From the NCBI RefSeq assembly GCF_001050195.2, contig NZ_DF967965.1, positions 1,505,150 through 1,569,149 of the forward strand: a stretch of 64,000 nucleotides of DNA, given 5' to 3'. Source of the DNA: Anaerolinea thermolimosa (lineage in GTDB: Bacteria > Chloroflexota > Anaerolineae > Anaerolineales > Anaerolineaceae). Every line of letters starts with the position of its first letter. The first letter of the stretch is position 1. Of this stretch, positions 1 through 64,000 are shown in pieces. Below the pieces are notes generated by a model, which saw only the letters and a program-made list of their open reading frames with translations, ran no database searches and had not been told where the DNA came from. The position numbers and the translations under genes are program-made.

Positions 1-328
1 CCACAATATAAATATTCTCTTTGCCAAGCGTTTCTGCAGCTATAGTAGCGTTCTTAATCGTAGCAGATAACTGGCTCGAAATACCGATGTAGACAATGTC
101 TTCCGAGCCATTGAATTTTTTGACGAAGTCACCAATAGAAGCCGCTGAGGTTTTGGGAAGTTGCCCGGTTTCCTGAACTGACCGGAAAAGATCCTCCAGG
201 CTAATATTCACTCCATCCAGAAAGGATTGTTCTCCCATCAGAACATACAACGGGATCATTTCAATCCTGTAGTGCGATAAGAGATCCATTCCAAGGTCTG
301 CTGTGCTGTCGGTGATAATGCGTATCAT
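1..328 (-). CDS. DegV family protein, N-terminal part
   Basis: Partial gene; the C-terminal part lies beyond the left edge. Translation from the ATG at 328 begins MIRIITDSTADLG and continues with a segment containing IEMIPLYVLMGEQSFLDG and then GQLPKTSAASIGDF. The DST start and the P(K)TSAAS segment are the hallmarks of DegV proteins, which bind a single fatty acid and in Firmicutes present it to fatty acid kinase FakA (family knowledge). No FakA partner is visible here. A role in fatty acid binding is inferred from the family; the substrate is unknown. Confidence 0.85.
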   Translation of the reverse strand, partial: MIRIITDSTADLGMDLLSHYRIEMIPLYVLMGEQSFLDGVNISLEDLFRSVQETGQLPKTSAASIGDFVKKFNGSEDIVYIGISSQLSATIKNATIAAETLGKENIYIV

Positions 329-376
329 GAATACTCCTGTGAAAATAAAATATAAAAAAATAAATTGAAAACGAGA

Positions 377-1357
377 CTAAAACCAATTTCGTCGTTTAAA
401 CCAGGTCAGCATCCCTACAAAAATAGAAACAAAAACAATCCAGACGAAAAGATACCCCCAACGCCAGGACAGCTCGGGCATATAGTGAAAATTCATACCG
501 TACACTCCAGCCACGAACGAGAGGGGCAGGAAAATGGTAGAAACCACCGTAAGAGCTTTCATTATCTCGTTTAAACGCAATGAAGTTGAATTCAAATAGA
601 TGTCCAGTACTCCAGAGACAATATCTCTTAAGGTATCGCTTAAATCCTGCAATCGCACCAAATGATCATATACATCTCGAAAGTAGATTCTACTTTGCCG
701 GTCGATCATTGGAAAATCGTCCCGGCTTAAGCGATTCATCACCTCTCTTTGAGGAGAAACTATTCTTCGAAGGGCCATGAGAGAGTGTTTAATTTCAAGC
801 AACTCGGGTAAAACCCTGGATGTTGGTTGCTGAAGAACCTGGTCCTCAATGAATTCCAATTTCTCATCCAATCCGTCAATCAAAGGTAAATAAGCATCTA
901 CCAGGTGGTCTAAAATACTATGACATAAAAAATCCGCCCCATTTTTAATTAATCGATCATCTCGTGCCAGTCGGTCCTTCACGGCCTGGATAGGATGGGC
1001 ATCACCACTGGTACAGCTCACCAGGTAATTAGCTCCTAAAAAAAGATTAATTTCTACAGTATTCTCTAAATCTATCGGGGTGCTTCCATTGGGCAGAGCA
1101 TGCACCACAAGAAAAAGATAACTACCAAAATCATCCACTTTGGGCGTTTGATATCCATTACTCAAACAATCTTCGATGGCCAACGGGTGAAATTGTAAGG
1201 TATCTCGCAAAACCTGGTTAATTTCATCCAGATCAGGTTTGACTAAATTTACCCAGAGTAAGCCATCCGGGTTTTGAAGAGCACGCTTAATCTCCTCCAC
1301 CGAGAGATGAGTGTTGAAAGTGCCTATGGCAGAAGGGAAATAATAGGTTTCGATCAT
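377..1357 (-). CDS. corA: CorA-type magnesium/divalent cation transporter
   Basis: Predicted inner-membrane Mg2+ (possibly Co2+/Ni2+) channel of 326 aa, the usual CorA length. A long soluble N-terminal region (about residues 1-255) is followed by two C-terminal membrane helices (about 265-285 and 300-318). The first ends in the signature YGMN at 286-289, and the protein closes with the basic tail KRRNWF. A TTGCGA-17-TATACT promoter lies just upstream. It stands alone, with DegV downstream on the same strand. The family assignment is firm; metal preference cannot be read from sequence. Nickel uptake for the hydrogenase genes nearby is possible but unproven. Confidence 0.93.
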   Translation of the reverse strand: MIETYYFPSAIGTFNTHLSVEEIKRALQNPDGLLWVNLVKPDLDEINQVLRDTLQFHPLAIEDCLSNGYQTPKVDDFGSYLFLVVHALPNGSTPIDLENTVEINLFLGANYLVSCTSGDAHPIQAVKDRLARDDRLIKNGADFLCHSILDHLVDAYLPLIDGLDEKLEFIEDQVLQQPTSRVLPELLEIKHSLMALRRIVSPQREVMNRLSRDDFPMIDRQSRIYFRDVYDHLVRLQDLSDTLRDIVSGVLDIYLNSTSLRLNEIMKALTVVSTIFLPLSFVAGVYGMNFHYMPELSWRWGYLFVWIVFVSIFVGMLTWFKRRNWF

Positions 1358-1380
1358 AATGAAAAGGCAATTCAGGAGAC

Positions 1381-1409
1381 AGTATAGTCAACAAGGGTAA
1401 TTTTCGCAA
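1381..1409 (-). promoter_or_regulatory. Predicted sigma70-type promoter of corA
   Basis: Read on the minus strand, TTGCGA (1409-1404), a 17-bp spacer and TATACT (1386-1381). The predicted start of transcription leaves a leader under 20 nt with no clear Shine-Dalgarno sequence before the ATG at 1357. Spacing and -10 are good, the -35 fair. Confidence 0.45.
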
Positions 1410-1459
1410 CCTGTGTTTTCATGTTTTCTCAATGAGCAACATCACTTCCCCCTTTCATC

Positions 1460-1487
1460 GTCTCGCTGAACGAGTCTCGCTGAACGA
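1460..1487. repeat. Two tandem copies of a 14-bp unit
   Basis: GTCTCGCTGAACGA occurs twice head to tail (1460-1473 and 1474-1487) in the 173-bp space between corA and the SCP2-like gene. Only two copies are present, so it is not an array. It lies 44 bp upstream of the SCP2 start and could be an operator pair or a replication slippage product. Confidence 0.7.
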
Positions 1488-1530
1488 AACTCATGTACAA
1501 TTAATACAATAACTCAATCCCGAGGAAAAT

Positions 1531-1869
1531 ATGACAACATCACTACCTGACCCCAACAGCGTGGTAGACCTCTTATCATCAGCGTTTCAATCAGACAAGG
1601 CTGATGGAATTGAAGCAACCCTTCAATTACGTATCACCGGTCCTGAGGCCAGGAATTATTACCTGCAAATCAAGGATAAAGCTATATCAGGTGGTGAAGG
1701 TATTGTTGAGAAACCAAGGGTAACAATATCAGCGAATTTAAAGGACCTTCTTAATATTTTTGAAGGACGCTTAGACCCTATGACAGCCTATTTTCAGGGA
1801 CGGCTGATCGTACAGGGTGATTTAAGCTTTGCGATGAAGCTTGCAGGATTATTTAAGCGAAAGAAATAA
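1531..1869 (+). CDS. SCP2 sterol-binding domain protein
   Basis: A small soluble protein of 112 aa that is one SCP2-like lipid-binding fold: an N-terminal helix, a beta-sheet with the stretch YYLQIKDKAISGGEGIVEKP, then the segment LKDLLNIFEGRLDPMTAYFQGRL typical of bacterial SCP2 proteins, ending in a helix and basic residues. SCP2 domains bind acyl chains or sterol-like lipids; the ligand here is unknown. CGAGGA precedes the ATG at a normal distance. It converges with the sufT-like gene, with only 3 bp between the two stops, and stands alone on its strand. Confidence 0.85.
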   Translation: MTTSLPDPNSVVDLLSSAFQSDKADGIEATLQLRITGPEARNYYLQIKDKAISGGEGIVEKPRVTISANLKDLLNIFEGRLDPMTAYFQGRLIVQGDLSFAMKLAGLFKRKK

Positions 1870-1872
1870 ACT

Positions 1873-2223
1873 TTAATAAATACCCCAATCCCCCGCCAGG
1901 CCCTCTTCCATATAGGAAAAATCCCACATTTCATTAGCCACAAAATCGATCCGGGTGGGAACTCCCAGAGCCTCTTCTGCTTTCTGGCGGGTTGCTTCCA
2001 GCATAGCCGGCCCGTATGGGCAAAATGGCGTGGTAAGCATCATTTTTACCAGGCCGGTTCCATCTTCAATCCGAACATCTCGCACCAGCCCCAGCTGAAG
2101 GATATTCAAGCCAATTTCCGGATCCACAATTTCGCGGAATTTTTCATTCACCAGTTCAACCAGATCCGGGTGCGTGGTATCAATTCCCCATTCAGGTCGA
2201 TTGACATTCATCATCTCAGTCAT
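1873..2223 (-). CDS. SufT-like MIP18 (DUF59) family Fe-S assembly protein
   Basis: A 116-aa protein made of one MIP18/DUF59 domain: VNEKFREIVDPEIGLNILQLG near the N-terminus and then LTTPFCPYGPAMLE, the family's TxxxCP motif with its conserved cysteine. These proteins (SufT, PaaD, yeast Cia2) help Fe-S cluster assembly or transfer. The start is placed at the ATG at 2223, which overlaps the stop of sufR as ATGA; a longer frame would run back into sufR. Co-transcription with sufR and its place beside sufCBDSU support a SufT role. It has an unusual C-terminal extension (VANEMWDFSYMEEGLAGDWGIY). Confidence 0.82.
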   Translation of the reverse strand: MTEMMNVNRPEWGIDTTHPDLVELVNEKFREIVDPEIGLNILQLGLVRDVRIEDGTGLVKMMLTTPFCPYGPAMLEATRQKAEEALGVPTRIDFVANEMWDFSYMEEGLAGDWGIY

Positions 2224-2873
2224 GATTTCTTCTCTCCAATGGCCTGATTTTGAATCACATAAGTGCAATGGGTGTCCCCATTAAGAACACACTGGACTTT
2301 CTCAGTAGGAATAGAAAGAACCGTTGAGATCAACTCCTGATCCACCGTACATACTTCAGGATGAGATTGCCCGATATGTAAATAGGGACAGGTCGTTTCA
2401 TAGATTCGATATTCATCCCCTTGTTTTTCCCATTCTACCGAGAACCCTTCCGAGGCCAGCACCTGCTTGATCAAGTCCAGCCGGGCCTCAAACGGAAGAG
2501 ACTGTGCTTTTACAGCCATATCGGCCGCCATATCCGAGGCAATTTGCCGGAACAAATGACTTACCATCGGAGCAGGGAGGGATTCTTTGATTTGCTCAAG
2601 CAATCGATTGGCCAGGCGGTAATACCGGGTCGGAAAGCGCTCTAACCCTTTCTCAGAGAGAGAGTAGACCTGCCGAGGCCGTCCCACCCCATGACGTACC
2701 TCTTCCACGATCACCAAATTTTCAGCCAGCAGGCTGTTAAGATGGTGGCGGACTGAGATACCGTTGATCCCAACAGCCTCAGCCAGATCCTGCACCGTAG
2801 ATTTGGGATGCTGAAGAAGCGTTTGGATGATACGTTCCCGAGTGCTTTTCATTCCTGCCATATCCAATCTCAC
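2220..2873 (-). CDS. sufR: SufR-like Fe-S-sensing transcriptional repressor
   Basis: A 217-aa regulator with an N-terminal winged helix (about 8-80: TRERIIQTLLQHPKSTVQDL, then recognition segment SVRHHLNSLL and wing GVGRPRQVYSLSEKG). The C-terminal half carries four cysteines in the SufR pattern, C162-x12-C175-x19-C195-x7-C203, expected to hold the Fe-S cluster. SufR proteins repress suf when the cluster is present (known for cyanobacteria and actinobacteria). It faces sufC across a compact divergent promoter, so it probably controls both directions. The start could also be the ATG at 2852 (MKSTRERI). Confidence 0.9.
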   Translation of the reverse strand: MRLDMAGMKSTRERIIQTLLQHPKSTVQDLAEAVGINGISVRHHLNSLLAENLVIVEEVRHGVGRPRQVYSLSEKGLERFPTRYYRLANRLLEQIKESLPAPMVSHLFRQIASDMAADMAVKAQSLPFEARLDLIKQVLASEGFSVEWEKQGDEYRIYETTCPYLHIGQSHPEVCTVDQELISTVLSIPTEKVQCVLNGDTHCTYVIQNQAIGEKKS

Positions 2874-2905
2874 TCAAAATCCGTTTGGGCTTATTGAGCA
2901 CAGCC

Positions 2906-2935
2906 AGTATATCATAGGTCGTTGGAATTTGTCAA
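2906..2935 (-). promoter_or_regulatory. Predicted promoter of sufR-sufT
   Basis: On the minus strand: TTGACA (2935-2930), an 18-bp spacer and TATACT (2911-2906). The -35 lies inside the left arm of the inverted repeat at 2931-2964, so a repressor bound there would block this promoter (autoregulation). Confidence 0.6.
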
Positions 2936-2964
2936 TATATAAGATTTTTATGTTAAATATTGAC
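2931..2964. promoter_or_regulatory. Inverted repeat, probable SufR operator
   Basis: GTCAATAT (2931-2938) and ATATTGAC (2957-2964) form a perfect 8-bp inverted repeat around an 18-bp centre. Each arm contains the TTGAC of a -35 box, one per strand. A looser outer pair, GTTG at 2921-2924 and CAAC at 2974-2977, is also symmetric about the same centre. The layout suits one dimeric or tetrameric repressor shutting both promoters; SufR from the adjacent gene is the obvious candidate. The sequence differs from the published cyanobacterial CAAC-N6-GTTG type. Confidence 0.6.
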
Positions 2965-2988
2965 GCAATTGAACAACCATGCTATAAT
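2960..2988 (+). promoter_or_regulatory. Predicted promoter of the sufCBD operon
   Basis: TTGACG (2960-2965), exactly 17 bp, then a consensus TATAAT (2983-2988). This is one of the best sigma70-type promoters in the window. The leader to the sufC ATG is about 60 nt and contains AAGGAG ahead of the start. Confidence 0.75.
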
Positions 2989-3054
2989 CTTTTCTGTGCC
3001 TTTAGAGATCAATTGGCACTCCGCACAACTAAAACTTAAGGAGCTCGGTCAACC

Positions 3055-3828
3055 ATGGCTGCATTGGAAATAAAAAATTTACATGTCAGCATTGAAGGAA
3101 AAGAAATCCTCAAAGGTGTAAATCTTACCATTAACCAGGGAGAGGTTCATGCTATCATGGGCCCCAATGGCACAGGTAAGTCAACGCTTGCCTACACTCT
3201 CATGGGGCACCCTTCGTATCAAGTCACTCAGGGTGAAGTCTGGTATAAAGGGCAGAATATCCTTGAACTCGAACCCGACGAACGATCCCGGCTTGGTATC
3301 TTCCTGGCATTTCAATATCCAGTAGCTATTCCGGGGGTTACTGTCGCCAACTTTCTTCGCACGGCATTGAATGCCCGTCGGAGAGCCGAAAACCCTGAGG
3401 ATAAAGGGATTCCCATCCTGGAGTTTCGCAAGTTAATTCGGTCGAAAATGGAGCTCCTTAAAATGGACCCGGAGTTTGCTGGCCGATATCTTAACGATGG
3501 CTTTTCCGGTGGAGAGAAGAAGCGCGCTGAAATTCTTCAGATGGCGGTACTGCAACCTGAAATCGCCATTTTAGATGAAACCGACTCGGGCCTGGATATC
3601 GATGCCTTACGCATCGTATCTGAAGGAGTCAATGCGCTTCGTGGCCCCAATCTAGGGGTCTTGGTCATCACCCATTATCAGCGCATTCTCAATTACATAC
3701 AACCCGATTTCGTGCACATTATGCTGGACGGCCGAATTGTCGAGTCGGGCGGCGCAGACCTGGCTCTCCACCTGGAGGAACACGGGTACGAATGGGTGCG
3801 TGAGAAATATGAGGTCGTTGAGTCTTAA
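3055..3828 (+). CDS. sufC: Fe-S assembly ATPase SufC
   Basis: Cytosolic ABC-type ATPase of the SufBCD scaffold, 257 aa (usual about 250). Walker [10 protein letters not shown] lies at 36-44, with a Q-loop segment FLAFQYP, ABC signature [11 protein letters not shown] and Walker B ending in LDETDSGLD, the form typical of SufC rather than of transporters. It is the first gene of the operon, 21 bp before sufB. ATP binding by SufC is known to reshape SufB-SufD for cluster assembly. The assignment is secure from motifs plus neighbours. Confidence 0.97.
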
Positions 3829-3849
3829 CGGTATTCCGGAGGAAATGCA

Positions 3850-5262
3850 ATGAACAAGCCTGCAGAGCGTGAAATTCTTGAAAGTATCAGTGATTACAAG
3901 TATGGCTTTAGCGACCCGGAAACTTACGTCTACAAAGCTCCCAAAGGGCTGAGCCAGGAAGTTGTCCGTCAAATTTCTGCCATGAAGGGCGAACCCGAAT
4001 GGATGCTTGAATTTCGCCTTCGGGCTCTGGAACACTTTTTAAGGCGCCCCATGCCTGCCTGGGGGGCAGATCTCTCCGGTTTAAACCTGGATGAGATCTA
4101 TTATTACGTTAAACCAACCGAAGCCGAAGGTCGTTCCTGGAATGATGTCCCGGAAACAATCAAAAACACCTTCGACCGTCTGGGAATCCCGAAGGCGGAA
4201 CAAAAATTCCTCGCTGGTGTAGGCGCACAATACGAGTCTGAAATGGTGTACCATAGCATTCAGGAACACCTGGAAAAACAGGGAGTGATTTTCCTGAGTA
4301 TCGAAGACGGATTACGTAAACATCCTGATCTGTTCAGAGAATACTTTGGCACAGTTATTCCAATCGAAGATAATAAGTTTGCCGCTTTAAATAGCGCCGT
4401 TTGGTCTGGCGGATCCTTTGTTTACGTTCCCAAAGGAGTAAAGGTTGATTTACCCCTCCAGGCCTACTTCCGGCTTAATGTTGCTAACATCGGGCAGTTT
4501 GAGCGTTCGCTCATCATCGCCGATGAAGGTGCCCAGGTGCACTACGTAGAAGGTTGCACTGCTCCCCAATACACTACTGATTCTTTCCATTCTGGAGTTA
4601 TTGAAATTATCGTAAAAAAAGGTGCCAGAGTTCGTTACACCACTATCCAGAACTGGTCTAACAACGTTTACAACCTGGTTACGCAACGGGCGATGGTGCA
4701 CGAAGAAGGAACTATGGAATGGGTGGACGCCAATCTGGGTTCCAAGATCACCATGAAATACCCATCCTGTTATCTGGTAGGCAAAGGTGCCCGCGGGGAG
4801 ATCCTCTCCATTGCATTTGCGGGTGCAGGGCAGCATCAGGATGCCGGGGGTAAAGTCATCCATTTTGCTCCTGGAACCAGCAGCAAAATTACCTCCAAGT
4901 CAATCAGTAAAAGTGGTGGACGTACATCCTACCGGGGTCTACTCAAAGTACACAAAGGGGCAACCGACGTGCGTTCCAATGTGGTTTGCGATGCTCTTCT
5001 CCTCGATCCTCAATCTCGCTCTGATACTTACCCTTATATCGAGATTGACGAAGAAGATGTGACCATCGGTCACGAAGCCTCGGTTTCCAAGATTGGCGAG
5101 GAACAACTTTTCTACCTGACCAGCCGTGGTCTTTCGGAGGAAGAGGCTATTACCATGGTCGTTTCTGGCTTCATTGAGCCGTTGGTAAAAGAACTGCCCA
5201 TGGAATATGCTGTAGAAATGAACCGTCTGATCCAACTCCAAATGGAAGGTTCTATCGGGTAA
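3850..5262 (+). CDS. sufB: Fe-S scaffold subunit SufB
   Basis: A 470-aa beta-helix scaffold protein on which clusters are built. It opens with the family's N-terminal segment ([20 protein letters not shown]) and has the core [12 protein letters not shown] around the assembly-site cysteine, then the long beta-helix ending with [16 protein letters not shown]. Length matches SufB (about 470-480). GGAGG precedes the ATG. It pairs with SufD (5322) and SufC (3055). Among the paralogues here it is SufB rather than SufD by its N-terminal extension and the EGCTAP cysteine. Confidence 0.97.
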
Positions 5263-5321
5263 AGCTTCGCCCTACTGGTGAACCTTTTGAAGATTCTGAT
5301 CTATTTACATCGAGGGTAACC

Positions 5322-6686
5322 ATGAATGAAACACCGCGTATCGTAACGCGTGGAAGACGATCCGAAACCATTGAAATTCCCGAATTCACCTTCACCCGCG
5401 AAATGATGAACCTTGATCTACCGGGTGAAACCCTGGTTGAATACCGCCGAAATGCCTGGGAAGCATTTCAACGTCTTCCCTTTCCAACCCCCAGAGAAGA
5501 AGCCTGGCGTCGAACCGATATTCGCGGTCTTCACGCCAATCGCTTTCGCCTGCCCAGGCGAGATGAATATCTCGACCTTCCTCCTGCCCCTGAACGTCTG
5601 CTTGCTCCACTTGCCGGGAGTTCACATGGCGGTGAAATCCTCTTGATGGCTGGTGGCTCACAGGTTCGGCTGGACAATGATCTGGCATCCCAAGGAGTAA
5701 TTTTTACCGATCTTGAAACAGCCCTCTACCATTATCCGGATTTGGTTAGCAAAATCATCGGCAAAGCAGTAAAGCCCGAAGATGGCAAGTTTGCAGCACT
5801 GGCAGGCGCACTGGCTCAAACCGGGGTATTCCTTTACGTTCCACGTGGGGTTAAGGTTTCAGCCCCTCTGCATAGTTTACTCTGGGGCCCTGGAGATCAC
5901 CTGGCTTATCTTTCTCACCTGCTTGTTTACCTCGAAGAAGGAACTGAAGTTACCTATCTGCACGAATCGGCCTCTCCGAATGAACCTGACACGCAAACCC
6001 TCCATTGTGGTAATGTGGAAGTGTACATCGGGCCAGGCGCAAAATTAACCTTTGTGGAATTGCAATCCTGGGGAGAAAGTGTCTGGAATTTCACCCATGA
6101 GCGAGTCATCGTGGATCAGCAGGCTTCTCTAGACTGGGTCTTTGGCGCTGTAGGCAGCCACCTCACAAAAAACTTTTCAGAGATCGACCTGGTTGGAGAA
6201 GGGGCTGTCGGGAAAATGTCGGGGTTTTATTTTACCGATCACGATCAGCATCTTGACCACGATACCCAGCAAAATCATCTCGCTTCTCACACCACCAGTG
6301 ATTTACTGTTCAAAGGCGCTCTTCTCCATGAGAGTCGCTCAGTCTGGCAAGGAATGATCTATGTGGCTCCAGGAGCTCAAAAAACAGATGGGTATCAGGC
6401 CAATCGCAACCTGGTACTGAGCCGAAAAGCCCGTGCCGATTCTATCCCGGGCCTCGAAATTCTCGCAGATGATGTTCGCTGCACCCATGGAGCCACTGTG
6501 GGAAAGATTGATGAAGAGCAAATTTTCTATATGATGGCCAGGGGCATACCTCGAAAAATAGCTGAACGCACCATTGTGGGTGGGTTCTTTGACCCAATTA
6601 TGCAGCGCATTCCCTTCGAAGGCGTACGTCAACGCTTTGAAGAAGCCATTGAAGCGAAAATGGCTGTTTTCGAGGAAGATAACTGA
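5322..6686 (+). CDS. sufD: Fe-S assembly subunit SufD
   Basis: A 454-aa paralogue of SufB that forms the SufBC2D complex. It shares the beta-helix and the C-terminal motif IDEEQIFYMMARGIPRKIAERTI, but has the SufD-type N-terminal helical region (EYRRNAWEAFQRLPFPTPREEAWRRTD). Segments with conserved histidines, HDQHLDHDTQQNH, are in the usual place before the C-terminal domain. It follows sufB by 59 bp and is followed by an unknown small gene. The call is secure. Confidence 0.96.
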   Translation: MNETPRIVTRGRRSETIEIPEFTFTREMMNLDLPGETLVEYRRNAWEAFQRLPFPTPREEAWRRTDIRGLHANRFRLPRRDEYLDLPPAPERLLAPLAGSSHGGEILLMAGGSQVRLDNDLASQGVIFTDLETALYHYPDLVSKIIGKAVKPEDGKFAALAGALAQTGVFLYVPRGVKVSAPLHSLLWGPGDHLAYLSHLLVYLEEGTEVTYLHESASPNEPDTQTLHCGNVEVYIGPGAKLTFVELQSWGESVWNFTHERVIVDQQASLDWVFGAVGSHLTKNFSEIDLVGEGAVGKMSGFYFTDHDQHLDHDTQQNHLASHTTSDLLFKGALLHESRSVWQGMIYVAPGAQKTDGYQANRNLVLSRKARADSIPGLEILADDVRCTHGATVGKIDEEQIFYMMARGIPRKIAERTIVGGFFDPIMQRIPFEGVRQRFEEAIEAKMAVFEEDN

Positions 6687-6749
6687 GTTTGATCGTTGTA
6701 TAATTGTAAGGATTTTCACCTGTAATTCCTGCTGGCAGGAGGATTAAAT

Positions 6750-7061
6750 ATGGCACAGGCACCATTTATGAAGGCTCCTGAACCCGAACAGAAATACGAA
6801 GTCGGAGATGTGGTTGAAGTTTTTTGCGACCACGAAAAAGGCGGTCAGCGCATTCGTGGCTGGCTTAAAGGAATCGTGGTTCAGGTGGATCCCAAAATGG
6901 TTGCAGTTCAATTCCGCTCGAACGTCTTCCTGACGGACGGATGGATGGTTCCAGATCATATTCTGTGGTTTCCGGTCAATTCTTCTCACATTCGCTTTCC
7001 CGAGAAACGCGCTACCCGAGGCGTTCCTCAAGGTGAATTGAACTCTCAAAAAGAGGAATGA
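6750..7061 (+). CDS. Uncharacterised small protein encoded within the suf operon
   Basis: A 103-aa soluble protein, family not recognised. A strong AGGAGG precedes the ATG, and its stop overlaps the sufS start (ATGA), so it is translated and coupled to sufS. About residues 15-85 look like a small all-beta barrel: YEVGDVVEVFCDHEKGGQRI, then GWLKGIVVQVDPKMVAVQF and a tail with GWMVPDHILWFPVN. This resembles SH3- or KOW-like folds. There is one cysteine and no membrane segment. The N-terminus has charged PEPEQK and the C-terminus is a polar tail. A role linked to SufS or sulfur transfer is inferred only from position. Confidence 0.8.
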   Translation: MAQAPFMKAPEPEQKYEVGDVVEVFCDHEKGGQRIRGWLKGIVVQVDPKMVAVQFRSNVFLTDGWMVPDHILWFPVNSSHIRFPEKRATRGVPQGELNSQKEE

Positions 7062-8287
7062 TGGATAACATTGCGGTTAATTTACGGGCTGACTTTCCCA
7101 TTCTAAACCGCGAAGTACGTCCTGGCGTCCCTCTTGTTTACCTGGATTCCACGGCAACTTCGCAAAAGCCATGGCAAGTGATCCAGGCAATGGATCAGTA
7201 TTATCAAAAAAATAACGCCAATATACACCGTGGAGTTCACACCCTGGCAGAAGAGGCTACAGCCCAATACGAGGAAGCCAGGCAAAAAATCGCCTCTTTT
7301 ATCAACGCCGCCAGTACGAATGAGGTGATCTTCACCCGAAACACGACCGAATCCATCAACCTTGTTGCCTACACCTGGGGACGCCAGGCGCTTCAACCTG
7401 GTGATATTATTATCCTCACCGAGATGGAGCATCACTCCAATCTGGTGCCATGGCAAATACTGGCGGCTGAAAAAGGTCTTCGTCTTGAGTTTATCCCCGT
7501 CACAGACGACTACCTGCTTGACCTCGAGGAATATCAAAGATTGCTGGCACTTAAACCAAAATTGGTGGCATTTACTCAAATGTCCAACGTCCTGGGAACC
7601 ATTAATCCCGCCAAAGAAATGATTCGCATGGCGCATGATGCAGGCGCTCTTACATTAATCGATGGTGCCCAATCTGTTCCTCATTTTCCGGTAGACGTGC
7701 AAGATCTGAAAGCCGATTTTCTGGCATTCTCAGCCCATAAGATGTGCGGCCCGACCGGGATTGGCATCCTGTATGGCAAGGAGAATCTTCTTGAAAACAT
7801 GCCCCCTTTCCTGGGTGGGGGAGACATGATACGAAAAGTCATGTTGAGAAGTTTTTCTCCCAATGACCTGCCTCATAAATTTGAGGCGGGTACCCCTGCC
7901 ATTGCCGAAGCCATTGGTTTTGGCGTGGCCGTAGATTATTTAAAATCTGTCGGCATGGAAGTAGTTGCCGCTCATGAGCGCGAAATAACTGCTTATGCAC
8001 TTGATCGCCTCTCTGAAATTCCCGGTCTTGAAATCTTCGGTCCGGCCATCGAACATAAGGGGGGAGTGGTTTCTTTCACACTACGGGGTATTCATCCCCA
8101 CGATGTGGCTCAATTGCTGGATCGAGAGGGCATTGCAGTACGTGCAGGGCATCATTGTGCCATGCCTCTACATCAAAAATTTAATATCCCTGCAACCACG
8201 CGCGCCAGCTTTTATCTCTATACCACACTGGATGAGGTTGATCAGCTGGCCAGAGGTCTGGAGAACGTGGTTCGTATTTTCGGGTGA
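7058..8287 (+). CDS. sufS: SufS cysteine desulfurase (group II)
   Basis: PLP enzyme, 409 aa, that removes sulfur from cysteine for cluster assembly. The PLP lysine sits in FSAHKMCGPTGIGILYG and the catalytic cysteine is near residue 367 in VRAGHHCAMPLHQKF, the short active-site form of SufS. Other family marks are YLDSTATSQKP at the N-terminus, NIHRGVHTL and EMEHHSN. The start overlaps the upstream stop as ATGA, with a second ATG 3 bp later. sufU follows after 3 bp, giving the SufS-SufU pair typical of Gram-positive-type Suf systems. Confidence 0.97.
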   Translation: MMDNIAVNLRADFPILNREVRPGVPLVYLDSTATSQKPWQVIQAMDQYYQKNNANIHRGVHTLAEEATAQYEEARQKIASFINAASTNEVIFTRNTTESINLVAYTWGRQALQPGDIIILTEMEHHSNLVPWQILAAEKGLRLEFIPVTDDYLLDLEEYQRLLALKPKLVAFTQMSNVLGTINPAKEMIRMAHDAGALTLIDGAQSVPHFPVDVQDLKADFLAFSAHKMCGPTGIGILYGKENLLENMPPFLGGGDMIRKVMLRSFSPNDLPHKFEAGTPAIAEAIGFGVAVDYLKSVGMEVVAAHEREITAYALDRLSEIPGLEIFGPAIEHKGGVVSFTLRGIHPHDVAQLLDREGIAVRAGHHCAMPLHQKFNIPATTRASFYLYTTLDEVDQLARGLENVVRIFG

Positions 8288-8290
8288 TCC

Positions 8291-8692
8291 ATGGACGATC
8301 TCTATCGAGAAATCATTATTGAACGATATAAAAATCCGCTTTTTCGGGGCGAATTGGAACCATGTGATATCCGTTTTGAGGATGAAAATCCTCTCTGCGG
8401 CGATCACATCCGAATCGATGTTCGGCTGGATGAAACAGGGCATGTTAAAGAGGCCGCGTTCAGTGGGCATGGTTGCGCTATCTCACAGGCTTCCGCCGAC
8501 CTGTTACTCGAAAGCATTATCGGGAAATCCATCGAAGAAATAAAAAGTTTGAGCAAAGAGGATGTGATCGATCTTCTCGGGATTGATCTCGGGCCGGTCC
8601 GGCTTAAATGCGCCCTGTTATCGCTGAAAGTGTTAAAAGCCGGGGTGTATGGCCTCGGTGTTGCCCATGATGAACTCGTGGAGGGACACTAA
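8291..8692 (+). CDS. sufU: SufU zinc-dependent sulfurtransferase/scaffold
   Basis: A 133-aa SufU. The likely ligands are C36 and D38 (NPLCGDH), C62 (SGHGCAIS) and C107 (VRLKCALL). By family knowledge, zinc-bound SufU accepts persulfide sulfur from SufS; an older view treats it as a scaffold. The SufU-type insertion between C62 and C107 is present (ESIIGKSIEEIKSL). It lies 3 bp after sufS and is followed immediately by the Rieske gene, whose ATG starts at the next base after its stop. Confidence 0.95.
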   Translation: MDDLYREIIIERYKNPLFRGELEPCDIRFEDENPLCGDHIRIDVRLDETGHVKEAAFSGHGCAISQASADLLLESIIGKSIEEIKSLSKEDVIDLLGIDLGPVRLKCALLSLKVLKAGVYGLGVAHDELVEGH

Positions 8693-9052
8693 ATGCCTGA
8701 TGTCGAATCCGCCGCGGAATATACCTATGTTCGAGTCGCCCGGGTCGAAGATCTTCCCTCTGGCGAACGCCTATTTATTGAAATTAATGATCTTCCGGTG
8801 GTCGTGATCAATCTAGGTGGAATATTTTTTGCGATTGGCGACATTTGCACTCATGATGAAGGCCCCCTCGGAGATGGTGAAATTGAAGATCATCACATTA
8901 TTTGTCCACGGCATGGAGCAAAATTCGACCTGCGCACCGGAAAAGCTCTCACCCTTCCGGCTGTGATAGATACGCCAGCCTTCCCGGTGAGAGTCAATGA
9001 AGGTTGGATCGAGCTAGGTCTCAAGACTCCTGACAGCCAAAAGCCCCAATAA
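8693..9052 (+). CDS. Rieske [2Fe-2S] ferredoxin (non-haem oxygenase ferredoxin type)
   Basis: A 119-aa soluble Rieske protein with one full cluster motif: C52-x-H54 (ICTHDEGPL) and C71-x2-H74 (ICPRHGAKFDL). There is no signal or membrane helix, so it resembles the small ferredoxins of dioxygenase systems (BphF/NdoA type) rather than quinol-oxidase Rieske subunits. No oxygenase is nearby. As the last suf operon gene it may be an electron donor or client protein for cluster assembly; this is inference. Its 3' end overlaps the convergent PIG-L gene by 32 bp. Confidence 0.9.
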   Translation: MPDVESAAEYTYVRVARVEDLPSGERLFIEINDLPVVVINLGGIFFAIGDICTHDEGPLGDGEIEDHHIICPRHGAKFDLRTGKALTLPAVIDTPAFPVRVNEGWIELGLKTPDSQKPQ

Positions 9053-9674
9053 TTCTTAGAATGTCAAAACCTTCTGCGTATGGCCTCTCTGCGATTGCAC
9101 CATTCCGCACCAGCGTTGCTCTCGTAATCTCAGGAGCAAAATAATATCTGGAAGCATAAGTCTTATATTCTTGCAGAGCGGCAATCTTTTTTTCCACATC
9201 TTCTTCGGTTACTTCAACCAGAAATTGAGGGAAAAAGCCGTAACTGCTACGGATTACATCGAAGCCTAACACAGTCTTTCCTCGATACGCTCGCAAAGCT
9301 TCTTCTGTAACTGTGCCATGATCCTGATGAATATCCGCCCTGGAATGCACAAAGACAATATCGGGGTTGAAACTCCGATCGAGTTGAATCATATATTCAA
9401 GAATTTCCTGCCTGAAGTGAGGGAAGCGGCGCGTCTCAAAAGTACCCAACACAATACTCTTCTCGGGCACTCCAAGCACAGCCATGCTGCGATAATGCTC
9501 CTCGACCAGGTTCACAAGCGCCGGGTTTTTCTGGTTGTCTGATAACGTCACACACAGTAATTCCGCATGTGGAGCGATATGGGCGATCAATGCCCCACAG
9601 CCGATCTCTATATCATCCGGATGTGCCCCGATAAAACACACCCTTTTCCCGTAAAAGTGAAGGTTATTCTTCAT
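9021..9674 (-). CDS. PIG-L/LmbE family N-deacetylase
   Basis: A 217-aa zinc-dependent deacetylase. The metal-binding motif AHPDDIEIGCG is near the N-terminus and the second zinc ligand is in HSRADIHQDHGTV. The family removes acetyl groups from GlcNAc-type sugars (for example in bacillithiol or mycothiol synthesis and antibiotic pathways); the substrate here is unknown. It starts 4 bp after the upstream methyltransferase and overlaps the suf operon tail by 32 bp in antiparallel orientation, so the two transcripts may interfere. Confidence 0.88.
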   Translation of the reverse strand: MKNNLHFYGKRVCFIGAHPDDIEIGCGALIAHIAPHAELLCVTLSDNQKNPALVNLVEEHYRSMAVLGVPEKSIVLGTFETRRFPHFRQEILEYMIQLDRSFNPDIVFVHSRADIHQDHGTVTEEALRAYRGKTVLGFDVIRSSYGFFPQFLVEVTEEDVEKKIAALQEYKTYASRYYFAPEITRATLVRNGAIAERPYAEGFDILRIIGAFGCQES

Positions 9675-9678
9675 ATCT

Positions 9679-10479
9679 CTACTTCGTTGCTACAAAACCG
9701 CCCACCACTTTGGTCATCACCAGTTTCCCGTCCGTTTTCAGTCGGTGAAGCGCCACTTCTTTGATCGCCGACATGATGGCTTCAAAATCATCCTTTGACT
9801 GGAAGAAGCTGTTCCAAAGCTTACGGTCTTCTGATAATGATGCCCGGGTATATGCCAGAAACGGATCAACGCTTTCAAATATCAGAGGATTTTCAAAAAT
9901 GTGAGTCTCTACTTTGGAGAATCGCTCCTGAATAGCCGAGAAAATTTGCGAACTGTAACGCGAACTCCCCGGCATGGGCGGAATCGGTTTCCCTGTCGCC
10001 TCTCGAATAATGTCGTAGAAAAGTTGCTTATTCCGGGGCATTGGACCGGTTGTAAACAACCTGCCCCCTGTTTTTAAAACCCTGTGCATTTCACTAATGG
10101 TGAATGGAATATCCTCTGCGTAATATATGGCAAAACAACAGGAAACCAAATCATACTGGTTTCCTTCCAGTGGAAACACCTTATTGAAATCCAGGGAAAT
10201 GAACCGGATTGGATTGCCATACTGACGGTTAATTTCCTGGGCCTGTGCCAGCAATTCAGGGTTGACGTCACCACCGGTAATAGTAGCATCGCCCTGAAGG
10301 TACCGGTGGTAGGAAAAGCACTGTTTTCCTGCACCACACCCAACATCCAGAATAACCGAGCCGGGTTGTAATTTCAAAACATCGAGCATCCAGGCATCAA
10401 TATCTCTGGCCCCATATTTGGAGTGGATATCTATTCGCGTCTGTAAATCGTTTGTCGTTTCTCGATATTCAATTTTCAT
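9679..10479 (-). CDS. Class I SAM-dependent methyltransferase
   Basis: About 266 aa. Motif I is ILDVGCGAGKQ and motif II/III region GDVNPELLAQAQEIN, followed by FDLVSCCFAIYYAED-type motif (seen as YDLVSCCFAIYY) and EMHRVLKTGGRLFTTGP, all typical of UbiE/MenG-like small-molecule methyltransferases. The substrate is not predictable. I chose the ATG at 10479 because GGGAG lies 7 bp before it; a longer frame starts at 10500. It forms a two-gene operon with the PIG-L deacetylase, suggesting joint modification of a sugar-type metabolite. Confidence 0.85.
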   Translation of the reverse strand: MKIEYRETTNDLQTRIDIHSKYGARDIDAWMLDVLKLQPGSVILDVGCGAGKQCFSYHRYLQGDATITGGDVNPELLAQAQEINRQYGNPIRFISLDFNKVFPLEGNQYDLVSCCFAIYYAEDIPFTISEMHRVLKTGGRLFTTGPMPRNKQLFYDIIREATGKPIPPMPGSSRYSSQIFSAIQERFSKVETHIFENPLIFESVDPFLAYTRASLSEDRKLWNSFFQSKDDFEAIMSAIKEVALHRLKTDGKLVMTKVVGGFVATK

Positions 10480-10572
10480 ACTATTCTCCCTTATTACCAT
10501 TTTCCGCTAAATCAACCTTACCGGAGCAATGCGGCTCAAGTATACTGGAAAGCTCCTGGAAATCCAAGGTGT

Positions 10573-11661
10573 TTAGCAAATTCGAGGTAACATCTCCCCG
10601 GCAAGCATATCCAGAATTCGAGTGCTGCCCACCAATGTTCGAACGGTTACTCTTCCCGGAGGTCCTGCAGTGACCTCTCCGATCCTGACTGCATTTTCTC
10701 CATATTTACACTGCCTCATCGCATGCAGTGCTTCATCGACTTCTTCCGGGGGAACAATAACCACAAGTTTCCCTTCGTTGGCTATATATAGAGGATCAAA
10801 GCCTAACATCTCACATGCTGATTGAACTGCTGGGTTCACCGGCACTGTCGCTTCATCAATTTGTATTCCCACCTGACTCTGCTGGGCAATTTCATTAAGT
10901 GTCGTAGCCAGTCCGCCTCGGGTTGGGTCACGTAATACATGAACTTCTGGGACCGCTTTGAGAAGCGTTTGGATCAGTTCATTGAGTGGGGCCACATCAG
11001 ATTGAATCATTGAGGAAAAACCTAATTCCCCACGTGCCGAAAGAACAGCCATTCCATGATCTCCCATACTCCCTGACACCAACACCACATCCCCTGGTTT
11101 GGCATTTGCCCCATGAATGGACACCCCCTCAGGGATCCATCCCAAACCAGTGGTGTTGATAAAAAGGCCATCCACCTTCCCTTTCTCTACCACTTTTGTG
11201 TCCCCAGCGACGAATCGCACCCCCGCCTCAGCTGCAGCCTCTTGCATCGATATCAGAACCCGATCCAGGACCTCCATGGGCAACCCTTCTTCGAGGATGA
11301 AGCCACAAGTTAAATATAGCGGTATTCCCCCTGACATAGCCACATCATTGACCGTTCCACATACTGCTAATCGGCCAATATCTCCCCCGGGGAAAAACAA
11401 AGGTGAAACCACATGGGAATCCGTAGAGACCGCCAACCTTCCCGCATTCCCGCTAACAGAAGGCAAAAGCAAGAATGCGAAATCATTTCCAGCTATAAGT
11501 TCAGGCCCAAGAAGGCGAGGCTGGAAAACCCGTTGGATTAACTCGTGAGTCATCCGTCCACCAGATCCGTGCCCCAGAACGATTCTATCCTGGTGTTGCA
11601 GGGGTAAAGGGCAGGCAGGCCCTTCAAAAGGAACATTCGAAATAATGCTATTTCCGTCCAT
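10573..11661 (-). CDS. hypE: Hydrogenase maturation protein HypE
   Basis: A 362-aa PurM-like ATPase that dehydrates the thiocarbamate on its C-terminal cysteine to thiocyanate, the source of CN- ligands of [NiFe] hydrogenase. The conserved C-terminal PRIC is intact, ending at C362. N-terminal [13 protein letters not shown] and [11 protein letters not shown] are typical. It overlaps the end of hypD by 14 bp and is the last gene of the hyp run. All expected elements are present, so it should be functional. Confidence 0.97.
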
Positions 11662-12733
11662 ATCGATAAAAGGCCGCGCAGGCCCCCTCCGATGAAACCA
11701 TGGGCGCCCCTAGAGGATTTTCTGGTACACATAATGTTCCAAAAGCCGGGCAATCCGTGGGCTTACTCATTCCGGTTAATATCTGGCCAGCAATGCAAAT
11801 TACCGATTCTTTGGTCTGTATGTCAAGTACATTGAAGCGCTTCTCTGCATCAAACTCTTCAAATTCTGGCCTGAGCCCCCAACCGCTCTTAGGGATTAAA
11901 CCAATTCCTCTCCAGTTACGGTCCACAGGTTGAAATACTTTATGGATAAGATCCTGAGCAGGTTTGTTTCCATCCCTGGTGACAGCTCGGGGATAGGCAT
12001 TTTGCACAGATACCTCACCCATTTCCAGCATTTCTATGGTTTTTTGAATACCAAGCAAAAGATCCAGCGGCTCAAACCCGGTTACCACAATTGGCACCTG
12101 ATATCGAGTTGCAATCGGTTCATATTCCCAGTATCCCATGACCGTGCAAACATGCCCGGCGGCCAGGAATCCCTGTACCCTATTATTGGGAGCACTCAGA
12201 ATCGCATGCATCGCCGGAGGTACACGTACTTGAGAGACCAAGACCGAAAAGTTCTTTAACCCTAACGCCTTTGCCTTTAGTACCGCAATTGCATTGGCAG
12301 GAGCAGTTGTTTCAAACCCAATTGCAAAGAACACTACCTGTTTATCCGGGTTATCCTGAGCCATTCGCACCGCATCCAGAGGAGCATAGATAACCTGGAC
12401 TTTTCCTCCCCTGGCCCGTATGGAAAATAAATCTTCTGTTGAACCTGGAACCCGCAACATGTCCCCAAAAGATGTAAAAATAACCCCCGGTTGCGATGCA
12501 ATGGCCAGAGCCCGATCAATCTGTTCAAGAGGAGTCACGCACACCGGGCAGCCTGGTCCATGGACCAGTTCAATTTCTTCGGGCAGGAGTTGATCGATCC
12601 CATACCGCATTATCGAATGCGTTTGGCCACCACAGATTTCCATTAAGACCCATGGCCGAGTGATGGTCCTTCGAATCTTTTCTAAAAGGCCGGGTACCAG
12701 GTGCCCGTCACGAAACTCCTGAATATATCGCAT
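11648..12733 (-). CDS. hypD: Hydrogenase maturation protein HypD
   Basis: A 361-aa Fe-S protein that, with HypC, carries the Fe(CN)2CO unit during [NiFe] site assembly. Visible marks: [25 protein letters not shown] with the redox-active cysteines, [12 protein letters not shown], and the C-terminal cluster region ending [14 protein letters not shown]. The length is normal (about 360). It lies between hypC and hypE in the standard order. Confidence 0.97.
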
Positions 12734-12741
12734 GGTTTCCT

Positions 12742-13002
12742 CTATACCGGCGGGGTATTCATCCCCAATTCATCATCGAAAGCTGAAATCTCTCTTAATA
12801 ATTGAAGTGTCTCCTGCGCGTCTGCTTCGCTCATTATGTTAAGAGCAAAACCAGCATGGATAATCGTATAATCTCCTACCTTGGCTTCTGGGACGGCCTC
12901 CAGGCACACTTCTCGGATTGCACCTCCGAAATCCACTTTCCCCATCCGAACCCCCGTTTCATCGGAGATCTCAATAATCTTTCCCGGGATTCCTAAACAC
13001 AT
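12742..13002 (-). CDS. hypC: Hydrogenase maturation chaperone HypC
   Basis: An 86-aa HypC/HybG chaperone. The N-terminal MCLGIPGKI contains the essential Cys2, which ligates iron and contacts the hydrogenase large-subunit precursor. The OB-fold core follows ([33 protein letters not shown]). It overlaps the end of hypF by 32 bp and precedes hypD by 8 bp, so HypC and HypD are made together. Only one HypC is present, suggesting one hydrogenase or a shared chaperone. Confidence 0.96.
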
Positions 13003-15313
13003 CCGATACCTCCTCAGTGTGAGTTAACTTCATTTGAGTTGCTGCAACCATGGCCTGGCCAAGAGCTATCCCGCCATCATTGGCAGGAACACGTCGGTGA
13101 ACCAGAACGTCAAAACCTTTATTTTCCAGCAAATTTACGGTCTTCCCTAGCAAGAATCTATTTTGCCACACACCACCACTCAGAGCTACTGTTTTACAGC
13201 CCACCTCTCCAGAGATCCACCGACAGACACGCTCGATCATCTCAGCAACTCCATTATGAAAACGTGCTGCCATTGTAGGAATGGGAACTCCATGGTGCCA
13301 ATCTGTAATTAATTGCTCCCACATGGACAGAGGAATAATCTTACCATCAGACAAATCGAAAGGGTAACTACCCTTCTCATTTGAATCAACCAGAGCTTCC
13401 ATTTCAATCGCGGCCTGTCCCTCATAGGTCGCCACCTGCCGAATACCCATGAATGCAGATACAGCATCGAACAATCGGCCCATGCTGGAGGTAAGCGGTG
13501 CATTGATCGCACGCTCCAGTTGCAAACGAAGGATAGTACGCTCTTCTTCACAGAGAGCACCTGCAGGAGGAAAGTTCATTTCCCATTCCAGCCCATATTT
13601 CCACAGATAGGATAGGGCCATCCTTGCCGGCTTTCGCACAGCCAGATCTCCTCCGGGTAATGGAACATAATCCAGGTGAAACTTCCGTTGATATGAGGCG
13701 TATCCGCCATAAAAAAATTCTCCCCCCCAGATGGCTCCATCAGCCCCATATCCTGTCCCGTCGAAAATGACACCAATGACTTGCCCTTGATTATCCCAGG
13801 CATGATCAGCCAGACAGGATGCCAGATGCGCATGATGATGTTGCACAGCAACAATAGGTAACTTTTCTCTGCTGGCTCTGTCCTGCGCATACCGCGTTGC
13901 AAGGTAATTCGGATGAAGGTCACAGGCAATGAGTTCTGGCTTAATCCTGAAAAGACGCTCGTAATGCTCAACCCCTGTTTCAAAAGAGGTATAGGTCTCC
14001 AGATTCTCCATATCACCAATATGATGGCTGAGGAATGCATATCGACTACGTGTCAGGCAGAATGCATTTTTCAGTTCTGCTCCAACCGCTAAAGTAGAAG
14101 GAAGGTTAAAAGGCAGAATCACTGGATCAGGCGCATAACCCCGTGCTCTTCGAATCGGATAAACCTGTTCACGGAAGACAGACACTACCGAATCATCGAC
14201 TCTGGTCTGAATGCTCCGATCATGGACTAAGAACGCATCTGCCAGTTCTCTCAATCGGTGCATGGCATCTTCATCATCAAAGGCTATAGGTTCCTCACTC
14301 AAGTTTCCACTGGTCATGACCAGCATCTCAGGGAATCCTGCTTCCGGTTCAAGTAAAAGTAAATGGAGCGGTGTATAGGCCAGCATTACCCCAATTTCGC
14401 TCAAGTTGGGTGCAATCTGTTCAAGAGCCAGTCTACTCCCCGTCCGAATCCTGGCTAATACAATCGGCTTCTCTCGAGAGGTTAATACTTCACGCTCAAC
14501 CGGAGTAAGGAGGCAATGGTTTTCAACCTGGACCAGGTCAAAGGCCATCAACGCAAAAGGTTTATCGCTGCGTTTTTTTCTGGATCTTAAAATCTCGACT
14601 GCCTTCGGGTTGGTCGCGTCACAGGCCAGATGGAACCCCCCTAGCCCTTTTATTGCAACAATCCTGCCGTCCACCAGCCATTTTCTCGCGGCTTGAATCG
14701 CCTGCTCACCTTCTGCATGTTGGCCATCTTTCTCAATGAAATACACTCTGGGGCCACAATCCGGGCAGGCAATGGGTTGAGCATGAAACCGACGATTTCG
14801 TGGATCTTCATATTCCTGCCGGCAAGCTCCACACATAATAAAGGATGCCATGGTGGTGTTAGGGCGATCATAAGGAATATCCCTGATGATGGTAAATCTC
14901 GGGCCACAGTGGGTACAATTGATAAAAGGATATCGATATCTTCGATCCGAAGGGTCAAACAATTCACGCCTGCAGTCAGGGCAAATACCAACATCAGGAG
15001 ACACCGGAAGAAATTCCCCGGGCTGAGGGAGACTGGATAGAATAGAAAAAGATAAATACTCTCTTACAGGAATGGGATCCACTCGAACCTGATCAATTCG
15101 CGCCAAAGGAGGAGCATCCTGTCGAAGAGAAACCAGAAAGCCCTGAAGTGCGCCTTCATCTCCAACCACTTCAATTTCAACCCCGCTGGAAGTATTTTTT
15201 ACCCAGCCGGTCAGATGATTCTTTTCTGCCAGAGTAAAAATGAATGGCCGGAATCCAACCCCCTGAACAATACCACCCACATGGATGCGGAGCGCTTTCT
15301 TTTCAATCTCCAT
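12971..15313 (-). CDS. hypF: Carbamoyltransferase HypF
   Basis: About 780 aa. Domains in order: acylphosphatase-like (GIVQGVGFRPF), two zinc-finger motifs (CPDCRRELFD and NCTHCGPRFTI; CGACRQEYED and ACPDCGPR), a YrdC-like domain, then the Kae1-like carbamoyltransferase part with VQHHHAHLASC. It converts carbamoyl phosphate to carbamoyl-adenylate and transfers it to HypE. I chose the ATG at 15313, which overlaps the hypB stop by 11 bp; a TTG at 15340 is an alternative. The protein is complete. Confidence 0.96.
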   Translation of the reverse strand: MEIEKKALRIHVGGIVQGVGFRPFIFTLAEKNHLTGWVKNTSSGVEIEVVGDEGALQGFLVSLRQDAPPLARIDQVRVDPIPVREYLSFSILSSLPQPGEFLPVSPDVGICPDCRRELFDPSDRRYRYPFINCTHCGPRFTIIRDIPYDRPNTTMASFIMCGACRQEYEDPRNRRFHAQPIACPDCGPRVYFIEKDGQHAEGEQAIQAARKWLVDGRIVAIKGLGGFHLACDATNPKAVEILRSRKKRSDKPFALMAFDLVQVENHCLLTPVEREVLTSREKPIVLARIRTGSRLALEQIAPNLSEIGVMLAYTPLHLLLLEPEAGFPEMLVMTSGNLSEEPIAFDDEDAMHRLRELADAFLVHDRSIQTRVDDSVVSVFREQVYPIRRARGYAPDPVILPFNLPSTLAVGAELKNAFCLTRSRYAFLSHHIGDMENLETYTSFETGVEHYERLFRIKPELIACDLHPNYLATRYAQDRASREKLPIVAVQHHHAHLASCLADHAWDNQGQVIGVIFDGTGYGADGAIWGGEFFYGGYASYQRKFHLDYVPLPGGDLAVRKPARMALSYLWKYGLEWEMNFPPAGALCEEERTILRLQLERAINAPLTSSMGRLFDAVSAFMGIRQVATYEGQAAIEMEALVDSNEKGSYPFDLSDGKIIPLSMWEQLITDWHHGVPIPTMAARFHNGVAEMIERVCRWISGEVGCKTVALSGGVWQNRFLLGKTVNLLENKGFDVLVHRRVPANDGGIALGQAMVAATQMKLTHTEEVSDVFRNPGKDY

Positions 15314-15980
15314 GGCCAATGAAATGGTTTCTTTGGGCAATCAGCCAGTGGCACCATTTGCTTATGCCATCCCCAGTGGCACAAGACACCGGAAAACTGA
15401 TGACCCCCGGATTAAGGATTTGTACCCCCTGTAAAAAATAATCCATCTTAAACGGGATATAGGGTAACAAATCCATCTTATTAATTACCAGAACATCCAC
15501 TCCCCGATACATAGCCGGATATTTATACGGTTTATCATCTCCTTCTGGAATACTTGCCACAAGAACATTAAGGTGAGTACCCAGTTTAAAGGATGCCGGG
15601 CATACCAGATTGCCAACATTTTCGACAATGACCAGGTCCAGGTCATTTAAAGGGAGCTGATTCAACCCCTCTTTCAACATCACCGCATCTAAATGGCAAT
15701 CTCCGCCGGTATTGATTTGTACAGCAGGCATCCCTGCAGCAAGAATCAGGTCAGAATCGATGGTTACCGGCGCCGTATCCCCTTCAACCACCCCTAATCG
15801 AAGTATATTTTTCAACCCCTCTATCGTGCGTAATATAAAACTGGTCTTCCCAGCTCCCGGGGAAGCCATTAAATTAATTGAAAAAACACCTGCCGCATTT
15901 AATCTCTGGCGGTTTAGCATGGCAATTTGATCATTAGCGCTGAAAATCTGTTCCACAACCGGAACCCGTTCCTTACTCAT
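15303..15980 (-). CDS. hypB: Nickel-insertion GTPase HypB
   Basis: A 225-aa SIMIBI-class GTPase delivering Ni2+ to the [NiFe] hydrogenase large subunit. P-loop ASPGAGKTS is near residues 38-46; GDCHLDAVML holds metal-binding Cys and His of the G-domain; NKMDLLPY is the guanine-specificity motif. The N-terminal histidine-rich stretch or CxxCGC motif of some HypB proteins is absent, so it is the short form and should depend on HypA for nickel. It overlaps hypA as ATGA. Confidence 0.95.
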   Translation of the reverse strand: MSKERVPVVEQIFSANDQIAMLNRQRLNAAGVFSINLMASPGAGKTSFILRTIEGLKNILRLGVVEGDTAPVTIDSDLILAAGMPAVQINTGGDCHLDAVMLKEGLNQLPLNDLDLVIVENVGNLVCPASFKLGTHLNVLVASIPEGDDKPYKYPAMYRGVDVLVINKMDLLPYIPFKMDYFLQGVQILNPGVISFPVSCATGDGISKWCHWLIAQRNHFIGHGD

Positions 15981-16333
15981 AACGCCTCTTCTTTCTCAAT
16001 GAGAATGCTTTCTACAAAAAATTCCTCACCGCTCAATATATCTATACGCATACTCTCGCATTGGGGGCAAAGCGTCAATTCTCCTTTGAGGATAAACTCA
16101 TGCCCACATTGTTTGCATCTCAATTTGGCCGGTAAACGCTGAAAATGCAGTCTGGCACCCTGGCATAGAGTATTCTGACTGATGATATCCCAGTAAAATT
16201 GCACCGAGTCGTCCACAATACTTGATAGTTGACCAATGGTAAGATAAATATCAGTAACCTTCGAGGCCCCGTTCTCGTTAGCGTGTTTTTCGCATATAGC
16301 AAGGATGTTTTCGGTTACAGACAATTCGTGCAT
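15977..16333 (-). CDS. hypA: Nickel metallochaperone HypA
   Basis: A 118-aa HypA. N-terminal MHELSVTENIL includes the nickel-binding Met1-His2. The zinc site is two CxxC pairs, CKQCGHEF and CPQCESM. It works with HypB in nickel insertion. It is 26 bp downstream of the cyclic-nucleotide-binding gene and begins the unbroken hypABFCDE run. Its presence with complete HypB-F argues for a [NiFe] hydrogenase in this genome, although no large or small subunit lies in the window. Confidence 0.96.
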   Translation of the reverse strand: MHELSVTENILAICEKHANENGASKVTDIYLTIGQLSSIVDDSVQFYWDIISQNTLCQGARLHFQRLPAKLRCKQCGHEFILKGELTLCPQCESMRIDILSGEEFFVESILIEKEEAL

Positions 16334-16359
16334 AGGGCAATTATAATACCGATAAGATG

Positions 16360-16872
16360 CTATTTATCCATTTTCGTTTCCGGCTTCACCGCTAGGTCTC
16401 CTGTCAACTCTCGAATTACCTCAAACAGATGCAATCGAGTGGTCAACAGGCGACTCGCCGCCACATTTGCAATTCTGCGCATAATAATATACCCGGCAAC
16501 CTGATCGTCATCACAATACTGCCGAAGCATGTCCGAATCAAAACAGAGTAAACGACAGGCGGTTAAAGCTCGTGCAGTATCCGTCCGCTGTCTTACAACC
16601 GGTGTAAGAACCGACCATCCGATTACATCTAAAGGTTCGGCTCGAAAAATTGAAACCGTTCCATAACCCGGAACGTGAGTTTCCAGAAGGATCTCTCCCT
16701 CCAGTAAAATATACAGGCAATTTTCTGCATCCCCCTCTCGAAACAACACCTCTCCATCCGCCAGTTCACGCAGCTTTGCGATGATAGCAAGCTTCTCCAG
16801 AGCAGCCCTGGAGAGCTCATTGAACCAGGGGATGCGCTGCAAGGTGTTTATAACCGGTGCCTGTGATTCCAT
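16360..16872 (-). CDS. Cyclic-nucleotide-binding domain protein (CRP-like sensor without DNA-binding domain)
   Basis: 170 aa from the ATG at 16872; a longer frame runs back through the terminator into the nuoF-like gene and is unlikely. Residues about 10-125 form a cNMP-binding beta-roll (LADGEVLFREGDAENCLYILLEGEI, then a phosphate-binding-cassette position in DVIGWSVLTPVVRQRTDTARAL). After a helix with IIMRRIANVAASRLLTTRLHLFEVI, the position of the CRP dimer helix, the protein stops: no helix-turn-helix follows. The cassette is atypical, so the ligand may not be cAMP. It is the first gene of the hyp operon and may be a sensor or redox-linked effector for hydrogenase maturation. Confidence 0.8.
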   Translation of the reverse strand: MESQAPVINTLQRIPWFNELSRAALEKLAIIAKLRELADGEVLFREGDAENCLYILLEGEILLETHVPGYGTVSIFRAEPLDVIGWSVLTPVVRQRTDTARALTACRLLCFDSDMLRQYCDDDQVAGYIIMRRIANVAASRLLTTRLHLFEVIRELTGDLAVKPETKMDK

Positions 16873-16951
16873 GATAAGCTTTTTACAACGATAAGTCGTC
16901 CATGCGAAGTGTTGTCCGTCATACCTGTGACCGAAAAAAGTCACCCGATGA

Positions 16952-16979
16952 AAAAGAGGGCGTTTGTTCGCCCTCTTTT
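16952..16979 (-). terminator. Rho-independent terminator of the NuoEF operon
   Basis: AAAAGAGGGCG (16952-16962) and CGCCCTCTTTT (16969-16979) form an 11-bp stem with loop TTTGTT. Read on the minus strand it ends in five T, 6 bp after the stop of the second nuoF-like gene. It separates the diaphorase operon from the cNMP-hyp operon downstream. Confidence 0.85.
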
Positions 16980-16984
16980 GCCTC

Positions 16985-18640
16985 TCAAGCAATGACCGGC
17001 GATGCAGGTATTTCTTCATGCATCGGACAAACCCCTGCCGGACACACTCCCAGTCGAATATGCGCTTCCACTTCAGCTCTGAAATGCTTGAGAATATCTC
17101 GAATCGGCGTTCCGGCCGTCTGACCCAGCCCACAATTGGACAACTGGTAGAGGTTATCACTTAAATCCAGCAGCTCCTCAAGATCTTTTAGCGCTCCCTG
17201 TCCCTCGGAAATTCTCTTTAGCAGGTACCAGGCTCGTTCCGTACCTACCCGGCAGGGAGTACACTTTCCACAACTCTCACGCCTGAAGAAATTCAGTAAT
17301 ACCCTGGCGAGGTCAACCACACAGGTATCTTCATCGCAAATCAAAAGGGCTCCAGAACCAAGTGATACCCCCGCCCGGGCATACGAGTCAAAATCCATCG
17401 GGGTGTCCTGTAAACTGGCCGGGATGACAGAGCCACTCGATCCTCCGGTCTGTGCCAGTTTAAATGCCCGGTTATTTTTCATTCCTCGTGCATAAATGGC
17501 AATCACCTCGCGCAATGTAATCCCCATGGGTACTTCAATTAACCCGGTTACATTAACATTGCCCAGAACAGTATACACTTTAGTGCCGGGGCTGGACGGA
17601 GTTCCAAATTGCCTGTACCACTCTGCACCGTGCCGAATAATCGCCGGTACATTGGCCAGCGTCTCTACATTATTGATGAGGGTTGGCTTTCCCCAAAGAC
17701 CGTGAGTGGTAGGATAGGGTGGCCGAATACGTGGCTCGCCACGTTTACCCTCTATGGATTCCAAAAGGGCAGTTTCCTCTCCGCAAATATACGCACCAGC
17801 CCCCGAATGGACATGTATGTCAAAGTTGAAAGAAGTTCCAAATATCCCTTTTCCGAGGAAGCCATACTCCTTTGCCTGTTCTATGGCTTGGATCAACCTT
17901 TCCTGAGCCAGGGCGTACTCACCACGGACGTAAATGTAGCCTTCATCTGCCCCCACCGCGAATGCAGCAATGGTCATCGCCTCAAGAATACTAAACGGGT
18001 CTCCCTCCAGAATCACTCGGTCCTTGAAGGTGCCAGGTTCACTCTCATCGGCATTACAGATCACATATTTCTTGTCCCCATTCGCCTTGGAAACAAAACT
18101 CCATTTCAAGCCGGTCGGGAATCCCGCTCCCCCACGCCCCTTCAGACCAGATTTCTGAATTTCTCCAATCACATCCATCGGGGTCATTTCGGTCAGCACT
18201 TTTCCAAGCGCCGCATATCCATCGTGGAGGATATAATCCTCGATGCTGGTCGGGTCGATCAGCCCCGCTCGTTCCAGGACAATCCGCTGTTCAGCCGGAA
18301 CCGTTCCCTTTCGTGCATTTAACCAGGCAATCCGGCCGCTTAATTCCCGCACCGAGGCCTGGAATTCAGGAATGACTCGTCCTTTGTATAAGTGCTCCTC
18401 AACAATAGCATGAACCTGGTCCACCCCAACTGGCCCATAAGTCACTGCTTCCGGGTAGATGATTACCAGCGGGAAAACATCATGCCTCCCGATATCTCCA
18501 ACCATGGAAACTGTAACCTCATCTTCCAGGCCAAAGGCTTTGATCTCCGCCTGAAACCGTTGGAAAACTTCCTCGGCACCGTGCAACATACTTTGAGGAT
18601 CACTGGATACAAGCACCATGGAACGAAAAACTTTCATCAT
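16985..18640 (-). CDS. NuoF-like NADH-binding diaphorase subunit, without ferredoxin tail
   Basis: A 551-aa NuoF/HydB-type subunit that binds NADH, FMN and one [4Fe-4S] cluster. FMN/NADH motif GLKGRGGAGFPTGLKW, cluster motif ESCGKCTPCRVGTERA and the fourth ligand in NCGLGQ are intact. The first 90 residues are the thioredoxin-like domain that in HydB/HndC proteins carries a [2Fe-2S] cluster, but here none of the usual cysteines remain (LVSSDPQSMLHGAEE; VGDIGRHDVFPLVIIYPE). It ends at about 551 without the 2x[4Fe-4S] domain of its paralogue at 19212. It pairs with the NuoE-like gene 6 bp upstream. Electron partner unknown. Confidence 0.9.
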   Translation of the reverse strand: MMKVFRSMVLVSSDPQSMLHGAEEVFQRFQAEIKAFGLEDEVTVSMVGDIGRHDVFPLVIIYPEAVTYGPVGVDQVHAIVEEHLYKGRVIPEFQASVRELSGRIAWLNARKGTVPAEQRIVLERAGLIDPTSIEDYILHDGYAALGKVLTEMTPMDVIGEIQKSGLKGRGGAGFPTGLKWSFVSKANGDKKYVICNADESEPGTFKDRVILEGDPFSILEAMTIAAFAVGADEGYIYVRGEYALAQERLIQAIEQAKEYGFLGKGIFGTSFNFDIHVHSGAGAYICGEETALLESIEGKRGEPRIRPPYPTTHGLWGKPTLINNVETLANVPAIIRHGAEWYRQFGTPSSPGTKVYTVLGNVNVTGLIEVPMGITLREVIAIYARGMKNNRAFKLAQTGGSSGSVIPASLQDTPMDFDSYARAGVSLGSGALLICDEDTCVVDLARVLLNFFRRESCGKCTPCRVGTERAWYLLKRISEGQGALKDLEELLDLSDNLYQLSNCGLGQTAGTPIRDILKHFRAEVEAHIRLGVCPAGVCPMHEEIPASPVIA

Positions 18641-18646
18641 ATCCTC

Positions 18647-19129
18647 CTAAGCATAGCGGGCGAGAATTTCAGGGATCATGTCGGGTGTAACATTTCCATA
18701 CATATCGTCATCGACGATGAGCACTGGGCCAACTCCACATACTCCCAGGCAACTGACAGTAACCAGAGTCCATTTTCCATCAGGGCTTGTTTGCCCGGGT
18801 TGTAGATGGAGTTCTTCCTGCAAGCGCTGCCAGACCTGGCGACCACCCACCACATGGCAAGGAGCGCTTTCACAGAAGCGGATCACATGTTCACCCATTT
18901 CGTCTGTTGAAAGCATCTGATAGAACGTGGCTACCGAAAATACCTGGCTCTTGGGAATCTGCGTCAATCGGGCAACCTCTTCAAGTGCGTACGAAGGAAG
19001 ATAACCCATTTTCCGATTGATCTCATTGAGTATTGGGATCAACTCTGCGCGACTCGCACCATGTTTCTCAACCACGTTTTTAACAAGCTCATTGATCGAT
19101 TCCTTGAGAACAATCAGATCGCTCATCAT
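18647..19129 (-). CDS. NuoE-like [2Fe-2S] diaphorase subunit (second copy)
   Basis: A 160-aa NuoE/HndA-type protein with a complete [2Fe-2S] motif: C-x4-C in RFCESAPCHVVGG and C-x3-C in VSCLGVCGVGP. The N-terminal helical bundle (ELIPILNEINRKMGYLPSYALEEVA) is present. It forms the NuoEF-type diaphorase with the 551-aa NuoF-like protein that follows after 6 bp. It is the second NuoE in this operon (first at 22005), so the gene cluster encodes two NADH-handling modules. Confidence 0.93.
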   Translation of the reverse strand: MMSDLIVLKESINELVKNVVEKHGASRAELIPILNEINRKMGYLPSYALEEVARLTQIPKSQVFSVATFYQMLSTDEMGEHVIRFCESAPCHVVGGRQVWQRLQEELHLQPGQTSPDGKWTLVTVSCLGVCGVGPVLIVDDDMYGNVTPDMIPEILARYA

Positions 19130-19211
19130 TCTCCTCCAGGGTGATACATGATCTCGTGCAATACTTAAAGATTCAGCCCGGCAGGCAAATTACCCCCGGG
19201 CTGTAACTTCC

Positions 19212-20996
19212 CTAGTTGATCACGATGGCATTGAAATTGCAAACTTGCATACAAATGCCACATCGCACACAGATATCCGGGTCGATCTTGTGGGGTTGGC
19301 GCCGCTCACCAGAGATAGCACTGGTCGGGCAGTTCCGGGCACAGACGGTACATCCCGTACAGACATCCGGTTGAATTTCATAGGAGATCAACGCACGGCA
19401 TACTTTAGCCGGGCAACGTTTTTCATAAACATGAGCTTCATATTCGTGCCGGAAAAGCTTAAGCGTACTCTCAACCGGTGTAGGAGCGCCCTGCCCCAGC
19501 CCGCAAAGACTGGTGGCTTTAATCCAGGTGCACAACTCTTCCAGTTGTTCAATATCTCCATCTCGCCCTTTACCTTCACAAATCCTGGTCAGGATTTCCA
19601 GAATTTTACGGGTACCAATTCGGCACGGGGTACACTTTCCACAACTTTCTTCCTGTGTGAAATCCATGAAGAAACGTGCAATATCCACCATACACGTATC
19701 TTCATCCATTACCACCAGACCACCTGAGCCCATCATGGAACCCGCTTTTGTTAAAGATTCATAATCAATGGGCAAATCGAGAAATTCTGCCGAGAGACAC
19801 CCACCCATGGGGCCGCCGGTTTGGATGGCCTTAAACCCTTTATTATCTTTGATGCCCCCACCCACATCATAAATAACTTCGCGCAAAGTAATCCCGAAAG
19901 GCACCTCGATTAACCCGGTATTCTTCACGTCCCCGGCCAGAGCGAAGGTCTTTGTCCCTTTAGATTTTTCAGTGCCCATACTGCTGTACCATTCCGGGCC
20001 ACGCAGGATGATCTGAGGGACATTCGCATACGTCTCAACATTGTTAACGTTGGTAGGCTTCATCCACAAACCGGCCACTGCCGGGAAAGGTGGCCGTGGG
20101 CGGGGCTCACCCCGTCTTCCCTCAATCGAAGCCATCAGCGCTGTCTCTTCACCGCACACAAACGCGCCAGCCCCCATACGCACTTCGAGGTCAAAGCTGA
20201 AGTCTGTTCCAAGGATATTTTTCCCAAGGAAACCAAATTCTCGTGCCTGTGTAATGGCAATGTTCAAGGTCTTGACTGCGAGCGGGTATTCTGCGCGGCA
20301 ATAAATATAACCCTGCCGTGAGCCAATCGCATACGCCGCAATGATCATTCCCTCAATGACCGCATGGGGATCGCCCTCCAGAACACGGCGATTCATGAAA
20401 GCACCCGGATCACCTTCATCCGCATTGCAAATGACATATTTCACATCACCCGGGCTTTGCCTTGCAAACTGCCATTTTCTACCGGTTGGGAAACCCGCCC
20501 CGCCTCTACCTCTCAGACCCGATTGAAGCACGGTGTCTATTACTTGCTCCGGTGTCATCTCGGTCAGGACTTTTGCCAGAGCCATGTAACCATCTTCAGC
20601 AATATAATCCTCAATGTTATTCGGATCTATAACACCACAGTTACGTAGCACTACCCGCACTTCTTTGGGCTGAGGCGGACGTAACTCCTCGTCTCGGACA
20701 AGCCTTTCCTGAGCACGGAATCGTTCTACAGGTCGCCCTTTAAGAAAATGCTCTTCGACAAGATAGGGAATATCATCCGGCGTAAGGTTGGCGTAATGGA
20801 TCCCCTCAGGATACACCATCATGTCGGGCCCATAAAAAACGGGGTCACCAATCCGCGAGGTTTCCAATACCTGAACTTCGTCAATTAGCCCTTGCGCCAC
20901 CAGCTCATCGTGAAGCGCATCGATTACTTCGTGTGCCCCACGTTTTAAACATTCAGGATCGACAGACACCAGTACATGGGATCGAAAAAAAGCCAT
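19212..20996 (-). CDS. NuoF/HydB-like NADH-binding subunit with C-terminal 2x[4Fe-4S] ferredoxin domain
   Basis: A 594-aa subunit of a NAD(P)H-linked hydrogenase- or formate-dehydrogenase-type complex. FMN/NADH motif GLRGRGGAGFPTGRKW; [4Fe-4S] ligands in ESCGKCTPCRIGTRK and LCGLGQ; a C-terminal domain with CTGCTVCARNCP and CVRCGICMQVC for two [4Fe-4S] clusters, as in HydB and HndC. The N-terminal thioredoxin-like domain keeps only one cysteine (SVDPECLKRG), and the usual second pair is lost (SRIGDPVFYGPD), so it probably lacks a cluster. Such subunits may take part in electron bifurcation, but no catalytic partner is nearby. Confidence 0.92.
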   Translation of the reverse strand: MAFFRSHVLVSVDPECLKRGAHEVIDALHDELVAQGLIDEVQVLETSRIGDPVFYGPDMMVYPEGIHYANLTPDDIPYLVEEHFLKGRPVERFRAQERLVRDEELRPPQPKEVRVVLRNCGVIDPNNIEDYIAEDGYMALAKVLTEMTPEQVIDTVLQSGLRGRGGAGFPTGRKWQFARQSPGDVKYVICNADEGDPGAFMNRRVLEGDPHAVIEGMIIAAYAIGSRQGYIYCRAEYPLAVKTLNIAITQAREFGFLGKNILGTDFSFDLEVRMGAGAFVCGEETALMASIEGRRGEPRPRPPFPAVAGLWMKPTNVNNVETYANVPQIILRGPEWYSSMGTEKSKGTKTFALAGDVKNTGLIEVPFGITLREVIYDVGGGIKDNKGFKAIQTGGPMGGCLSAEFLDLPIDYESLTKAGSMMGSGGLVVMDEDTCMVDIARFFMDFTQEESCGKCTPCRIGTRKILEILTRICEGKGRDGDIEQLEELCTWIKATSLCGLGQGAPTPVESTLKLFRHEYEAHVYEKRCPAKVCRALISYEIQPDVCTGCTVCARNCPTSAISGERRQPHKIDPDICVRCGICMQVCNFNAIVIN

Positions 20997-21054
20997 AAAA
21001 CACCTTCTAGCCCGCTGTAATGATCGGGTGAGACTTATCCAGAAATCTACCCGG

Positions 21055-21423
21055 TTAACTCTCGATAACGTAATCTTTCACAATTTGCCCACCAACCACG
21101 TGTTCTTTCATAATCCGCCGGGCAGCATCAGGATGAACCCGGCCATAGGTCACTTTGGGTTGATCTCCTTTAATCACCTGAACAATGGGTTCAAAGGAAT
21201 CCAAACCGATATTCCCCGTTTGCCGGACAACAATACCGGAAAGATTCTCTTTTTCAATATAATCCAGGATTGCTTTCAAAGTCTCACGCGCACCGGCGGC
21301 AATTCCCACAGTGCCCATTCCAACCACAATTTGCACTTCGCCAGAAGCCGTCTTTACCCGGCGCTTTTCCAGCGCCTCTTCTCGAAGCCGTTTCAAATCC
21401 TCAAGCGATTTCACCTTGTCCAT
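21055..21423 (-). CDS. HndB-like thioredoxin-fold [2Fe-2S] ferredoxin homologue lacking all cysteines
   Basis: A 122-aa protein matching the small [2Fe-2S] ferredoxin-like subunits (HndB type) of NADP-reducing hydrogenases, with an N-terminal helical segment KSLEDLKRLREEALEKR and core VGMGTVGIAAGARETLKAIL, QTGNIGLDSFEPIVQVI, KVTYGRVHPDAARRIMKEHVVGG. Where relatives have Cys (GTCG and TGCxGLC positions, from memory of the family) this one has V, N and D, and no cysteine occurs in the whole protein. It should not bind a [2Fe-2S] cluster. The reading frame is intact and in the usual operon position, so it is probably retained as a structural subunit. Confidence 0.85.
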   Translation of the reverse strand: MDKVKSLEDLKRLREEALEKRRVKTASGEVQIVVGMGTVGIAAGARETLKAILDYIEKENLSGIVVRQTGNIGLDSFEPIVQVIKGDQPKVTYGRVHPDAARRIMKEHVVGGQIVKDYVIES

Positions 21424-21447
21424 GCGACTCTCCTGCTTGATTCGAAG

Positions 21448-22002
21448 TTATGACTGACCTGCCTGTTGCACCCTCGCGACCCCTTTCTCCAGGGTTTCAC
21501 GTAGGTAGGCGATAATAGCCGGTTCAGTAAGAGGAATATCCTTAAGTTCCTCTTTGATCGGCGCATCATCGAACTCAAAGGTTTCCCCATCTACCTGATA
21601 GCGAAATACCCAGTGTATCTCAGGGCATCCCACAACCAGGGTAAGTATTGTCTCAGCCAGGTTTCCCAGGGGCATTCGGTCTATATGGCTGCGTTGAAAA
21701 ACGACATCAATCCGCGTTCCTACCCCCGGTTTGGATTGAATGGTCAAATCACCGTTGCAGGCTTCTGCCGCCGCTTTTAACAACGGGATTCCCAGCCCCA
21801 CGCTGCGGGTAGTTCGGGAGGTTACAAACGGATCCGTTACACGCTGTAGGGTTAACGCATCCATTCCCACACCATCGTCCTCTACAGTCATACTCAGACG
21901 ATCTACCTGGCTATCTTCAATAATCGTTATGGTAATGTTCCGGGCTCCAGCCGATACGCTGTTATGCGCAATATCCAGCAAGTGAAGCGCTAGCTCTCTC
22001 AA
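21448..22002 (-). CDS. Stand-alone HATPase_c (GHKL) ATP-binding protein
   Basis: A 184-aa protein with a histidine-kinase-type ATP-binding domain only: N box DIAHNSVSAGARN, G1 DDGVGMD, then GLGIPLLKAAAEACNGDL and GVGTRIDVVF. There is no phospho-acceptor His or sensor domain. The last 60 residues are an extra domain of unknown role. Genes like this sit between HndA/NuoE and HndB/NuoF genes in clostridial [FeFe] hydrogenase operons (established context), where a regulatory function is supposed but not proved. It lies 2 bp after the NuoE gene. Confidence 0.87.
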   Translation of the reverse strand: MRELALHLLDIAHNSVSAGARNITITIIEDSQVDRLSMTVEDDGVGMDALTLQRVTDPFVTSRTTRSVGLGIPLLKAAAEACNGDLTIQSKPGVGTRIDVVFQRSHIDRMPLGNLAETILTLVVGCPEIHWVFRYQVDGETFEFDDAPIKEELKDIPLTEPAIIAYLRETLEKGVARVQQAGQS

Positions 22003-22004
22003 GG

Positions 22005-22520
22005 TTATTTTCCGTCGTTTTCCTGTAATCCACGGACTATCTGAGGAAACTTATTCGGACGCACCCGTCCGTGAGTATCTTCATCAACCACTACCACAGG
22101 TGCCTGACTGCAAGCCCCAACGCAGCGACATAATTCCAGGGTAATCAACCCATCACTTGTGGTTTCTCCGGGCTCTATACCAAGTACCTGCCGTGCTTTA
22201 TCAATCAACTGAGGAGTTCCTCCCACATAACAGGCCGTTCCCATACAAAACTTAATCGTATGCTTTCCGCGGGGTTTGGTTGTGAAGAAGGAATAGAATG
22301 AGACCACTCCATGGACCGCAGAAACAGGGACATGCAAGTGGTTGGCAATATAAAGTTGCATCGGTTCAGAAATGAAACCGATTTGGCTTTGCACCTCGTT
22401 CAGGATAACCATCAAACCACCGGGTAAATCCTTATTTTGTTCAAGGATCTGGTCGATAATGGCCCGTTTTTCAGGCACTGCTACCGGATCATTTTCAGGT
22501 ATAGTGATCTGCTTCAACAT
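22005..22520 (-). CDS. NuoE/HndA-like [2Fe-2S] diaphorase subunit (first copy)
   Basis: A 171-aa NuoE-type protein with a full [2Fe-2S] motif: C-x4-C in KFCMGTACYVGG and C-x3-C in LCRCVGACSQAP (one further Cys precedes it). Helical N-terminus with LEQNKDLPGGLMVILNEVQ. It is the first gene after a 170-bp gap with a plausible promoter, so it probably starts the diaphorase operon running to 16985. Partner is the NuoF-ferredoxin gene at 19212, with the HATPase and HndB-like genes between, the standard order in HydABC/Hnd operons. Confidence 0.93.
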   Translation of the reverse strand: MLKQITIPENDPVAVPEKRAIIDQILEQNKDLPGGLMVILNEVQSQIGFISEPMQLYIANHLHVPVSAVHGVVSFYSFFTTKPRGKHTIKFCMGTACYVGGTPQLIDKARQVLGIEPGETTSDGLITLELCRCVGACSQAPVVVVDEDTHGRVRPNKFPQIVRGLQENDGK

Positions 22521-22595
22521 TGGATCTCCAGCGGAATAAAATAAACTTGATAATTTGACTTAAATTGTAAGAAATACCCTTATTTAACCTAAATG

Positions 22596-22625
22596 AGTTT
22601 ACCCTCCCACCCTTAAAATGGTCAA
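22596..22625 (-). promoter_or_regulatory. Possible promoter of the NuoEF operon
   Basis: On the minus strand: TTGACC (22625-22620), 18-bp spacer, TAAACT (22601-22596). A second TTGACA box lies about 30 bp further upstream in the same AATTGAC context, so the true -35 is uncertain. The 170-bp gap 22521-22690 holds no gene. Confidence 0.35.
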
Positions 22626-22690
22626 TTATCAAATGTCACCTTAAGTCTAGAGGGTTGTCAATTTGGATAAAGTTATCGGAATTTTTCGGA

Positions 22691-23434
22691 TCACTCTTTT
22701 AGAACCCGATGACTGCGTCCGTCTATTCCCAATACCGCTCGGCGTATCTCATCCACGGTAATCTCTTCTAAGCTCAGATCATTTAATCCGCGAATGTCTT
22801 CTAGAAAATGGGCATCCCCATCCTGGATCAGAGGATACCCTTTAAGTGCCGGAAAGTCTTGATAAGCTTGCTCCGGAGTAGTGTGAAGTGAAATTTCGAG
22901 CATCTCTATCGGCACATCATCTGGCACCAATCCGAGAATGGCAAGTAAACCATTGGCTTTCCGGTTTACATGCGCCGGGATCATCAAACCACCCAGCCCA
23001 TATACAGCCTCCCACGCCTGACGTAACGTCCACTGCGTGGAGGTAAGTAAAAGACGATCTTCCCGACGGATAAATGCTCCCGTCTCATCTACCACGAATT
23101 GTTCACCAAAATATTCAACGTTATTGGGAATCACCGGTAACACCCGATCCACCATGGCCTGGAATGCCAGACTTTGTTCCAGCGAATCGAAGAGACACAC
23201 CACATGCACTTCTTCGATAGTCTGCAGCTCCATACCCGGCAAAATGGTAACCTCGGTTCCTTGAGCTGCCCTTTGAACTGCCAGGATATTTGCAGAGGCG
23301 TTATGATCAGTAATAGCCAGCAGGCTGATTCCGCGTTCTATCGCCGTCTCAACAATCAACGGAGGAATCATCTCAACATCGGCACACGGCGAGAGCACCG
23401 TATGAACATGAAAATCAGCCCGTAAATGAATCAA
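22691..23434 (-). CDS. PHP domain metal-dependent phosphoesterase
   Basis: A 247-aa PHP-fold hydrolase. Metal ligands: H9 and H11 in FHVHTVLSPC, LLAITDHNAS, a glutamate in GMELQT, IPAHVN and the C-terminal DGDAHFLEDI. PHP phosphoesterases hydrolyse phosphate esters or nucleotides with two or three metals; the substrate is unknown. It is the last gene of a four-gene regulatory run (DRTGG, CBS-HATPase, DRTGG, PHP). This set recurs next to [FeFe] hydrogenase genes in anaerobes, so the run is likely functionally tied to the diaphorase genes that follow. Confidence 0.9.
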   Translation of the reverse strand: MIHLRADFHVHTVLSPCADVEMIPPLIVETAIERGISLLAITDHNASANILAVQRAAQGTEVTILPGMELQTIEEVHVVCLFDSLEQSLAFQAMVDRVLPVIPNNVEYFGEQFVVDETGAFIRREDRLLLTSTQWTLRQAWEAVYGLGGLMIPAHVNRKANGLLAILGLVPDDVPIEMLEISLHTTPEQAYQDFPALKGYPLIQDGDAHFLEDIRGLNDLSLEEITVDEIRRAVLGIDGRSHRVLKE

Positions 23435-23464
23435 AGTGAACCTTTTATGGATGAAGATTGCGCA

Positions 23465-23812
23465 TCAACCGCTGCGCAGCCCAAGTTGCCAGAGTAACCC
23501 CGCCACTTCAAAGCTGGTTTTCGGGGTCGAGAAAATAGTCACTCCCTTTTCATTTGCCCGGGAGATAGCCGCAGGATCGAGCAAGGCATTTTCGGTTACG
23601 ATAATGGCCGCAAGCTCCAGTAATGCCGCCACAGCCACAATATTCACATGGGCTTGCAAAGTGACCCAGATTCCCTGACGGGGTGCACCAGACATTACAC
23701 AACTTAACATATCCGATACATATCCTCCCGTCGGTACAACTTCACTCAAGTCGTGGCTATCGGTAACCAAGGTCAGGTCAAGTTCTCTGGCTATTTGATC
23801 AAGGGTTATCAT
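23465..23812 (-). CDS. DRTGG-type small regulatory domain protein
   Basis: A 115-aa protein with LDQIARELDLTLVTDSHDLSEVVPTGGYVSDMLSCVMSGAP, the DRTGG-like fold found in Pta, HPr-kinase-like and CBS-linked regulators, and a second half AAIIVTENALLDPAAISRANEKGVTIFSTP. Such domains are thought to bind a small ligand; the kinase active site of HprK is absent. It is 10 bp downstream of the CBS-HATPase gene and is a paralogue of the protein at 24825. Function is inferred to be sensing within the same regulatory module. Confidence 0.78.
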   Translation of the reverse strand: MITLDQIARELDLTLVTDSHDLSEVVPTGGYVSDMLSCVMSGAPRQGIWVTLQAHVNIVAVAALLELAAIIVTENALLDPAAISRANEKGVTIFSTPKTSFEVAGLLWQLGLRSG

Positions 23813-23822
23813 GTATGCTCCT

Positions 23823-24809
23823 TTATGAGCTTGAATGTCCTTCGCCTACGGTATTTTCAGGTTTCATGAACAATTTCATGCGCAAACGTGTTCCTTTTCC
23901 CCATGTTGATTCCAGCTTCATGCTATCCACACAGCGTTGGATGTTCACCAACCCCATACCAGCACCAAAACCAAGCTCACGAACTTCATCCGACGCGGTG
24001 GAGTAGCCCGGCCGCATGGCCAGCTCGACATCTTTAATCCCCGGGCCGTCATCGGTTGCCTCAATAGATATTTGGTGCGGCTCTATTTCTGCTCGAATAA
24101 CCCCTCCATTGGTGGTGTGAATAATCAAATTCATTTCTGCTTCGTAAACGGCAATGCCACAACGACGAGCAATCTGTGGGTTCGCCCCTAAGCGTAAAAG
24201 CGCCCTTTTCAGATTACTTGAAGCCGCCCCACCATGAACAAAATCCCGGGGTTTAATGTTATACCTGAGGATCAAACTGGTTCGATCCGAGACAATATCC
24301 TCAAATAAATGGCTGGCCCGGTACCGGCGCACTTCCTCAATCTGATAATCTTTCTGGAGAGCCTGGAGTAAACCCAGAGTGATATCACCTTTGGTTAGAA
24401 TCCCGAGCAATCGTCGCTGCGCGTCCACCACCGGTAGCCGACCATGACGTGTGGTAACAAATAATTTCAACGCCTCCACCACCGGATCCGTATGAGAGAT
24501 GGTAATGGGGTTGGCTGTCATGTAATCTTTTACCTGTGCATCAAGGTCATTGTTCGTCAGACAGCGAATGAGATCTTCCAGACTCACCACCCCACATAAA
24601 ACCCCATCCACCACTACCGGCGCTCCCGAAATTCGTTCGGTTCGAAAAAGCTCAAGCGCCTGATGCATCTTCATATCAGGCGCCAGGCATTTAACATCTC
24701 GGGTCATCACCTCTTCTACTTTAAGCTCGTAAGCAAGCTCTTCAGTACGGGTGATATATTGAGCTTCCTGATCAGTGATCGGACGTCTGGATAATTGATG
24801 GTCGTCCAT
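23823..24809 (-). CDS. CBS-pair protein with C-terminal HATPase_c domain
   Basis: A 328-aa fusion. Residues about 30-150 hold two CBS motifs (VEEVMTRDVKCLAPD, ISGAPVVVDGVLCGVVSLEDLI, then VKDYMTANPITISHTD, HGRLPVVDAQRRLLGILTKGDI), which usually bind adenine nucleotides. Residues about 200-325 are a GHKL/anti-sigma-type ATP-binding domain (YEAEMNLIIHT, ATDDGPGIKD, GFGAGMGLVNIQRC, WGKGTRLRMKLF). No phospho-acceptor histidine is seen. It could act as an energy-sensing serine kinase or anti-sigma-like switch. It is flanked on both sides by DRTGG proteins. Confidence 0.88.
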   Translation of the reverse strand: MDDHQLSRRPITDQEAQYITRTEELAYELKVEEVMTRDVKCLAPDMKMHQALELFRTERISGAPVVVDGVLCGVVSLEDLIRCLTNNDLDAQVKDYMTANPITISHTDPVVEALKLFVTTRHGRLPVVDAQRRLLGILTKGDITLGLLQALQKDYQIEEVRRYRASHLFEDIVSDRTSLILRYNIKPRDFVHGGAASSNLKRALLRLGANPQIARRCGIAVYEAEMNLIIHTTNGGVIRAEIEPHQISIEATDDGPGIKDVELAMRPGYSTASDEVRELGFGAGMGLVNIQRCVDSMKLESTWGKGTRLRMKLFMKPENTVGEGHSSS

Positions 24810-24824
24810 AAGAATTTATGTGAC

Positions 24825-25205
24825 CTACCCACAATCACAAAAATCGGGGTCCACCGGCCTCTCCAGGCTTTTTACTCCAGAGTTGTAAAGCCGTCCACAG
24901 ACCTCAAACATTCCAAAAGGGGTAGAAACAAAAGGTATGCCCTCTTGATTAGCCAGATTGATCGTTTCGGCGGGCGGGGTCTTTCCCCGAACCAGAATAA
25001 CCGCGGCCACTTCCGCCATCTGCGCCGTCCGAATCACCTGCGGATTGCACAGGCCTGTCACCAATACTGCCTCAGGTTGGATTGCCGCTAATACATCGGA
25101 CATTAAATCTGCAGCAAATGCTCCCTTAACTTCTCGGTTCAGGTTGCTTTGTGGGGTCAACAAAACCCCGTTTACAAGGTGAATCAATTCATGGATGTTC
25201 ATCAT
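24825..25205 (-). CDS. DRTGG-type small regulatory domain protein (first copy)
   Basis: A 126-aa paralogue of the protein at 23465: IHELIHLVNGVLLTPQSNLNREVKGAFAADLMSDVLAAI, then AVILVRGKTPPAETINLANQEGIPFVSTP. It has a C-terminal tail ending DFCDCG, not found in the paralogue, which may bind metal. It is the first gene of the regulatory run; two adjacent ATG codons (25205, 25202) are possible starts. A 127-bp mobile element sits 50 bp upstream, so its promoter may lie in or beyond that element. Confidence 0.75.
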   Translation of the reverse strand: MMNIHELIHLVNGVLLTPQSNLNREVKGAFAADLMSDVLAAIQPEAVLVTGLCNPQVIRTAQMAEVAAVILVRGKTPPAETINLANQEGIPFVSTPFGMFEVCGRLYNSGVKSLERPVDPDFCDCG

Positions 25206-25247
25206 TCCTTGCCGCTTGCCAGAAAATCTTATTACAGGATCATATAG

Positions 25248-25390
25248 TTTTTATGGTGTTTGTCCCATATCTGGTTGGTTTTTGATTGCTTGCCACATAT
25301 GGTGATAAAAAGTTGTAAATCAGGCAGATTTGCCCCCATATGTGGGGTTTCAAAAGTCGCCCACCATTTTTAGGACAGACACTTTTTATG
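25248..25390 (+). mobile_element. MITE-like element, copy 1, with 8-bp target duplication
   Basis: The element is 25256-25382 (127 bp). It begins GTGTTTGTCCCA and ends TAGGACAGACAC, an imperfect 12-bp terminal inverted repeat. The direct repeat TTTTTATG flanks it exactly (25248-25255 and 25383-25390). It is too short to code for a transposase. An internal inverted pair, CCACATATGG (25293-25302) and CCATATGTGG (25336-25345), could form a hairpin. A copy differing at three positions lies inverted at 60283-60409. The 323-bp space 25206-25528 between the DRTGG gene and hisS otherwise holds only a possible hisS -10 box (TAAAAT, 25500-25505). Confidence 0.88.
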
Positions 25391-25528
25391 ATCATCATTT
25401 TACCGCAAGAAAATGAACCTCGGGGTCATTCAGAACTATGTAATCCAATATTAAGATGCCCTCTAAAAATCAACGCCTCAGCCAGAGAACGAGATGTGTT
25501 AAAATACCTCGGGAATGGAGCGTTTATT

Positions 25529-26809
25529 ATGAAAAATGTCATTCAACCCGTAAAAGGTACTCGCGATTTTTATCCCGAACTCATGGCCTTACGGAACTGG
25601 CTCTATGGGAAAATCCGTGTGGTGTCAGAACGTTTTGGATACCAGGAATACGAGGGGCCATTCATCGAAAAAATAGAACTGTATGCGGCGAAATCTGGCG
25701 ATGAGTTAGTAAATCAACAATCTTTCGTTTTTCAGGATCGTGGGGGTGATCCAATTACCCTTCGCCCCGAATTAACCCCCACCCTGGCCCGCATGGTGGC
25801 TCAACGACAGAATGAACTGACTTTTCCATTACGATGGTGGTCATTTGGCCCCTTTTGGCGTTATGAACGCCCCCAGAAAGGCCGAACCAGAGAGTTTTTC
25901 CAGTGGAACATCGATTTAATCGGCGTTAACACACCTGAAGCGGATGCAGAATTACTCCAGATTTGTGCCAATTTTTTCCGGGAGGTTGGGCTCGGTCCCC
26001 AAAAAGTGCGCCTGTTGGTTAACAGTCGTCGTTTGATGGATCAACAACTTGCAAAACTTGGATTGGAAGGTGATCTCAGACGGGCGGCTTTTCGTTTAAT
26101 TGATCGCATGGATAAACTCCAACCCTCGGAATGGAACGACTACGCACTTAGCCAGGGGCTAAGCATAGCGCAGCTGGAAGGAATTAAAAACCTGCTGTCA
26201 AACGACGAGGGGTGGCATCAATCTGAAGAGTTATGCCATGTCTTTGAACTCATCCAGCTGACAGGGTTGGCAGATTATATTCGTTATGACCCTCATATCA
26301 TTCGGGGATTAGATTACTACACTGGTATTGTCTTCGAAGCCAAAGATTTAGATGGTGGTCGCTCCATTTTAGGGGGTGGGCATTACGATAACCTTGTAGC
26401 AGCAGTCGGGGGGAACCCGCTTCCGGGTGTGGGATTTGCTATGGGTGATGTGATGATCAGTCTTGTGCTCGAAAAATATGGTCTCATCCCCCCGCTTCCA
26501 CAAAACCCCGCCCAGGTGTTGGTAACCGTCTTCGATGAAAGCCGCCTTGCCTCATCATTTGCTCTGGCGATGCAACTCCGGAATGCAGGGCTTAACACTG
26601 TTTTTTATCCCGAGGCTGCTAAATTACCCAAACAATTCAAATATGCTGACCGAATTGGCGTTCGCTTTGTAGTAGTTTCAGGCCCAGATGAGGAAGCTGC
26701 AGGCGTTATAACCCTCAAAGACCTTCTTTACCGAACTCAAGAGACACTGACCGTACCCTCAGCCGTTGAGAAAATTCGCGCATTGCTTGCGGTTGGTCAG
26801 GGATTGTGA
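25529..26809 (+). CDS. hisS: Histidyl-tRNA synthetase
   Basis: Class II aminoacyl-tRNA synthetase, 426 aa. Motif 1 region PVKGTRDFYPE, motif 2 LRPELTPTLARM and WRYERPQKGRTREFFQWNID, histidine-specific YDPHIIRGLDYYTGIVFEA and LGGGHYDNLV are all present, followed by the C-terminal anticodon-binding domain (VLVTVFDESR to the end). I chose the ATG at 25529, with GGAG 9 bp ahead; an upstream in-frame stretch starts inside the mobile element and has no family similarity. The gene for tRNA-His follows 23 bp after the stop. Confidence 0.96.
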   Translation: MKNVIQPVKGTRDFYPELMALRNWLYGKIRVVSERFGYQEYEGPFIEKIELYAAKSGDELVNQQSFVFQDRGGDPITLRPELTPTLARMVAQRQNELTFPLRWWSFGPFWRYERPQKGRTREFFQWNIDLIGVNTPEADAELLQICANFFREVGLGPQKVRLLVNSRRLMDQQLAKLGLEGDLRRAAFRLIDRMDKLQPSEWNDYALSQGLSIAQLEGIKNLLSNDEGWHQSEELCHVFELIQLTGLADYIRYDPHIIRGLDYYTGIVFEAKDLDGGRSILGGGHYDNLVAAVGGNPLPGVGFAMGDVMISLVLEKYGLIPPLPQNPAQVLVTVFDESRLASSFALAMQLRNAGLNTVFYPEAAKLPKQFKYADRIGVRFVVVSGPDEEAAGVITLKDLLYRTQETLTVPSAVEKIRALLAVGQGL

Positions 26810-26832
26810 TAAAATCCCTTCGCGTCAGATAT

Positions 26833-26908
26833 GGTGGCTGTAGCTCAATGGCGGAGCGTCTGACTGTGGATCAGAAGGGTGTGGGTTCGACCCCCATCAG
26901 CCACCCCA
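26833..26908 (+). tRNA. tRNA-His (GTG anticodon)
   Basis: Complete cloverleaf. The acceptor stem is GTGGCTG/CAGCCAC, with the tRNA-His-specific extra G(-1) at 26833 opposite discriminator C at 26905. The anticodon arm is TCTGA-CTGTGGA-TCAGA, the T arm GTGGG-TTCGACC-CCCAT, and the 3' CCA is encoded (26906-26908). It is directly downstream of hisS and followed at once by a terminator, so enzyme and tRNA genes probably share a transcript. Confidence 0.97.
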
Positions 26909-26910
26909 AA

Positions 26911-26943
26911 AAAGACCGGCGATCAAACTCGCCGGTCTTTTTT
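26911..26943. terminator. Bidirectional rho-independent terminator after tRNA-His
   Basis: AAAGACCGGCGA (26911-26922) and TCGCCGGTCTTT (26929-26940) form a 12-bp GC-rich stem with loop TCAAAC and a T run on both sides. It serves hisS-tRNA-His on the plus strand and, immediately after the stop codon, the convergent gene on the minus strand. Confidence 0.93.
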
Positions 26944-27776
26944 CAAGATAGAGATTTTTTACTTCTGGTTCTTTGTAATTCGTATTCGGGAACCTGGCGG
27001 GAAAGCAGGTCGAGAGAGATGTCAATCACCTCCCGTGCTTCATCGGGAGTCGTCGTACCAATGGTCACCATATCCACCGGGCGAATGGTGTTCCACACGA
27101 ATGCCAGTCCAACCACAGGTAACAGCCGCCCGGCCGCCAGCGGTTTAATAGTCATCACGGGTTTCTGAGCATTCCGTATTATGTTCATTACCCAGTCGGC
27201 CTCAACTTGCATCAAAAATCCCGCGGCGTTATAGATTTGAATATAAGTGGCAACATCGGCGCCGGTACGATCGGCGATCACTACCGTCTCTGGCATGTGG
27301 GTGGATAAACCTGGAATCATCCCCCTTTCCCGAATCATGGCAGTGTATTTCCTAATATCCCGAATGACTCCATCCCTGCGGTCAAGTAATGCATCTGTCA
27401 CAGCCTGATGGGGCATACAGAATGTCGCTCCATATTTGGCACAAATATCAAAAACATATTCCGGTTCGTTATCTGCCGGACCACCTGGCGTAATGTTAAA
27501 CCAGGGTGTATAAATTCGGATAATCTTTTGTCCCACCCTCTGTTCAGCTTCACGTATTGCTTCTTCAAGTAATGGATTAACCGGACCCATTACGGCATCC
27601 ACGCCACTTTCCAGGAAAACTGCCAGAATCCGGGCAATGCTATCTCGTGACTGATACCCTTTGATGAACTTATCCTTCGCAAGGCTGGTATGAGAATAAC
27701 CCAGGAACCAGTTCGTACCCACAATTAAACGGGGCAGGCTGATCCCCTCTACCTGAGTCCGCGGAAAAGCGTCCAT
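26943..27776 (-). CDS. Conserved hypothetical protein, TIM-barrel-like (aldo/keto reductase-like)
   Basis: A 277-aa soluble protein I do not recognise with confidence. It opens GISLPRLIVGTNWFLGYSHTS, followed by alternating beta/alpha segments such as ESGVDAVMGPVNPLLEEAI, GAEFC-like GATFCMPHQAVTD and PVMTIKPLAAGRLLP, and ends with VTIGTTTPDEAREVIDISL. The closing pattern (IGTTTPDEAREVI) resembles the C-terminal part of aldo/keto reductases, but the catalytic Tyr/Lys/His set is not evident. It is the last gene of an operon with polyprenyl synthase 3 bp upstream. Confidence 0.65.
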   Translation of the reverse strand: MDAFPRTQVEGISLPRLIVGTNWFLGYSHTSLAKDKFIKGYQSRDSIARILAVFLESGVDAVMGPVNPLLEEAIREAEQRVGQKIIRIYTPWFNITPGGPADNEPEYVFDICAKYGATFCMPHQAVTDALLDRRDGVIRDIRKYTAMIRERGMIPGLSTHMPETVVIADRTGADVATYIQIYNAAGFLMQVEADWVMNIIRNAQKPVMTIKPLAAGRLLPVVGLAFVWNTIRPVDMVTIGTTTPDEAREVIDISLDLLSRQVPEYELQRTRSKKSLS

Positions 27777-27779
27777 ATC

Positions 27780-28757
27780 TCACAACTCCCTTCGCACAAT
27801 ATAATGCGCCAATTCTTCCAGCGCAAATCTCTCTTCGCATTCTGGTAAGTTTCTTAACTGACACAACCCATTTTCAATGAACCGCACAGCTTCTCGATAA
27901 CTCAATGAAATGGCTTCGCTGCGACGAATTTCCTCAATGAGATTTTCAAGCCGATCTTCTTCCTGGATACATTCACCATTCAGCAATCTTTGAGCGGCAG
28001 GGTGGTCTGGAAAAGTTTCGGCAAAGAGAATAGCCGGTAATGTGATAATTCCCTGACGTAAATCACCACCAACTGGTTTTCCCAGAGCATCTTCCTGACT
28101 CACGAAATCCAGTATATCATCGATGATCTGAAACGCCATGCCAATGTTATAACCAAACTGTCCCATCTGCTCCACGATGGATTGATCAACCGGACTGATT
28201 AAAGCCGCAGCCTTTGCCGATGTTTCAAACAACGATGCAGTTTTGGAGTAGATTCTGAAGTAATAACTTTCCCGGTCAGCCTTGCATCGTGTCGAAAAGA
28301 GTTGAGAAATTTCTCCATTCACAATTACCGAAAGAGTATGGGAAAATATTTTCATTACTGGAATGGAATTCGTTTGAGCCGCCATATTTGCGGCTTTGGC
28401 AAAAATAAAATCTCCTGTGAGGACCGTTGCCCCTGGTGACCAGCGGGAGTTCAGGGTTGGCATTCCCCGCCGTAGCAGAGAATTATCGATGAGATCATCA
28501 TGTACCAGGGTTGCCGTATGGAGTAATTCAATCGCGGCTGCCAGAGATAATAAACTCTCACGATCGGCATGGAGCATTTTACCAATTAAAACTGTCAACG
28601 CAGGACGAATCCGCTTCCCTCCAGCAGAAAGCAACAAATGCAGTGCCGATCGTAAATCGGGGTGATGATCATCCGCCTGAGCGCGCATTAAGGCTTCCAC
28701 AGCCTGGATGTCATCCTGTACGGGAACAATAAAAGGAATAGTAGTATTCAAGATCAA
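27780..28757 (-). CDS. Trans-isoprenyl diphosphate synthase (polyprenyl synthetase)
   Basis: A 325-aa enzyme that elongates allylic diphosphates with IPP, for quinone side chains or carrier lipids. The first aspartate-rich motif DDLID is at 87-91 (TLVHDDLIDNS), preceded by GGKRIRPALT; the second is QIIDDILDF near residue 215. Residues ahead of the first motif (HTATLVH) are small, which usually means a long-chain product, though exact chain length cannot be predicted. It overlaps tatD by ATGA and is followed 3 bp later by the TIM-barrel-like gene. Confidence 0.92.
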   Translation of the reverse strand: MILNTTIPFIVPVQDDIQAVEALMRAQADDHHPDLRSALHLLLSAGGKRIRPALTVLIGKMLHADRESLLSLAAAIELLHTATLVHDDLIDNSLLRRGMPTLNSRWSPGATVLTGDFIFAKAANMAAQTNSIPVMKIFSHTLSVIVNGEISQLFSTRCKADRESYYFRIYSKTASLFETSAKAAALISPVDQSIVEQMGQFGYNIGMAFQIIDDILDFVSQEDALGKPVGGDLRQGIITLPAILFAETFPDHPAAQRLLNGECIQEEDRLENLIEEIRRSEAISLSYREAVRFIENGLCQLRNLPECEERFALEELAHYIVRREL

Positions 28758-29557
28758 AGCTCCAGGGCAAATAGCCGGGCAGCGTTGTGCGTGGTAATCC
28801 CGGCTAGTTCTACAGAGTCTATTTTATGAATTTCAGCAACTTTTTCACTCACATACCTTAAAAACGCAGGTTCGTTTCGTTTTCCTCGAAAGGGATGAGG
28901 AGGAAGATAAGGAGAATCGGTTTCCAGTAAAATAGATGATAAATCCAGACCACTGACAACAGTACGACGAGTCAGCGCATTTTTATAGGTTACCGGCCCG
29001 CTAACCCCTATCAGAAAACCCAGCTCCACAGCTCTTCTCGCTTCTTCTACCGTGCCATCAAAGGAATGAAATACTCCAGCCCGCTCAGAGAGATATTGGG
29101 CACCCTTTCGATTCTCGTGCAACCACCGTTTTAAGAGGTTCCATAAATCATCGAAGGAAGCCCGTTGATGTAAAATCACCGGCAATTGAACATCCAGAGC
29201 CAGATCCAGTTGTTCGCGTAAAACGCCCTGTTGCAGTTCATGTGGAGTCCGATCCCGATAATAATCCAACCCAATTTCCCCAATCGCCACCACGCGAGGG
29301 TGTCTGGCCAGAGAGGAAATTTCTCTCGCCACCTGTTGATTCCATTGGCCTGCCTCTGAGGGATGGATTCCAACCGCAGCATATACCCCTGGGAATCGCT
29401 CAGCTAATTCCACCGCCCGGCGACTCGTCCCAATGTCAATCCCTGGTACTAAAAAGAACGACACTCCTGCTTCCAACCCTCGTTCAATCACCAGGGATAG
29501 GTCATTCTCAAAAATGTTAAGGTTCAGATGGCAATGGGTGTCAAAAAGACTTTCCAC
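28754..29557 (-). CDS. tatD: TatD family metal-dependent deoxyribonuclease
   Basis: A 267-aa TIM-barrel metal hydrolase. DTHCHL at 6-11 gives the first metal ligands; GEIGLDYYRD, ILHQRASFDDL, VFHSFDG and LLETDSPYLPPHP complete the TatD signature set. Family members act in DNA repair or fragment degradation. It is 3 bp after the phosphohexomutase gene and overlaps the polyprenyl synthase start as ATGA. Confidence 0.94.
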   Translation of the reverse strand: MESLFDTHCHLNLNIFENDLSLVIERGLEAGVSFFLVPGIDIGTSRRAVELAERFPGVYAAVGIHPSEAGQWNQQVAREISSLARHPRVVAIGEIGLDYYRDRTPHELQQGVLREQLDLALDVQLPVILHQRASFDDLWNLLKRWLHENRKGAQYLSERAGVFHSFDGTVEEARRAVELGFLIGVSGPVTYKNALTRRTVVSGLDLSSILLETDSPYLPPHPFRGKRNEPAFLRYVSEKVAEIHKIDSVELAGITTHNAARLFALEL

Positions 29558-29560
29558 AGA

Positions 29561-30982
29561 CTAATCCAAACCTGCTATCTTCAAACCATCTGCCAGGATA
29601 GCGGCTACACGATCTTCCTGAGTGGTTTCACAATAGACTCGCATAATTGGTTCAGTCCCCGAAAACCTGATCAACAACCAGCCACCATCTTCCAGTGTGA
29701 ACTTAAAACCATCCGTGGTATTTAATCCCGTTACTTTCAACCCTCCAATCGTTGCCGGATGGGCCGAAAGAATTCTCCGCTCACGCTCTGATCGTTCCCC
29801 TGTAAATGAACGATCCACACGATCGTAAAAATGCGGCCCGACCTTGCTGAAGAGTAACGCCAGAAGCTCCGAGGGCCTTCGCTTTAGCCGTACAATCATG
29901 TCCAGGATAAACAACCCGGCAAGAATACCATCTCGCTCTGGGACATTTCCCCGAAAAGCATACCCACCAGATTCTTCCCCGCCAATCATCGCGTTCGTTT
30001 CGAGCATTTTCGGGGCCACATATTTAAATCCCACACCCGTTTCATAAACCGGCACATGATAAAGCTTTCCCAGTTTCTCCAGCATTCCTGTGGTCGAGAG
30101 GGTTTTAACAATCGCTCCACGTTCACCCCGAACCTCGAGCAAATAATAAGCAAGAAGGGCGTAAACCTGAAGTTGATTTACAAACCTTCCATTTTCATCG
30201 CCAACACCAACCCGATCCGCATCTCCATCCGTCACGATAAGAACATCAGCTCCAAGATCCACTGTAGTACGTAACCCTACATCGATGTTTGGTGGGATTG
30301 GCTCCGGGCGCTTCATCTCGGGAAATATGGGATTCCTCGTGTTGTGAATTTCCACCACCTGGGTTTTTCCACCCTCCAGTAAGCGAGGGAACCATCCTGC
30401 ACCATTTCCCCACATGCAATCCACCACAATTTTTAAACCGGCCTGGCGGATCGGTTCAAGATCAATGAGCTGTTCCAGGTGGGAAATATAATCCGGTGCT
30501 GGATCAAAGCGGCGAATCCATCCTTTTTCCTCAGCTTCAGCCGCATTCATTCGGTTTACAGAGGATACATCATCCGGAATTAAGCTTTCTATTTCTTTTA
30601 ACCCTTCCGGATCAATGGCTCCACCAAATTCATTCCGCACCTTAAAGCCATTATCCGTTGGGGGGTTGTGAGACGCGGTAATATTAATCGCGCCCGCAGC
30701 ATGGTGATGAACTACTGAATAAGCAATCACCGGCGTAGGAGTGGCACCATCCGTCAACAGAACTTTCATTCCATTCCCAGCAATGATTTCAGCCGCTGCC
30801 AGAGCAAAATTCTCGGAGTGGAAGCGTTTATCATACCCGATGACGATGGTCTCTCCCTGCTTCCCATGATTCTTCATGTACGTAGCAAACCCCTGGGCAC
30901 ATCGACGTACATTATCGAAGGTGTAATCCTCAGCAATGACCCCTCTCCATCCATCGGTTCCAAAATGGATTTTATCTGACAT
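29561..30982 (-). CDS. Phosphoglucomutase/phosphomannomutase family protein
   Basis: A 473-aa alpha-D-phosphohexomutase. The phosphoserine loop is [14 protein letters not shown], the metal loop [14 protein letters not shown], the sugar-binding loop GEESGGYAF and the phosphate-binding loop [13 protein letters not shown]-terminal FGTDGWRGV is typical. It interconverts hexose-1- and hexose-6-phosphates. Whether glucose, mannose or glucosamine is preferred cannot be settled. It leads the operon pgm-tatD-polyprenyl synthase-TIM-barrel gene, with a promoter facing cysteine desulfurase. Confidence 0.93.
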
Positions 30983-31020
30983 AGCCTCTCCGATATGTGA
31001 GAAATAGAACGATTTATGTT

Positions 31021-31048
31021 ATTATATCAGGGATTAATCGGTAACCAA
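31021..31048 (-). promoter_or_regulatory. Predicted promoter of the phosphohexomutase operon
   Basis: On the minus strand: TTGGTT (31048-31043), 16-bp spacer, consensus TATAAT (31026-31021), about 38 bp before the ATG. The -35 lies in the palindrome AACCAAAATGGTT (31043-31055) shared with the opposite promoter. Confidence 0.5.
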
Positions 31049-31052
31049 AATG

Positions 31053-31080
31053 GTTGTATTGTTTCTCAAAGTGCTATAAT
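31053..31080 (+). promoter_or_regulatory. Predicted promoter of the cysteine desulfurase-mnmA operon
   Basis: Consensus TATAAT at 31075-31080, with a weak -35 (GTTGTA, 31053-31058, 16-bp spacer). The palindrome AACCAAAATGGTT (31043-31055) overlaps both this and the divergent promoter. The leader is very short, about 12 nt, and consists mostly of the GGAGGTGAAA ribosome-binding site. Confidence 0.5.
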
Positions 31081-31098
31081 CACCGACCGGAGGTGAAA

Positions 31099-32259
31099 AT
31101 GGCGGTGATGGAAAAAGTTTACCTGGATTTTGCGGCAACAACCCCCCTTGATGATCGAGTATTCCAGGCAATGCTTCCCTATTTCAAGGATTTTTTTGGA
31201 AATCCCTCCTCTGTGCATGAATTTGGTCAGGTTGCAGAAGGCGCGGTTGAAAATGCCCGTGAAACTGTAGCCAGATGCCTCAATGCCTCGCCGCGGGAAA
31301 TCGTTTTTACCTCATGTGGAACAGAAAGCGATAATTTAGCACTTCGAGGGGTTGCCTGGGCGCAACGGAAAAGGCATGGCTTTTGTCATATTCTGACCAC
31401 TCCAGTCGAGCACCATGCCGTCCTGCATACGGTCAACCAGCTTTCAGAGCAGGGGTTTGAGATCGAATTTTTACCGGTCGATTCCACGGGAATGGTTGAC
31501 CCGGAAGCCGTTAGGAGCCACCTTCGAAGAGATACCGCCCTGGTTTCGGTTATCTATGCAAACAACGAGATTGGCACCATTAATCCTGTTGCCGAAATAG
31601 GGCTGGTTTGCCGCGAGAGAAATATCCCCTTTCATACCGACGCAGTCCAAGCCGCAGCTCACCTGCCCATTGATGTTCTTCGGGAGCATATCGATCTACT
31701 TTCCATTGGAGCGCATAAATTTTACGGCCCCAAAGGTGTTGGAGCCCTGTATATCCGGCAGGGAACGCCCATTGAACCAGTCCAGACCGGTGGGAAACAG
31801 GAAAGTGGGTTACGTGCTGGAACCCACAACGTGCCGTACATTGTTGGGTTAGCTGAGGCCCTACAAATTACCAAAAATGAATTGCCAGTCCATAGTCGTC
31901 GTTTTCTGGAAATGCGCGATACCCTCGTAAATGGCATTCTTCAAAACATTCCCCAGACTCGGTTAACCGGGCATCCCCGCCAGAGGCTTCCCAACCATGT
32001 CAGCTTCGTTTTTAAAAACCTTGACGGTAACCGCCTCCTTATGGCCCTTGATGTCGCCGGTTATGCCTGTTCATCCGGTTCGGCCTGTAAAACTGGAGAT
32101 CCCCGTCCCTCCGAAGTTCTCACCGCGATTGGTCTCCCTGAAGAATGGGCACTCGGGTCATTACGAGTCACCCTTGGTCGATCCACCACCCCTCAAATGA
32201 TTGAAGCATTTACCGGCATTCTCCCGGAATTAATCCGAAAACAGCGATCCCTATCTTAA
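31099..32259 (+). CDS. IscS/NifS-type cysteine desulfurase (group I)
   Basis: A PLP enzyme of 386 aa. N-terminal YLDFAATTPLD, the PLP lysine in SIGAHKFYGPKGVGALYI and the catalytic cysteine in the long mobile loop CSSGSACKTGDPRPSEVL, which marks the IscS/NifS group rather than SufS. I chose the ATG at 31099 because the perfect GGAGGTGAAA precedes it; an earlier frame start at 31054 lies upstream of the -10. mnmA follows within 10 bp, so the sulfur is probably for tRNA thiolation, leaving SufS (7058) for clusters. Confidence 0.95.
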   Translation: MAVMEKVYLDFAATTPLDDRVFQAMLPYFKDFFGNPSSVHEFGQVAEGAVENARETVARCLNASPREIVFTSCGTESDNLALRGVAWAQRKRHGFCHILTTPVEHHAVLHTVNQLSEQGFEIEFLPVDSTGMVDPEAVRSHLRRDTALVSVIYANNEIGTINPVAEIGLVCRERNIPFHTDAVQAAAHLPIDVLREHIDLLSIGAHKFYGPKGVGALYIRQGTPIEPVQTGGKQESGLRAGTHNVPYIVGLAEALQITKNELPVHSRRFLEMRDTLVNGILQNIPQTRLTGHPRQRLPNHVSFVFKNLDGNRLLMALDVAGYACSSGSACKTGDPRPSEVLTAIGLPEEWALGSLRVTLGRSTTPQMIEAFTGILPELIRKQRSLS

Positions 32260-32265
32260 GTGATT

Positions 32266-33351
32266 ATGAACAGACCCCTCGTTGTTGTTGCCATGAGTGG
32301 TGGTGTCGATAGCTCGGTTGCAGCTGCACTTCTCGTCGAGCAGGGGTACCGGGTAATCGGGATGATGTTGCGCCTGTGGAGCGAAACAGGGACTGAAGAG
32401 AGCAACCGTTGCTGTACCCCCGACTCAATGGCCCAGGCTCGGAAAGTTGCCCAGACTTTGGGTATCCCATTCTATACCATCGATGTCCGTCAGCGATTTT
32501 TTGATACCGTTGTCCATTACTTTTTAGAAGGATATCGCCAGGGGGTAACCCCGAATCCTTGCGTTGTTTGTAACCGGGTAATTCGGTGGGGAGCACTTTT
32601 TGATCAGGCGCGTGCACTGGGTGCCGAATTTTTGGCCACTGGCCACTACGCCCGTACCAAATCTGGACCAGATGGCGAATTTTTACTCCTTAAAGGGTTG
32701 GATGCTGAAAAGGACCAGTCTTATGTACTCAGTGTCCTGAGTCAAAACCACCTGACTCACAGTCTATTTCCAATCGGCAACTTCCTGAAATCCCATGTTC
32801 GTGACCTGGCCCGGAGATACGACCTTCCAACCGCCAGCCGGCCCGACAGTCAGGATCTTTGTTTTCTTGCCGGTGGAGATTATCGGTCATTTCTCGAGAG
32901 GCATATCCCGGAAAGTTTGAGACCAGGGAATATCGTCAATCGGGAGGGGAAAATCCTCGGCCAACACCTTGGATTGGCGCATTACACTATCGGCCAGCGG
33001 AAAGGAATAGGTATCTCTACTACCCACCCCGTGTATGTATTGGACAAAGATATACAAAACAATCTGCTCATCGTAGGCCCAAGAGAAGAACTCGGCAGTG
33101 ATGAGATGTGGGTTGATGAATTAAACTGGATCGGAAAATCTGAGCCAGCGAAATCCTTCCGGGCAGGAGTAAAAATTCGATACAAAGCTCCTGAAATGCC
33201 TGCCCTCATCACCCTGACAGAGAATAGTCTGGCTCATGTACAATTCGAAAGCCCACTCAGGGATATTACTCCAGGGCAGCGAGCAGTATTCTATCAGGGA
33301 GAGGTATGCCTGGGTGGGGGTACAATTATAAAGAAAGGGGCCAAACTGTGA
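32266..33351 (+). CDS. mnmA: tRNA-specific 2-thiouridylase MnmA
   Basis: A 361-aa enzyme that makes s2U34 in tRNA-Lys, -Glu and -Gln using sulfur from a cysteine desulfurase. P-loop AMSGGVDSSVAAALL, catalytic NPCVVCNR and the second cysteine in PDSQDLCFLAGGDY are present, along with GQRKGIGIS of the central domain. The ATG at 32266 is preferred over a GTG 6 bp earlier. It follows the desulfurase directly, its usual partner in many bacteria. Its stop overlaps the next gene (GTGA). Confidence 0.96.
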   Translation: MNRPLVVVAMSGGVDSSVAAALLVEQGYRVIGMMLRLWSETGTEESNRCCTPDSMAQARKVAQTLGIPFYTIDVRQRFFDTVVHYFLEGYRQGVTPNPCVVCNRVIRWGALFDQARALGAEFLATGHYARTKSGPDGEFLLLKGLDAEKDQSYVLSVLSQNHLTHSLFPIGNFLKSHVRDLARRYDLPTASRPDSQDLCFLAGGDYRSFLERHIPESLRPGNIVNREGKILGQHLGLAHYTIGQRKGIGISTTHPVYVLDKDIQNNLLIVGPREELGSDEMWVDELNWIGKSEPAKSFRAGVKIRYKAPEMPALITLTENSLAHVQFESPLRDITPGQRAVFYQGEVCLGGGTIIKKGAKL

Positions 33352-33632
33352 CCATTCCAGCCTTTCTTTTTGGCTTTCTTGTGTCAACTTTCTTGGGTGC
33401 TTCTTTCCACCTCTGGAAAAACGGGGGTTTAGGGCGGCTTCTCTTATACCTGCTCCTTTCCTGGATAGGTTTTTGGGGAGGTCATTTCCTGGCAGATAAC
33501 CTTGGATGGACTTTCCTCAGTATCGGGCCTTTACGCTTTGGGCTGGCTCTACTTGGCTGCCTTATCTTGCTATTTATCGGGCACTGGTTTAGCCTTATAA
33601 AAACAACACCGTCTCATCAACACTCTAAATAG
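33348..33632 (+). CDS. Small hydrophobic membrane protein
   Basis: About 94 aa from the GTG at 33348, whose codon overlaps the mnmA stop as GTGA and is preceded by GGGG at a proper distance; earlier in-frame starts lie within mnmA. Three hydrophobic segments are visible (IPAFLFGFLVSTFLGASFHL; LLLYLLLSWIGFWGGHFLA; FGLALLGCLILLFIGHWFSL), with conserved-looking GGHFLADNLGW between. No family recognised with certainty; similar small proteins occur in Chloroflexota genomes as hypotheticals. Translation coupling with mnmA is likely. Confidence 0.7.
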   Translation: MTIPAFLFGFLVSTFLGASFHLWKNGGLGRLLLYLLLSWIGFWGGHFLADNLGWTFLSIGPLRFGLALLGCLILLFIGHWFSLIKTTPSHQHSK

Positions 33633-33640
33633 AGGACATT

Positions 33641-35542
33641 ATGTATCGAATCGACTCACTTCTTTCCGCCAGACTTTTTATCTCTCCCCAAGTCGTTGGA
33701 GATCAAATTTATTTCCTCTCCAACTTATCCGGACACCTCAGCCTTTATAGAATGAATTATGGCGGAAGTGTCCCTGAACCTCTCATTCCTCCCCGGATTG
33801 CCTTACAAAATCCTCACCTTCTCGGTGGACTTCCTTTTTACGTATTCCCTCAGATTCAGAAAATTTTAGTCATGCTTGACCATGATGGTGACGAAAATTA
33901 CCAGCCTCACCTGATTCCCCTCGAAGGCGGACACCCCGAACCAGTCTTTTCCGATATTCTAGGAAAAATGCGGGTACATCTTGTTTTATGCGATATTCAG
34001 AATAATATTGCCTATTTCAATGCCGAATCCCGTGAGGATCAGAATCAACATGCATTCCGGGCAAATCTCCAAACCCAAATCCTGACTCACCTTGGCGCCA
34101 GCCCTTATGGGGCCTATCCCGGCGCTTACTCACCAGACCACCGGCATGCCATTTTAGTTGATGGCTACACAACCGGTGATGTGGTGCTTTACGAATGGAA
34201 AGAAGAGACACAGGAAAAAAGCCTGAGATTTGGGATTCCGCTGGAAAGACGAACTCCCGGGGAAAACGTTCCGCTTAATGGCATAAATGCTATTGAGTAT
34301 TTAGGAAACAACGAATTATTGGTTTCTTGCGCTCTATTTACAGACCGATACGCCCCGGCCGTACTCCTCCCCGGTGATTCACAGCCTCTTGAAGTGGCGG
34401 TTCAGGGAATCAAACATACAGGAGATGGTGAACTCGAAACCTTGAACCATCTTACTGGAAATCGCTATTTACTGGTCTACAACATTGATGGTTGCTCGTG
34501 GCTATACGAGGCAGTCTTTGATCGCTCTTCTCTTTGCCTCACCATCGATCAAGTTCTGGTGGGAGATCAACCTCCTTTATCCAATGGAATGGTTTTTTCC
34601 TACAGCTATGACCCGCTTGGGGATCGTTATGCTCTTTCTTTTTCTACAGCAACGTCCCCGACACAGATTTACACCATCGAAGGGAACAGGCGAGATAAAA
34701 TCACCCGCCACACCCACGAGCGGATTCTGGGTATCCCTCAGGAATACCTTTCCCCCGGTGAAGATGCCTCTTATATTTCTTTCGATGGTACACGCATCTC
34801 GGCTCGTCTGTATCTTCCCGCCCGTTCCCTGGGCTTCTCAGAGAAACGGCCCCTGATCTACTACATTCATGGAGGCCCCCAGGGACAGGAAAGGCCGGAT
34901 TTCGCCTGGTTTTCCATGCCCCTCATACAATTCCTAACCCTTAATGGTTTTGCGGTATTTGTCCCCAACGTGCGTGGTAGCACCGGGTATGGTCTGGGAT
35001 TCACCAAACAGGTCGACCGTGATTGGGGCGGGAAAGACCGCCTGGATCATGTTCATGCGATGCAGCTCCTCAAAAAAGATCCCCGCATTGATGCTTCACG
35101 TGCCGGAGTTGTAGGACGCTCATATGGTGGATATATGACCCTCACTCTGGCAGGGCGGCATCCAGAATTATGGTCAGCTGCAGTAGATATGTTTGGCCCC
35201 TTCGATTTACTCACCTTCCTGGAGCGCATTCCAGAGACATGGAAACCCTACATGAAAATGGCCCTCGGTGATCCAGAAACCGATCATGATTTTTTAGTCG
35301 ACCGATCACCGAAAACCCACCTTCACCAGCTGGCCTGTCCACTACTCGTCATTCAAGGGAAAAACGATCCCAGAGTTGTTGAACCAGAATCTCGCGACCT
35401 TGTAACCTATTTACGTTCTTTGGGCAAGGATGTGGAATACCTGATGTTCGAGAACGAAGGCCATGATGTGCTCAAGTTTGAAAACCGTGTTCGTTGTTAC
35501 GAAGCCATCACCGAATTCTTCAAGAAACACTTGAATCCATAG
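33641..35542 (+). CDS. S9 family prolyl oligopeptidase-type peptidase
   Basis: A 633-aa serine peptidase. Residues about 1-370 form a beta-propeller-like region with repeats; 380-633 is the alpha/beta-hydrolase domain. Inferred triad: S494 in VVGRSYGGYMT, D576 in GKNDPRV and H608 in NEGHDV. YIHGGPQGQ forms the oxyanion region. No signal peptide, so it is probably cytosolic and trims peptides, fitting amino acid use with the Liv transporter. It resembles acylaminoacyl-peptidase or dipeptidyl-peptidase members; exact specificity is open. Confidence 0.92.
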   Translation: MYRIDSLLSARLFISPQVVGDQIYFLSNLSGHLSLYRMNYGGSVPEPLIPPRIALQNPHLLGGLPFYVFPQIQKILVMLDHDGDENYQPHLIPLEGGHPEPVFSDILGKMRVHLVLCDIQNNIAYFNAESREDQNQHAFRANLQTQILTHLGASPYGAYPGAYSPDHRHAILVDGYTTGDVVLYEWKEETQEKSLRFGIPLERRTPGENVPLNGINAIEYLGNNELLVSCALFTDRYAPAVLLPGDSQPLEVAVQGIKHTGDGELETLNHLTGNRYLLVYNIDGCSWLYEAVFDRSSLCLTIDQVLVGDQPPLSNGMVFSYSYDPLGDRYALSFSTATSPTQIYTIEGNRRDKITRHTHERILGIPQEYLSPGEDASYISFDGTRISARLYLPARSLGFSEKRPLIYYIHGGPQGQERPDFAWFSMPLIQFLTLNGFAVFVPNVRGSTGYGLGFTKQVDRDWGGKDRLDHVHAMQLLKKDPRIDASRAGVVGRSYGGYMTLTLAGRHPELWSAAVDMFGPFDLLTFLERIPETWKPYMKMALGDPETDHDFLVDRSPKTHLHQLACPLLVIQGKNDPRVVEPESRDLVTYLRSLGKDVEYLMFENEGHDVLKFENRVRCYEAITEFFKKHLNP

Positions 35543-35550
35543 GAGGAGCC

Positions 35551-36429
35551 TTGAGCTGGAATGCGCATGGTGCGTATGCACGTGATGGTGATTTAATTCA
35601 ACTCGTCGGGCTCAGACATAAAAATTTTATCTTTCGTCTCCGGGCGGGTGCTGAGTTTCAATCCCATCGGGGCGTTTTAAAACACGATGAGATCATCGGA
35701 AAACCCTGGGGAAGCCAGGTTTTTAGTCATAACGGGAGTCCGTTCTTTTTACTTCCCCCATCTCTTGCAGATGTTCTGGCGATTACCAGACGAAATACCC
35801 AGATTCTGTACCCCAAAGATATCGGTTTTATCCTCGTCATGATGGGCATTGGACCTGGCAAACGTGTTGTGGAAGCCGGGACAGGGTCAGGGGCGTTAAC
35901 CACCGCCTTCGCTTTTGCAGTTGGTTCCCAGGGATGTGTAAGCACCTATGAAATTCGCAGTGATTTTCAAGAGCTCGCCCGAAAAAATATTTCCCTCCTC
36001 GGTTTAGATGATCGTGTAGTATTTAACCTCAGAGATATTAGAGAAGGATTTACCGAGCAGGATGCAGATGCACTTTTCCTCGATGTTCCTAACCCATGGG
36101 ATTATATTCCTCAGGTTCGGGCGGCTTTAAAGCCCGGTGGAAACTTCGGTTGCATTCTCCCTACCGCCAATCAGGTTCAAAAGCTCCTTGTAGCCCTTCG
36201 CGAGGAGCATTTTGCTTTCCTTGAGGTATGTGAGATCCTCCTGAGATGGTACCGGGCTCACCCGGCACGCTTTCGGCCAACCGACCGAATGGTTGGGCAC
36301 ACCGGGTACCTGATTTTTGCACGACCTGTACTTGTGGAAGATGAAAATCAAAGCCAGGAATTACTTGAAGAAGCTGGAATAGCGTTTCTGGACAATGATG
36401 AAGAGAACGATCTATATGGGTATGAATGA
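35551..36429 (+). CDS. trmI: tRNA (adenine-58-N1)-methyltransferase TrmI
   Basis: A 292-aa TrmI. SAM motif VVEAGTGSGALTTAFAFAVG, acceptor region DALFLDVPNPWDYIPQVRAALKPGG and C-terminal HTGYLIFARP are typical, and the N-terminal domain has the YPKDIGFILVMMGIGPGKRV lead-in. The start is a TTG at 35551 with AGGAGG 5 bp before it; the upstream ATG at 35494 lies within the peptidase gene and would add 19 unrelated residues. It makes m1A58 in tRNA. It overlaps the following Nudix gene by 8 bp. Confidence 0.92.
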   Translation: MSWNAHGAYARDGDLIQLVGLRHKNFIFRLRAGAEFQSHRGVLKHDEIIGKPWGSQVFSHNGSPFFLLPPSLADVLAITRRNTQILYPKDIGFILVMMGIGPGKRVVEAGTGSGALTTAFAFAVGSQGCVSTYEIRSDFQELARKNISLLGLDDRVVFNLRDIREGFTEQDADALFLDVPNPWDYIPQVRAALKPGGNFGCILPTANQVQKLLVALREEHFAFLEVCEILLRWYRAHPARFRPTDRMVGHTGYLIFARPVLVEDENQSQELLEEAGIAFLDNDEENDLYGYE

Positions 36430-37030
36430 TATCTCCTATCTGGACGATATAAACGATCAATCCATAAAAACAATCTTCCAGACCACAGATAACTCATATT
36501 CAGGAATCAATCATTCCAACCTCACGCCAGCAGCGGTTTTGATTCCTTTATATCAGGATGGAAGAGAGTGGTTTACTCTCTTCACCCTGCGTACAGACCG
36601 AGTTGAAAATCATAAGGGGCAGGTTTCTTTTCCCGGAGGGGCTGCCGATATAATGGATAAAACCCCTGTGGATACAGCCTTGCGTGAAACCTTTGAAGAA
36701 ACCGGAATTCCCCCTCAAAAGGTACAGATCCTTGGGCAAATGCCTCCCCATATTTCATCCAGCGGTTTTCTAATTTACCCCGTGATCGGGAAAATCGCAT
36801 GGCCCGTTGCATTAACTCCAGCAGAAAATGAAGTGAAACGTATTTTTTCCGTTCCGCTCAAGTGGCTGGCAGAGACCGTGAACAAAGAAGAACGTCTTTA
36901 TACACGGCAAAACGGCACCCAGGAAATGGTCGTTTTTTATAAACCCTACGATGGAGAAATCATCTGGGGAATCACCGCCCGGATCATAACCGACTTCCTC
37001 AACCTGCTTCAAAAGAACCACGGGCGTTAA
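36422..37030 (+). CDS. Nudix hydrolase, probable CoA pyrophosphatase (NudL-like)
   Basis: About 202 aa. The Nudix box starts FPGGAADIMDKTPVDTALRE and continues TFEETGI; the D-rich form GGAxDxxDxxPxxTALRE is typical of CoA diphosphatases, which cut CoA into phosphopantetheine and 3',5'-ADP. N-terminal AAVLIPLYQDGREWFTLFTLR and VSFPGG support this. The start is uncertain: ATGs at 36395, 36416 and 36422 are possible; the last overlaps the trmI stop. No strong ribosome site decides. Confidence 0.85.
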   Translation: MNDISYLDDINDQSIKTIFQTTDNSYSGINHSNLTPAAVLIPLYQDGREWFTLFTLRTDRVENHKGQVSFPGGAADIMDKTPVDTALRETFEETGIPPQKVQILGQMPPHISSSGFLIYPVIGKIAWPVALTPAENEVKRIFSVPLKWLAETVNKEERLYTRQNGTQEMVVFYKPYDGEIIWGITARIITDFLNLLQKNHGR

Positions 37031-37053
37031 CTTTCCTTCCGCCCGTGGTTCTT
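37013..37053. terminator. Convergent terminator between the Nudix and bL25 genes
   Basis: AAGAACCACGGGCG (37013-37026) and CGCCCGTGGTTCTT (37040-37053) form a perfect 14-bp stem with a 13-nt loop. The left arm is also the end of the Nudix coding sequence and the stop codon sits in the loop. T runs are short, so strength is uncertain. Confidence 0.7.
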
Positions 37054-37072
37054 CATTTCCAGTTCGAGGAAA

Positions 37073-37708
37073 TTATTCTTCCTCTTCTTCTACTTTCTTA
37101 CCGCGTTCGATCACTTCAGGTTCAGCAGATTCGGGCAACGCCATCTCTTCGGCTTCTTCCTGGGTCGCAGAAACTACTACTACAACCTCATCAGGATCGG
37201 TGAGAATCTCAACACCAGATGGAACAACAAGGTCCTTCACCTGAATCTGATCGCCAATGTGGTTCAACACCGATAAATCCACATGGATGCGTTCAGGAAG
37301 ATCCTGAGGAAGAGCTTCAACTTCTACTTCATTGAGGTTGGTCACGAGCACACCATTGTAGTCCTTAACCGCAGTAGATACCCCATCAAAGTGAAGGCCA
37401 ACCAAAGTCCGAATTTTCTCCGTGAGTGAGACTACCTGAAAATCCACATGGAGAAGGCTATTTTTTATGAAATCCCGCTGGCGTTCACGTACCAGTGCAG
37501 CATGAGTCTCTCCCTCAAGATCTATGTTAATGATGGTCGATGTCGAAAGACCCATGAGTTTCAGGGAAGCATCATGCGCATTAAGAACAATAGGGGTGGA
37601 TGGAAAGTGACGTCCATACATCACCGCCGGTAACAGGCCCTCACGACGGAGGGCTTTTGCATTCCGCTTATCGGTCCGCTTTTTTGCTTCAAGCACAATT
37701 CTTTCCAT
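37073..37708 (-). CDS. rplY: 50S ribosomal protein bL25 (CTC form)
   Basis: A 211-aa long-form bL25. Residues about 1-90 are the 5S rRNA-binding L25 domain (EAKKRTDKRNAKALRREGLLPAVMYGRH), followed by the CTC/TL5 C-terminal domain (LVGLHFDGVSTAVKDYNGVLV, EVEALPQDLPERIHVDLSVL) and an acidic tail EVIERGKKVEEEEE. I chose the ATG at 37708 (MERIVLEAKK), after an AAGAGG/AAAGG ribosome site; an in-frame ATG at 37747 would add 13 residues. A strong promoter about 130 bp upstream leaves a long leader. Confidence 0.94.
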   Translation of the reverse strand: MERIVLEAKKRTDKRNAKALRREGLLPAVMYGRHFPSTPIVLNAHDASLKLMGLSTSTIINIDLEGETHAALVRERQRDFIKNSLLHVDFQVVSLTEKIRTLVGLHFDGVSTAVKDYNGVLVTNLNEVEVEALPQDLPERIHVDLSVLNHIGDQIQVKDLVVPSGVEILTDPDEVVVVVSATQEEAEEMALPESAEPEVIERGKKVEEEEE

Positions 37709-37840
37709 AACCTTTACCTCTTCCTTGGAGCGCCTCTCGCTCTTCATAGAGAGCTACCCTCACTCCGGGGGAATGATCGAGCCTGGCGATCTGCTTCGAG
37801 AGGCAGGGAAGCAAATCTATAGCCAGACTGACGAGGCAAG

Positions 37841-37869
37841 ATTGTAAACGGATCATGCTCTGGTGTCAA
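37841..37869 (-). promoter_or_regulatory. Strong predicted promoter of rplY (bL25)
   Basis: On the minus strand: TTGACA (37869-37864), exactly 17 bp, TACAAT (37846-37841). The predicted leader is about 125 nt, long for this genome, and contains a hairpin GAGCG-5-CGCTC (37730-37744) just ahead of the ribosome-binding site. Confidence 0.75.
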
Positions 37870-37884
37870 GCCGCATCCTCTCAA

Positions 37885-37912
37885 TTCATCGGAGATCTGA
37901 TTAGGATATAAT
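37885..37912 (+). promoter_or_regulatory. Predicted promoter of the ROK kinase gene
   Basis: TTCATC (37885-37890), 16-bp spacer, consensus TATAAT (37907-37912), 35 bp before the ATG. The -10 is excellent, the -35 weak. It lies just upstream of and back to back with the rplY promoter. Confidence 0.5.
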
Positions 37913-37947
37913 TTATGCCAGAAGACTCACCTCACACAGGAGGCAAC

Positions 37948-38847
37948 ATGGCAAAATTGGTCGGCGGAATCGAGGCAGGAGGAACAAAGTTCGTTTGCCT
38001 GGTGGGGAGCAGCCCGGATGACATTCGAGCTGAAATCCGCTTTCCAACCACTCATCCTCAGGAAACCCTCACAAAAGCAGTACAATTTTTCAAAGAGCAG
38101 GAAGAGAAACTTGGTGAGAAAATTGAGGCCATAGGTGTTGCCTGTTTTGGACCAATCGACCTCAACCCATCCTCACCAACCTATGGATATATCACTACTA
38201 CCCCCAAACCAGGCTGGGCTCACACTCCAGTGGTTAAACCCCTCCATCAAATGCTCGGAGTACCGGTTGCTTTTGACCATGATGTGGTTGTTGCAGGTAT
38301 TGGAGAGGGGAAATGGGGGGCCGCCCAGGGTCTAAAGGATTTTATTTATCTCACCATAGGTACAGGGATTGGTGGTGGAGTTATTATCTCCGGGAAGCCC
38401 GTCCATGGCCTGGTACATCCAGAAATTGGTCATATCCGAATCCCCCATGACCTCCAGAAAGACCCCTTCCCGGGTGCCTGCCCCTACCATGGCGATTGCT
38501 TTGAAGGGTTAGCTTCTGGGCCAGCAATCGAGAAACGCTGGGGAAAACCCGGCCATCAGCTTCCTGTGGAGCATCCGGCCTGGGAAATTGAAGCAGAATA
38601 TTTGAGCCTGGCGGTTTACAATCTCATTTTAACCCTTTCACCCGAAATGGTTATTCTTGGGGGTGGGGTTATGCAACAACTCCAGCTTTTCCCCCGCATT
38701 CGTCAACGGGTTCTGGCTTTATTGAATCAATATATCCAGTCTCCTGCAATTCTGGAAAATATCGACTCATATATTGTTCCCCCCAGCCTGGGGAACCGCT
38801 CCGGAGGGTTGGGAGCGATCGCTATTGCTCAACAGATAATAGAATAA
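37948..38847 (+). CDS. ROK family sugar kinase (fructokinase-like)
   Basis: A 299-aa ROK kinase. The ATP site is [15 protein letters not shown] at the N-terminus, with [16 protein letters not shown] and [11 protein letters not shown] in the middle. The ROK zinc motif is in the form GHIRIP then [17 protein letters not shown], matching fructokinase/Mak-type members rather than glucose repressors. No DNA-binding domain. AGGAGG 6 bp before the ATG fixes the start, though an in-frame ATG exists at 37915. It phosphorylates fructose, mannose or glucose in the cytosol. Confidence 0.9.
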
Positions 38848-38850
38848 CCA

Positions 38851-38883
38851 ACAGAGAGCCGCCTCAAGCAGGCGGCTCTCTGT
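38851..38883. terminator. Bidirectional terminator after the ROK kinase and livF
   Basis: ACAGAGAGCCGCCT (38851-38864) and AGGCGGCTCTCTGT (38870-38883) form a perfect 14-bp stem with loop CAAGC between the convergent stops of the kinase and livF. Confidence 0.88.
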
Positions 38884-38889
38884 TATTGA

Positions 38890-39639
38890 TCAGTCCCCGG
38901 CAATTCCCGAAACCCCCAGATAACTATCTTTGACGCGCGGATCATGGAGAAGCTCCACCCCTGTACCTTCCAGTTTTACTTCACCTGTTTCCAATACATA
39001 CGCCCGATGACTGATCTCCAGAGCCAGCGAAGCATTCTGTTCAACCAGCAAAATGGTCAATTTCATTTCTCTGTTCATTTGGATGATTTTTTGAAACAGG
39101 GCATCTACCACAATTGGGGCCAGTCCAAGAGAGGGCTCATCCAGCAAGAGTACCCGGGGGCGGCTCATTAAAGCCCGCCCAATGGCTAACATTTGTTGCT
39201 CGCCACCAGATAATGTTCCTCCTCGCTGATGGATACGCTCTTTTAAGACCGGGAATAACCCAAAAACGGTCTCCATACTTTCCGCAATCTCACGTGTAGA
39301 TTTTCTTGTATAGGCTCCCAGAAGGAGGTTCTCTTTAACGGTGAGGGGGGCAAAGATCCTTCTCCCCTCTGGAACGAGCATAATTCCCTTGCTCACCACC
39401 CGATCTGCAAACCGTGGCAATGGCTCTCCCTCAAATTTAATGGAGCCACTGGATGGACTTTTTATGGCCGCAATGGTACGCAACAGGGTTGATTTTCCCG
39501 CCCCATTGGCTCCAATGACCGCTACAATTTCACCCAGACGCACCCGAAGGGATACATCATTGAGTGCTCTGATACCCCCGTAATGAACCATCAGGTGATT
39601 AATCTCAAGCAATGATTCCTCAGGCAGATGCTGTTGCAT
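38890..39639 (-). CDS. livF: Branched-chain amino acid ABC transporter ATPase LivF
   Basis: 249 aa from the ATG at 39639, which follows GAGGAG and overlaps the livG end by 20 bp; a longer frame adds a stretch without similarity. Walker A is GANGAGKST, signature LSGGEQQMLAIGRALMS, Walker B LLLDEPSLGLAP, and LVEQNASLAL is the H-loop region, a form typical of LivF. It energises uptake of leucine, isoleucine, valine or related compounds with LivG. Last gene of livKHMGF. Confidence 0.94.
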   Translation of the reverse strand: MQQHLPEESLLEINHLMVHYGGIRALNDVSLRVRLGEIVAVIGANGAGKSTLLRTIAAIKSPSSGSIKFEGEPLPRFADRVVSKGIMLVPEGRRIFAPLTVKENLLLGAYTRKSTREIAESMETVFGLFPVLKERIHQRGGTLSGGEQQMLAIGRALMSRPRVLLLDEPSLGLAPIVVDALFQKIIQMNREMKLTILLVEQNASLALEISHRAYVLETGEVKLEGTGVELLHDPRVKDSYLGVSGIAGD

Positions 39640-40420
39640 TTCGTACGCTCCTCTCCCCAAGGTAAGCACGGATGACCTCCGGATTACGTTGAATCTCCTC
39701 AGGCGTACCAGAAGCCAGAATCTGACCGAGGTGAAGGACGTAAATCCGATAATCCGCACACAGCTCCATCACCACATTCATATGATGTTCGATCAATAAA
39801 ATGGTTTGTCCGTAGCTCTGATGAATACCCCGGATCAATCGAACCAAATCAGCGCATTCCTCCTCATTCATACCCGCCGCCGGCTCATCCAGCAGGAGCA
39901 ACGTCGGTTCTGAAGCAAGTGCGCGTGCCAGTTCTAATCGCCGTTGCTTTCCGTAAGGTAAACTCCCTGCCTTTTCTCTGGAAAGGTTCTGTAAACCAAC
40001 CAGTTCCAGTAACTCTTCAGTTCTTCTTTTCACATCCTGATCAGCCTTTCGAGCCCTGGAGGTTCGTAAAAAGGCGTCCACCAGAGAATACATGGTTCGG
40101 CTGTACATCCCCATCGCCACATTGTCAAACACAGTCATGTTTTGAAATAAACGGATGTTTTGGAACGTACGGCTAATGCCAAGATGGTTGATCCTGTCAG
40201 GAGATAACCCGGTGATATTCTTACCATTAAAAAGAATTTGCCCGCTGGTCGGTTGTACCGAGTTTGTAATCAAATTAAAAATGGTGGTTTTCCCCGCGCC
40301 ATTCGGCCCAATTAACCCAATAAACTCTCCTTTTTCAATGCGAAGGCTGATACCCTGTACCGCTCTTACGCCGCCAAAACTGACCGAGATATTTTTCAAT
40401 TCAAGGATCGGAAAGGTCAT
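39620..40420 (-). CDS. livG: Branched-chain amino acid ABC transporter ATPase LivG
   Basis: 266 aa from the ATG at 40420, overlapping the livM stop as ATGA. Walker A GPNGAGKTT, signature LPYGKQRRLELARALASEP (the PYG variant of LivG), Walker B LLLLDEPAAGMN and LLIEHHMNVVMELC. The LivG-specific long insert with ISRTFQNIRLFQNMTVFDNVA and a variable loop (RTMYSLVDAFLRTSRARK) is present. It pairs with LivF; specificity lies in LivK. Confidence 0.95.
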   Translation of the reverse strand: MTFPILELKNISVSFGGVRAVQGISLRIEKGEFIGLIGPNGAGKTTIFNLITNSVQPTSGQILFNGKNITGLSPDRINHLGISRTFQNIRLFQNMTVFDNVAMGMYSRTMYSLVDAFLRTSRARKADQDVKRRTEELLELVGLQNLSREKAGSLPYGKQRRLELARALASEPTLLLLDEPAAGMNEEECADLVRLIRGIHQSYGQTILLIEHHMNVVMELCADYRIYVLHLGQILASGTPEEIQRNPEVIRAYLGERSVRNATASA

Positions 40421-41304
40421 ACGACACCTCCACCCTTTCTTCGCCATTGCTTAATTTTTAACCAGCCCACCTTCAGAAATTGAAAATTCATCTCGGTATA
40501 TCCCAGTAAACCCTGTGGGCGAAATACCATGATTACCACAAACAAAGCCCCATAAATGATCAAACGCCATTCTGCAAAAAAGCGTAATATCTCAGGCAGA
40601 GCAACCAGCAGGAAAGAGGTCAGAATTGGGCCGATGAGAGAATGAACCCCGCCAAAAACCACCGCTGCTAAAAGATCTGAAGACCGGCTGATAGTAAAGA
40701 AAGAAGGCGTAAGATATGCCATATAAAAACCCAGCAATCCCCCCGCCACTCCGGCATACACTGCGCTGATAAAGAGCGCGGTTAATTTTGTGCGAAGCAG
40801 GTTGATGCCCATCATTTCAGCGGCAATTTCATCCTCACTGATCGCCGCACAATTCTTTCCATACTGAGAGCGCACAAAATTATGCGCAAACCAGATCGCC
40901 AGAATAACCACAACCGCAACGATCGGAAGATTGGTTATTTGGGGAAGACCAGTGAACCCGTATGCCCCGCCGATCACGGTGTAAGTATTATTTAAAATGA
41001 GTCGAACCGCTTCTGAGAAACCCAGCGTGGCAATGGCAAAATAATCTCCCCGTAGCCGTGTCCGAAAGGCAGGATAGCCGATAATAAAGCTACACAAACC
41101 TGCAAAAATTCCCCCGCCTAAAAGAGCTACCGGGAATGGAACTTTCAGAGTTGCGCATAATACAGCCGTCATATAGCCACCCAGAGCCATAAATCCGGCA
41201 TGGCCGATAGAAAAGAGGCCAGTATACCCGGTGAGGATGGCCACCCCCAGACCAGCAATAATATTGATCCCCCCTAAAATTAATATAGCATTCAAGTACC
41301 CCAT
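40417..41304 (-). CDS. livM: Branched-chain amino acid ABC transporter permease LivM
   Basis: A 295-aa inner-membrane permease with about eight to nine hydrophobic segments, starting GINIIAGLGVAILTGYTGLFSIGHAGFMALGGY, the LivM N-terminal signature. The cytoplasmic EAA-like loop is RSQYGKNCAAISEDEIAAEMMGIN, which contacts the ATPases. It ends with FRPQGLLGY and a basic tail. It overlaps livG and follows livH by 12 bp. Confidence 0.94.
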   Translation of the reverse strand: MGYLNAILILGGINIIAGLGVAILTGYTGLFSIGHAGFMALGGYMTAVLCATLKVPFPVALLGGGIFAGLCSFIIGYPAFRTRLRGDYFAIATLGFSEAVRLILNNTYTVIGGAYGFTGLPQITNLPIVAVVVILAIWFAHNFVRSQYGKNCAAISEDEIAAEMMGINLLRTKLTALFISAVYAGVAGGLLGFYMAYLTPSFFTISRSSDLLAAVVFGGVHSLIGPILTSFLLVALPEILRFFAEWRLIIYGALFVVIMVFRPQGLLGYTEMNFQFLKVGWLKIKQWRRKGGGVV

Positions 41305-41316
41305 AGTTCCCCCCGA

Positions 41317-42201
41317 TTAAAGTTTTTCGCTGTCCTTGCTTCCCAGCAAACCGTTTGGGAAGAACAACAGGATAAGAACCAGAATGCTAAAAGAGAATAA
41401 ATCGCGATACACCGACGAAATGTACCCGGAAACCAGCGTTTCGGTAACACCCAGGAGCAGGCTTCCGAGAACAGCCCCAGGGAGGCTACCCAACCCACCG
41501 ATAATGCTGGCTATCATGGCTTTGAGAGTCACGATTCCAAGGTAAGGGTACACGGCATATTTAATTCCATAAAAAACCCCTGCAGATCCTGAAAGGACAC
41601 CAGAAATTGCAAAGACCATAAAGGCTACCGCATCGTTATTGATGCCCATGATTGAAGCCGTGAGTGTGTCAATTGCACTGGCACGAATACCTAAACCTGC
41701 CCTGGTTCGGTAAAGGAAAAACCACAGGATTGCCAGTGCTACGGCAGAAAACCCAGCTGCAAAAAGATCCATTTTTCCTACAGCCACCCCACCCAGAAAA
41801 ATGGTTCCGCTGGCAATTTCGGGGAATTTGCGAAATTGTCCTCCAAAGAACAGGTTCGCCAGATTAATGATACAGAGATTAGCTCCCATTGCTGAAATCA
41901 TCATAAAGAGGCGTGGTGCATTCCTCAGCCGCAATGGGCGGTAGGCAATTCTTTCCACACCTACCGATAAAATGACCGCTGCCAGAAGTGCTAACGCAAT
42001 GGCTGGAACAGGCGGGATAAAGAAAGAGGCTATAGCATAAAAACCCGCGAATGCCCCAGCTACCATAAAAGCATCAAATGCCCAGTTCGTGAAATTGTAC
42101 ACGCTGTAAACCAGAGCATATCCTACCGCTAGAAGCGAATATACAGCTCCGATCGAAAGCCCCGATACCACTTGTTGAATGAACAAAATCATATTATTCA
42201 C
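41317..42201 (-). CDS. livH: Branched-chain amino acid ABC transporter permease LivH
   Basis: A 294-aa permease. N-terminal VSGLSIGAVYSLLAVGYALVYSVYNFTNWA matches LivH; the EAA-like loop is TRAGLGIRASAIDTLTASIMGIN. The C-terminal segment contains AMIASIIGGLGSLPGAVLGSLLLGV and LFFPNGLLG. It forms the heterodimeric channel with LivM. It comes after the livK gene with a hairpin between, so the binding protein is probably made in excess over the membrane parts. Confidence 0.94.
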   Translation of the reverse strand: MNNMILFIQQVVSGLSIGAVYSLLAVGYALVYSVYNFTNWAFDAFMVAGAFAGFYAIASFFIPPVPAIALALLAAVILSVGVERIAYRPLRLRNAPRLFMMISAMGANLCIINLANLFFGGQFRKFPEIASGTIFLGGVAVGKMDLFAAGFSAVALAILWFFLYRTRAGLGIRASAIDTLTASIMGINNDAVAFMVFAISGVLSGSAGVFYGIKYAVYPYLGIVTLKAMIASIIGGLGSLPGAVLGSLLLGVTETLVSGYISSVYRDLFSFSILVLILLFFPNGLLGSKDSEKL

Positions 42202-42212
42202 TCCCTACGAAA

Positions 42213-42240
42213 AGCAGGAGACCGCCCGGGGTCTCCTGCT
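42213..42240 (-). terminator. Hairpin between livK and livH (partial terminator)
   Basis: AGCAGGAGACC (42213-42223) and GGTCTCCTGCT (42230-42240) form a perfect 11-bp stem with loop GCCCGG. On the minus strand it is followed by only four T. Such intercistronic hairpins after binding-protein genes commonly protect the upstream mRNA or cut read-through. Confidence 0.75.
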
Positions 42241-42257
42241 CAGATTAACCCCTCAGG

Positions 42258-43451
42258 TTATGGTTCGTAAGTTTTTACGATCTTCCACTGGCCGTCTTTG
42301 ATTTGAAGGATGACTACCGGTTTATTGTGGGGGTTATGAGTGTCGGGTTCCATGGTCAGCTTACTGGTGAAAGCTGGCACATCCTTCATGGTTTCGAGAG
42401 CATTTTTCAGGCTCACGCGGAACGCTTCAGAGCCCGGATCGGCCGAGGGGTTTTGGTCAAGCACAGCACTGGCAGCATATTCAATGGCATATAACGCATC
42501 TAAAGCATAATATGCATAGACCGTTGCCTTCATGCCATGTTTTTTCTCAAAAGCGGCGTTGTAATCTTTAAATTCTGGAGATTCAGTCGTTACACCGCTG
42601 GAAAGATAGGCTCCATCGAGTTCTTTTCCTGCCATGCTTAACAATTCATCAGCCACCCAACCGTCCACGCCGAGATATTGAATCTTTAGCCCGAGGGCAT
42701 CGGCCTGTTTAGCAATCAGGGCAATATCCCGATAGGTCGCGGTTGGTACGACAAGCAAATCCGCCCCCGATTCGGCCACCTTCGAAATTTGTGCCCGGAA
42801 CTCCTGATCGTTTGCCTGATAACCTTCTTTGGCCACCACTTCTCCCCCCAGACTGGTGAAGTGCTCTTCAAAATAGTTTTGAATACCAACCGAATAAGCC
42901 GCACTCACATCTGTGATGAAAGCCGCCTTTCGTTTGCCCAGTTCTTTGTAGGCAAAGTCAGCAATTGCAAACCCCTGGTATGGGTCAATAAAGCAGACCC
43001 TGAACATAAAGGGATGAACGTTCCCATTATCGTCCACCGTCACCTTGATGTTCGATGCTGTAGTCGCAATCACCGGTGTTTTCGAAGTATCTGCAATGGA
43101 CGCAATGGGAATCGCAGCGCCAGACCATTCCGGGCCGATAATAGCACTCACGTGGTCCTGGTCCATCAAACGTTTGGCAGCTGCCACAGCATCCGGTACT
43201 TCCGAGCGGCTGTCATAAGTAATCAGCTCGATCTTGTATCCTTTTATTCCGCCTTTTTCGTTGATCTCAGCGATCCTATCTTCCAGCGCCAATTTCGCCG
43301 CCTGACCAATGTAAGAATCAGGCCCTGTCATCTGAGCGATAAAACCAATTTTGATCGTTTTTGATGACGCACAACCGCTCAGCAAGCTACTCAAACTGAG
43401 CGCCAGCAGGGCAACCAGCCAGACACCTTTCTTGAAATACTTAAAAAACAT
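42258..43451 (-). CDS. livK: Branched-chain amino acid ABC transporter substrate-binding lipoprotein LivK
   Basis: 397 aa from the ATG at 43451, after an AGGAGGAG ribosome site. The N-terminus is basic then hydrophobic, ending in lipobox LLSGC with C27, so it is an exported lipoprotein. The mature part starts IKIGFIAQMTGPDSYIGQAAKLALEDRI, the type I periplasmic-binding-protein fold of Leu/Ile/Val binding proteins. Segment VSAIIGPEWSGAAIPIASIAD forms the ligand pocket start. It may bind amino acids or other small carboxylates. Confidence 0.93.
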   Translation of the reverse strand: MFFKYFKKGVWLVALLALSLSSLLSGCASSKTIKIGFIAQMTGPDSYIGQAAKLALEDRIAEINEKGGIKGYKIELITYDSRSEVPDAVAAAKRLMDQDHVSAIIGPEWSGAAIPIASIADTSKTPVIATTASNIKVTVDDNGNVHPFMFRVCFIDPYQGFAIADFAYKELGKRKAAFITDVSAAYSVGIQNYFEEHFTSLGGEVVAKEGYQANDQEFRAQISKVAESGADLLVVPTATYRDIALIAKQADALGLKIQYLGVDGWVADELLSMAGKELDGAYLSSGVTTESPEFKDYNAAFEKKHGMKATVYAYYALDALYAIEYAASAVLDQNPSADPGSEAFRVSLKNALETMKDVPAFTSKLTMEPDTHNPHNKPVVILQIKDGQWKIVKTYEP

Positions 43452-43576
43452 CGTCTCCTCCTGATTGGCAAGAATTATTCTCCTACCCGGGCATAGGAGA
43501 AAATTACACACAGAATGATGTGCCTGGTAACAAGAAAGGGGCTTTCACACCGCTTTCAATCGCTTATAGGCTGATG

Positions 43577-43606
43577 ATTATACAAATTCCTGGGAAACCT
43601 GATGAA
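43577..43606 (-). promoter_or_regulatory. Possible promoter of livKHMGF
   Basis: On the minus strand: TTCATC (43606-43601), 18-bp spacer, consensus TATAAT (43582-43577). The 297-bp space 43452-43748 holds this, the terminator of tal-pgi, and no gene that I can see. The leader would be about 120 nt. Confidence 0.45.
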
Positions 43607-43687
43607 TCCAGAGCTGCTCCATCGGTATAACACAAAGAATAGGGTATTTATACAGGGAAATTCATTTCATGACAAGAGATTTTATAT

Positions 43688-43730
43688 CAAAAAAACCCCG
43701 GTGGCTTGTTGATCACAAATCACCGGGGTT
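43688..43730 (-). terminator. Rho-independent terminator of the tkt-rpiB-tal/pgi operon
   Basis: AACCCCGGTG (43694-43703) and CACCGGGGTT (43721-43730) form a 10-bp stem. The minus strand continues with a run of seven T. It lies 18 bp after the stop of the fusion gene. Confidence 0.9.
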
Positions 43731-43748
43731 GAGATGATCATTGAACTA

Positions 43749-46529
43749 TTAGAGAATTTTCTCTAATAACCGTACAGGTAAATGAATGCGAATTGCCCGT
43801 CTTTCTCGCGCTAAAAGTGCCTCTAGATCCCCTAATGCCTGAGCCCGTTCCAGGGTACCAAACGTCATGCCAGCACCCGGGATTTCCAAATCCACCTCGG
43901 GGTCAGTCGTTATTTGAATAAATAGCCCTTCGTTACTCCCCCCTTTGTGAAGCTGGCCAGTAGAATGTAAAAATCGTGGACCAAAACCAAGAGTAGTGGG
44001 CAATCCAGTCTTCATCTGAATAGATTTCCTCAACCGCTGTAGCCTTTCCCTTATTTCGTGATTACGTGGCAGGTAAGCATTAACAGCCACATAATCCCCT
44101 TTTCTGGCCAGCTCAAGGAATCGGTTCGTCAGTTCATCTAAAGTCTGAGCTGAATCACAACCCTCAAAAGGTTTTCCAAACACCTTCACTTCATCTTTCT
44201 GCCAGATTGGCAAGGGTTCATCCAGATGGCCTGATTCCTGGAATTGCTTGATTTTATTGGCCGTGCGATCCTTATTGTCTTGTACGTCCGGCTGGTCAAA
44301 ACTATTCACCCCGATGACACTGCAGGCCACAGCCGTGGCAATTTCCCAGCGGTAAAACTCGGCAGGTAAATCGTAACAATCGGTCGATTCAAAAGTTAAG
44401 ACCGGGTGCCCCAGCGAAACTAAATCGGATGCCAGAGTTGAAAGACCACCATCAGATTTGAGATAAACAAACACCCGATCCTGGGAATACCATGACGCAT
44501 TTTGGATGGGTTCATCATCCACCGGTAGAATACCTTTTCCGTCTTTACCGCTAGACTCGGCAATTAACTGCTCCAGCCATGCCCCCATCGGTTTCCATAA
44601 TGGATCGGCAAGAAAGGTAACCTTATCCCGTCCTTCCAGCGCTGCCTGGCCAAGAATTGCCCCAAGAACTACTCCGGGATTTCGGCCAGCGGGCACATCA
44701 GCAGCACATTCTCTGGCCATCTGTGAGCTTCTCTGTAAAATACACTCCAGATCTAGGCCGAGAAACCCAGCAGGAACCAGGCCAAAAGCGGTTAAAGCGG
44801 AATTCCTTCCCCCAACACTGGCGTCCGCGAGAAACACCTTTCGGAAATTCCGTTCTATGGCTAACTTTTCTAGTGATGTACCAGGATCCGTTACAGCCAC
44901 AAAATGCAACCCGGCCCGATCACCCGCCGCCCTCACTGCTTTATCCCAGAAATATTGGAAAAGCGCATTGACCTCACTGGTAGAACCTGACTTGCTTGAA
45001 ACAATATACACTGTGTGGTCAAAATCTGACCATGCCTCGGCCTGTTGAACCTGAACGGGATCGGTCGAATCCAGAATTAATAGATCCATCCCTTCACGGT
45101 CACCCATTCTCCCCAGACCACAAATTTCTCGGAACACCTCAGGAGCCAGCGAAGACCCACCCATTCCAAGCAACAACGCGTGAGTATACCCTTCCTGAAG
45201 CAGGTCTTCTGTTACCGAGGTAATTTCTGGAAGAAGCGCCAAACTATTTTTTGGAGCATCCAGCCATCCCATCCTTTTAGTAATCTCTTCCTGCCCCTTT
45301 TTATCTACGGTCCACAAACTTGGATCATGCGCATGAAGGCGTTCGGCAAGGTTCTTGCGCTCCAATTCTTCCACACGCACAGCTACTGATGACCGAAGTA
45401 CTCCCAGGCATGCCTGCGCTGCAGATCTTTTCTCATCGATGGCCTTTAAAAGCGACGCAAAAGCATCTGCAAATGCTTTTACCCCTTCCTGTTCCAACTC
45501 CTGGGTCACCTTCTCCATTGAAATTCCCAGAGATTCCAGATCATTTAAAACTTTTCTGGATTCATCCGCGTTTTCTGTCAGGCTTAATCTCACACAACCA
45601 TGATCACGGAAGGCACTTAACGTCTGAGGAGGAACGGTGTTCACGGTATCGGGACCTATTAATTCCTCTACATACATTACATCCCGATACCGAGGATTTT
45701 TGGTGCTCGTCGAAGCCCAGAGAGGTCTCTGGACTTTTGCCCCTTGTGCCTGCAAAGCCTGGAAACGCTTCCCGGAGAATACCTCCATGAATTGGGAGTA
45801 CGCCAGTCGTGCATTGGCAATAGCAGCCTTCCCAACCAGTTGTTGAGCAAGTTCGGCCCGGGTTCCGTCACTCTGAGTTAATTCGGCAAGCAGTCCATCG
45901 ACTTTAGTGTCTACTCTCGAAACAAAGAAAGAAGCCACAGAAGCAATGGAATGCACCGGTAACCCCGCAGCCACACGTCTCTCCAGACCGGTAAGATAGG
46001 CATCCATGACCTCCGCGTATCGTTTTAATGAGAAGATCAGGGTCACATTAACATTAATCCCCTCTGCAATAGCTTCCCGAATAGCGGGAATCCCTTCCTT
46101 CGTTGCAGGGATTTTAATCATCAAGTTCGGACGGTTTACCTCCCGCCATAACTGTCGCGCTTCCCGTAATGTATCCTGAGTATCATGAGCTAAAAATGGG
46201 TTGACTTCTAAGCTGACGTAACCATCCCGCCCTTGAGTTTCCTCATAAAGCGGTCTGAATAAATCAGCGGCTTCCCGAATATCTTCCAGGGATAATTGAT
46301 GAAAAATCCGGTCAGCCGTCCACCCTGCCCATGCCATCGGTGTCAAGGCAGTATCATAATCTGAGGATTTCGCAATCGCATTGTTAAAAATGGCCGGATT
46401 CGAGGTAATTCCTCGGATTTCGCCCGCCGCTATTAAATTCGCCAGCTCACCGTTTCTCAATAAAGAGCGTTGAATATTGTCATACCAGATCGATTGCCCA
46501 ATCTGGAGTAAATCATCGAATGGTTTCAT
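43749..46529 (-). CDS. Bifunctional transaldolase/glucose-6-phosphate isomerase
   Basis: A 926-aa fusion of two sugar-phosphate enzymes. Residues about 1-370 are transaldolase (TSNPAIFNNAIAKSSDYD, Schiff-base lysine in LMIKIPATKEGIPAIREAI, ASVASFFVSRVDTKVD, ALWAS-type PLWASTSTKNPRY). Residues about 400-926 are a glucose-6-phosphate isomerase (YTHALLLGMGGSSLAPEVFRE, VSSKSGSTSEVNALF, GRNSALTAFGLVP). Such fusions are known in several bacteria, including Chloroflexota. It links the non-oxidative pentose phosphate route to glycolysis and follows rpiB by 21 bp. Confidence 0.95.
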   Translation of the reverse strand: MKPFDDLLQIGQSIWYDNIQRSLLRNGELANLIAAGEIRGITSNPAIFNNAIAKSSDYDTALTPMAWAGWTADRIFHQLSLEDIREAADLFRPLYEETQGRDGYVSLEVNPFLAHDTQDTLREARQLWREVNRPNLMIKIPATKEGIPAIREAIAEGINVNVTLIFSLKRYAEVMDAYLTGLERRVAAGLPVHSIASVASFFVSRVDTKVDGLLAELTQSDGTRAELAQQLVGKAAIANARLAYSQFMEVFSGKRFQALQAQGAKVQRPLWASTSTKNPRYRDVMYVEELIGPDTVNTVPPQTLSAFRDHGCVRLSLTENADESRKVLNDLESLGISMEKVTQELEQEGVKAFADAFASLLKAIDEKRSAAQACLGVLRSSVAVRVEELERKNLAERLHAHDPSLWTVDKKGQEEITKRMGWLDAPKNSLALLPEITSVTEDLLQEGYTHALLLGMGGSSLAPEVFREICGLGRMGDREGMDLLILDSTDPVQVQQAEAWSDFDHTVYIVSSKSGSTSEVNALFQYFWDKAVRAAGDRAGLHFVAVTDPGTSLEKLAIERNFRKVFLADASVGGRNSALTAFGLVPAGFLGLDLECILQRSSQMARECAADVPAGRNPGVVLGAILGQAALEGRDKVTFLADPLWKPMGAWLEQLIAESSGKDGKGILPVDDEPIQNASWYSQDRVFVYLKSDGGLSTLASDLVSLGHPVLTFESTDCYDLPAEFYRWEIATAVACSVIGVNSFDQPDVQDNKDRTANKIKQFQESGHLDEPLPIWQKDEVKVFGKPFEGCDSAQTLDELTNRFLELARKGDYVAVNAYLPRNHEIRERLQRLRKSIQMKTGLPTTLGFGPRFLHSTGQLHKGGSNEGLFIQITTDPEVDLEIPGAGMTFGTLERAQALGDLEALLARERRAIRIHLPVRLLEKIL

Positions 46530-46550
46530 GTCTTTGTCACCCTTTCTTTA

Positions 46551-47000
46551 TCACTTTCCTCGAGCCTCAATGGCCAGGACTTTATTGACCCGTCGAAGGT
46601 GACGCTCTTCCTGACTAAACACAGCTCCGAGATAAGCTCTGACAATTTCACGCGCGAGTTCCTCACCGATAATTCGTGCCCCCAGGCAAAGCACATTCAT
46701 CCGATCATGTTCCACACCCTGATGGGCAGAGTAAGTATCGTGGCAAACCCCGGCGTAAATTCCTTTGATCTTATTCGCCGCAATACAGGCGCCAATTCCA
46801 GAACCACAGATAAGAATACCCCGTTCTGCCTGACCTGACAGGATCGATTGAGCAAGCTTCTGAGCAAAATCGGGATAATCAGAACTCTCTGCCGAAAACG
46901 CTCCCAGGTCGATTGCCTCATGACCGGTTTCTTGAACTGTCTCCAGAATGACACCTTTAAGCGGGAATCCGCCATGATCACACGCCACTGCAACTCGCAT
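46551..47000 (-). CDS. rpiB: Ribose-5-phosphate isomerase B
   Basis: A 149-aa RpiB/LacAB-type isomerase converting ribose-5-phosphate and ribulose-5-phosphate. N-terminal VAVACDHGGFPLKGVI and the phosphate-binding region ILICGSGIGACIAANKIKGIYAG with HDTYSAHQGVEHDRMNVLCLGARIIG match the family. The length is standard. It sits 2 bp after transketolase and 21 bp before tal/pgi, giving a complete non-oxidative pentose phosphate operon. Confidence 0.95.
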   Translation of the reverse strand: MRVAVACDHGGFPLKGVILETVQETGHEAIDLGAFSAESSDYPDFAQKLAQSILSGQAERGILICGSGIGACIAANKIKGIYAGVCHDTYSAHQGVEHDRMNVLCLGARIIGEELAREIVRAYLGAVFSQEERHLRRVNKVLAIEARGK

Positions 47001-47002
47001 AG

Positions 47003-49021
47003 TTACCCTCTGGAGTTACCCGCTAACTTTTTAACTGCCGAAACAATCGCCTCTACTGTAAAGCCGAATTGTTCGTACAGAACTTTATACGGCGCAGATG
47101 CCCCAAACCGGTTAAGCCCAAAGATGATACCTTTCGGGCCAACCCATCGCTCCCACCCCATGGGGACTCCTGCTTCCACAGCTACACGAAGTTGAAGCTC
47201 ATCCGGAAGCACCTCTTTACGATATTGTTCCGGTTGCTTCTCAAACAATTCCCAGCTCGGGAAGGAAACCAACCGAACGGCTATACCCTCCGTTTCCAGT
47301 TGCTCGCCAGCCCGAACAATGAGATCTACCTCTGATCCACTCGCCATCAGTAGAACTTCAGGTTTCTTGCCAGAAGTCTCCCGGAGGATATAGGCTCCCT
47401 TATGAACACCCTCTGCCGGGTTAAAGATGGAACGATCCAGCGTTGGCACTGCCTGACGCGATAGAGCAAGGAGCGTTGGTGTATCCCGATTGGCCACAGC
47501 GGCTTTCCATGCTTCGCGAACTTCATTGGCATCCGCCGGGCGAATAACCGTCAACCCCGGGATTGCCCGCAACGACGCCAGGTGTTCAACAGGTTGATGG
47601 GTAGGGCCATCTTCTCCGAGCCCAATACTGTCATGGGTGAACACCCAGATAGCCGGGAGATGAGACAATGCCGAAAGGCGAATAGCTGGCCTCATGTAAT
47701 CCGCAAATACCAAGAAGGTCGCACCGAAGGGTATCACTCCTCCATGATAGGCCATGCCATTGACCACAGCCCCCATCGCATGTTCCCGCACTCCGAAATG
47801 GATATTCCGCCCCTCAGGGCTGTTTGCCTGAAATGCCGGAGTGCCATTAATCCAGGTATTGGTAGAAGGTGCCAGATCAGCTGATCCCCCCATGAGTTCG
47901 GGTAATTTCTCAGCAAGCGCATTGAGCACTTTTCCTGAGGCCGCCCGGGTTGCCATCCCTTTGCTATCCGCCGGGAATTCAGGCAAACCTTCGTCCCACC
48001 TTAATGGAAGTTGTTTTTTCAACCTGCGTTCGAATTCGCCAGCGAGGTCAGGATAATCTTTCTGGTAGGCTTTGAATAACTCATTCCAGCGTTTTTCTTC
48101 GTCGGCCCCCCTATGAACGGCCTGTCGGAAAAATGCTAAAACATCCTCAGGAATATAAAACCGGGGTTCAAGCGGCCACCCCAATTTCTCTTTGGCCCCT
48201 TTTAACTCTTCTTCCCCAGCGGGCTCTCCGTGAGCTTTTGCAGTATCCTGACGAGTCGGCAATCCAAACCCGATATGCGTGCGGCAAACAATTAAACTGG
48301 GGCGTGGGTCATTCTTCGCCTGTTGAATCGCCTGGTCAATTGCCTCGACATCATTACCATCAGGCACGTAAAGAACCTGCCAGCCATAAGCTTCAAAGCG
48401 TTTTCCACGGTCTTCGGTGAATGTAAGTTCAGTTGAACCTTCGATGGAAATCCGGTTATCATCGTAGAGGTAGATTATTTTTCCCAATTTCAGATGACCG
48501 GCCAGAGAAGCCGCCTCTGAAGCCACACCCTCCATCAGATCCCCATCAGTTACAATACCATACACATAATGATCAATCAATTCATACCCTGGCCGATTAA
48601 ACACCGCCGAAAGATGACGTTCGGCAATAGCCATTCCAACACCGTTCGCAAATCCTTGTCCCAGCGGGCCAGTGGTTGTCTCCACTCCGGGTGTCAGGCC
48701 GTATTCTGGGTGACCAGGGGTTTTACTTCCCCACTGCCGAAACCGCTTCAATTCTTCCAGTGGTAAATCGTACCCGGTCAGGTGTAACAGACTGTAAAGC
48801 AACATCGAGCCATGGCCGCCTGACAGAATAAAACGATCTCTGTTTGCCCAGTCAGGGTTGACTGGATTATGCCGTAAATGGCGCGTCCAAACTGTATATG
48901 CCATCGCTGCCGCCCCCATAGGCAAGCCCGGATGACCCGAATTTGCCTGTTGTACGGCATCTGCAGATAGGAAACGAATGGTATTAATGGCCTTGTCCTG
49001 GAGCAAAAGTGAGTTTTCCAT
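47003..49021 (-). CDS. tkt: Transketolase
   Basis: A 672-aa thiamine-diphosphate enzyme of the pentose phosphate pathway. Visible marks: [38 protein letters not shown], the TPP motif [18 protein letters not shown]-like segment, [34 protein letters not shown] and [20 protein letters not shown], middle and C-terminal domains are complete. GAGG precedes the ATG. First gene of tkt-rpiB-tal/pgi. Confidence 0.97.
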
Positions 49022-49111
49022 GAGTACCTCGGTTGAAATAAATCCATTCCGGGGTTTATTTTACCACCGGCGCTAAGATAAACCCGATCAAGTATCCAGA
49101 GGTTCAGACAA

Positions 49112-50083
49112 TCAAGGAGTATTGGTTGGGGCAGCCTGGTCCAAAGTAGGCAATCCCATAATTTGCATTAACATCCCCATTTTGATTCTCGCCTGTGCGA
49201 CAGTGGTTGGATCATTCACGCGCTCCCCCACCTCTGAAGCCTTTTCATACGTCTGCAACGCCTGGAGTTGGTCACCCATCAGCTCATACGCCTGTCCCAA
49301 CAATAAATATCCCTTTGCCGAGTCCGGTTCTTGAGCAATAAGACCATTGAGAACATCTATTGCCTCACCCAACCGATTAAGAAGCATGTAGGTCTGGGCT
49401 TTGCTTAGGGCAAAAGCTTCAGGGTTTTTGGCTCTCTTCTCAAGCTCTGTAAAAAGGGCTTTCGCCTCATTGGTTTTACCCTGCGCTTCAAGAATACCAG
49501 CCTTAAGCATGAGTAAATCCATCGATTCAGGAGATTGCTTCAATCCTTCTTCGACTTCCTTCAAGGCGGCCTGTATATCTTTTTCCATCAAAGCTTGCTC
49601 TGCATTTTGCTTCGCGGTCACCTCAGCAATGACTTTGGGATCAGGAGCAAAGAACTTCTGGTAAAGGATCACTACCAGTGCAAGGACTGCTCCCAGAATA
49701 ATCCCCAGGCGAAGGATGTGATAAAACCTTTTGCGCCGTTCCTCTGCAAGGTATTCGTCCAAATACCACCACCAGTGATCGGGTGGAACCCCCTTTTGAT
49801 TTCTGGCCGATTGGAGTGACGACTTCCCACCGGCTTTCCTCAAAAGCTCTCCGGCGTCGCGCTTTATTGTCGCAAGAATGCCATCCCATTGAGCCTGTTC
49901 TGCTTTTAATGCCAATCCTCGCTTCTCACCATCGTCAAGCTGTTGCTTAACCTCATCAAGCTCCTGAAAAATTGCAAACACATCCATCTCTTCATTGATG
50001 GATAATCGTCCCAGATGATTTTCAATTTCATCGAGCCGCTTATTCAGGCTTAAAGGAGGTGCTACGCTTGTTGATTGGCTCAT
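49112..50083 (-). CDS. TPR-repeat protein with one membrane helix
   Basis: About 323 aa. The N-terminal 90 residues are charged and helical, with possible coiled coil (LDEIENHLGRLSINEEMDVF; QELDEVKQQLDDGEKRG). A single membrane segment follows (LGIILGAVLALVVILYQKFF), then 4-5 TPR-like helical pairs (AEQALMEKDIQAALKEVEEG; GYLLLGQAYELMGDQLQALQ) that should face outside. Function unknown; TPRs usually bind partner proteins. It overlaps the DUF1638 gene (TGATG; a GTG at 50086 is an alternative start), so the two are co-translated. Confidence 0.78.
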   Translation of the reverse strand: MSQSTSVAPPLSLNKRLDEIENHLGRLSINEEMDVFAIFQELDEVKQQLDDGEKRGLALKAEQAQWDGILATIKRDAGELLRKAGGKSSLQSARNQKGVPPDHWWWYLDEYLAEERRKRFYHILRLGIILGAVLALVVILYQKFFAPDPKVIAEVTAKQNAEQALMEKDIQAALKEVEEGLKQSPESMDLLMLKAGILEAQGKTNEAKALFTELEKRAKNPEAFALSKAQTYMLLNRLGEAIDVLNGLIAQEPDSAKGYLLLGQAYELMGDQLQALQTYEKASEVGERVNDPTTVAQARIKMGMLMQIMGLPTLDQAAPTNTP

Positions 50084-50826
50084 CACCCATCCCTCAAACC
50101 ATGGATAATCTGTTCATCAAAGGTCATTTCAATATGTTCTCCCGGTTGCAACACCAGGAAATCGTCATCCCATTCCCCAAACAACAATTTTCGAACCAGA
50201 AGAAGATTCCCAGCCATCTTTTCGAAAAACCATCCATGTTCCTGGGCATCACGCCTGGCTAAATCCTCGGCCTGAGAACCATCACCGACCCCCACATCAA
50301 CATACACTGCCCGCTGGTAGTGTTTTTGCCATGCACCCATGACAGACATCAGGTACTGAGCATTATCCGCCCCAAACCGTTCCACGTACTCATCGTAAGT
50401 TTTCTGCAAATCACTCGCAAAGTCCGACGCACCCAGAGAAAGAACCGTACCGCCATCCTCACGTCGCTGAATATAATCCAGCGCGTACCAGTAAGTCCCG
50501 GGTTGACGTTCAAACTCCTCTTTGTATCGATCCCTCCCCCCAAGGAAAAGCGTAATACAATCATGAGCTCTGGGAAGAACCACTGGAATCTGACGCGCCT
50601 TCACACCATATGTGCTCTTTCCACATAAGCCATAACCAAGAACAATGGCATCATAACCGGCGCCTTCCAGAGCTTCAATCCTGGCCTGAAGTGTATCTCG
50701 TAAAAGTGTTGGGGTATTGTGCAAACCAAGTTTAACGATTTCAACATCAACAATATGCGGTGATAGGGCCGCACAATAATAAACCATTCGAGCCAGTGCT
50801 TCGCAACTTAAACAAAGAATGCGCAT
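50083..50826 (-). CDS. DUF1638 domain protein
   Basis: A 247-aa soluble protein recognised as DUF1638 by CLSCEALARM near the start, YDAIVLGYGLCGKSTYGVKA and IPVVLPRAHDCITLFLGGRDRY. These proteins are widespread in methanogens and anaerobes, sometimes near corrinoid methyltransferase genes; the conserved Cys and His in CLSCE, YGLCG and RAHDC suggest metal binding, which is inference. No methyltransferase is nearby here. It is the first gene of a two-gene operon with the TPR protein and is divergent from argF. Confidence 0.82.
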   Translation of the reverse strand: MRILCLSCEALARMVYYCAALSPHIVDVEIVKLGLHNTPTLLRDTLQARIEALEGAGYDAIVLGYGLCGKSTYGVKARQIPVVLPRAHDCITLFLGGRDRYKEEFERQPGTYWYALDYIQRREDGGTVLSLGASDFASDLQKTYDEYVERFGADNAQYLMSVMGAWQKHYQRAVYVDVGVGDGSQAEDLARRDAQEHGWFFEKMAGNLLLVRKLLFGEWDDDFLVLQPGEHIEMTFDEQIIHGLRDG

Positions 50827-50951
50827 TTTTGTTTTTCCTCAGGAGACATTATAGCCAAACTTTCACCTAACTACCAATGGTATCTGAAAACCCATGTGAT
50901 ATACTTTGGTTAATTGTCAGTCATTTCAGCTCAGACTCGAGGAGTTCATCT

Positions 50952-51878
50952 ATGAAAAAGGATTTTGTTAGCATTCAAGACTTCTCCGCACCAGAGCTTC
51001 AATCTATGCTGGATCTGGCCATCCAGCTTAAAAAAGAATACTTTTCGGGTGGAAACGTCCCTCTCTTGAAGGGAAAAGTCCTGGGCATGATTTTCCAGAA
51101 ACCCAGCCTGCGAACCAGAGTCAGTTTTGACATGGCGATGCGACACCTGGGAGGAGATGCCCTCTACCTCTCTCCCAACGAAATTGGTCTGGGGCAGCGG
51201 GAATCCATTGCGGATGTGGCCAGGGTAATGTCAGGTTATGTCCATGCGATTATGGCACGCGTTTTTTCTCATGACCATGTCCTTGAACTTGCAAAATGGT
51301 CGTCAATTCCGGTCATTAATGGCCTGAGCGATTACGATCATCCATGCCAGGCAATGGCAGATACCCTCACGATCATAGAACGTTTCGGCTCCCTCAAAGG
51401 TCTTAAGGTGGTTTTCGTGGGCGATGGCAACAATGTCGCCGTCTCTCTCATGCACATGGTCACCAAATTCGGAGGTCATTTTGTTCACTCCGGCCCTGAA
51501 GGGTATGATATCCACCCGGATGCAGTTACACTGGGCTATCGTTTTGCGGCAGAAAGTGGTGGATCCGTAACCTTTATTCGAGATCCCCATGAAGCTGTAC
51601 GTAACGCTCAGGTGATCTACACCGATACATGGACCAGCATGGGGCAAGAAGCAGAGGCGCGTCAGCGGGAACAAGTATTCCCACCCTATCAGGTGAATCA
51701 AAAGCTGGTCAGCGAAGCCGATCCGAATGTGATTGTCATGCATTGCCTGCCTGCCCATCGTGGCCAGGAAATCACCGACGAAGTCGCCGATGGGCCGCAT
51801 TCGGTGCTCTTTCCTCAGGCTCATAACCGCCTTCATGCCCAGAAGGCCATTCTCGCCCGAATCTTTGAGGTAGCTTAA
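50952..51878 (+). CDS. argF: Ornithine carbamoyltransferase
   Basis: A 308-aa OTCase. The carbamoyl phosphate motif is [11 protein letters not shown] (51-60), the ornithine motif [11 protein letters not shown] near residue 275, with [19 protein letters not shown] and [16 protein letters not shown] between. GAGGAG 9 bp before the ATG at 50952 fixes the start. It can be anabolic (citrulline for arginine) or catabolic. Its stop overlaps the start of ornithine aminotransferase by 1 bp, which suggests that ornithine can be directed to either pathway. Confidence 0.96.
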
Positions 51879-53080
51879 TGTTAACGACAAAAGAATATAT
51901 CGAAATCGAAGAACAGTATGGTGCGCACAATTATCATCCTCTGGATGTAGTCATTACCAGAGGAGAAGGCGTCTGGGTCTATGATGTAGAAGGGAAACGA
52001 TACCTTGATTGCCTGAGTGCCTATTCAGCCCTCAACCAGGGGCATGTTCACCCGAAAATTCTAAAAGCTATGATTGAACAGGCAGGCCGCGTCACTCTTA
52101 CATCCCGTGCCTTTCGAAATGATCAACTTCCTCTATTTTATAAAGAGCTGGCCGAGATGACTGGTTATGGCATGTCTCTCCCCATGAACAGCGGTGCCGA
52201 AGCCGTCGAAACGGCAATAAAACTTGCCCGAAAATGGGCCTATCAGGTGAAAGGCATTCCGCGTTATCAGGCTGAAATTATCGTTGCCGAAGGGAATTTT
52301 CACGGGCGCACTACCACCATCATCTCGTTCTCCACTGAGCCTGCTTATCGAGATGATTTTGGGCCATTTACTCCCGGATTTGTGGCTGTTCCATATGGAG
52401 ACGCCCTCGCTTTGGAAAGAGCCATCACTCCGAATACCGCTGCAGTTTTAATTGAACCTATACAGGGAGAAGGAGGGGTAATCATTCCTCCCGAGGGCTA
52501 TTTAAAAAAGGTGCGTGAAATTTGTACCCGTCATCAGGTCTTAATGATCGCAGATGAGATCCAGACGGGGTTGGGCCGTACTGGAAAACTCTTAGCCTGC
52601 CAGCACGAAAATGTACGCCCCGATCTCGTCATTCTTGGCAAAGCATTATCAGGAGGGTTTTATCCAATCTCTGCAGTCATTGCCGACGAACCTATTCTCG
52701 GTTTATTTCAACCGGGTGATCATGGATCCACTTTCGGAGGCAACCCACTGGCAGCCGCTATCGGGCGTGCAGCATTAAGTGTCATTCGTGAAGAAAAACT
52801 GGTTGAAAACGCCGCCGTTCAGGGGGAATATTTTTTAGAACAGCTTTCTGAAATTCCCAGCCGATATGTGAAAGAAGTTCGTGGCAAGGGATTATTAATC
52901 GGGGTTGAATTAAAACCAGAAGCTGGCGGAGCCCGACGTTTCTGCGAAGCATTGAAAGATCATGGTGTGCTGGCCAAAGAAACTCATCAGCATGTCATCC
53001 GTTTTGCCCCCCCTCTGATCATAGATCGTTCCACCATAGACTGGGCATTGGATCATATCCGTACAGTGTTAACCATGTAA
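51878..53080 (+). CDS. rocD: Ornithine--oxo-acid aminotransferase (RocD)
   Basis: A 400-aa class III PLP aminotransferase. [13 protein letters not shown] and [21 protein letters not shown] are typical of ornithine aminotransferases rather than Arg[45 protein letters not shown] and the PLP lysine in [16 protein letters not shown] are present. It converts ornithine to glutamate-5-semialdehyde, leading to proline or glutamate. It overlaps argF by 1 bp (TAATG). Ornithine specificity is inferred from sequence style. Confidence 0.92.
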
Positions 53081-53116
53081 AGCAATGGATTCCATAAGCT
53101 CGGACGAGAGGCAGAC

Positions 53117-54592
53117 ATGATCTCAGAACGAAAAGCCAAGATTGTTGCCACAATTGGCCCTGCATGTCACTCTAAAGAAATGCTCAGGCGTTTAATTCAA
53201 GCGGGTATTGATGTTGCCCGCTTGAATTTTTCCCATGGAACTCATGCAGAACATGCCGAAAGGATTTTGATACTTCGGGAACTTTCCGAAGAGCTTAAAA
53301 AACCTGTTACCATCCTGCAAGATCTACAAGGGCCTAAGCTGCGGGTGGCTGAATTTTCGGGAGAAATTCACCTGATCCCTGGCGATATCATCCTCCTATC
53401 TTCTAAAAATAAAAATGGGGAAGCTGTCAACTCTCAGTCCAACCGTATCTTTGTTCCCATGGACGTTCCAGACCTGGAGAAGGCTGTTCATCCAGGTAGC
53501 CGGATATTAATGGACGATGGGAAAATTGAGTTGTCGGTGCTCCACGTGACCTCCGATTCGGTAGAGGCTTCGGTAGTTACAGGTGGCATCCTGACTTCTA
53601 ACAAAGGTGTTAACCTCCCGGATGCTAATTTTTCAATCCCCGGCTTTACCGAAAAAGACCAGGAAGATCTGGCATTTGGCGTTAACCAGGGCGTCGATAT
53701 GGTGGCTGTCTCTTTTGTCCGCCATGCTGATGATATTAACCGGGTTAAGCAAGCTATCCAACAATATTCTCCATCCCGGATTCCAATCCCGGTAATCGCA
53801 AAAATAGAACTCCCAGAGGCGATTAAAAACCTTCATGAAATCATTCACGCCGCTGATGGGGTCATGGTTGCCCGTGGAGATCTGGGAGTTGAAATGTCTG
53901 CTGCTGCAGTCCCTACATTGCAGAAAGAGATCATCCGCCTGGCAAACCGCCACGCCAAACTGGTGATCACCGCCACCCAAATGCTGGAATCCATGATCCA
54001 TAACCCGCGCCCCACCCGTGCCGAGGCTTCTGATGTGGCCAATGCCATCTTTGATGGTTCTGATGCTGTCATGCTTTCAGCCGAAACTGCAGCCGGTGAA
54101 TATCCAATCGAGTCCGTAAACATGATGGATGCCATAATCCGAGATGCCGAAGCCCATTATGAAACATGGGGACACTATCGTGACCTTCCTGAAGAGGCCA
54201 TGCAAAATGATGCTCTCTCGATTACAGCTGCAGCCCGTGAACTCGCCCACGACCGCGATGTTACTGCAATTGCCGTGTTCACCGAAACCGGCCGCACTGC
54301 ACTTTTTGCCAGCAAAGCTAGGCCAAAAGTTCCTATTCTCGCCTTCACTCCATCCCGGGAAACTTACCGTCGGTTAAGCCTGTACTGGGGTGTCACTCCA
54401 GTCCTTGTACCAACCGTATATTCAGTTGAGTCGTTGATTGCTACCGTCAATGACGCCGCAACTCAGATTACTGCTCTGCAACCCGGTCAGCAAATTGTAC
54501 TGGTCTCGGGTCTGCCCGTTGGTGCAATGAAACAACCCAATTTTATTTTCCTGCATACCATTGGTGAGGTTTACAACTCTCGAGGCTCTTAA
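53117..54592 (+). CDS. pyk: Pyruvate kinase
   Basis: A 491-aa glycolytic enzyme. N-terminal KIVATIGPACHS; substrate motif DLQGPKLRVAEF; B-domain; catalytic lysine in IPVIAKIELPEAIKNL; VMVARGDLGVEM; MLESMIHNPRPTRAEASDVANAI and AVMLSAETAAGEYP; then the C-terminal allosteric domain (ALSITAAARELAHDRDVTAIAVFTETGRTA). There is no extra PEP-utiliser domain. It starts 36 bp after rocD. Confidence 0.97.
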   Translation: MISERKAKIVATIGPACHSKEMLRRLIQAGIDVARLNFSHGTHAEHAERILILRELSEELKKPVTILQDLQGPKLRVAEFSGEIHLIPGDIILLSSKNKNGEAVNSQSNRIFVPMDVPDLEKAVHPGSRILMDDGKIELSVLHVTSDSVEASVVTGGILTSNKGVNLPDANFSIPGFTEKDQEDLAFGVNQGVDMVAVSFVRHADDINRVKQAIQQYSPSRIPIPVIAKIELPEAIKNLHEIIHAADGVMVARGDLGVEMSAAAVPTLQKEIIRLANRHAKLVITATQMLESMIHNPRPTRAEASDVANAIFDGSDAVMLSAETAAGEYPIESVNMMDAIIRDAEAHYETWGHYRDLPEEAMQNDALSITAAARELAHDRDVTAIAVFTETGRTALFASKARPKVPILAFTPSRETYRRLSLYWGVTPVLVPTVYSVESLIATVNDAATQITALQPGQQIVLVSGLPVGAMKQPNFIFLHTIGEVYNSRGS

Positions 54593-54623
54593 ATTATCTG
54601 ACACGACACAGGAGCGTTCCTAT

Positions 54624-55478
54624 ATGCCTTCTCCTTTTACCGATATTATTGAGACTTCCGAATTAGCCAGCCATCTCGAAGACCCTGATTGGTTAATATT
54701 TGATTGCCGCTTTAACCTTGCAAACCCTTCCTGGGGTGAAAAGGAATATTTCAGGTCTCACATACCAGGGGCAATCTATGCGCATCTTGACCGACATCTT
54801 TCAGGGCCAGTAACCTCACATACCGGGCGTCATCCCCTGCCCGAACCGAAGAAGTTTGTGGAACAGTTATCAGCCTGGGGAGTGGATTCACATAAACAGG
54901 TCGTGGTGTATGATTCTCTGAGCGGTGAATTCGCCGCCCGGCTTTGGTGGCTCCTGAATTATTATGGCCATTCACAGGTTGCGGTTTTAAACGGAGGTTT
55001 CACCAAATGGGAGGCTGAAGGTCACCCCACCCGTTCAGGTGATGAAGAAAACCGACCCTCCACATTTATTCCCACCCTGCATCCCGAAATGCTTGTCACG
55101 ACCCAGGAAATTGAGCGCCTCTATCAAGACCCTGAGTTTCTTGTTATTGATGCTCGTGCTCCAGCACGTTTTGCTGGCCGGGAAGAACCCATTGACCCTG
55201 TTGCTGGTCATATTCCCGGAGCTGTGAACCGTTTCCATGGGAATAATTTATCTCCCAGTGGGACTATTCTAAGCCCGGAAGAATTAAGGCAAGAATTCCG
55301 CCATCTTATCGGCCATCGCAATTCTCGGAATGTCATCGTTTATTGCGGCTCTGGCGTCACTTCCTGTCATCATGTGCTCGCTATGCACCTGGCAGGCATT
55401 GGATTCCCCAGGCTTTATGCAGGTTCCTGGAGCGAATGGATTCGCGATCCCTCTCACCCTGTCGACCGCGAAGATTAG
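54624..55478 (+). CDS. sseA: Two-domain rhodanese, thiosulfate or 3-mercaptopyruvate sulfurtransferase
   Basis: 284 aa from the ATG at 54624 (AGGAG ahead); an earlier frame start at 54561 overlaps pyruvate kinase. Two rhodanese domains: the first, SELASHLEDPDWLIFDCRF to about 140, is structural; the second carries the catalytic C241 in YCGSGVTSC, the loop form CGSGVT typical of mercaptopyruvate sulfurtransferases. HIPGAVNRF is the conserved GH/IPGA segment. It may supply sulfane sulfur for the Fe-S and tRNA thiolation systems elsewhere in the window. Confidence 0.93.
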   Translation: MPSPFTDIIETSELASHLEDPDWLIFDCRFNLANPSWGEKEYFRSHIPGAIYAHLDRHLSGPVTSHTGRHPLPEPKKFVEQLSAWGVDSHKQVVVYDSLSGEFAARLWWLLNYYGHSQVAVLNGGFTKWEAEGHPTRSGDEENRPSTFIPTLHPEMLVTTQEIERLYQDPEFLVIDARAPARFAGREEPIDPVAGHIPGAVNRFHGNNLSPSGTILSPEELRQEFRHLIGHRNSRNVIVYCGSGVTSCHHVLAMHLAGIGFPRLYAGSWSEWIRDPSHPVDRED

Positions 55479-56057
55479 TCATGTGGACTCACCACCGAAT
55501 CGATTTAAAAATGAGGACATGGAAATCCAAATTTCTGCGCGCCTTCTCTTAAAAATCCCCCAGCGCCATAAGCTGATTGGATTGTACGCATTGGCTAACA
55601 ACCAGGCATAGAAGTTTTCCCAGAATTCTCCAAATCTCCCCAGCCGGCTCCTGTAGAAAATCACAGTAAATCCAAACCTTTGCATCGGGTGCCACTCGCC
55701 AGGTTTTTCAGGAGGTGGAAACAAAGATGTGACTCCCATCACAGCGCGCAAGGACATCAAAGGGGGAGTATTTTTAATATAAATCGCAGCTTTCCGTAAG
55801 GAAGAGCGAAACATTCGTTGTGTTTTTACCGCCCATGCCAGATCTATCTCTTTTCCCGGTAAAGGAGGAAGATGCTCATTCCAGAGATGGATCGCCAGTA
55901 CAGGGTCTCCTCTCTTGATCTCCAATCCATCAACCGTCATGGCATGGTGAGCGCGCGTCACCTGGAGCTTAACCAGGCATTCGGGATCTGAACAAAATGG
56001 GAAGCCCCCCATCCATTGGCACAACCAGTAGTCAAACTTTCTCACAAGAGCCCGCAT
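55479..56057 (-). CDS. Hypothetical protein, possibly YkoP-like
   Basis: A 192-aa soluble protein, rich in W, F and basic residues (many near the C-terminus, LWRWGIFKRRRAEIW). The segment KRGDPVLAIHLWNEHLPPLPGKEIDLAWAV resembles the YkoP-like domain found alone or attached to polysaccharide deacetylases; the link is my recollection and should be treated as tentative. Stop is directly adjacent to the sseA stop, and the next small membrane gene lies 3 bp upstream, so the two form an operon. No catalytic residues can be named. Confidence 0.7.
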   Translation of the reverse strand: MRALVRKFDYWLCQWMGGFPFCSDPECLVKLQVTRAHHAMTVDGLEIKRGDPVLAIHLWNEHLPPLPGKEIDLAWAVKTQRMFRSSLRKAAIYIKNTPPLMSLRAVMGVTSLFPPPEKPGEWHPMQRFGFTVIFYRSRLGRFGEFWENFYAWLLANAYNPISLWRWGIFKRRRAEIWISMSSFLNRFGGEST

Positions 56058-56060
56058 GAC

Positions 56061-56441
56061 TTATCCAGTAACCAGTACAATCCCAACAATGATTACCAAC
56101 GTTCCTAGCCATTGCGTAAAGCTGATTGCTTCCTTGAAAAAGAGCATTCCGCCGAGAACATGTACCCCGATAACCGCTAACCCGGTAGTGAGTGGAAATG
56201 CAATGTGCAAAGGTAAATACTTCAATAACCAGGTAAGGGTAACCACCGTAACCAGTCCGGCCAGGTTTCCTGCCACCTGCCATGCCAGGAACTCCCCAAT
56301 CCGTGTGCTCTGGATAGAATATTTAAAGCATACATTCGCCACCACATTGAATATCATATTCCCTACCACCAGGGCCAGAGGGAGCGCCGTTTTATCTGCC
56401 TGGTGCATCCATAAAAATATTCTTGCGGGTTGTTGATTCAT
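56061..56441 (-). CDS. Small EamA/SMR-like membrane transporter
   Basis: A 126-aa protein with four predicted membrane helices: LPLALVVGNMIFNVVANVCF; the AWQVAGNLAGLVTVVTLTWL region; LHIAFPLTTGLAVIGVHVLG; and LGTLVIIVGIVLVTG. KEAISFTQWLGTLVII is a typical DMT-superfamily C-terminal segment. Such four-helix proteins work as dimers and export lipids, amines or other small molecules. Cotranscription with the upstream-unknown YkoP-like gene suggests a role in the cell envelope, but this is a guess. Confidence 0.8.
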   Translation of the reverse strand: MNQQPARIFLWMHQADKTALPLALVVGNMIFNVVANVCFKYSIQSTRIGEFLAWQVAGNLAGLVTVVTLTWLLKYLPLHIAFPLTTGLAVIGVHVLGGMLFFKEAISFTQWLGTLVIIVGIVLVTG

Positions 56442-56503
56442 CTCCAGGCCTCCTTGTCTACCTGAAGTATAGTGGGATTTCCCCTACCAGAAAATGATTG
56501 GCT

Positions 56504-56538
56504 GTTAAAAAAAGGCTAACCGTTTATGGTTAACCTTT
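56504..56538 (-). terminator. Terminator of the korAB operon
   Basis: AAAGGCTAACC (56511-56521) and GGTTAACCTTT (56528-56538) form an 11-bp stem with one mismatch and loop GTTTAT; on the minus strand a run of seven T follows. It lies 50 bp after the korB stop. Confidence 0.8.
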
Positions 56539-56587
56539 CTTTCCATACCATTAATTCTTCGGAACAGAAGTCTTCAAGGGGTTAGCT

Positions 56588-57634
56588 TTATGCAGAAAAC
56601 ATCCATTCATTAACCATCCGAATAGTCTCTGAGGGTGGACGGATTTCCTGTTCGGTCATCCGATTAAAGGGTTTTTCAGGAAATTTATACAGATCAAATA
56701 TGGATGGCTCATCAGGGTTCACATAAATTAGCCCTGTGAGTAATTCTCGTTTTACCCGGGCTTCTTCCAACACCTTGAAAGCTGCTTGCCGATCCCGGGG
56801 ATCATAATCGGTTCCCAGTTTATGCAGGGTGATCATCGAACCATCATAGAGTTCAACGTCTCGCGTATCGCCTTCCGCAAAATCCTCAATCGTGAGCATG
56901 TCACGAGCAGGAGTAAAAATTAAATCATGCAGGCGAACCTCATGCTCCTTTCCAAACACATAGGAATGAATGGTATCATCCTTGTTGTTGAAAGTAACGC
57001 ATGGACTAATAATATCCAGAACGGCTACTCCTCGATGACTTATGGCCGCCTTAATTAATTCCTTAACCTGCTTGGGATCACCGGCAAAAGAGCGCGCTAC
57101 AAATGTAGCATTGGAAGCCAGGGCTTCTAAGCAAATATCCACCGGTAGGAAGAGGTTAGTTCCTTCATGTTTTAAAGTCAGTCCTTTTTCTGCCGTCGCG
57201 GAAAACTGTCCTTTGGTTAAGCCATACACTCCGTTGTTTTCTACAATATAAACCATCGGCAGGTTTCGACGAATTAAGTGCTTAAATTGGCCAAGCCCAA
57301 TGGATGCCGTATCTCCGTCTCCGCTGACGCCAATCCCCTTCAAAGTCATATCCGCAAACAAAGTTCCCAGCGCCATGGAAGGCATTCTCCCATGAAGCCC
57401 ATTGAAAGAGAAACTGCGGTTCAAGAAATACGCCGGGCTTTTACTTGAGCAACCAATGCCGCTGAATTTTACAATTTTTTCCGGGATGACGTCCAATTCA
57501 TACATCGCAGCAATAATCTGGTTAGAAATAGCGTTATGACCGCATCCCTGACACAAAGTACTGGGCAAGCCCTTATAATCCGCACGGCTCAACCCCACTT
57601 TATTGATTCCAGTTTGAGCATCAACCGTGGTCAT
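56588..57634 (-). CDS. 2-oxoacid:ferredoxin oxidoreductase beta subunit (KorB-like)
   Basis: 348 aa from the ATG at 57634, overlapping the alpha stop as ATGA and preceded by AGGAGG. The TPP-binding core is STLCQGCGHNAISN, then GIGCSSKSPAYFLN, FADMTLKGIGVSGDGDTAS and RRNLPMVYIVENNGVYGLTKGQFSAT. It decarboxylates a 2-oxoacid with CoA and reduces ferredoxin together with the alpha subunit. Probable substrate is 2-oxoglutarate, but pyruvate or other oxoacids are possible. Confidence 0.92.
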   Translation of the reverse strand: MTTVDAQTGINKVGLSRADYKGLPSTLCQGCGHNAISNQIIAAMYELDVIPEKIVKFSGIGCSSKSPAYFLNRSFSFNGLHGRMPSMALGTLFADMTLKGIGVSGDGDTASIGLGQFKHLIRRNLPMVYIVENNGVYGLTKGQFSATAEKGLTLKHEGTNLFLPVDICLEALASNATFVARSFAGDPKQVKELIKAAISHRGVAVLDIISPCVTFNNKDDTIHSYVFGKEHEVRLHDLIFTPARDMLTIEDFAEGDTRDVELYDGSMITLHKLGTDYDPRDRQAAFKVLEEARVKRELLTGLIYVNPDEPSIFDLYKFPEKPFNRMTEQEIRPPSETIRMVNEWMFSA

Positions 57635-59478
57635 TTTTCCTCCTGAGATAGAATCTCGTCGATTATCCACCGAGCACTCAACGGCAATCCATTTACTCTG
57701 GCAACCTTCCGGAAATGAGAAGCCTGTTCAGGATAATTGATCATAAGAATCTGACGTAGTTGCCCATCGCGGTTGATTTCTACCACGTAAATTCGCTCAT
57801 GCGTCCTTACAAACTCATCCACTTCTTGGGTAAAAGGCCACCCTCGAATTCGCATGTAATCAGTTTTTATCCCCCGGTCTGCAAGCTTCAAACGGGCTTC
57901 CTGAACCGCCGCATCTGTTGAGCCAACAGCAATGATTCCTGCTTGTGCCTGTTCCATGCGTTGAATCACCGGGCCTGGCATATAAGATTTAGCCGTCTGT
58001 ATCTTCTTTGCCAACCGGAGGATATTCCGTTCCCAGACTTCCGGGTCTTCCGAATATCGCGCATATTCATCGTGTCCGGTTCCACGGGTAAAGTAAGCGC
58101 TTCGGGGGTTGAGGTTTCCTGGTAAAGTCCGATACGGAATCCCGTCGCCATCCACATCCAGATAGCGCCCCCACTTTTTCCCTGTTTTTGCTTCAAACAG
58201 GTCCAGGTCACCTTCCCAGAGCACCTTTCCCCGGTCCATCGGTCGGTCAGGGTATTCAAAAGGCTGGCCCATCCATTGATTCATCCCTAAATCCAGATCA
58301 CTTAACACTACCACAGGCATTTGCAACCTTTCAGCAATGTCAAAAGCTTTCCAGCCAAACTCAAAGCACTCATTCATATTCCCGGGGAAGAGCTGGATGA
58401 AATTAGTATCGCCATGCCCCATAAAATACACCCCGGTCAGGTCTCCCTGAGCTGTACGAGTAGGCAACCCTGTACTGGGCCCAACTCTTTGCACATCCCA
58501 GACGACCAGAGGTACTTCTGCAAAATATGCCAGACCGAGGTATTCTGTCATCAGGCTCAGGCCAGGGCCTGCAGTAGCCGTCATCGCTCGTAAACCTCCC
58601 CATCCGGCTCCAACCAGCATACCAATGGCGGCAATTTCATCTTCGGCCTGAACAATCATGTAATTTTGTTCCCCAGTTTCCTTGTTCATACGAAGTTCAG
58701 GCAAATATTCTATTAACGCTTCAGGGAGTGAAGAACCCGGTGTAATTGGGTACCAGGCCACAAACTGAACTCCTCCATAAATGGCCCCCAGCGCTGCCGC
58801 TGTATTGCCATCCGAAAGGATCATTCCTTCGGTTGCTTTCATAGGCTGAAGGCGATAGGTGTGGTTCTCCTGGAGATTAGCAGCGGCCCAATCATATGCC
58901 ACCCGGATCGCTGCAAGGTTCGTTTCAACCGGCTTGGCACGCCCTTTGAAGTGATATTCCAGTGCAGCCCGGATGGCTTCCATATCGATACCAATCAACC
59001 AGGCCAGAACTCCCACATAAATCATATTCGAAACAAAATCTCTTAATTGGGGCGTGATATCGATACTTCGGATTAATTGTTTTACCGGCATCGGGTAATA
59101 CGTTAAATCGCTACGCGTCGGGGTCAATTTGATATCATCCGAATAAAGAACCATTCCCCCTGGCACAACATAGTCGAGATCTTGAATGAACGTCGCCGGG
59201 TTCATCGCCACAATAATATCGTCTTTTTCCACCCTGGCAGTAAATCCATCTTTATTTACTCGAATCGAATACCACGTGGGTAATCCCTGGATATTCGATG
59301 GAAATATATTCTTACCCGAAACAGGGATTCCCATTTTAAAAATGGCCCGTAAGACGGTCAAGTTAGATGTAGCACTCCCCGAACCATTAACCGTACAAAA
59401 AGTAATTGAAAAATCATTAACTACTGGTTGCCGTTCCGGGGTAGATGTCGAAATCATATCTGGTTGATGTTGAGACAT
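57631..59478 (-). CDS. 2-oxoacid:ferredoxin oxidoreductase, fused gamma-alpha subunit (KorA-like)
   Basis: 615 aa from the ATG at 59478 (AAGGAG ahead). Residues about 20-190 are the gamma domain (FCTVNGSGSATSNLTVLRAIF, PSNIQGLPTWYSIRV), followed by the alpha domain (AALGAIYGGVQFVAWYPITPGSS, AEDEIAAIGMLVGAGWGGLRAMTATAGPGLSLM, RVGPSTGLPTRTAQGD) and a C-terminal domain ending with MRIRGWPF and VVEINRDGQLRQIL. This gamma-alpha fusion is typical of KorAB-type enzymes of many anaerobes. No delta ferredoxin subunit is present, so soluble ferredoxin is the acceptor. Confidence 0.93.
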   Translation of the reverse strand: MSQHQPDMISTSTPERQPVVNDFSITFCTVNGSGSATSNLTVLRAIFKMGIPVSGKNIFPSNIQGLPTWYSIRVNKDGFTARVEKDDIIVAMNPATFIQDLDYVVPGGMVLYSDDIKLTPTRSDLTYYPMPVKQLIRSIDITPQLRDFVSNMIYVGVLAWLIGIDMEAIRAALEYHFKGRAKPVETNLAAIRVAYDWAAANLQENHTYRLQPMKATEGMILSDGNTAAALGAIYGGVQFVAWYPITPGSSLPEALIEYLPELRMNKETGEQNYMIVQAEDEIAAIGMLVGAGWGGLRAMTATAGPGLSLMTEYLGLAYFAEVPLVVWDVQRVGPSTGLPTRTAQGDLTGVYFMGHGDTNFIQLFPGNMNECFEFGWKAFDIAERLQMPVVVLSDLDLGMNQWMGQPFEYPDRPMDRGKVLWEGDLDLFEAKTGKKWGRYLDVDGDGIPYRTLPGNLNPRSAYFTRGTGHDEYARYSEDPEVWERNILRLAKKIQTAKSYMPGPVIQRMEQAQAGIIAVGSTDAAVQEARLKLADRGIKTDYMRIRGWPFTQEVDEFVRTHERIYVVEINRDGQLRQILMINYPEQASHFRKVARVNGLPLSARWIIDEILSQEEK

Positions 59479-59497
59479 AAATACTCCTTGGAATGGA

Positions 59498-60205
59498 TCA
59501 CTCAAAAGTTTGCCTTCTGACAGATGGAGCCCTTGCCTGAAGCAAATCAGCATGCTCAAGCAAAGCCCGGTAACCCCGGTCTACTTCGCCTTGCCGGATG
59601 GCTTCAACCATCTGACGATGGTAATTCCAGACCGTCTTTAAGTAATGAATGTCTGTATAGAGAGCCAAACCAACCGCCTCATACAAATCCCAGTAAGCTT
59701 CCAGAATCCCAAAAACAAAAGGATTTTCCAGCCGTTTGAAAATAGTCAGATGAAGTTCCCGATGCTCAGGGTGTGGAATCTGGGGGGGATCGCTTGACAA
59801 TTTTTCTTCTGCCTTTTTCAGCAGACATTCCAATACCTCAAGATCATTTTCCGTTAATAAAGAGACCGCCTGATACCAGTAGGCGGCCTCGATGTGGGTT
59901 CGTAATTCAGCAAATCGGCGGAAATTTCGTTCATCCACCAGCATGGCATAATTCAAGCTATGGATGACTGCCGGCTTAAATGAATAACTTAATCGGCGAA
60001 TGCCTGTTTTCGGCTTTACCTCCACCACACCCAGGGCTCGAGCTACTTCAAGCTGCTCTCTCAAGCTCGCCAGGCTAACCCCTAATTCTCGGCTGATTAC
60101 AGAGAGTGCCGGTAATCGTTCTCCATCCGAGAAATGGGTAGCCAGATATATCAAAAAAGGAGAGAAGTAATCCGAAAAGGGTTTTTCGCCAGAATAGCTA
60201 GCCAT
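59498..60205 (-). CDS. GntR/FadR family transcriptional regulator
   Basis: A 235-aa regulator. Residues about 25-75 hold a winged helix (DGERLPALSVISRELGVSLASLREQLEVARALGVVEVKPKTG), and 100-225 an all-helical FCD effector domain (FAELRTHIEAAYWYQAVSLL, HRELHLTIFKRLENPFVFGILEAYWDLYE, YHRQMVEAIRQGEVDRGYRALLEHADLL) with metal-ligand histidines HREL and HRQM. FCD regulators sense carboxylic acids. It lies 19 bp upstream of korA on the same strand, so it probably controls its own operon in response to an organic acid. Confidence 0.9.
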   Translation of the reverse strand: MASYSGEKPFSDYFSPFLIYLATHFSDGERLPALSVISRELGVSLASLREQLEVARALGVVEVKPKTGIRRLSYSFKPAVIHSLNYAMLVDERNFRRFAELRTHIEAAYWYQAVSLLTENDLEVLECLLKKAEEKLSSDPPQIPHPEHRELHLTIFKRLENPFVFGILEAYWDLYEAVGLALYTDIHYLKTVWNYHRQMVEAIRQGEVDRGYRALLEHADLLQARAPSVRRQTFE

Positions 60206-60275
60206 ATTTAATCAGTTTAATCTGTTTAATCGTAACAATACTTTAGCACGGACAATTCATAATGTCAAGATGCAT

Positions 60276-60416
60276 TCATGATGTGTTTGTCCCAAAAATG
60301 GTGGGCGACTTTTGAAACCCCACATATGGGGGCAAATCCGCCTGATTTACAACTTTTTATCACCATATGTGGCAAGCAATCAAAAACCAACCAGATATGG
60401 GACAAACACTCATGAT
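60276..60416 (-). mobile_element. MITE-like element, copy 2 (inverted), with 7-bp target duplication
   Basis: The element is 60283-60409 (127 bp), in opposite orientation to copy 1, with only three base differences. Its ends are a perfect 12-bp terminal inverted repeat, GTGTTTGTCCCA and TGGGACAAACAC. TCATGAT flanks it directly on both sides (60276-60282 and 60410-60416). It lies in the 245-bp gap between the GntR gene (upstream of its start) and the M20 hydrolase, which otherwise holds no gene. Confidence 0.9.
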
Positions 60417-60450
60417 TTATTTGGTCTAATTAGGGACTAAATCGGCGTGT

Positions 60451-61617
60451 TCAACCCAACCATTCGCGAACCACCCCAGTCATCAGTTCACAGGCACCAA
60501 CCATGGCGCTCTCATCAAAATCAAATTTGGGGTGATGATGGCTGTAAGATAAACCTGCATCAGGATTCGCCGAACCAACTAAAATATAACAACCGGGAAC
60601 CTCCCGTAAGATAAAAGCCATATCTTCTGAGACCATCGTTCTGCAATCCGGCTCTATCCTGCTCCCTGGAAGATTGTTTTCAATACTCGCCTTCACCCGG
60701 TTTGCCACTTCCGGGTGATTCACTACCGGCGGGGTTAGCTCAGTCACTTCAACCTCCGCCCTGCACTGCATACCCGTCGAGATGTTTCGGATAGTTTCTT
60801 CAAACCTGGTAAGCACCAGTTTCCTCACCTCTGGATCAAAAGTTCGTATCGTTCCACCCAGTTCAACTTCCTGTGGAATAATATTATAGGCTTCACCGGC
60901 CCTCACCCTGGTGATAGAAAGGACTGCGGCATTAAGAGGAGATACATTCCGTGAAACAATGGTTTGCAGCGCTTGAATAATACTTGCGCTGGTTGCAATC
61001 GGGTCAATAGCCTGGTGCGGCAAAGCCCCATGACCACCTTTACCTAAAATCCTTACTTTAAACAGGTCAGCCCCTGCCATGAGAGGCCCTTCAGTTACTC
61101 CATACCAGCCCACAGGTTTCTCATTCCAGAGATGAATTGCCAGTGCCACATCTGGACGGGGATTTTCAAGCACCCCATCTCGGATCATGGCTTCAGCCCC
61201 TCCCAAACCCTCTTCAGCCGGCTGAAATACAAATTTAACCACCCCACGCAACTCTTGTCGTATTTCTGAAAGCATCCGCGCTACGGTTAATCCAATGGCA
61301 ACATGACCATCATGTCCACAGGCATGCATTATCCCAGGGATTTCGGAAGCATAAGAAACACCGGTCTCTTCCTGAATCGGGAGTGCGTCCATATCAAAAC
61401 GGAGGAGCACCACCGGTCCATTCCCTTTGCCCCCATCCAGTAAACCCACAACACCGGTTTTTGCCACTCCGGTTTGAACTTCAATTCCAAGCCAGGATAA
61501 TTCCCCGGCAATAATTCCCGCCGTTCGAATTTCTTGAAACCCAAGTTCAGGATGTCGATGAAGTTCTCGTCGAACGTCCTGGGCAAATTGAAAGAGACGC
61601 TGTGCATCAGGCTTCAT
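60451..61617 (-). CDS. M20 family amidohydrolase (N-acyl amino acid hydrolase type)
   Basis: A 388-aa zinc hydrolase from the ATG at 61617, whose codon overlaps the ricT end by 11 bp and has AGGG ahead. Metal-site motifs: MHACGHDGHVAIGL, PAEEGLGGAEAMI and ALAIHLWNEKPVG; dimerisation segment GGHGALPHQAIDPI and a C-terminal H in YSHHHPKFDFDE. It resembles amidohydrolases acting on IAA-amino acids, N-acyl amino acids or N-acetyl-diaminopimelate. It is the last gene of the Mrp-RicT operon. Confidence 0.9.
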   Translation of the reverse strand: MKPDAQRLFQFAQDVRRELHRHPELGFQEIRTAGIIAGELSWLGIEVQTGVAKTGVVGLLDGGKGNGPVVLLRFDMDALPIQEETGVSYASEIPGIMHACGHDGHVAIGLTVARMLSEIRQELRGVVKFVFQPAEEGLGGAEAMIRDGVLENPRPDVALAIHLWNEKPVGWYGVTEGPLMAGADLFKVRILGKGGHGALPHQAIDPIATSASIIQALQTIVSRNVSPLNAAVLSITRVRAGEAYNIIPQEVELGGTIRTFDPEVRKLVLTRFEETIRNISTGMQCRAEVEVTELTPPVVNHPEVANRVKASIENNLPGSRIEPDCRTMVSEDMAFILREVPGCYILVGSANPDAGLSYSHHHPKFDFDESAMVGACELMTGVVREWLG

Positions 61618-62725
61618 TAGATCCCTGTTGCCGATTCTTTCCACCTCGCCTGCCACGACTCTTGGGATGGCTCCGTCCTGTGTGCGGCTGGCCATTTGCC
61701 GGTTGCTCTTTTTTACGTGAGGATGGGCGTTGTTTCTGGGGCGTTATATTCCGCGTTGACTGATTCTGAGAAACTGACCCCTGAGGTGTTGAAGCAACAG
61801 ACGGCAAGTTTTCTTCTCCCGGTACCTCATCGAAATTATCACCCTCAAGCCCATTTTCTACCGTTTCAGGCTCAGGTCTGACGGGTGACGGCGCTCCTTC
61901 GTCAATAACCGTAAGCAGTTCCTTCTTCACCTCACGCCGGATACCATCCGGATATTCTACAATAGCCGACTCTCGTAAGGGCACCACATCGACCACCCGC
62001 CCCTCCCCATCGGGGGTCATTACCCGCTTATTCCGTTTAGGAAGTTGCGCGCGAGCATCGGCATATTGTTGAAACTCATAAATTAAACAGCAACGAAGCC
62101 GTCCACACATTCCCGTAATTTCGGTTGGTGTCAGGGAAATTCCCTGTTCTTTTGCCATTTTGATCGAGATTGAGCTAAATTCGCACAGGAATTGCGAACA
62201 GCATCGCTGCTCCAGACCACAGGCCCCCATTCCTCCCAGCAGTTTAGCCACATCCCGGGGACCAATTTGCCGTAACTCAACCTGAGCTGGAGCAAATTGC
62301 CGTTGCATGTCCTGGCGCAGCGACTTCATATCGACTTTCTCGTCGGTCTCGCTTGAAAACATGATCGATAACCGGCTGCCATCAAAGCTGTAATCTGCCG
62401 CAATGATTTTTACCCCAACCAGATTAAGTTCACTGGCACGTTTACGGCTCGCCGCCAATACCTCGGGCTCTTTCGCTTTCCACATATCACGGATCGCGAG
62501 GTCTCGAGGTGTAGCTCTCCGATCGATTTGTTTCAATCCCTCTGGGAGCGTTTCAGGGGTTGGCTCAAGAGTCGCCACGGTCCCAATTTGCCACCCGCGA
62601 CTGGTCTCAACGACAACCGAATCCCCCGGTTGCACATCCGGCACCAGGCTGGCATCGAAATGGTATATTTTCCCAACCTTTGAAAAGCGAACCCCAACAA
62701 TAACAGGACTCACGGTACGATTCAT
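61607..62725 (-). CDS. ricT: PSP1/RicT (YaaT) family protein
   Basis: A 372-aa protein with the PSP1 domain at its core (IAADYSFDGSRLSIMFSSETDEKVD; QLRQI-like VELRQIGPRDVAKLLGGMGACG) and the cysteine cluster CGLEQRCCSQFLC plus MCGRLRCCLIYE that in RicT binds [4Fe-4S] with partners RicA and RicF. RicT affects RNase Y-dependent mRNA processing in Bacillus (known). The last 80 residues are a low-complexity Q/R/G/S-rich tail, likely disordered and RNA-binding. It lies 4 bp after mrp. Confidence 0.9.
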   Translation of the reverse strand: MNRTVSPVIVGVRFSKVGKIYHFDASLVPDVQPGDSVVVETSRGWQIGTVATLEPTPETLPEGLKQIDRRATPRDLAIRDMWKAKEPEVLAASRKRASELNLVGVKIIAADYSFDGSRLSIMFSSETDEKVDMKSLRQDMQRQFAPAQVELRQIGPRDVAKLLGGMGACGLEQRCCSQFLCEFSSISIKMAKEQGISLTPTEITGMCGRLRCCLIYEFQQYADARAQLPKRNKRVMTPDGEGRVVDVVPLRESAIVEYPDGIRREVKKELLTVIDEGAPSPVRPEPETVENGLEGDNFDEVPGEENLPSVASTPQGSVSQNQSTRNITPQKQRPSSRKKEQPANGQPHTGRSHPKSRGRRGGKNRQQGSNEA

Positions 62726-62729
62726 AAAC

Positions 62730-63803
62730 TCATTCTTCTATACGAATAACCGGCGTTGATGATGGCTGAAGCGCCGCAACGCTCAATCTGGCGGCTATGG
62801 TCTCAGCCAGAGCACTGAACGCCTGGGCTGTGGGGGAATCTGGCCTGGATAGAACAATCGGAGTTCCTGTATCCCCTCCTACCCGCACCGCGGGGTCCAT
62901 GGGTACCGAACCAAGAAAAGCCACTCCTGCCGCCTCTGCCAGTGCGCGGCCGCCTCCACTGCCAAAGATGTCGATTCTCGATCCATCAGCCAGTTCGAGA
63001 TAACTCATATTCTCGATAACCCCAAGGATGGGAACATTCAATTCCCGGAACATCTCAAGCCCCCGGCGAGCATCCTCAAGAGAGACCTGCTGAGGCAGGG
63101 TCACGATCACCCCTCCACTTAACGGTACAGACTGCGCCAGGCTTAATTGTGCATCCCCTGTTCCGGGGGGCAAGTCAATCACCATATAATCAAGCTCATT
63201 CCAGGCAACATCGGCCAGAAACTGCCGGATGGCTGAGTGGAGCATTGGACCGCGCCAGATCAAAGGTTGCCCGGGTTTTACTAGAAAACCAATGGACATT
63301 ACCTGCACCCCATAAGCTTCGGCGGGGATGAGTTTTTGCCCGTTTTGTGGGGGTAATCGATTTACTCCCATCATCGTAGGGATATTAGGGCCGTAAATAT
63401 CAGCATCCAGCAAACCCACCCGCGCCCCTTTTTGGGCCAATGCCACAGCAATATTGACCGCAATGGTGGACTTACCGACTCCACCCTTACCGGAAGCAAC
63501 AGCCACAATATTCCGCACCGGTAAAGACAACAGCCCGCGTTGCCTTCCATCAGAAGGGACACTGGCGTCCATTTTAATCTCAACCCGGCTTACCCCAGGA
63601 ACCGCCAGCACTGCTTCTCGAGCTTCCTTCTCAATTTTTGTTCGCAAAGGGCAGGCGGGGGTGGTCAGCATAATGGTAAATCGCACCTGCTCCCCCTCAA
63701 CTTCGAGATCACGAATCATCCGAAGTGTGACTAAATCTTTGTGAAGCTCTGGCTCCTGAACACTGCTGAGTGCCGCCAGAACATCTTCCTTGGAAACTCC
63801 CAT
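62730..63803 (-). CDS. mrp: Mrp/ApbC-type P-loop ATPase with N-terminal MIP18 domain
   Basis: A 357-aa Fe-S carrier ATPase. Residues 1-80 are a MIP18/DUF59 domain ([20 protein letters not shown]), and 98 onward the deviant Walker [11 protein letters not shown] (104-113), then [15 protein letters not shown] and [16 protein letters not shown]. The CxxC that binds a bridging [4Fe-4S] in many relatives is missing: [23 protein letters not shown] has no cysteine there. A fork of the family without CxxC is known in other phyla; function in cluster transfer is thus less certain. Confidence 0.93.
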
Positions 63804-63806
63804 GAT

Positions 63807-64000
63807 TTATCCTTTCGTAATATTTCCGTTAATATCACCTGAAAGGTTTTCTGACTGTCCTTTCAAGAACTGTTCCACTTCTTTCTGCAACAACCGGTGT
63901 TGTTCAACGAGATCCTTATCTGCGCCTTTAAAACGACGCACTGTTTGTTTCGCACAGATCGTACACCCTCTCATTGCCCGGAATGAATCCGAATTACAAC
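63807..64000 (-). CDS. Partial small protein with zinc-ribbon-like cysteines
   Basis: The frame runs off the right edge. Visible residues: CNSDSFRAMRGCTICAKQTVRR and then KGADKDLVEQHRLLQKEVEQFLKG, a charged helical segment, to a stop 3 bp before the mrp start. Cysteines in a CxxxxxxxxxxC-x2-C arrangement suggest a zinc ribbon whose first cysteines lie beyond the edge. An internal ATG (starting MRGCTICA) could instead give a 54-aa protein. Same strand and close spacing suggest the same operon as mrp. Function unknown. Confidence 0.55.
   Translation of the reverse strand, partial: CNSDSFRAMRGCTICAKQTVRRFKGADKDLVEQHRLLQKEVEQFLKGQSENLSGDINGNITKG

Follow-up and report, generated by a model that had tools for sequence, protein, structure and literature searches.

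A 127-bp MITE and its likely parental insertion sequence in Anaerolinea thermolimosa almost always insert 15 bp before predicted sigma-A-type promoters

The element upstream of hisS and its copies

The window, that is, the whole 64,000-nucleotide stretch of Anaerolinea thermolimosa DNA analyzed here, harbors a short element between a leftward ORF (24825-25205) and hisS. Direct reading of the letters places the element at 25256-25382 on the forward strand, exactly 127 bp, starting with GTGTTTGTCCCA and finishing with TAGGACAGACAC, with a perfect 8-bp target-site duplication, TTTTTATG, on its left (25248-25255) and right (25383-25390); the exact boundaries given in the original prediction, 25248-25390 with the duplications, are confirmed. 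The left terminal inverted repeat (25256-25279, forward strand, GTGTTTGTCCCATATCTGGTTGGT) and the right one (25347-25382, reverse strand, GTGTCTGTCCTAAAAATGGTGGGCGACTTTTGAAAC when read inward) are identical at 10 of 12 and 17 of 24 positions and are thus imperfect. The predicted lack of coding capacity also holds, as the only long ORF through the element (25340-26809) is an upstream extension of the hisS frame. As described, 50 bp separate the element from the leftward ORF's start, and the element lies upstream of hisS, 146 bp before its ATG at 25529. The internal inverted pair that had been proposed to fold is present, and the element as a whole folds end to end; against dinucleotide shuffles, z is about -4.4 as RNA and -4.0 as DNA. 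The inverted repeats alone account for this fold.

The original prediction hinged on further copies, and the genome contains nine, eight full-length ones besides the reported copy, every one 127 bp long, 97-100% identical and located at a different site. Target duplications of 6-8 bp flank seven of the nine: five of 8 bp (TTTTTATG, GAAGATTT, ATTGACCC, GTCTGCTC and CCTTCCTT), one of 7 bp (ATCATGA) and one of 6 bp (AAACGA). The 7-bp duplication belongs to a second copy within the window (60283-60409, reverse strand, 97.6% identical). Counting outward from this copy's right end, a -35 box, TTGACA (60263-60268, reverse strand), starts at base 15; with a -10 box, TAAAGT (60240-60245, reverse strand), across a 17-bp spacer it forms a putative promoter, and the ORF downstream (59498-60205, reverse strand) looks GntR-like by eye. 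The two copies that lack duplications, L019 (C1:916342) and L020 (C1:947636), are in opposite orientation and 31 kb apart. One flank of L019 has a parental-type insertion sequence (IS) end about 20 bp away and the other has a short repeated motif resembling another IS end. With its opposite orientations, missing duplications and neighboring IS end, the pair suggests local rearrangement. An inversion between L019 and L020 was rejected, as exchanging their flanks by eye fails to restore the duplications.

The proposed similarity search was therefore productive in the same genome, with its nine copies, and gave no copy in 60 relatives. In addition, a pattern of both ends found none in 146 other genomes of the family, and none was found in plasmids and viral contigs. 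Because no copy was seen in the 60 relatives or the 146 family genomes, the spread of the element looks recent and local. The expectation of an empty site in a relative was borne out in part: a genome of the same genus, whose hisS is 76% identical, has the same gene order without the element, but its intergenic sequence has diverged too far to define an empty site to the base. The relatives of hisS itself place the genome studied here in Anaerolineaceae. Collectively, the near-identical copies at unrelated sites, the duplications that flank them and the presence in this genome of a same-ended IS raise the original "MITE-like" designation to MITE.

The likely parental IS and its transposase

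Searching the genome with the end sequence alone revealed solitary ends, which proved to be those of a larger IS that starts and finishes with GTGTTTGTCCCAAAAACGGTTGGT and GTATCCGTCCCAAAGCCGGTGGGT. Four IS copies in the genome share the MITE ends (L014, L016, L017 and L111), two of them with 8-bp duplications, GGCGTCAA and CCTATTTT (L014 and L016). The middle of each longer copy consists of N, and no intact transposase is readable in this genome. Such N runs, of about 600-1600, lie in or near L014, L016, L017, L111 and L019; the run in L111 is bordered left and right by identical sequence, which shows that its length is not a true gap size. Complete elements are present in relatives, of 1215 bp (L114) and 1211 bp (L116), each with an exact 8-bp duplication, and parental-type ends with duplications were also found at L180, L181 and L136. 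As the search of more distant transposases for a duplication plus inverted repeat returned many chance pairs, a pair was accepted only if at least 16 of its end bases matched and its duplication was exact.

The MITE resembles this IS in its terminal 24-36 bp, and between the ends only matches of chance length occur. The right end (25382) is closer to the C-side end of the IS, the one that lies behind the transposase gene, with 26 of 36 positions identical, compared with 19 of 36 for the other, N-side end. The left end matches the C-side end at 20 of 24 positions, and over 36 positions it matches the two IS ends at 20 and 21, allowing no clear assignment. An IS of about 1.2 kb with the same ends and 8-bp duplications is thus the likely parent of the MITE. 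A lone 50-bp IS end (L012, C1:420489) lies 15 bp ahead of a TTGACA/TATAAT pair that fits the consensus perfectly and precedes a LexA-like gene. A more distant IS with ends GAGACTGTAACAAAATTGG (L130, C6:112447; L132, C6:56196) follows the same promoter rule described below; the flanks of its two copies are identical, so part of contig C6 is duplicated.

Nine full-length transposases were collected, eight of them 40-66% identical to the first. All nine share a catalytic triad (D137, D195 and E314) and an invariant C213-x2-H216 located 18 aa after the second aspartate, D195, which is 119 aa from the glutamate. Mutator-like (p-MULT) transposases are defined by a DDE triad, a C/D-x2-H 11-19 aa after the second aspartate and 99-138 aa between that aspartate and the glutamate (PMC3942029), and the nine members show each of these features. 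The p-MULT trait of 8-9 bp duplications and a terminal C of the inverted repeat is seen in the elements too: the duplications are 8 bp and the ends finish in AC.

Among NCBIfam IS models, none accepts the transposase at its curated cut-off, and the subthreshold matches are to IS66, ISL3, ISH6 and IS6. ISH6 (p-MULT 2), itself Mutator-like, is the best model for the first member (NF041731, 62.7 bits), far below its cut-off of 240; moreover, ISH6 duplicates AANATNTT, whereas no such consensus is seen here. The ISL3, IS66 and IS6 models score 56.5, 55.8 and 41.9 bits in the member shown, reflecting similarity in the DDE domain, but these values too are below the cut-offs of 180, 180 and 125, respectively. 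The Pfam DDE_Tnp_IS66, IS240 and ISL3 models place the transposase just above the gathering threshold. The ISL3, IS66 and IS6 families also make 8-bp duplications, and we know of no promoter rule for them. The transposase was not found in plasmids by tblastn, its profile matched no PDB sequence, and its AlphaFold model (mean pLDDT 60) is too low in confidence for a fold search. The IS family, left unassigned in the original prediction, is identified by function as a Mutator-like, promoter-targeting IS, whose transposase the curated IS family models do not accept.

Position and orientation of the target promoters

Reading outward from the MITE right end, TTGACA-like and TATAAT-like boxes occur at a constant distance in most copies, and the same boxes lie beyond the C-side end of IS copies, both here and in related genomes. 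These promoters are consensus predictions. A flank was scored as qualifying if it showed at least 8 of 12 matches, a -35 start at base 14-17 and a spacer of 16-18, the window and threshold having been chosen after inspection of a first set of 30 flanks. Of the 30 C-side flanks in that set, 21 qualify, compared with 1.9 on average and at most 7 across 2000 dinucleotide shuffles; three flanks lacking duplications were kept in the set (L017, L117 and the visibly replaced L019). For a later set, insertions came from a search across the order, together with a few previously unscored loci; their ends were located while ignoring the flank, and the criteria were left unchanged. Here 12 of 15 C-side flanks qualify. 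N-side flanks qualify in 2 of 20 cases in the first set and in none of eight in the later one (2 of 28 in total). The chance level is 5% for random intergenic points in the window. Given the relatedness of the genomes and a possible common history of some flanks, binomial figures serve as a guide only.

The IS/MITE family thus inserts in one orientation, with the MITE right end, equivalent to the IS C-side end, almost always 15 bp before a predicted sigma-A-type -35 box. Eight MITE copies have a right flank without visible replacement, and seven of them qualify, the sole exception being the reported copy, which has no promoter-like pair at either end (5 of 12 and 4 of 12 matches). L136 has a clean duplication yet scores only 6 of 12, and L016 and L115 carry a promoter-like pair on the N side too. 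The target promoter of L014 serves tRNA-Pro. No rule was seen at the expected register in the GGCACTGTT-ended elements (L144, L150 and L152) or in the lineage of L162, L194 and L196.

The flanks also show which box sets the distance. Base 16 is the start of the -35 box in 22 of the 28 strong matches (at least 9 of 12), and as the spacer goes from 16 to 17 to 18 the -35 box mostly stays at 16 while the -10 box shifts to 38, 39 and 40. It is therefore the -35 side, and not the -10 side, from which the distance is set, which points to sigma region 4 or the alpha CTD as the candidate site of contact and docking.

Proposed mechanism, alternatives and known systems

We consider it very probable that the element is a nonautonomous MITE, moved in trans by the same-ended IS of about 1.2 kb and inserted in an oriented fashion upstream of promoters, presumably via docking on the polymerase. 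The IS transposase would mobilize the MITE, and the transpososome would dock on RNA polymerase holoenzyme at a promoter, or on one of its parts close to the -35 box (the alpha CTD or sigma region 4), such that strand transfer would take place at about -50 relative to the transcription start. The IRR-type end would be turned towards the promoter because recognition would differ between the two ends. Insertion of this kind spares genes and core promoters, replacing only the DNA upstream of -50. The copy before hisS may represent a less specific insertion, or its promoter may have decayed.

It is possible, if distinctly less probable, that the transposase itself reads promoter DNA, a -35-like box and an AT-rich -10 box, without the polymerase. 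Such reading fits a distance fixed to the -35 box, for which a sequence motif alone would suffice. However, both hexamers are conserved though degenerate, with the -10 box kept where the -35 box is poor (L016, L114 and L118), and it is simpler to suppose that the reader the cell already has is used than that a second one exists for the two boxes.

Another proposal concerns the reported copy, in which the MITE would provide an outward promoter half and thereby affect expression of the operon of the leftward ORF (24825-25205). Direct reading across the left junction (25238-25262) indeed places a GGGACA, a possible weak -35 box, in the left MITE end, 17 bp ahead of a TATGAT oriented towards that ORF. 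GGGACA agrees with the -35 box at only four of six positions, however, and this is a single case, which makes such a hybrid promoter doubtful.

Random insertion followed by selection, which would retain copies at harmless or useful sites upstream of promoters, is even less probable. ORFs of at least 100 aa cover about 95% of the window, so most random insertions would be harmful, and a position at -50 leaves the gene and core promoter whole. Yet selection fails to explain a one-base register and a single orientation across many genomes: other registers in the same flanks give mostly 0-5 matches, compared with 21 at the fixed register, and of points placed 60-200 bp upstream of ORFs only 4% conform to the rule. 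Lastly, a fixed regulatory RNA, attenuator or REP/BOX-type repeat would accord with the end-to-end fold (z about -4.4), but the fold follows from the inverted repeats, and the exact boundaries, copies with different duplications at scattered unrelated sites, the same-ended IS and the absence of any Rfam match at the reported locus leave this reading practically no room.

Promoter-directed insertion by a Mutator-like transposase has close counterparts, such transposition in bacteria having been reported previously for two transposase groups. TnGBS and ISLre2 elements (p-MULT 3) insert in one orientation, 15-17 bp upstream of the -35 box of sigma-A promoters (Guerillot et al. 2014, PMC3942029), and a figure of 15-16 bp was repeated for streptococcal elements (PMC4701971). 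Part of ISKra4 (p-MULT 4) shows a similar promoter signal, on both sides of the elements, and contact with the polymerase initiation complex was proposed (PMC3942029). The present family works like ISLre2/TnGBS in its insertion rule, sharing the right end at the promoter, the spacing, the size class of the duplications (8-9 bp) and the Mutator-like DDE domain, which does not amount to membership. The hosts in that study are mostly Firmicutes and it mentions no MITE (PMC3942029), and the ISLre2 model matches none of our nine transposases at E 0.01; it is also silent in the A. thermolimosa genome, in a search in which the controls were silent too. ISKra4 matches are widespread in this Chloroflexota class, and some ISKra4 members insert upstream of sigma-A promoters. 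Nevertheless, there is no NCBIfam ISKra4 match among the nine members and none in the A. thermolimosa genome, profile comparison (hhalign) with four ISKra4 transposases of the same class gives a probability of 7.7%, and ISKra4 promoters lie on both sides.

The MITE itself resembles Correia, MITEAba12 and other prokaryotic MITEs in being short and noncoding, with inverted repeats, duplications and presumed mobilization in trans. Where a review of such elements treats promoters, these lie inside the MITEs (PMC10969869), whereas here the promoter is in the target at a fixed distance. The targeting mode is thus already known. For this transposase lineage and for a rule-following MITE, no description was found in the literature searched, in which no earlier promoter-targeting MITE turned up. 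The same 15-bp spacing in a Chloroflexota lineage suggests either an old trait shared by Mutator-like elements or repeated invention. By targeting DNA upstream of promoters, an element family can spread without cutting genes, and a 127-bp MITE with this behavior would offer a very small in vitro substrate and a natural tool to place DNA upstream of active promoters. We suggest, tentatively and with more doubt than confidence, that this is a further separate transposase lineage that finds promoters via RNA polymerase and passes the rule to its MITEs; as the copies sit mostly in the same phase at about -50, they could act as portable upstream elements altering the output of adjoining promoters.

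The hisS locus of the same-genus genome shows a feature of its own. The His-codon ORF described here is absent from the window and from 15 other hisS upstream regions checked, and its region gave no credible match in Rfam. Upstream of hisS in that genome (L133:1337-1390), a short ORF, MKRVPGLLHHHAHLHRS, with five His codons follows a TTGACA/TATGAT promoter and precedes a hairpin with a T run, an arrangement resembling a histidine attenuator leader for hisS. L025, which is probably from the same genome, contains this ORF as well.

Follow-up and report, generated by a model that had tools for sequence, protein, structure and literature searches.

A small 127-bp MITE family in Anaerolinea thermolimosa and its probable partner insertion sequence

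Type II bacterial MITEs, as described in PMC10969869, are elements of less than 500 bp that carry no genes and are bordered by terminal inverted repeats and direct repeats. Similarity to a partner is limited to their ends, their transcripts have a stable fold, and they are mostly intergenic; the element reported here shares all of these features. It differs from the MITEs described there in its modest copy number (nine) and in the lack of an internal promoter-like site in the two copies of our window. A search of the literature by title and abstract opening found nothing on MITEs of Anaerolineae. Another described repeat, ERIC (enterobacterial repetitive intergenic consensus), is 127 bp long and palindromic. 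It shares length, palindromic form, and intergenic location with our element; however, ERIC occurs in other bacteria and has another sequence, whereas the MITE described here has clear target duplications.

The window analyzed is a stretch of 64,000 nucleotides from contig NZ_DF967965.1 (positions 1,505,150 to 1,569,149). In the initial annotation, a sequence near its end (copy 2) was said to match the reverse complement of 25256–25382 (copy 1) with three substitutions, and to be flanked by a TCATGAT duplication, with a terminal inverted repeat that is perfect over 12 bp. We confirmed the match by comparing the two copies, and the repeat and the duplication were both verified from the sequence. 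The features are as follows.

60283 to 60409, plus strand: MITE copy 2 (L001), 127 bp, read from the window, the repeat search, and the genome copies
60283 to 60294, plus strand: left terminal inverted repeat of copy 2, 12 bp, a perfect match to the right repeat
60398 to 60409, minus strand: right terminal inverted repeat of copy 2
60276 to 60282 (left) and 60410 to 60416 (right), no strand: target site duplication TCATGAT of copy 2
60320 to 60329, no strand: inner inverted repeat arm CCACATATGG of copy 2, pairs in RNA folds
60363 to 60372, no strand: inner inverted repeat arm CCATATGTGG of copy 2, pairs in RNA folds
25256 to 25382, minus strand: MITE copy 1 (L008), in the opposite orientation, identical to copies L007 and L009
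25248 to 25255 (left) and 25383 to 25390 (right), no strand: target site duplication TTTTTATG (8 bp) of copy 1
60240 to 60268, minus strand: promoter-like site of the gntR-type gene, outside the element, a consensus match only

The element is shorter than 500 bp, has terminal inverted repeats and a target site duplication, and is present in dispersed copies. No ORF of at least 80 amino acids lies inside the 127 bp, which ORFs merely enter, so that it has no coding capacity. The 12-bp repeat is perfect in copy 2 only; in each of the other eight copies, one end carries one or two mismatches. The element represents a genuine small MITE family, ordinary in kind, with a probable partner.

The whole-window repeat search returned this single inverted pair, with arms of exactly 127 nt that are 98% identical. 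The similarity halts exactly at the element ends, and therefore the pair does not belong to any larger repeat. The genome-wide copy count, which had been proposed as a check, put the number of full copies at nine, spread over contigs C1, C2, and C3 (4.17 Mb in six contigs searched), and an additional match of 26 bp was the end of an insertion sequence. Pairwise, the nine copies differ at 0–4 positions; copy 1 belongs to a set of three identical copies, and L002 and L003 are also identical. This low divergence suggests that the MITE spread recently. Our results document a small, probably recent MITE spread and its probable source for a genome of an Anaerolineae family, and alter no general idea. 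A piece of an insertion sequence ends 19 bp away from copy L004 (C1 near 916400). Copy L006 (C3 near 98400) is located between a recombinase-like gene and a DUF4007 gene, which is followed by an ATPase-like gene (the recombinase-like and ATPase-like genes were named by eye).

Exact direct repeats of 6–8 bp were present at the edges of seven of the nine copies, 8 bp being the commonest length (L002, L003, L006, L007, and L008); copy 2 alone had 7 bp and L005 alone had 6 bp. Among 127-bp control windows taken from the flanks of the nine copies, an edge repeat of at least 6 bp occurred in 7 of 20,562, versus 7 of 9 for the real copies. No edge duplication of note was found at L004 and L009, and a comparison by eye of the flanks of these two copies, for exchange, gave no match. 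When the element and one copy of its 8-bp duplication are removed from L003, the alignment of the remaining sequence runs unbroken through the site in three congeners (G004, G002, and G003), which is an empty site; in the fourth, G005, the alignment reached the downstream gene only. The MITE had no match in any of the four congeners, and for both window copies the congener matches end on either side of the intergenic gap, which gave no exact empty site at these two.

The initial annotation had also asked for an autonomous insertion sequence with the same ends. An end-pattern search and the stretches it pointed to revealed four loci in the same genome (L041, L043, L044, and L048) with both MITE-like ends; the readable pieces of their interiors encode parts of a transposase. 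Exact 8-bp duplications border L044 and L048, and none was found at L041 and L043. The L043 transposase pieces are 72% and 59% identical to the transposase of L052, an element from an Ornatilinea MAG (same contig as L073). L052 is 1211 bp long, has an 8-bp duplication, CTGTGTTT, and contains a single ORF of at least 150 amino acids, which encodes 348 residues. As a set, the four own-genome elements span 1609, 1636, 1936, and 2480 bp, the 1.21-kb relatives being shorter.

Of the 13 loci from other genomes, 5 showed the two ends together with an exact duplication of 8 bp, all measuring 1211–1215 bp. The readable relatives were L052 (= L073) with 1211 bp, L057 (= L076) and L074 with 1215 bp, and L077 and L079 with 1212 bp each. 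L075 has both ends and starts at the first base of its contig, where the duplication is untestable; the remaining seven loci showed no convincing pair of ends. The insertion sequence ends read GTGTYTGTCCC or GTATCYGTCCC. Ten of the 13 loci come from records named Anaerolineae, Anaerolineales, Ornatilinea, Longilinea, or Bellilinea, and one from a Chloroflexota record. L074 and L075 are on two short contigs, one bearing the name Lentimicrobiaceae and the other Geobacteraceae; these outlier records could reflect transfer between phyla or mis-binning. Relatives of the partner transposase at an E value of 1e-20 were found in 11 of 147 genomes, several of the matches being fragments or about 25%–34% identical. 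A 23-base end pattern scanned against the genome collection gave no match, nor did the comparison of the partner group with plasmids.

To compare polarity, we used ten insertion sequences with both ends, namely, six of the 13 loci from other genomes and the four from the same genome. Over bases 12–26, the left end of the MITE was nearer the transposase-stop end than the start end in all ten, and its right end was nearer the start end in nine, with one tie. When bases 1–26 were used, the left test again gave 10 of 10, and the right test was weaker, with five for, two ties, and three against. In a BLAST comparison with one own-genome element, the similarity was confined to about 26 bp per end, and MITE bases 27 to about 97 had no match to that insertion sequence, so descent by internal deletion has no sequence support. 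Judged by its sequence, the element is a type II MITE, since the similarity to its likely partner stays at its ends.

It is very likely that the MITE is moved in trans by a transposase of the 1.21-kb insertion sequence group of Anaerolineae. According to this model, a transposase made elsewhere would recognize both ends of the gene-less MITE and insert it at a new site, where gap repair would leave a short duplication, usually of 8 bp. The enzyme would come from the 1.21-kb group, each end of which matches its counterpart in the MITE. Weighing against this model are the two copies without an edge duplication, the unmatched MITE interior, and the greater length of the own-genome elements. The action of the partner transposase on the MITE in trans, the recency of this movement, and the DDE chemistry of the enzyme are our inferences.

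From the nine MITE copies and two relatives we built a covariance model, which matched 5 of the 147 family genomes, that of A. thermolimosa among them. The best match outside came from G053, where an element of full length, with 74% identity at the DNA level, shares its contig with a partner-group insertion sequence. Of the weaker matches, L121 has ends that resemble those of L070, a distant insertion sequence of the A. thermolimosa genome, and L122 has ends that resemble those of L077 and L079. There are hints, with one example each, that every insertion sequence group may have its own miniature.

The presence of two near-identical inverted copies within one window is in line with a segmental duplication or an inversion of a chromosomal block, but the similarity ends exactly at the 127-bp borders, the flanks at the nine copies are unrelated, and the congeners have an empty site. 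We regard the probability of such an event as negligible and rejected it, as the flanks and the repeat ends rule it out. The proposal in the initial annotation of an independently inserted mobile family, as opposed to a segmental duplication, is borne out by the nine copies, their differing duplications, the empty site at L003, and the insertion sequences with the same ends. The evidence that it named as contrary did not appear: there is no longer duplicated block, and the duplication is present when L003 is compared with the empty site of three congeners. A structured RNA or palindromic regulatory repeat of the host (ERIC/REP-like), kept for its function and with mobility as a secondary property, would fit the folding of the element over nearly its full length (four folds, with z-scores of −5.0, −6.0, −3.9, and −4.4), the one inner pair that is changed on both sides and yet still paired in the 74% identical relative from G053, and a length equal to that of ERIC. 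On the other hand, no Rfam family matches the element (the Rfam scan of the window detected a tRNA and nothing else), double-sided changes occur in just 2 of 35 pairs, and the covariation term of RNAalifold is unfavorable (+1.26). Moreover, the absence from all four congeners, together with the terminal repeats and duplications, indicates transposition, and we consider a functional host repeat improbable.

Movement of the MITE by a different transposase is also doubtful, with little chance of being correct. An example would be the distant group with ends GTGATCGTTCCA represented by L070, which resides in the same genome, has a 7-bp duplication, and encodes a transposase that shares 28% identity with the one from the preferred group. 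However, each L070 end has 3 bases unlike those of the 12-base MITE tip and lacks the subterminal bases of the MITE, and in G053 the miniature L121 has ends like those of L070, which suggests one miniature per group. L070 is found on C1 near 1052000, and its duplication is TCGAAAC.

The partner transposase of the 1.21-kb group is the less ordinary part of an otherwise ordinary MITE system. It passed the Pfam model DDE_Tnp_IS66 with 41.9 bits (cut-off 23.1). All eight transposase members scanned match the same five NCBIfam models, and the scores of the first of the eight fell below every cut-off: 66.9 bits versus 180 for IS66 (NF033517), 60.4 versus 240 for ISH6 (NF041731), 53.6 versus 180 for ISL3 (NF033550), 37.2 versus 150 for the IS256 Zn variant (NF048019), and 38.3 versus 125 for IS6. 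Members of the IS66 family have GTAA ends and carry tnpA and tnpB as accessory genes; the partner has the GTGTYTGTCCC or GTATCYGTCCC ends and, in L052, a single ORF. The IS66, ISH6, and ISL3 families make 8-bp duplications. The partner has this duplication length and a DDE-type transposase in common with them, but differs in its scores, which are far below the cut-offs, and in having one 348-aa gene, a size of 1.21 kb, and GTGTYTGTCCC ends. An invariant C-Q-F-H motif follows the second acidic residue and precedes the last E; C/DxxH motifs occur in several DDE families. The search of the PDB with the transposase gave no useful match (best E 0.009), and the structure model was poor (mean pLDDT 53).

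As a tentative and, taken as a whole, rather unlikely reading, the partner may be an undescribed insertion sequence family, mainly of Anaerolineae, characterized jointly by its 1.21 kb, single DDE transposase, GTGTYTGTCCC ends, and 8-bp duplication; by the N-terminal cysteine cluster and the CQFH motif before the last E of its transposase; and by a palindromic miniature of about 100–150 bp with matching ends in each subgroup. The probable source group has no name in the curated NCBI models, and its description aids the annotation of a poorly studied lineage.

Copy 2 is located upstream of a gene for an FCD-domain regulator (59498–60205), at a distance of 77 bp, and 41 bp past an M20 peptidase gene; the regulator gene is followed by two genes for 2-oxoacid oxidoreductase subunits. 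The gap that holds copy 1 separates two divergent genes, a DRTGG gene and hisS. The placement of both copies upstream of minus-strand genes, as the initial annotation stated, holds for the FCD regulator/2-oxoacid oxidoreductase genes and for DRTGG; nevertheless, in its divergent gap, copy 1 is also upstream of hisS. We found no promoter-like site wholly inside copy 1 or copy 2, and the sites counted (1 and 2) were near the shuffled mean of 1.0. At copy 2, the sole minus-strand site (60268 to 60240) sits between the element and the gene; being on the gene side, it was probably left in place. At copy 1, a weak site (9/12) would take its first hexamer, GGGACA, from the element end and the second from the flank. 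The suggestion in the initial annotation that the copies may alter expression gained no support here. An effect of the MITE on the expression of its neighbors is possible, and the strong predicted fold, in which 2 of 35 pairs have double-sided changes, makes RNase processing or termination at the element conceivable.

The longest hisS reading frame begins inside copy 1 (window positions 25340–25528). The domain match starts at residue 73 of that frame, so the true hisS start probably lies further downstream, and on the same ground copy 1 was also read as intergenic. With a crude gene caller, five of the nine sites were outside ORFs; counting copy 1, the intergenic sites were 6 of 9 versus 8.3% of non-ORF sequence, which gives a probability of 2e-5 (crude caller, one window; L004 not judged). 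L002 is at a predicted start, and L003 lies within about 30 bp of a gene end.
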